Made by a program: the position numbers and the translations under genes
Notes under the pieces: generated by a model
Seen by the model: the letters and a program-made list of their open reading frames with translations, nothing else
What the model was told of the DNA's origin: nothing
Database searches by the model: none
NCBI GenBank assembly: GCA_018830845.1
Contig: JAHJRS010000007.1
Coordinates: 1 to 11,719 of the forward strand
DNA length: 11,719 nt
DNA from: Nanobdellota archaeon
Lineage (GTDB): Archaea; Nanobdellota; Nanobdellia; Pacearchaeales; GW2011-AR1
Reading direction: 5' to 3'
Shown: positions 1-11,719 of the stretch, in pieces
Layout: each line of letters begins with the position of its first letter
Position numbering within the stretch: the stretch's first letter is position 1

Positions 1-1697
1 ATTTTGAGATAAAAAATAAGGCAGGGGATTTTATTGGCGCAAGAATGGGGAGGCCCGAAAAAGCAAAAGTGAGAAAACTCACGGGCAGTCCAAATGTTTT
101 GTTTCCCGTTGGAAGCCAAGGAGGAAGGTTAAGAAGCCTGGAGGCTGCATATGAGGCGGGATTTGTGAGAGGCACTTTTCCTCTTTATTATTGTGAATTT
201 TGCGAGAGGGAAACAATTTACAGGAGTTGTGAGAAATGCAATTCAAAAACCAAAAAAAGATATTATTTTTCTGATATTAAGGAAAAATCTTTTAATCAAA
301 AATTGGAATATTCTCAAAAAGAAGGTCTTCCCTTCTGCAACCAAAAAATAGAAATAAAAAATTATTTTGATAGGGCAAAAGAAAGGCTTAATTTGACTCA
401 GGAAACCCTCCCCCCTTTAATAAAAGGTGTAAGAGGAATGAGTTCAGAATCTAAAATTCCTGAACGTCTTGAAAAAGGAATTTTGAGGGCAAAATATGGA
501 TTGCAAGTAAATAAAGACGGGACGATAAGAATGGATGCAACAGAGTTACCTTTAGTTTCTTTTAAACCTGAAGAAATTGGAACCAGCATTTTGAAATTAA
601 AAGAATTGGGTTATGATGAAGACATTTACGGAAACCCCCTTGAAAGTGAAAACCAACTTCTTGAGTTAATGCCTCACGATGTTTTAATTCCAAGTTCCTC
701 CGAAACTCCCGATGAAAAAGGGGAAGATGTTTTCATTTCAATTTGCAATTTTATTGATGAACTTCTTATTAAGTTATACGGACTTTCTCCTTTTTATAAT
801 GCAAAGAAAAGAGAAGATCTTGTTGGGACTCTTGGGGTTTGTATGGCTCCTCATAATTGCGCAGGGGTTGTTTGCAGGTTTATCGGTTTTTCAAATACCC
901 TTGGGCTGATGGCAAGCCCCTACATGCATGCTGCAATAAGGAGAGATTGTGACGGGGACGAAGCATCCATAATGCTTTTGGGAGATGTTCTATTAAATTT
1001 TTCAAGAAAATTTTTGCCAAGTCACCGTGGAGGGACCCAAGATGCACCGCTGGTTCTCAATTCAAAAATTGACGCAGGTGAAGTAGATGACCAGATTTTG
1101 GATTTTGAAGTGGGTTATGAATATCCTCTTGAACTTTATACTCTCGCTGAGGAGGGGGCTCATTCTTCAAAAGTTTTTCTCCCCACAATAAGGAAGGTAC
1201 TCAAGGAAGGGAAAGACCCATTCAAAAATTTGGGTTTTACTCATAACACAACAAACATAAATGAAGGAGTTGTTTGTTCCTCTTACAAACTTTTAGAAAG
1301 TATGGAGGACAAAGTTGGACATCAAATGGCTTTGGTTGAAAAGTTGCGTTCGGCGGACACGGCAGATACAGCAAGGCTGGTTATAGAAAGGCATTTTATA
1401 AGAGATATAAGAGGCAACCTTAGGAAATTTTCTCAACAGGAATTTCGCTGTGTAAAATGCAATGAAATAATGAGGCGCCCTCCTTTGGATGGAAAATGTG
1501 TTTCTTGTGACGGAAAAATAATTTTCACAATTCATGAGGGGGGAATAAAGAAATATCTTGAACCTGCACTTTCCCTTGCAAAAAAATATAATTTAAGCCC
1601 TTATTTGCAACAGAATTTAAATTTAGTAAAAGGATATATTGAAAGTATTTTTGGAAGGGAAAAAGAAAAGCAGGAAAAATTAGAACAGTGGTTTTGA
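1..1697 (+). CDS. polC: DNA polymerase D large subunit DP2, C-terminal part (5' end outside window)
   Basis: This is the catalytic subunit of PolD, the replicative DNA polymerase found only in archaea. The reading frame is open from base 3, ahead of the first in-frame ATG at 45, and reads FIGARMGRPEKAK, a hallmark DP2 motif. The gene therefore begins upstream and the ATG at 45 is not the start. About 564 C-terminal residues are present; the full protein usually exceeds 1,000. A four-cysteine zinc site (CEFC...CEKC) lies about 50-65 residues after that ATG. The catalytic acidic motif DCDGDE is encoded at 945-962, followed by SHRGGTQDAPLVL. A second zinc site (CVKC...CVSC) lies at about 1449-1511. 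The last eight residues, QEKLEQWF, fit the PCNA-interaction motif QxxLxxWF. No intein is seen in this part. The gene ends 8 bases from the convergent permease gene. Confidence 0.97.
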   Translation, partial: FEIKNKAGDFIGARMGRPEKAKVRKLTGSPNVLFPVGSQGGRLRSLEAAYEAGFVRGTFPLYYCEFCERETIYRSCEKCNSKTKKRYYFSDIKEKSFNQKLEYSQKEGLPFCNQKIEIKNYFDRAKERLNLTQETLPPLIKGVRGMSSESKIPERLEKGILRAKYGLQVNKDGTIRMDATELPLVSFKPEEIGTSILKLKELGYDEDIYGNPLESENQLLELMPHDVLIPSSSETPDEKGEDVFISICNFIDELLIKLYGLSPFYNAKKREDLVGTLGVCMAPHNCAGVVCRFIGFSNTLGLMASPYMHAAIRRDCDGDEASIMLLGDVLLNFSRKFLPSHRGGTQDAPLVLNSKIDAGEVDDQILDFEVGYEYPLELYTLAEEGAHSSKVFLPTIRKVLKEGKDPFKNLGFTHNTTNINEGVVCSSYKLLESMEDKVGHQMALVEKLRSADTADTARLVIERHFIRDIRGNLRKFSQQEFRCVKCNEIMRRPPLDGKCVSCDGKIIFTIHEGGIKKYLEPALSLAKKYNLSPYLQQNLNLVKGYIESIFGREKEKQEKLEQWF

Positions 1698-1705
1698 ATA
1701 ATTTT

Positions 1706-2887
1706 TTATAATAACCCAAAATAAAATAGTATGGTTGGAATAATGAGACAGCCCATCATGTTGGTTCTTTTTACCCCCAAGCTTATACAATAAATTCCGG
1801 TAAGGGTTGAGATAATTAACAGGAAAAAGCCTGCAACCCCAGAAACTAAAAACACAACAATAATCAAAACCAAAAGAGTAGAATATGAAAGAATTTTGTA
1901 ATTTATTTTTTTAAATTTTAGTGCAAAGAATTTTGAAAGGGTGTCTGTCCAATAAAAAGCAATTATCCCTGAGATAAAAACAACAGCAATAATTAAAATA
2001 AGATAATTTGTACCGGGATTTCCTATAACCTCTTTTATGGCCTGTGCAGTTCCTGTTCTTGTCCTTCCGAGAACGTAAAGTGAAATAAATGAAAATCCCA
2101 TAACAAGGGTGTTTACAATTCCTAAAAGGACAATAAATTGTTTTTGGTCATTTTTTACAAAGGAGTTTCCAATCACTGCTGCTTGACCTGAACCAACTCC
2201 CGGAAGAAAGCTGCAAAACGGGGCTGAAAGAAGAGCTCCAAGAAGGGGCTTTTTTATGTTTACCTTGGTTTTTGTAATTTCTTGCTCCGGGATTTTTGTT
2301 TTATTTTTTATAGAAATAATTATATTTGATGCTCCAAAGAGCCCGGTTAAAAGGGGAAGGAGGGGTTGAGTTAAATCAAATGAATTAATTGAATATCCTA
2401 AAAATCCAGTCAGTAGAAGCACAAAAAGGGCAAGGGATTTTTTCCTTTCAGTTAGAACAACAATCATGGAAACCCCAATTAAAAGATAAGGAATTATTAA
2501 ACTTATAAATGGATTCAGATTTTGGATTATAAAAATTGAAGGAACCAAGATTACTATCAAAACAAAAACTGCAAGCAAACTTCCTACATTTGACAAATAT
2601 ACCGCTTCATATCCTTTTTTATTTTTTAGAAGGTTGTGCCCGGGGAGGATTGAGAGCTCAGTGTCCGTGTCAGGGCAACCAAGAAAAACGGAGGGGATAA
2701 AATCAACAAAAGTATGGGTTATTGCCATAGAGGAAATGAAAACCACAAGATAAACCGGATTAAAGCTTGAAAAGGAAATTGCGAGGATTATTCCTGAAAT
2801 AAGGTTAATGTGAATTCCGGGGGTGAGACCTGTTAAGGTTCCAATTAAAATTCCTGCAAGAAGACAAAGCAGCAATTCAATAAGCAT
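1706..2887 (-). CDS. TctA-family (DUF112-like) membrane permease
   Basis: A 393-residue, very hydrophobic protein with roughly ten or more membrane segments. It resembles the archaeal branch of the tripartite tricarboxylate transporter permease family (TctA). Two related glycine/proline motifs mark the two halves of the protein: GLTPGIHINL at residues 20-29 and FLPGVGSGQAA at 227-237, as expected for an inverted-repeat transporter fold. In bacteria TctA works with a small membrane subunit (TctB) and a periplasmic binding protein (TctC). Neither is encoded nearby, so the substrate and mechanism are unknown and carboxylate transport is not established. ATG start with no Shine-Dalgarno sequence. 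A TATA-like box centred 26 bases upstream suggests a leaderless transcript. Converges on DP2 with an 8-base gap. Confidence 0.85.
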   Translation of the reverse strand: MLIELLLCLLAGILIGTLTGLTPGIHINLISGIILAISFSSFNPVYLVVFISSMAITHTFVDFIPSVFLGCPDTDTELSILPGHNLLKNKKGYEAVYLSNVGSLLAVFVLIVILVPSIFIIQNLNPFISLIIPYLLIGVSMIVVLTERKKSLALFVLLLTGFLGYSINSFDLTQPLLPLLTGLFGASNIIISIKNKTKIPEQEITKTKVNIKKPLLGALLSAPFCSFLPGVGSGQAAVIGNSFVKNDQKQFIVLLGIVNTLVMGFSFISLYVLGRTRTGTAQAIKEVIGNPGTNYLILIIAVVFISGIIAFYWTDTLSKFFALKFKKINYKILSYSTLLVLIIVVFLVSGVAGFFLLIISTLTGIYCISLGVKRTNMMGCLIIPTILFYFGLL

Positions 2888-2908
2888 GGTTTTCTTGAAA
2901 AAATCATT

Positions 2909-2918
2909 CTTTAAATTT
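2909..2918 (-). promoter_or_regulatory. TATA-like box for the TctA-family gene
   Basis: On the minus strand the sequence AAATTTAAAG is centred about 26 bases upstream of the ATG at 2887. There is no ribosome binding site before that ATG. The spacing fits leaderless transcription starting at or next to the start codon. Position-based inference only. Confidence 0.45.
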
Positions 2919-2943
2919 TTTTATGTGATAAAGATTCATTTTT

Positions 2944-3082
2944 GGAGCGGGGCCAAAAACTTTTGAAAGCATGGCCCCGCTCGGAGCCGGTTGTAAAAAG
3001 CCAACTCATTAGCCGGCATGAAGCCGCCTTTCCTAACCAACCGAAGTTGGAGAGAGTCTGTTAAAAACAGACAATTTTTTTT
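2944..3082 (+). ncRNA. Candidate structured small RNA, family not recognised
   Basis: This GC-rich island (about 54% GC over 2944-3055 by hand count) sits in a very AT-rich 312-base intergenic region (2888-3199) without a credible ORF. Seen directly: a perfect 10-bp stem 2945-2954/2973-2982 (GAGCGGGGCC with GGCCCCGCTC); a composite stem 2986-2993 with 3002-3005 and 3014-3017; a 5-bp stem 3037-3041/3046-3050 capped by the tetraloop CGAA; and a 7-bp stem 3056-3062/3066-3072 followed by eight T. The U-tract after the last stem favours plus-strand transcription. It does not look like tRNA, 5S, RNase P or C/D-box RNA: no T-loop consensus and no C/D boxes. It could instead be a leader of tyrS, 118 bases further on, or on the other strand a 5' leader of the permease gene. 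Confidence 0.5.
3056..3082 (+). terminator. Hairpin plus U-tract terminator
   Basis: A perfect 7-bp stem (GTCTGTT / AACAGAC) with an AAA loop is followed by AA and eight T, then a second T-run at 3086-3092. Archaeal termination depends mainly on U-tracts. The hairpin in addition makes this a convincing 3' end for the small RNA candidate and insulates tyrS. Confidence 0.6.
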
Positions 3083-3170
3083 GTGTTTTTTTATTCATAA
3101 AGGTTTATCTACATTTTTGTGTGGTGCAATGAAAGGGCATTAAAATTAATTTTGTTTTTTTCCAGAAACA

Positions 3171-3180
3171 TTTAATAATA
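3171..3180 (+). promoter_or_regulatory. TATA-like box for tyrS
   Basis: TTTAATAATA is centred about 25 bases upstream of the tyrS ATG at 3200, which has no Shine-Dalgarno sequence. This is consistent with a leaderless tyrS transcript starting downstream of the hairpin terminator at 3056-3082. Confidence 0.45.
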
Positions 3181-3199
3181 AGTTTCTATATTTGTTTAT

Positions 3200-4222
3200 A
3201 TGGATGCCAAGGAAAAGTTTGATTTAATTAAGAGAAACACGCAGGAAATTTTGGGAGAGGAAGAACTGAAAAAATTAATTAAATCCAAAAAGCAGGTTTC
3301 TTTTTATTGGGGAACCATGCCAACCGGAAGCATTTCAATTGCATATTTTTTTCCAATGATGAAAGTTGCAGATTTTTTAAGGGCCGGCATAAAGGTTAAA
3401 ATTTTAATTGCAGATTTACATGCAGCTCTTGATAGCGTTCCCTGGGAAGAGCTAAATAAAAGGGTTAAATATTACAAGAATGCAATTGAATTAATTTTAA
3501 AAACGATAGGGGTTGACATGAAAAAACCCGAGTTTGTAAAAGGTTCGGAGTTACAACTGGATAAAAATTATTTTGAAGACTTGTTAAAATTAAGCACGGT
3601 TACGAGTTTGCATGATTCCAATAAAGCGGCATCGGAGGGAATAAAAAGTGCGTCGGGGGAAATCATTAAACTCTCTGGTCTGATTTATCCTCTGATGCAG
3701 GCACTTGATGAGGAGTATCTAAAAGTTGATGCACAGTTTGCTGGGATGGATCAGAGAAAGATAATGGTTTACGCAAGAGAATTCCTTCCCAAAATTGGAT
3801 ATAAAAGAAGAATTGAACTAATGAACCCCATTATTCGCGGGCTTATGGGTGAAAAAATGAGCTCAAGCCTTGAAGGAACAAAAATAGATTTAATGGATGA
3901 CGAAGAAACCGTTAGGAGAAAAATGAATAAAGCCGAATGTATTTCGGGAAATCCGGATAATGGAATAATGGCTTTGGTGAAATATTTGGTTTTTGGGGTG
4001 AAGAGTGAATTTGTTATTGAGCGACCGGAAAAGTTTGGAGGGAATAAAATTTACAAGAATTATTTTTCTCTTGAAGAGGGTTTTAAGGCCAAGGAGGTTC
4101 ATCCTCTTGACTTGAAAAATTCTGTTGCTAGAGAAATAAATTTGTTATTAAAAAATTTTAGAGAAAGCAAAACAATAAAAAAACTGCACAAGGAAGCTTA
4201 TCCGGAATTTTATAAAAAGTGA
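3200..4222 (+). CDS. tyrS: Tyrosyl-tRNA synthetase, archaeal/eukaryotic type, with altered HIGH motif
   Basis: Class I synthetase of 340 residues that charges tRNA-Tyr with tyrosine in the cytosol. The sequence resembles eukaryotic cytosolic TyrRS: FYWGTMPTG, then ADFLRAG and ADLHAALD, then the tyrosine-pocket segment YPLMQALDEEY (Y163, Q167) and AGMDQRK (D184, Q185). The KMSKS-type signature is EKMSSS at 218-223. Oddly, the first signature reads PTGSISIAY at residues 41-49, where relatives have PTGxxHxxY. The first histidine of HIGH is Ser46, encoded TCA. The rest of the catalytic core is intact, so it is probably active. It lacks any large appended domain, matching the compact archaeal form. 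ATG start with no ribosome binding site. It converges on the GTPase gene with a 20-base gap. Confidence 0.95.
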   Translation: MDAKEKFDLIKRNTQEILGEEELKKLIKSKKQVSFYWGTMPTGSISIAYFFPMMKVADFLRAGIKVKILIADLHAALDSVPWEELNKRVKYYKNAIELILKTIGVDMKKPEFVKGSELQLDKNYFEDLLKLSTVTSLHDSNKAASEGIKSASGEIIKLSGLIYPLMQALDEEYLKVDAQFAGMDQRKIMVYAREFLPKIGYKRRIELMNPIIRGLMGEKMSSSLEGTKIDLMDDEETVRRKMNKAECISGNPDNGIMALVKYLVFGVKSEFVIERPEKFGGNKIYKNYFSLEEGFKAKEVHPLDLKNSVAREINLLLKNFRESKTIKKLHKEAYPEFYKK

Positions 4223-4242
4223 GAGCAATTTTTGCGTTTCAA

Positions 4243-5163
4243 TTATCTTGTTTTAAATTCTATTGTGTCCAAATCTTTTATTTTGTGGTTTAATCCCACA
4301 ACCTGCCCTCCAAATTTTGAAGAAGGCCCCCAAATTTTTGTTTCAACAATTTTTTTTGATAGCCCCTTAAGGATTTTTTCAGCAACATCTCTCACATTTG
4401 AATTGGGTTTTAATATCATTGGCCTTTTTTCAGGATTTTTTCCAGGCTCTTTTGTGAAAATTCTTAAAACATCAAAAGAGTCAAAAATTTTCTTTTTCAG
4501 TTCTTCGATGTTGTCTTCGTGGAGGGAAGGGAGGGTGGAAATTATTTCAAAATTATACTTTTTGCTTTGCATCTTTGCAAAAAGTTTCCTTTTTTCTTCA
4601 GGAGTGAGCAAATCCGATTTAGTTACCACAACTATTTCTTTTCCTTGATGAGGGGGAATTTTTTTAGTTATTTCCAGTAGTTCTTCAAAATTTTTTATAA
4701 GAATTACAAGCGTGTCTGCCGTGTGTACAACCCCTCTTTCAAAATTTTCTCCCTCAATGGCCGGAATCTCAATAATTTGGATTGGTGAATCTTTATAATT
4801 CATAATTCCCACAGTAGGTTCTTTGGTGGTAAATTGAACCGGCGAAATTTTTGGGTCCGAGTTGGTTAATTTTTTTAGAAGGGAGGATTTTCCTGAATTT
4901 GTTTTTCCGATTATTACTGCCTGCATTTCCCCTTTTTTTATTCCTTGTTTTCCTGATTTTCCTTTTTTCTTCTTTTTTTCAATTTCCCCTTCCAGTTTCT
5001 TTCTTCTTTGTGTTAATTGCTGCCTTAAGTTTTCCCCCCCTTTATGCTTTGGAGCATGGGAAATCATTTTGTTTAGCGCCGAAAGTTTTTCCTCGGGGTT
5101 TTTCGTATCTGAATATTCAAGTTCCGCTTTTAAGTATTCAGGGTCATTTACATTTATTGGCAT
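4243..5163 (-). CDS. OBG/DRG-type GTPase with C-terminal TGS domain
   Basis: A 306-residue P-loop GTPase. The N-terminal part (about 1-80) contains the family segment APKHKGGENLRQQL and a lysine-rich linker. The P-loop is GKTNSGKS at 86-93, switch I is FTTKEPTVG around 111-119, and the G4 base-recognition motif is TKSD at 181-184. A TGS domain fills the C-terminus (about 248-306, with WGPSSKFGGQVVG). The DxxG (G3) motif is degenerate: EIPA at 132-135. Related DRG-like proteins have DLPG or DTPP there, so nucleotide turnover may differ. Family members act on ribosomes or translation factors, and a ribosome-associated role is inferred here. It is shorter than canonical DRG proteins, with no room for the usual inserted domain. 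ATG start, leaderless-looking. Divergent from the methyltransferase gene across 32 bases. Confidence 0.88.
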   Translation of the reverse strand: MPINVNDPEYLKAELEYSDTKNPEEKLSALNKMISHAPKHKGGENLRQQLTQRRKKLEGEIEKKKKKGKSGKQGIKKGEMQAVIIGKTNSGKSSLLKKLTNSDPKISPVQFTTKEPTVGIMNYKDSPIQIIEIPAIEGENFERGVVHTADTLVILIKNFEELLEITKKIPPHQGKEIVVVTKSDLLTPEEKRKLFAKMQSKKYNFEIISTLPSLHEDNIEELKKKIFDSFDVLRIFTKEPGKNPEKRPMILKPNSNVRDVAEKILKGLSKKIVETKIWGPSSKFGGQVVGLNHKIKDLDTIEFKTR

Positions 5164-5166
5164 AAT

Positions 5167-5175
5167 CTAATAAAC
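5167..5175 (+). promoter_or_regulatory. TATA-like box for the Arm/Rmt-like methyltransferase gene
   Basis: CTAATAAAC is centred about 25 bases upstream of the ATG at 5196. It lies just 4 bases outside the start codon of the divergent GTPase gene, in a 32-base intergenic space that must hold both promoters. Confidence 0.4.
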
Positions 5176-5183
5176 TTTGCAAA

Positions 5184-5192
5184 TTTTATAAG
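5184..5192 (-). promoter_or_regulatory. TATA-like box for the GTPase gene
   Basis: The minus strand reads CTTATAAAA, centred about 25 bases upstream of the GTPase ATG at 5163. It sits immediately before the start codon of the divergent methyltransferase gene. Confidence 0.5.
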
Positions 5193-5195
5193 TTT

Positions 5196-5969
5196 ATGGA
5201 AGAAGAATTAATAAAAAAAATCAAACAAAAAAAGGAATTTTCTATGCTTCCGGAAAAAGATGTTGAACTGGTTTTTGAAAAAATTAATACTCCTTTTAGG
5301 ACTGATGAGGAGAAAATAAAAATGACTCGTGACCTCCTGAGGAAAATATACACAGTCTTTTTATCAAATAAGCTTTTGAAAATAAAAAGAAAAAATTTTT
5401 ATTGGTTTTTGAAAAAACATCTTTCAACAAGGGAAAGGTTTCCTTATTATTCCGAACTTTACAGAAAGATAATTGGGAACTCTGGGGAAAAAATTAAAAT
5501 TTATGATTTGGGTTGCGGGATAAACGGATTTAGTTTTCCTTTTTTTAAAAAAGAGGGTTTTAATGTAGAGTATGTTGGTGTTGAGGCAGTCGGGCAACTT
5601 GTAGATCTTCAAAAAAGTTTTTTTAAAAATTCCAAGAAGGTTTCTTTTTTTCATGAAAGTCTCTTTGATATAAATAAAATAGATGAAATTGTTAAAAAAG
5701 GAAAGGGAACAAAAATTGTTTTTCTTTTTAAAGTAATTGATAGTTTGGAAGTGCTTGAAAGAAATTATTCTAAAAAATTTCTGACTCATCTTACTCCTTT
5801 GGTGGATAAAGTGGTTTTAAGTTTTGCAACCAGGAGCATTCAGAGCAAAAAGAAGTTTTTTGCGAACCGAAAATGGATTCGTGATTTTATTTCTGATAAT
5901 TTCAATTTGGTTGAAGAATTTGATTTAGGGGGAGAAAACTATATTATTTTTTCCGAAAAAGATTTATAA
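5196..5969 (+). CDS. Arm/Rmt (FmrO)-like 16S rRNA methyltransferase homologue
   Basis: A 257-residue class I SAM-dependent methyltransferase. Motif I is IYDLGCGIN at 102-110. Other segments resemble the Arm/Rmt/FmrO family, which methylates N7 of G1405 in the decoding site of 16S rRNA: an N-terminal helical domain; HLSTRER at 75-81 followed by YYSELYRKIIGN (relatives such as RmtB and ArmA carry an HxSTxER segment here); VFLFKVIDSLE at 175-185; and LSFATRSI at 208-215, matching the family's SFPTRSL block with Pro changed to Ala. Overall length also matches (about 250). In bacteria these enzymes give resistance to 4,6-disubstituted aminoglycosides. In an archaeon a housekeeping or unknown rRNA modification is more likely. 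Activity and target are inferred. ATG start without a ribosome binding site. The next gene begins 22 bases after the stop. Confidence 0.75.
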   Translation: MEEELIKKIKQKKEFSMLPEKDVELVFEKINTPFRTDEEKIKMTRDLLRKIYTVFLSNKLLKIKRKNFYWFLKKHLSTRERFPYYSELYRKIIGNSGEKIKIYDLGCGINGFSFPFFKKEGFNVEYVGVEAVGQLVDLQKSFFKNSKKVSFFHESLFDINKIDEIVKKGKGTKIVFLFKVIDSLEVLERNYSKKFLTHLTPLVDKVVLSFATRSIQSKKKFFANRKWIRDFISDNFNLVEEFDLGGENYIIFSEKDL

Positions 5970-5970
5970 T
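5961..5970 (+). promoter_or_regulatory. TATA-like box overlapping the methyltransferase stop codon
   Basis: GATTTATAAT is centred about 26 bases upstream of the ATG at 5992 and covers the methyltransferase stop codon (5967-5969). It would give the small membrane protein gene its own leaderless promoter in addition to any read-through from upstream. Confidence 0.4.
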
Positions 5971-5991
5971 CTTTTGATTCCCCATTGAAAT

Positions 5992-6267
5992 ATGGCAAAC
6001 AAAGAAAATAATGGGAAACCCGACTTTTCTAAAGAAGACTCGGAGCAGGATGTCAAATCTGTTTTTGAAGAAAAGAGGGAACTGAATGAAGACAAAAAAA
6101 ATCTTTTAAGAAAACAGCAGGAATTTGAATACGGGGAGGTTCAGGGAGCTGAAATCAGGAAGGAAGAAGAAAGAAAGGATCTTCGTAAGGAATGGTTGAT
6201 CAAAATTATTGTTGGTGCCTCAATAATAATTCTTTTGGGCTTGCTTTATTTTTGGCTTCTTGTGTGA
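5992..6267 (+). CDS. Small C-terminally membrane-anchored protein, function unknown
   Basis: A 91-residue protein I do not recognise. The first 67 residues are highly charged, rich in Glu and Lys, and probably helical or coiled-coil from about 20 to 66. One hydrophobic segment at about 69-91 (IIVGASIIILLGLLYFWLL) forms the extreme C-terminus after a Lys/Arg-rich stretch. With no signal peptide and a terminal membrane span, it has the topology of a tail-anchored protein whose charged domain faces the cytoplasm. It follows the methyltransferase gene by 22 bases on the same strand and may be co-transcribed with it, though a TATA-like box overlaps that gene's stop codon. The 126 bases after it (6268-6393) are almost pure A/T with no ORF. 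Confidence 0.6.
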   Translation: MANKENNGKPDFSKEDSEQDVKSVFEEKRELNEDKKNLLRKQQEFEYGEVQGAEIRKEEERKDLRKEWLIKIIVGASIIILLGLLYFWLLV

Positions 6268-6393
6268 GAGTCATACATTTAAATTAAAAATATACATGAA
6301 AAAGTGTTTTTTGTTTTATATATCTTTTATCTTGTGTAATATATATTTTATAATATATATGTTTAAGTAGTTATTTTAATTTTTTCTATTTTA

Positions 6394-7218
6394 ATGGAGG
6401 AAGTGATAAGCGCAAAAGATTATGACTTTCTTGTCGGACGTTTAAGAGATTTTTTCAGATCTAAGAATTTTATTGAGGTTCCTTCTCAGACAAGGACTTC
6501 AATACTTGCGGCTTGTGAGGATCCAAAAACCGTTTCTCATTTTGAAATCGGAGGAAAATTGTGGCCTCTTCCCCAAACAGGACAAATGTGGCTTGAAATT
6601 GAACTTTTAAAAAATCCGGAATTTTCGGGGGTTTTTTGTATTACAATAAGTTACAGAAATGAACCAAGTCCAATTCCTGGGAGGCACAATCTGGTTTTTC
6701 CGATGTTTGAATTTGAATCCTGGGGGGATATTAATTTGTTAAAAAAACTTGAAAAAGAACTTCTTAGTTTTCTTGGCTTTAAAAATTCATTAAGTGTTGA
6801 TTATGAAAAAGTTTGCAAGGAACATAAGGTTGAAATTTTAGAATCAAAAGATGAAGAGAAGCTTTGGAAGTCAAGAGGGGAAGTTATTTTTCTTGAAAAA
6901 TTCCCTGAAAGAACAAGTCCTTTTTGGAATATGAAGCATGCAGGAGGAGGAATTTTTAAAAAAGTCGATGTTATTTTATGTGGAATGGAAACAATTGGAA
7001 GTGCCGAAAGGTCATGCAATGTTGAGGAAATGAAAAAAAGTTTTTTTACAATCTCCGACGGAGGTTATTCAAATCTTCTTTTTGATCTGTTTGGAAAAGA
7101 GAGAGTCACAAAAGAGCTTGAAGAGTACCTTTCATTGAAAATGGTTCCTAGGTTTGGTGGAGGAATAGGAATGACGCGGCTTTTGAGGGCGATGAAACTT
7201 TCAGGGATTTTGGATTAA
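6394..7218 (+). CDS. Class II Asp/Asn-tRNA synthetase-like protein without anticodon-binding domain (asparagine synthetase candidate)
   Basis: A 274-residue class II synthetase catalytic core. Motif 1 lies around RDFFRSKNFIEVPSQT (18-33), with Pro30. Motif 2 is SYRNEPSPIPGRHNLVFPMF (86-105) running into EFE, with the conserved Arg88 and Glu90. The ATP/amino-acid site GMETIGSAERS is at 197-207, and motif 3 is GGGIGMTRLLRAM at 255-267. There is no N-terminal OB-fold anticodon-binding domain, so it is not a normal AspRS or AsnRS. Known relatives of this shape include archaeal asparagine synthetases derived from AsnRS and bacterial AsnA, which make asparagine from aspartate, ammonia and ATP. That role is inference; aminoacylation of another carrier is an alternative. 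ATG start with no ribosome binding site and a very A/T-rich upstream region. Its last 18 bases overlap the convergent 2H phosphoesterase gene. Confidence 0.8.
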   Translation: MEEVISAKDYDFLVGRLRDFFRSKNFIEVPSQTRTSILAACEDPKTVSHFEIGGKLWPLPQTGQMWLEIELLKNPEFSGVFCITISYRNEPSPIPGRHNLVFPMFEFESWGDINLLKKLEKELLSFLGFKNSLSVDYEKVCKEHKVEILESKDEEKLWKSRGEVIFLEKFPERTSPFWNMKHAGGGIFKKVDVILCGMETIGSAERSCNVEEMKKSFFTISDGGYSNLLFDLFGKERVTKELEEYLSLKMVPRFGGGIGMTRLLRAMKLSGILD

Positions 7219-7860
7219 ATTCATAAAATTAATTTTTCCCGAGGTTAATCCGGTTTTTCTTGTGAATTCTTCAATTGTTTTTTTGAAAATTTTTTTATCA
7301 AGCGCTTCTTCCCTTGACAAGAGGTCTTTGAGGAAGAAATCATACTCAAAAAGAATTTTTTTGTTTTTTAAAAGATATGTACGTAAAAGATATTGGTATA
7401 TTGCAGAATTTTTTTCGTTTGTAAAATCTATAATTTTCTTGTAATCTTTTCCAATATAAGCGGTTACATGCAAGATTCTTTTTTTAGAAATCTTTTCTCC
7501 TTCATATCTAATTTTGTTTTCAAGATTTTTTTCAAGGGAATCCACAAAGAGATTCATGTTTTTGTCTGAATTAACCTTTATATAAACCACCTTTTCTTCA
7601 TCCCCGAACAGGTCAAAAATATCAAAATCTCCCAAATTGAATTTCATTGGCTCTTTTTGTTCACTACATGTCTTTTCAAAAATCTCCGAAACCTCTTTTT
7701 CGTTTTTGGTGTGGAAAGGTCTTATAAGAGTTATATGGGGGACATATCTTTCTTCTTCAACGTCAAAAAAATTTCTTTTTTCTTTTAGAAATCTCCTTGA
7801 AAATCCTCTTAACCTTATTCCAATGTGGTATTTATTTTTGGTAATATTTTCTCCCGACAA
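7201..7860 (-). CDS. 2H phosphoesterase superfamily protein (LigT/ThpR-like)
   Basis: This protein carries the two HxT motifs that define 2H phosphoesterases, HITL and HVTA, about 90 residues apart, within VPHITLIRPF and ILHVTAYIG. The N-terminal strand HIGIRL and the C-terminal ILFEYDFFL also fit. Family members act on 2'-5' or cyclic phosphodiester ends of RNA or nucleotides; the substrate here is unknown. Start choice: there is no ATG near the N-terminus. A TTG at 7860 follows a perfect GGAGGT by 10 bases and gives 219 residues. A TTG at 7890 would add 10 residues but lacks such a site. Both overlap the end of the kinase-nuclease gene (stop at 7832), which implies one transcript and probably translational coupling. 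The 3' end overlaps the convergent synthetase-like gene by 18 bases. Confidence 0.8.
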   Translation of the reverse strand: MSGENITKNKYHIGIRLRGFSRRFLKEKRNFFDVEEERYVPHITLIRPFHTKNEKEVSEIFEKTCSEQKEPMKFNLGDFDIFDLFGDEEKVVYIKVNSDKNMNLFVDSLEKNLENKIRYEGEKISKKRILHVTAYIGKDYKKIIDFTNEKNSAIYQYLLRTYLLKNKKILFEYDFFLKDLLSREEALDKKIFKKTIEEFTRKTGLTSGKINFMNLIQNP

Positions 7861-9070
7861 TTTCTTTGAAACCTCCTGAATTCTTCCCAAGAATTGGTTT
7901 TAATTGTTTTTCAGGAGAAGTTAAAACCTTTTTTAGTGTTTTGAATTTATTTAAAAGTTTTTTTGCTTTTGAAGGCCCTATTCCTGGAAAAGATTCAAGA
8001 ATAAAAAGAAGTTCTTCGACAGGAGAAAGTCCCTTTTTTGTAGCTTTTATCTGGGGGGCGCTTTTTTGTTTTTTTGCAATAAGTGAGATATATTTTGCGG
8101 TTTCTTCCTCATCTTTTGAAAAAATTATGGGAACCCCATATTTTATTGCAATTGAAAGTAAAATTCCTCTGAGAGCATTTTCATGAATCCTTCCCTCTTC
8201 TTTTATATTTCCCTCGATTATGAGTATTTTTTGTTCATATTGGGTTAACTCTTCCATTTGAGAAAAGATTCTTTTATCAAAGATTGATGAAAAAAAGTCT
8301 TTTGAAGCTTTTCTTTCAATGGCAACCCCCTTTACAATATAGTCGGCAACTTTTAACTCTTTAAATTCAATAGACAGCCCATTTTTTATTAACTCTGAGG
8401 GAAGGAGGGAGTTTTTTTCCCGAAAGTCAACTTCAACGATCTCTTTTGGTCCTACATCTTTTTTTAGAGTTTCTTTTTTGCTGAATATGTCGTACATTCT
8501 TTTGAAAAAAGAAGAGTTGTGTTTAAAATTTTTTAGGTTGTTGAGTGATGTTAAAATTATTCCAATAACTTCCTCAGGGGCGAGTTTTGAGGTGTCAATT
8601 ATGAGGTTATAGTTTTTTTTGTCTAAAAAATTAACTCCATAATATTTTAGGAATTGGTTCCTTGTGGTATTTAGCCTTTTTTTCAACATGCTTCTTACTT
8701 CAGAAACAGTTTTACATTTTTTTTCATCCTCCCTCTGATCTTTAAAAATTCTTTTTGCTGCAATTTTGTCATCAACTTTTAAAAAAATTTTAAATGAGTA
8801 AGGTATGAAATGGTAAGCGAGCCAGCCCTCCACAAGAAAATTTCCTTCTTTTTTTCCTATTTCAATGGTTCTCTCATCCGCCCTTTTGTGAACCCAATCT
8901 TCTGTTTTCCCTATTTCATTTAGTTCGTCAATTGTAATTCCTCTTTCTTTTGCAATTTCTCCTCGCAGGTCCCCTATCAAAATTTTTTTGCAATTAAAAA
9001 TTTTGGAAATTGTTTTTGCCACAGTGGTTTTTCCTGAACCTGGCAGCCCAGAAATAGTTATTTTCACCAT
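7832..9070 (-). CDS. Fusion of cytidylate kinase with XPF/ERCC4-type nuclease and HhH region
   Basis: One uninterrupted 412-residue frame with two unrelated enzymes. Residues 1 to about 182 form a complete archaeal-type cytidylate kinase: P-loop GLPGSGKTT at 8-16, GDLRGEIAKERGI at 33-45, VEGWLAYHF at 80-88, then KYYGVNFLD and YNLIIDTSKLAPEEV. Residues about 210-335 form an ERCC4 nuclease as in XPF, Mus81 and the C-terminal half of Hef: VDFRE at 214-218 and the catalytic IERKASKD at 251-258, followed by a Hef-like VPIIFSKDEEETAKYI. Residues about 352-405 form a helix-hairpin-helix region (FPGIGPSKAKKLL). The kinase should phosphorylate CMP/dCMP; the nuclease should cut branched or fork DNA. 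Met192 could start a separate nuclease, but no ribosome binding site precedes it. It lies 94 bases downstream of the Hef-like helicase gene on the same strand. Confidence 0.88.
   Translation of the reverse strand: MVKITISGLPGSGKTTVAKTISKIFNCKKILIGDLRGEIAKERGITIDELNEIGKTEDWVHKRADERTIEIGKKEGNFLVEGWLAYHFIPYSFKIFLKVDDKIAAKRIFKDQREDEKKCKTVSEVRSMLKKRLNTTRNQFLKYYGVNFLDKKNYNLIIDTSKLAPEEVIGIILTSLNNLKNFKHNSSFFKRMYDIFSKKETLKKDVGPKEIVEVDFREKNSLLPSELIKNGLSIEFKELKVADYIVKGVAIERKASKDFFSSIFDKRIFSQMEELTQYEQKILIIEGNIKEEGRIHENALRGILLSIAIKYGVPIIFSKDEEETAKYISLIAKKQKSAPQIKATKKGLSPVEELLFILESFPGIGPSKAKKLLNKFKTLKKVLTSPEKQLKPILGKNSGGFKEIVGRKYYQK
7871..7876 (-). promoter_or_regulatory. Shine-Dalgarno sequence inside the kinase-nuclease gene
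   Basis: GGAGGT on the minus strand lies 10 bases before the TTG at 7860, within the 3' coding end of the upstream gene. It is the only strong ribosome binding site I noticed in front of a gene here. It supports the TTG at 7860 as the 2H gene start and co-transcription with the upstream gene. Confidence 0.55.
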
Positions 9071-9094
9071 TTTATTTTCATTAAAATTTTTTCT

Positions 9095-9104
9095 ATTTAA
9101 TAAA
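9095..9104 (-). promoter_or_regulatory. TATA-like box for the kinase-nuclease gene
   Basis: The minus strand reads TTTATTAAAT, centred about 29 bases upstream of the ATG at 9070, in the 94-base gap after the helicase stop. It suggests this gene can be transcribed separately from the helicase gene. Confidence 0.4.
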
Positions 9105-9164
9105 GATTTATGGGAAAGAACATAATCAAAAGAAGACTCTTCTCCCTAAAAATTAAGGGTTTTT

Positions 9165-10709
9165 TTAAAATAATTTTCTTTGAATGGGTTTTTTGGATTC
9201 AAACAATTCTTTTTTTATCTTTTCAATTGACTTTTGCATTTTCTTTTCGCGGGAACGTGAGGCATAATAGGCAAATTCATCTTTTGTGTCTTTTGTGATA
9301 AGGATTATTAATTTTCCTTTGCTCAGGCGTGCCGTTCTTCCACGGCGTTGGATTGACCTGATTGCAGAAGAAACGGGTTCGTAAAAAATTACCAAATCCA
9401 CCTCGGGAATGTCCAGGCCCTCTTCCCCAATAGAGGTTGCACAGATAACATTGGTCTCTCCGTTTGAAAACTCTTCAATTATCTTTTTTTGCTCCTTCTG
9501 CGAGAGTCCGCCCCCGTCTTTTTTAGCCTGGCCTACAAATACTTTGGATTTTATTCCCTTGAGATTGTTTATACTCTTTGAAACAAGATTTGCCGTATCT
9601 CTGAACTGGGTAAAGATGATTGTTTTTAGGTTGTTTTTATTTTTCCCTTCGTCCCTTACAACTTTAATTATCTCTTTGATTTTTGGATGCTCTTCTCCTT
9701 TTTGAATTAAGAATCTTGTTTTGTCATATGCCAAAATAAAGTCCTCTCTTTTTGCAAGCCTTATAACTCCCTTTGATTGCCTTTTTTCGGCCTGATTCAA
9801 TATGTTTTTTTGATACTTGTGAAAGCTTTCAATTGTTTGAGTTTCAAGAAGTTCAAGTGCATGAGAAATTTTTATTGCCTGTGCAACGAGTGAGATTGCA
9901 AAATAGCTTGAGGGGCTGGAAAAGTTTCTTGATAACTGGCTTCCAAGTTTTTTCTGAAGTTCTATAAGGGCTATTTTATTTGAAGGGCCAAAAAAGAAAT
10001 TTTTTATCCTCAATTCATCGACGTATTCTTCATATATTCTTTGAAGGATGTTTTTAATTTCTTTTATTTCTTTAGTCAATTCAACCTCTCTTTTTTCGAA
10101 CTGAAGTTCCTGAAGGTATATTTTTACATCCGGAGAATCTCTTGTTCTAAGTTCCACCTCTTCAATTGAAAGATTTTTACATATTTCCTTTATTTTTCCG
10201 GCATCGCTTCCTGGGGAGGCTGTTAGTCCGATGATTCTTGGATTATTTGAACTTTCCATATACTTTTTTGCAACAAAAGTGTAGTCATAGTTTTTTGTGC
10301 ACCGGTGAGCCTCGTCTTCAATTAAAAGGCATACTTCATTTAGAGAATACAATCTTTTTTTAAGGTCATTTGCAATGCATTGAGGGGTTGAAAAAATTAT
10401 GTCCGCCGTTTCCCAGATTTTTTTCCTTTTTTTGGCGTGCACGCTTCCTGTGAAAAGTTCAAGTGAACCAAAAAGATCCGGAAGGTTTTTTTTGAAATAA
10501 AGAAGATGCTGTTCTGCAAGGGGTCTTGTGGGGGCAAGGAACAATACTTTTTCGCCGGGAAAATTTTGCATCCTTTTTATCGCAACCATTAAGGCAACAA
10601 GAGTTTTTCCTATTCCGGTGGGCAGGACCACGAGGCAGTTTTTTTCTACACATGTTTTAAAAATTTCTTCCTGGTATTTTCGGGGGGTCAAATTTTTTAA
10701 AAATTCCAT
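9165..10709 (-). CDS. hef: Hef-like SF2 (DEAH) DNA helicase lacking its nuclease domain
   Basis: A 514-residue superfamily 2 helicase of the Hef/FANCM/MPH1 group, which remodels stalled replication forks and branched DNA. Motifs: Walker A LPTGIGKT at 29-36, Ia LAPTRPLAEQ at 58-67, Walker B DEAH at 132-135, motif III TASPG at 163-167. A family-typical helical insertion spans about 200-340. Then come FVGQAKKDGGGLSQKEQ at 391-407, ATSIGEEGLDIPEVDLV at 424-440 and motif VI QRRGRTAR at 454-461 (usual form QRRGRTGR). Euryarchaeal Hef continues into an XPF nuclease. This protein stops after the helicase, and the nuclease follows as a separate gene. The C-terminal end PIQRKLF resembles a shortened PCNA-binding motif. 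ATG start with a TATA box centred 26 bases upstream, leaderless-looking. Confidence 0.93.
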   Translation of the reverse strand: MEFLKNLTPRKYQEEIFKTCVEKNCLVVLPTGIGKTLVALMVAIKRMQNFPGEKVLFLAPTRPLAEQHLLYFKKNLPDLFGSLELFTGSVHAKKRKKIWETADIIFSTPQCIANDLKKRLYSLNEVCLLIEDEAHRCTKNYDYTFVAKKYMESSNNPRIIGLTASPGSDAGKIKEICKNLSIEEVELRTRDSPDVKIYLQELQFEKREVELTKEIKEIKNILQRIYEEYVDELRIKNFFFGPSNKIALIELQKKLGSQLSRNFSSPSSYFAISLVAQAIKISHALELLETQTIESFHKYQKNILNQAEKRQSKGVIRLAKREDFILAYDKTRFLIQKGEEHPKIKEIIKVVRDEGKNKNNLKTIIFTQFRDTANLVSKSINNLKGIKSKVFVGQAKKDGGGLSQKEQKKIIEEFSNGETNVICATSIGEEGLDIPEVDLVIFYEPVSSAIRSIQRRGRTARLSKGKLIILITKDTKDEFAYYASRSREKKMQKSIEKIKKELFESKKPIQRKLF

Positions 10710-10731
10710 TTTTTAAATAATGGAAAGGGGG

Positions 10732-10738
10732 TTATAAA
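10732..10738 (-). promoter_or_regulatory. TATA box for the Hef-like helicase gene
   Basis: The minus strand reads TTTATAA, centred 26 bases upstream of the ATG at 10709, with no ribosome binding site between. The core also reads as TTATAAA on the plus strand, so it could serve transcription to the right as well. Confidence 0.5.
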
Positions 10739-10747
10739 GTTGAGTGA

Positions 10748-10775
10748 GGAGTTTTGAGTGGGAAACTCCTTTTTT
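10748..10775 (+). terminator. Hairpin plus T-run in divergent intergenic region
   Basis: A perfect 7-bp stem (GGAGTTT at 10748-10754, AAACTCC at 10763-10769) with an 8-base loop is followed by six T. It has the form of a terminator on the plus strand, yet no plus-strand gene lies upstream: the helicase gene points the other way. It may belong to an unannotated short RNA or act as a barrier. Confidence 0.4.
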
Positions 10776-10784
10776 GGCTTTTTA

Positions 10785-10844
10785 AGGTCTAATTCCCCCA
10801 TTTTTTTGGGATTTGCCTTTGGAAGTCTTTAGGACCTCCTTTTT
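10785..10844 (+). other. Second stem-loop followed by T-run, function unknown
   Basis: AGGTCTAA (10785-10792) pairs with TTAGGACCT (10829-10837) with a single bulge. Inside is a small TCCC/GGGA stem (10794-10797 with 10808-10811), and five T follow at 10840-10844. The 220-base divergent region 10710-10929 thus holds two T-tailed stem-loops on the plus strand plus promoters for both flanking genes. No ORF is seen in it. Confidence 0.3.
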
Positions 10845-10898
10845 CCTGTTGCTACTTTTACCGAGGGTGAAAAGTTTATAAACCGACGATAAATTTAT

Positions 10899-10908
10899 TT
10901 TTTATAAT
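10899..10908 (+). promoter_or_regulatory. TATA-like box for the C39-like peptidase gene
   Basis: TTTTTATAAT is centred about 26 bases upstream of the ATG at 10930, fitting a leaderless transcript. A second, palindromic candidate (GTTTATAAAC, 10874-10883) lies further upstream and would give a leader of about 28 bases. Confidence 0.45.
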
Positions 10909-10929
10909 TAAACTTTAACAAAAAATAAA

Positions 10930-11553
10930 ATGCTCTTAACAAATAACAACCTTGTTCCCACAATTTTTTATGGAAAGGGAATGGAAAAGGAAGACCATTG
11001 CGGAAACAGCGCAGGAAGAATTGTTTTAAAAAAATTAAGGGGGATTGAATTTTCTGAAGAGAAATTTTCAAGGAAACTAATGAAACTCTACAACCAAAAT
11101 AAAACTTCTTCAAAATATGATAAACATTATAATGTCGAAGAAAACGGAATAGATACTTTGCATTGGATAAACTTTGCGAGGTATTACAATTTAGGACTTT
11201 TTATTTCAAATCATTCAGACATAAAAACCATTTCAAAAATTCTTGATGCGGGGGGAACTGTTGTTTTGCACCGGTCCTGGAAAAGGGGAGGAAGCTACAA
11301 AAATGATGATGGGCACTATGTGGTTCCTTATGGACATTTCAAAAAAGAAAAATTCTTTTTAATTTTTGACCCCGGAAGAAGATATGTTAATGGAAGGGTA
11401 AGAATTCACAATGGGATTCACCTTTTGGAGTCTTACAGGGATTTTAACAGAAACTGGAAATTTAAGGATTTTTTGAGAAATAAAGAAATGCTCGTTTTTT
11501 ATAAAAAACCAAGAAAGTTTAAAATTCCCTGCAAAGGAAGGCATATTGTTTAA
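10930..11553 (+). CDS. C39-like (papain-fold) cysteine peptidase homologue, cytoplasmic
   Basis: A 207-residue protein with the pattern of the peptidase C39-like group: a possible nucleophile Cys24 in DHCGNSAGR near the N-terminus; a strand GGTVVLHRSW at 108-117; the candidate catalytic His129 in DGHYVVPYG; and Asp147 in FLIFDPGRR. The order Cys...His...Asp and the GHYVVxYG...DPGR block are what this fold uses. There is no signal peptide or membrane segment, so it should act in the cytoplasm. No bacteriocin-type ABC transporter or precursor peptide is adjacent, so the substrate is unknown. Met18 is a possible later start that would keep the cysteine. Assignment rests on motif pattern only; a transglutaminase-like or non-enzymatic papain-fold protein is possible. 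Confidence 0.5.
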   Translation: MLLTNNNLVPTIFYGKGMEKEDHCGNSAGRIVLKKLRGIEFSEEKFSRKLMKLYNQNKTSSKYDKHYNVEENGIDTLHWINFARYYNLGLFISNHSDIKTISKILDAGGTVVLHRSWKRGGSYKNDDGHYVVPYGHFKKEKFFLIFDPGRRYVNGRVRIHNGIHLLESYRDFNRNWKFKDFLRNKEMLVFYKKPRKFKIPCKGRHIV

Positions 11554-11580
11554 ACTTCATAGTTACACCAAATTCGAAAA

Positions 11581-11590
11581 CCTTTTAAAG
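11581..11590 (+). promoter_or_regulatory. TATA-like box for the last gene
   Basis: CCTTTTAAAG is centred about 26 bases upstream of the ATG at 11611. It repeats the spacing seen for other genes in the window and supports that ATG as a true start. Confidence 0.45.
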
Positions 11591-11610
11591 TTAGAAACTC
11601 TAAAATTGGC

Positions 11611-11719
11611 ATGGCACCAGCAATATACGTGCGCGAGAAAGACAAGAATCGAATAGCAAAAATAATTGATTCTTTTGATTTAGATTACTCTTTAGAGAAA
11701 GATTTTATTGAAAATCAGA
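11611..11719 (+). CDS. Start of an unrecognised protein (3' end outside window)
   Basis: The frame is open from the ATG at 11611 to the right edge (36 codons), beginning MAPAIYVREKDKNRIAKIID. It is charged and probably helical. I do not recognise the family from this fragment. The gene is supported by the well-placed TATA-like box and by its position 57 bases after the peptidase-like gene on the same strand. Confidence 0.5.
   Translation, partial: MAPAIYVREKDKNRIAKIIDSFDLDYSLEKDFIENQ

Follow-up and report, generated by a model that had tools for sequence, protein, structure and literature searches.

A CMP kinase fused in frame to the nuclease half of a split Hef in one genus of Pacearchaeales

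Enzymes of the XPF/Hef group are structure-specific endonucleases, and the XPF-type active site has the consensus (G)D...ERKxxxD. To our knowledge, XPF-type enzymes are not expected to release free mononucleotides. In Hef, the archaeal helicase-associated nuclease of the FANCM/XPF family, a disordered region joins the helicase to the nuclease and binds a RecJ-like nuclease, PCNA and other partners (PMC5717133, PMC7776575); the second of these papers is also consistent with XPF/Hef proteins being structure-specific endonucleases.

In this paper we describe a gene in a Nanobdellota archaeon whose two halves each resemble a known system. The window, by which we mean the whole stretch of 11,719 nucleotides that was analysed, encodes a nuclease that corresponds to Hef positions 568-779 and to the Hef nuclease structure 1j22, while the neighbouring gene corresponds to Hef positions 15-514. 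Unlike in Hef, helicase and nuclease are separate genes, with a kinase taking the helicase's place as the fusion partner of the nuclease. The nuclease shares with the short form of XPF from A. pernix (2bgw, 33% identity in a model comparison) a nuclease and a probable helix-hairpin-helix region without a helicase, but it differs from the archaeal short form in coming from a split Hef and in having a kinase in front (NF040956 score 121.7, cut-off 300). The kinase is like the archaeal (d)CMP kinases of TIGR02173 in sequence over its whole length, in its P-loop and in its fold, although its score lies at the cut-off (100.7 and 103.2 bits in two NCBIfam runs over residues 2-176, cut-off 102.1) and it carries a C-terminal fusion. 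Judged by their NCBIfam names, CMP kinases are fused to unrelated partners elsewhere, as in the kinase/GTPase Der proteins (NF007071) and the pantoate-beta-alanine ligase/kinases (NF010004), but neither partner is a DNA-repair nuclease. In relatives of the window, kinases of the same family are fused to a deoxyribosyltransferase-like domain in the same place between the Hef halves, but there the nuclease remains separate. Our literature search found no paper joining a cytidylate kinase with ERCC4 and none on Hef helicase or nuclease in Pacearchaeota; in the titles and opening lines of the abstracts of further records there was nothing on a kinase-nuclease fusion or a split Hef.

The gene, its domains and its neighbour are as follows.

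7832 to 9070, minus strand: fused open reading frame of 412 residues, a CMP kinase and the nuclease half of a split Hef (open reading frame list, Pfam, NCBIfam, relatives)
8531 to 9070, minus strand: archaeal (d)CMP kinase domain, residues 1-180 (TIGR02173; model pLDDT 84-97 in blocks of ten)
9023 to 9049, minus strand: P-loop GLPGSGKTT, residues 8-16 (sequence; G8 and G11-T16 invariant in all five fused proteins)
8456 to 8530, minus strand: linker, residues 181-205, predicted to be disordered (pLDDT below 50 in the model)
8066 to 8440, minus strand: ERCC4/XPF nuclease domain, residues 211-335 (PF02732 over 214-329; Foldseek match to the Hef nuclease 1j22, 44% identity)
8297 to 8317, minus strand: catalytic motif ERKASKD, residues 252-258, with D243 upstream as part of the motif
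7844 to 8023, minus strand: probable helix-hairpin-helix region, residues 350-409 (helices in the model; match to A. pernix XPF 2bgw)
9165 to 10709, minus strand: Hef helicase half of 514 residues, a separate gene just upstream of the fused frame (NF010337 over Hef positions 15-514, 570 bits)

The frame runs uninterrupted from an ATG at 9070 to a stop codon at 7832-7834. A sequence-only reading had proposed a complete CMP kinase and a complete nuclease in one 412-residue frame, and profile searches bear this out; the strand, which had not been given, is minus. Pfam places kinase families over residues 4-162 and ERCC4 over residues 214-329 (87.4 bits, cut-off 24), and the Hef family NF010337 covers residues 180-409 with 185 bits, against a cut-off of 610 that is set for the whole of Hef. 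The helix-hairpin-helix region proposed at the same time has its helices in the predicted structure, but its PF14520 score of 20.4 bits falls below the Pfam cut-off of 27. In the nuclease, D243, E252, R253, K254 and D258 are invariant in all five fused proteins, the first motif reading AD and not GD, and in the kinase K14, T15, T16, R107, R113, R132 and D159 are likewise invariant. The kinase half may nevertheless be drifting or have been exchanged, since the Arg of GDLRGEIA is replaced by Gln in one fused protein (G010) and the P-loop of another (G003) reads GEIGSGKTT.

The structure was predicted from an alignment of 29 chosen rows. Residues 1-180 and about 208-409 are modelled with confidence, whereas 181-205 have very low confidence, and the kinase half resembles the CMP kinases 2h92 and 7l4a among other P-loop kinases in a Foldseek search. 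With a pTM of 0.47 for the two-domain model and no predicted interface between kinase and nuclease, the two domains are, in the model, without a fixed mutual orientation. In the window's genome (564,663 bases, 97 contigs, 75% complete) the 412-residue query has no second match at E 0.001; a weak second kinase-family match is found on contig 48 (21.5 bits). Elsewhere in the window, positions 6394-7218 encode a 274-residue protein with a class II core (tRNA-synt_2), weakly like archaeal asparagine synthetase A, in which Pfam and NCBIfam matched no anticodon-binding family.

The earlier suspicion that the joining of these two domains is not a standard architecture was well founded. The same layout is found in 5 of the 11 genomes of the genus, the window's own included, and the fused proteins of the other four (G002, G003, G005 and G010) are stop-free and align to the query from residue 1 or 2 to 410 or 412 with 60-67% identity; three of these are named records that come from different projects (JANLHM010000005.1, JAUYLQ010000005.1, JAGVXF010000013.1). 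Although 53 of 55 genomes in one search, own genome included, and 181 of 200 genomes of the order match the query, full-length matches among those listed for the order belong to the five fused genomes only, the others listed covering either the kinase or the nuclease. Among the matches listed for 371 genomes of the phylum, full-length ones are likewise confined to the five. In what was searched, the architecture is therefore restricted to one genus, and it is new to us. A viral origin was rejected, as no relative came out of a scan of viral contigs. In G006 kinase and nuclease are separate genes overlapping by 8 nt (ATGTATGA), and they are separate and overlapping in G004, G015 and G167 too. 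Since G006 is the sister of the fused G003, the fusion is dispensable.

The fused gene is best understood against the layout of its locus. The window nuclease matches the C-terminal part of Hef and the adjoining upstream gene its helicase part, and because the helicase half is a gene of its own at 9165-10709 we regard this as a split Hef and not as Hef. From the order we retrieved 155 nuclease loci and analysed them by script; 140 have both Hef halves on one piece, and at every one of the 140 the halves are distinct genes that share a strand. The halves overlap by 4 nt in 24 of the 140 loci and lie at most 10 nt apart in 55, the fused ones not being among them. Unsplit Hef in one frame was seen at 12 loci of the same class, chosen for their long frame and one of them cut by a contig end, and the linker is short in most. 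A kinase gene lies between the halves in 15 genomes, where it stands alone, carries a deoxyribosyltransferase-like domain, or is joined to the nuclease. The second arrangement occurs in G001, G008, G007, G018, G097 and G179, and the fold of the partner domain is that of 2'-deoxyribosyltransferases and CMP N-glycosidases (best match 6evs, E 8.9e-6; model pLDDT 73). Other inserts are miscellaneous and mostly single, among them HpaII restriction-modification genes, homing endonucleases and proteases; in G141 (L082, 2008-4072) an HpaII restriction endonuclease gene and a C5 methylase gene are inserted between the halves.

Our preferred reading, to which we give a probability of about 0.58, is that a split Hef with an inserted kinase gives two products, a tethered and a free nuclease, and that the two enzymes work independently on one tether. 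A split Hef, with its fork helicase and fork nuclease genes, would have acquired a CMP-kinase gene between the halves, and in the window's genus the kinase, which has no stop codon, would read in frame through the nuclease promoter into the nuclease. The promoter at 9095-9112 would give the 412-residue kinase-linker-nuclease, and the internal promoter at 8518-8535 a free nuclease of 221 residues from Met192. On a flexible tether the kinase may convert (d)CMP to (d)CDP, while the nuclease may dimerise and, with the helicase half supplied by its own gene, cut forks or flaps. Activity of the internal promoter, the existence of both products and the retention of both activities are inferred. The features on which this reading depends are the following.

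9095 to 9112, minus strand: promoter-like site of the fused frame, CATAAATCTTTATTAAAT, TATA at -34 (matrix score, relatives)
8518 to 8535, minus strand: internal promoter-like site, TAAAAAATTTTAAACACA (BRE and TATA), TATA at -30 from the Met192 codon
8495 to 8497, minus strand: ATG of Met192, likely a second start, for a free 221-residue nuclease (invariant among the five fused genes; in G006 and G001 it corresponds to the codon with which the separate nuclease begins)
8474 to 8497, minus strand: MYDIFSKK, residues 192-199, a peptide conserved at the N-terminus of the split nuclease, which we read as loosely PCNA-box-like (motif count)

TATA-like hexamers are concentrated at -30 to -25 before the ATGs of the genus, with 82 pattern matches against 10.7 expected in 102 genes from 11 genus loci. 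This very sharp signal, about 25-31 nt before start codons and seen for example at 10733-10738 of the window, suggests that transcripts in the genus are mostly leaderless or nearly so. We built a promoter matrix from 54 genus sites, excluding open reading frames with MYDIF (median training score 12.0). With this matrix the top-scoring position of each fused gene is the site before Met192 (among 1221 positions in the window and 1224, 1224, 1266 and 1224 in the others), with scores of 9.9-12.8. Its TATA lies at -30 in the window and at -33 in the other four; the latter position is outside the genus peak of -29 to -27, and the genus pattern matches number two at -33 and four at -30. Of 1277 windows of 8 nt only 2 are fully conserved, and one of them is the core TTTAAACA, which starts with the codons of Phe182-Lys183. 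In the five fused genes GC content falls to 6-25% over the 48 nt that precede Met192, compared with 27-32% for the genes. Upstream of the fused frame, the identical 18 letters of the window's promoter-like site are found in G005 and G010 and, with one letter changed, in G003, while the matrix scan gave no good site there in G002.

It had been suggested that the fusion merely reflects co-expression in a compact genome. This agrees with relatives whose kinase gene stands by itself between the Hef halves, but simple co-transcription is not the whole story, because the window's helicase half has a TATA-like element of its own, and so does its fused frame.

Over the order, a promoter-like site is commoner before nucleases that are set apart from the helicase. 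A site scoring at least 7 precedes the nuclease in 16 of 72 loci where it is set apart from the helicase (56 score below this threshold), in 2 of 60 where it lies within 60 nt (Fisher p 0.0017 for 16/72 against 2/60) and in all five fused loci; 18 of the 155 loci were left out, four for want of a usable ATG and the others because no helicase was present or an end was too close. Among separate nucleases, those of G006, G001, G008, G004, G007, G167, G015, G097 and G179 have no such site and that of G018 has one. Because of the rank and position of the site, the conserved ATG and the set-apart comparison, we read the linker as a translated nuclease promoter, and a free 221-residue nuclease is probably made from Met192 beside the fusion. 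The -33 position in four genomes and the many set-apart nucleases that have no such site speak against this reading. We did not accept the conservation of Met192 alone as proof of a start; it is also compatible with a conserved hxDIFSK peptide.

The same observations raise the question whether the nuclease is made from Met192 only, with the linker frame incidental, the kinase transcript ending before the nuclease and no fused protein at all. The strong internal promoter-like site and the invariant ATG would suit this, as would the T-rich run that follows the TATA in the window's genome (G000), G002 and G003. But none of the five genomes has a stop after the kinase. Over the 48 nt that precede Met192 the kinase frame stays open in 5 of 5, whereas stops occur in 9 of 10 cases in the two remaining frames, and linker indels among the five genes are multiples of three only. 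Lacking a stop, the kinase could be completed as a protein of its own only if its transcript ended early. The sequence-only reading had named Met192 as a possible sole start of the nuclease; it does look like a start with its own promoter, but for this reason it is hardly the sole one, and we consider a nuclease made from Met192 only to be rather unlikely. For the fused product the per-genome controls are weak. Per genome, 6-35% of synonymous draws attain the observed score of the Met192 site, and shuffling leaves the linker frame open with a chance of 11-32%, so that no single genome is telling for either, and the five genomes are related. That both products are made would be the simplest reading of these sequences.

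The N-terminal peptide of the split nuclease has a possible connection with PCNA. The motif [DNEHQ]IF stands ahead of the nuclease core in 120 of 155 loci, compared with 5% after shuffling. A PIP box has the form Q-x-x-h-x-x-aromatic-aromatic, and in MYDIFSKK the Gln is absent and I-F stands where two aromatics would be expected; a fuller HQKQISDIFHK is found only in G007. We thus do not call a PIP box in the split nuclease, and PCNA binding stays an idea only. In 7 of the 12 unsplit Hefs, examined by eye, the linker contains LxxFI. The helicase halves end in Qxx[LI] within their last 14 residues in 99 of 130 cases, against 14% after shuffling (IQRKLF in the window, at about 9165-9200), and these ends may be a remnant of the PCNA-box-like linker of full Hef. 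A looser ending, [QK]xx[LI], is present in 109 of 130 halves and was discarded, as 47% of shuffles reach it.

The history of the fusion appears to be complicated. On the Hef tree a single clade of the five fused genes is rejected (p-AU 0.0003) and G003 groups with the unfused G006 (support 100/97). The kinase tree, made without G147, separates G003 and G010 from G000, G002 and G005 and places G010 beside G015 and G018, but a single clade is not firmly rejected (p-AU 0.057). A single origin thus has the Hef tree against it, though the linker letters shared among the fused genes speak for common descent. As the five are not monophyletic on the Hef tree, there was either repeated gain and loss of the fusion or an exchange of kinase halves.

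A further result concerns the locus as a whole: across the order, nucleotide-metabolism genes are far commoner between the split Hef halves than expected. Such a gene lies between the halves or is fused at 31 of 140 loci, a count from which the overlap rule missed two more (G098, G156). Among open reading frames of at least 130 residues, 39 of 83 between the halves match nucleotide-enzyme queries, against 0 of 1322 in the flanks. The queries (kinase, deoxyribosyltransferase-like, IMPDH, deaminase, reductase and adenylosuccinate synthetase) were picked after seeing the set between the halves, the flank set includes spurious and syntenic frames, and related genomes are not independent. For these reasons we added whole-genome counts, changes on a tree and an unselected Pfam scan. 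CMP-kinase matches of at least 60 bits occur in 33 of 200 genomes, 15 of them at the split-Hef locus (5 of 23 outside the genus). IMPDH matches occur in 44 of 200 genomes, 12 beside the nuclease; the piece from G045 lacks the helicase half. Deaminase matches are found in 121 of 200 genomes, with at least 12 at the locus among the matches listed and 15 by script, and reductase matches in 126 of 200, with 4 at the locus. On the tree, 27 of 122 genomes have any nucleotide gene at the locus and 14 changes are needed. The unselected scan covered 110 flank frames of at least 200 residues, one per locus from the 1322, and among the 25 of 36 families listed it gave one carbamoyltransferase member and otherwise no recognised nucleotide enzyme.

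Several individual loci deserve description. In other families of the order a ribonucleotide reductase large subunit lies between the halves (L104, 4476-6611; L106, 5980-8088). A cobalamin adenosyltransferase homologue accompanies the reductase at 3 of 4 loci, one of them checked with Pfam, and at L106 (4370-4885) it is of the BtuR type. A short adenylosuccinate synthetase and an FAD-dependent protein form a pair between the halves in G092 (L078, 7496-8566 and 6076-7494) and also in G091, G090 and G122. In G199 a P-loop kinase of the AAA_18/cytidylate-kinase type is fused to a guanylate kinase domain (L075, 741-1841; PF00625 over 186-365), and in G055 one 396-residue frame holds two P-loop nucleotide-kinase-like domains, the second matching Cytidylate_kin2 (L073, 5364-6554).

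The recurrence of nucleotide genes at the locus (39/83 against 0/1322, CMP kinase 15/33, IMPDH 12/44), together with a frame kept open in five divergent genomes, could point to a true bifunctional enzyme, whose kinase would be recruited to stalled forks by way of the nuclease and the helicase half, and perhaps PCNA, and would supply (d)CDP locally or sense (d)CMP to tune the nuclease. We think this quite improbable: the model has no domain interface, the fusion was gained and lost repeatedly or its halves exchanged, and the linked genes, most of which encode separate proteins, act on purines and pyrimidines alike. In addition, an endonuclease is not expected to yield free dCMP. Coupling through the release of (d)CMP-containing ends, as once speculated for this gene, fares badly for that last reason and because the two domains have no fixed orientation in the model; direct channelling of released dCMP is not supported. 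An assembly or sequencing artefact, a missed stop or frameshift near 8500, has a negligible chance, for although the window is one contig of an incomplete draft, the same stop-free frame recurs in four other assemblies, of which three are named records, which means that it is no sequencing slip and that the indel once feared there is absent.

With two independent enzymes on one tether as the preferred reading, the gene is a new domain architecture whose stages of origin are visible in relatives: full Hef, split Hef, a kinase inserted, and a kinase that runs on into the nuclease. Should the internal promoter prove active, this would be a clean natural example of a protein linker derived from a promoter. 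In our view, a more interesting lead than the fusion itself is that nucleotide genes have repeatedly been recruited to the split-Hef locus. It is plausible that nucleotide supply and fork repair are tied together here, and such a tie in tiny-genome archaea did not turn up in our literature search. More tentatively, and with more doubt than belief, we suggest that the split-Hef locus of the order may be a module of fork repair and nucleotide supply, in which a reductase with its cobalamin enzyme, a deaminase, an IMPDH-like protein, an adenylosuccinate synthetase, a CMP kinase and kinase-deoxyribosyltransferase fusions would have been recruited so that dNTP supply and fork restart act together. 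The window's genus would then have reached a single polypeptide across a stretch read both as promoter DNA and as linker, giving a tethered and a free nuclease.
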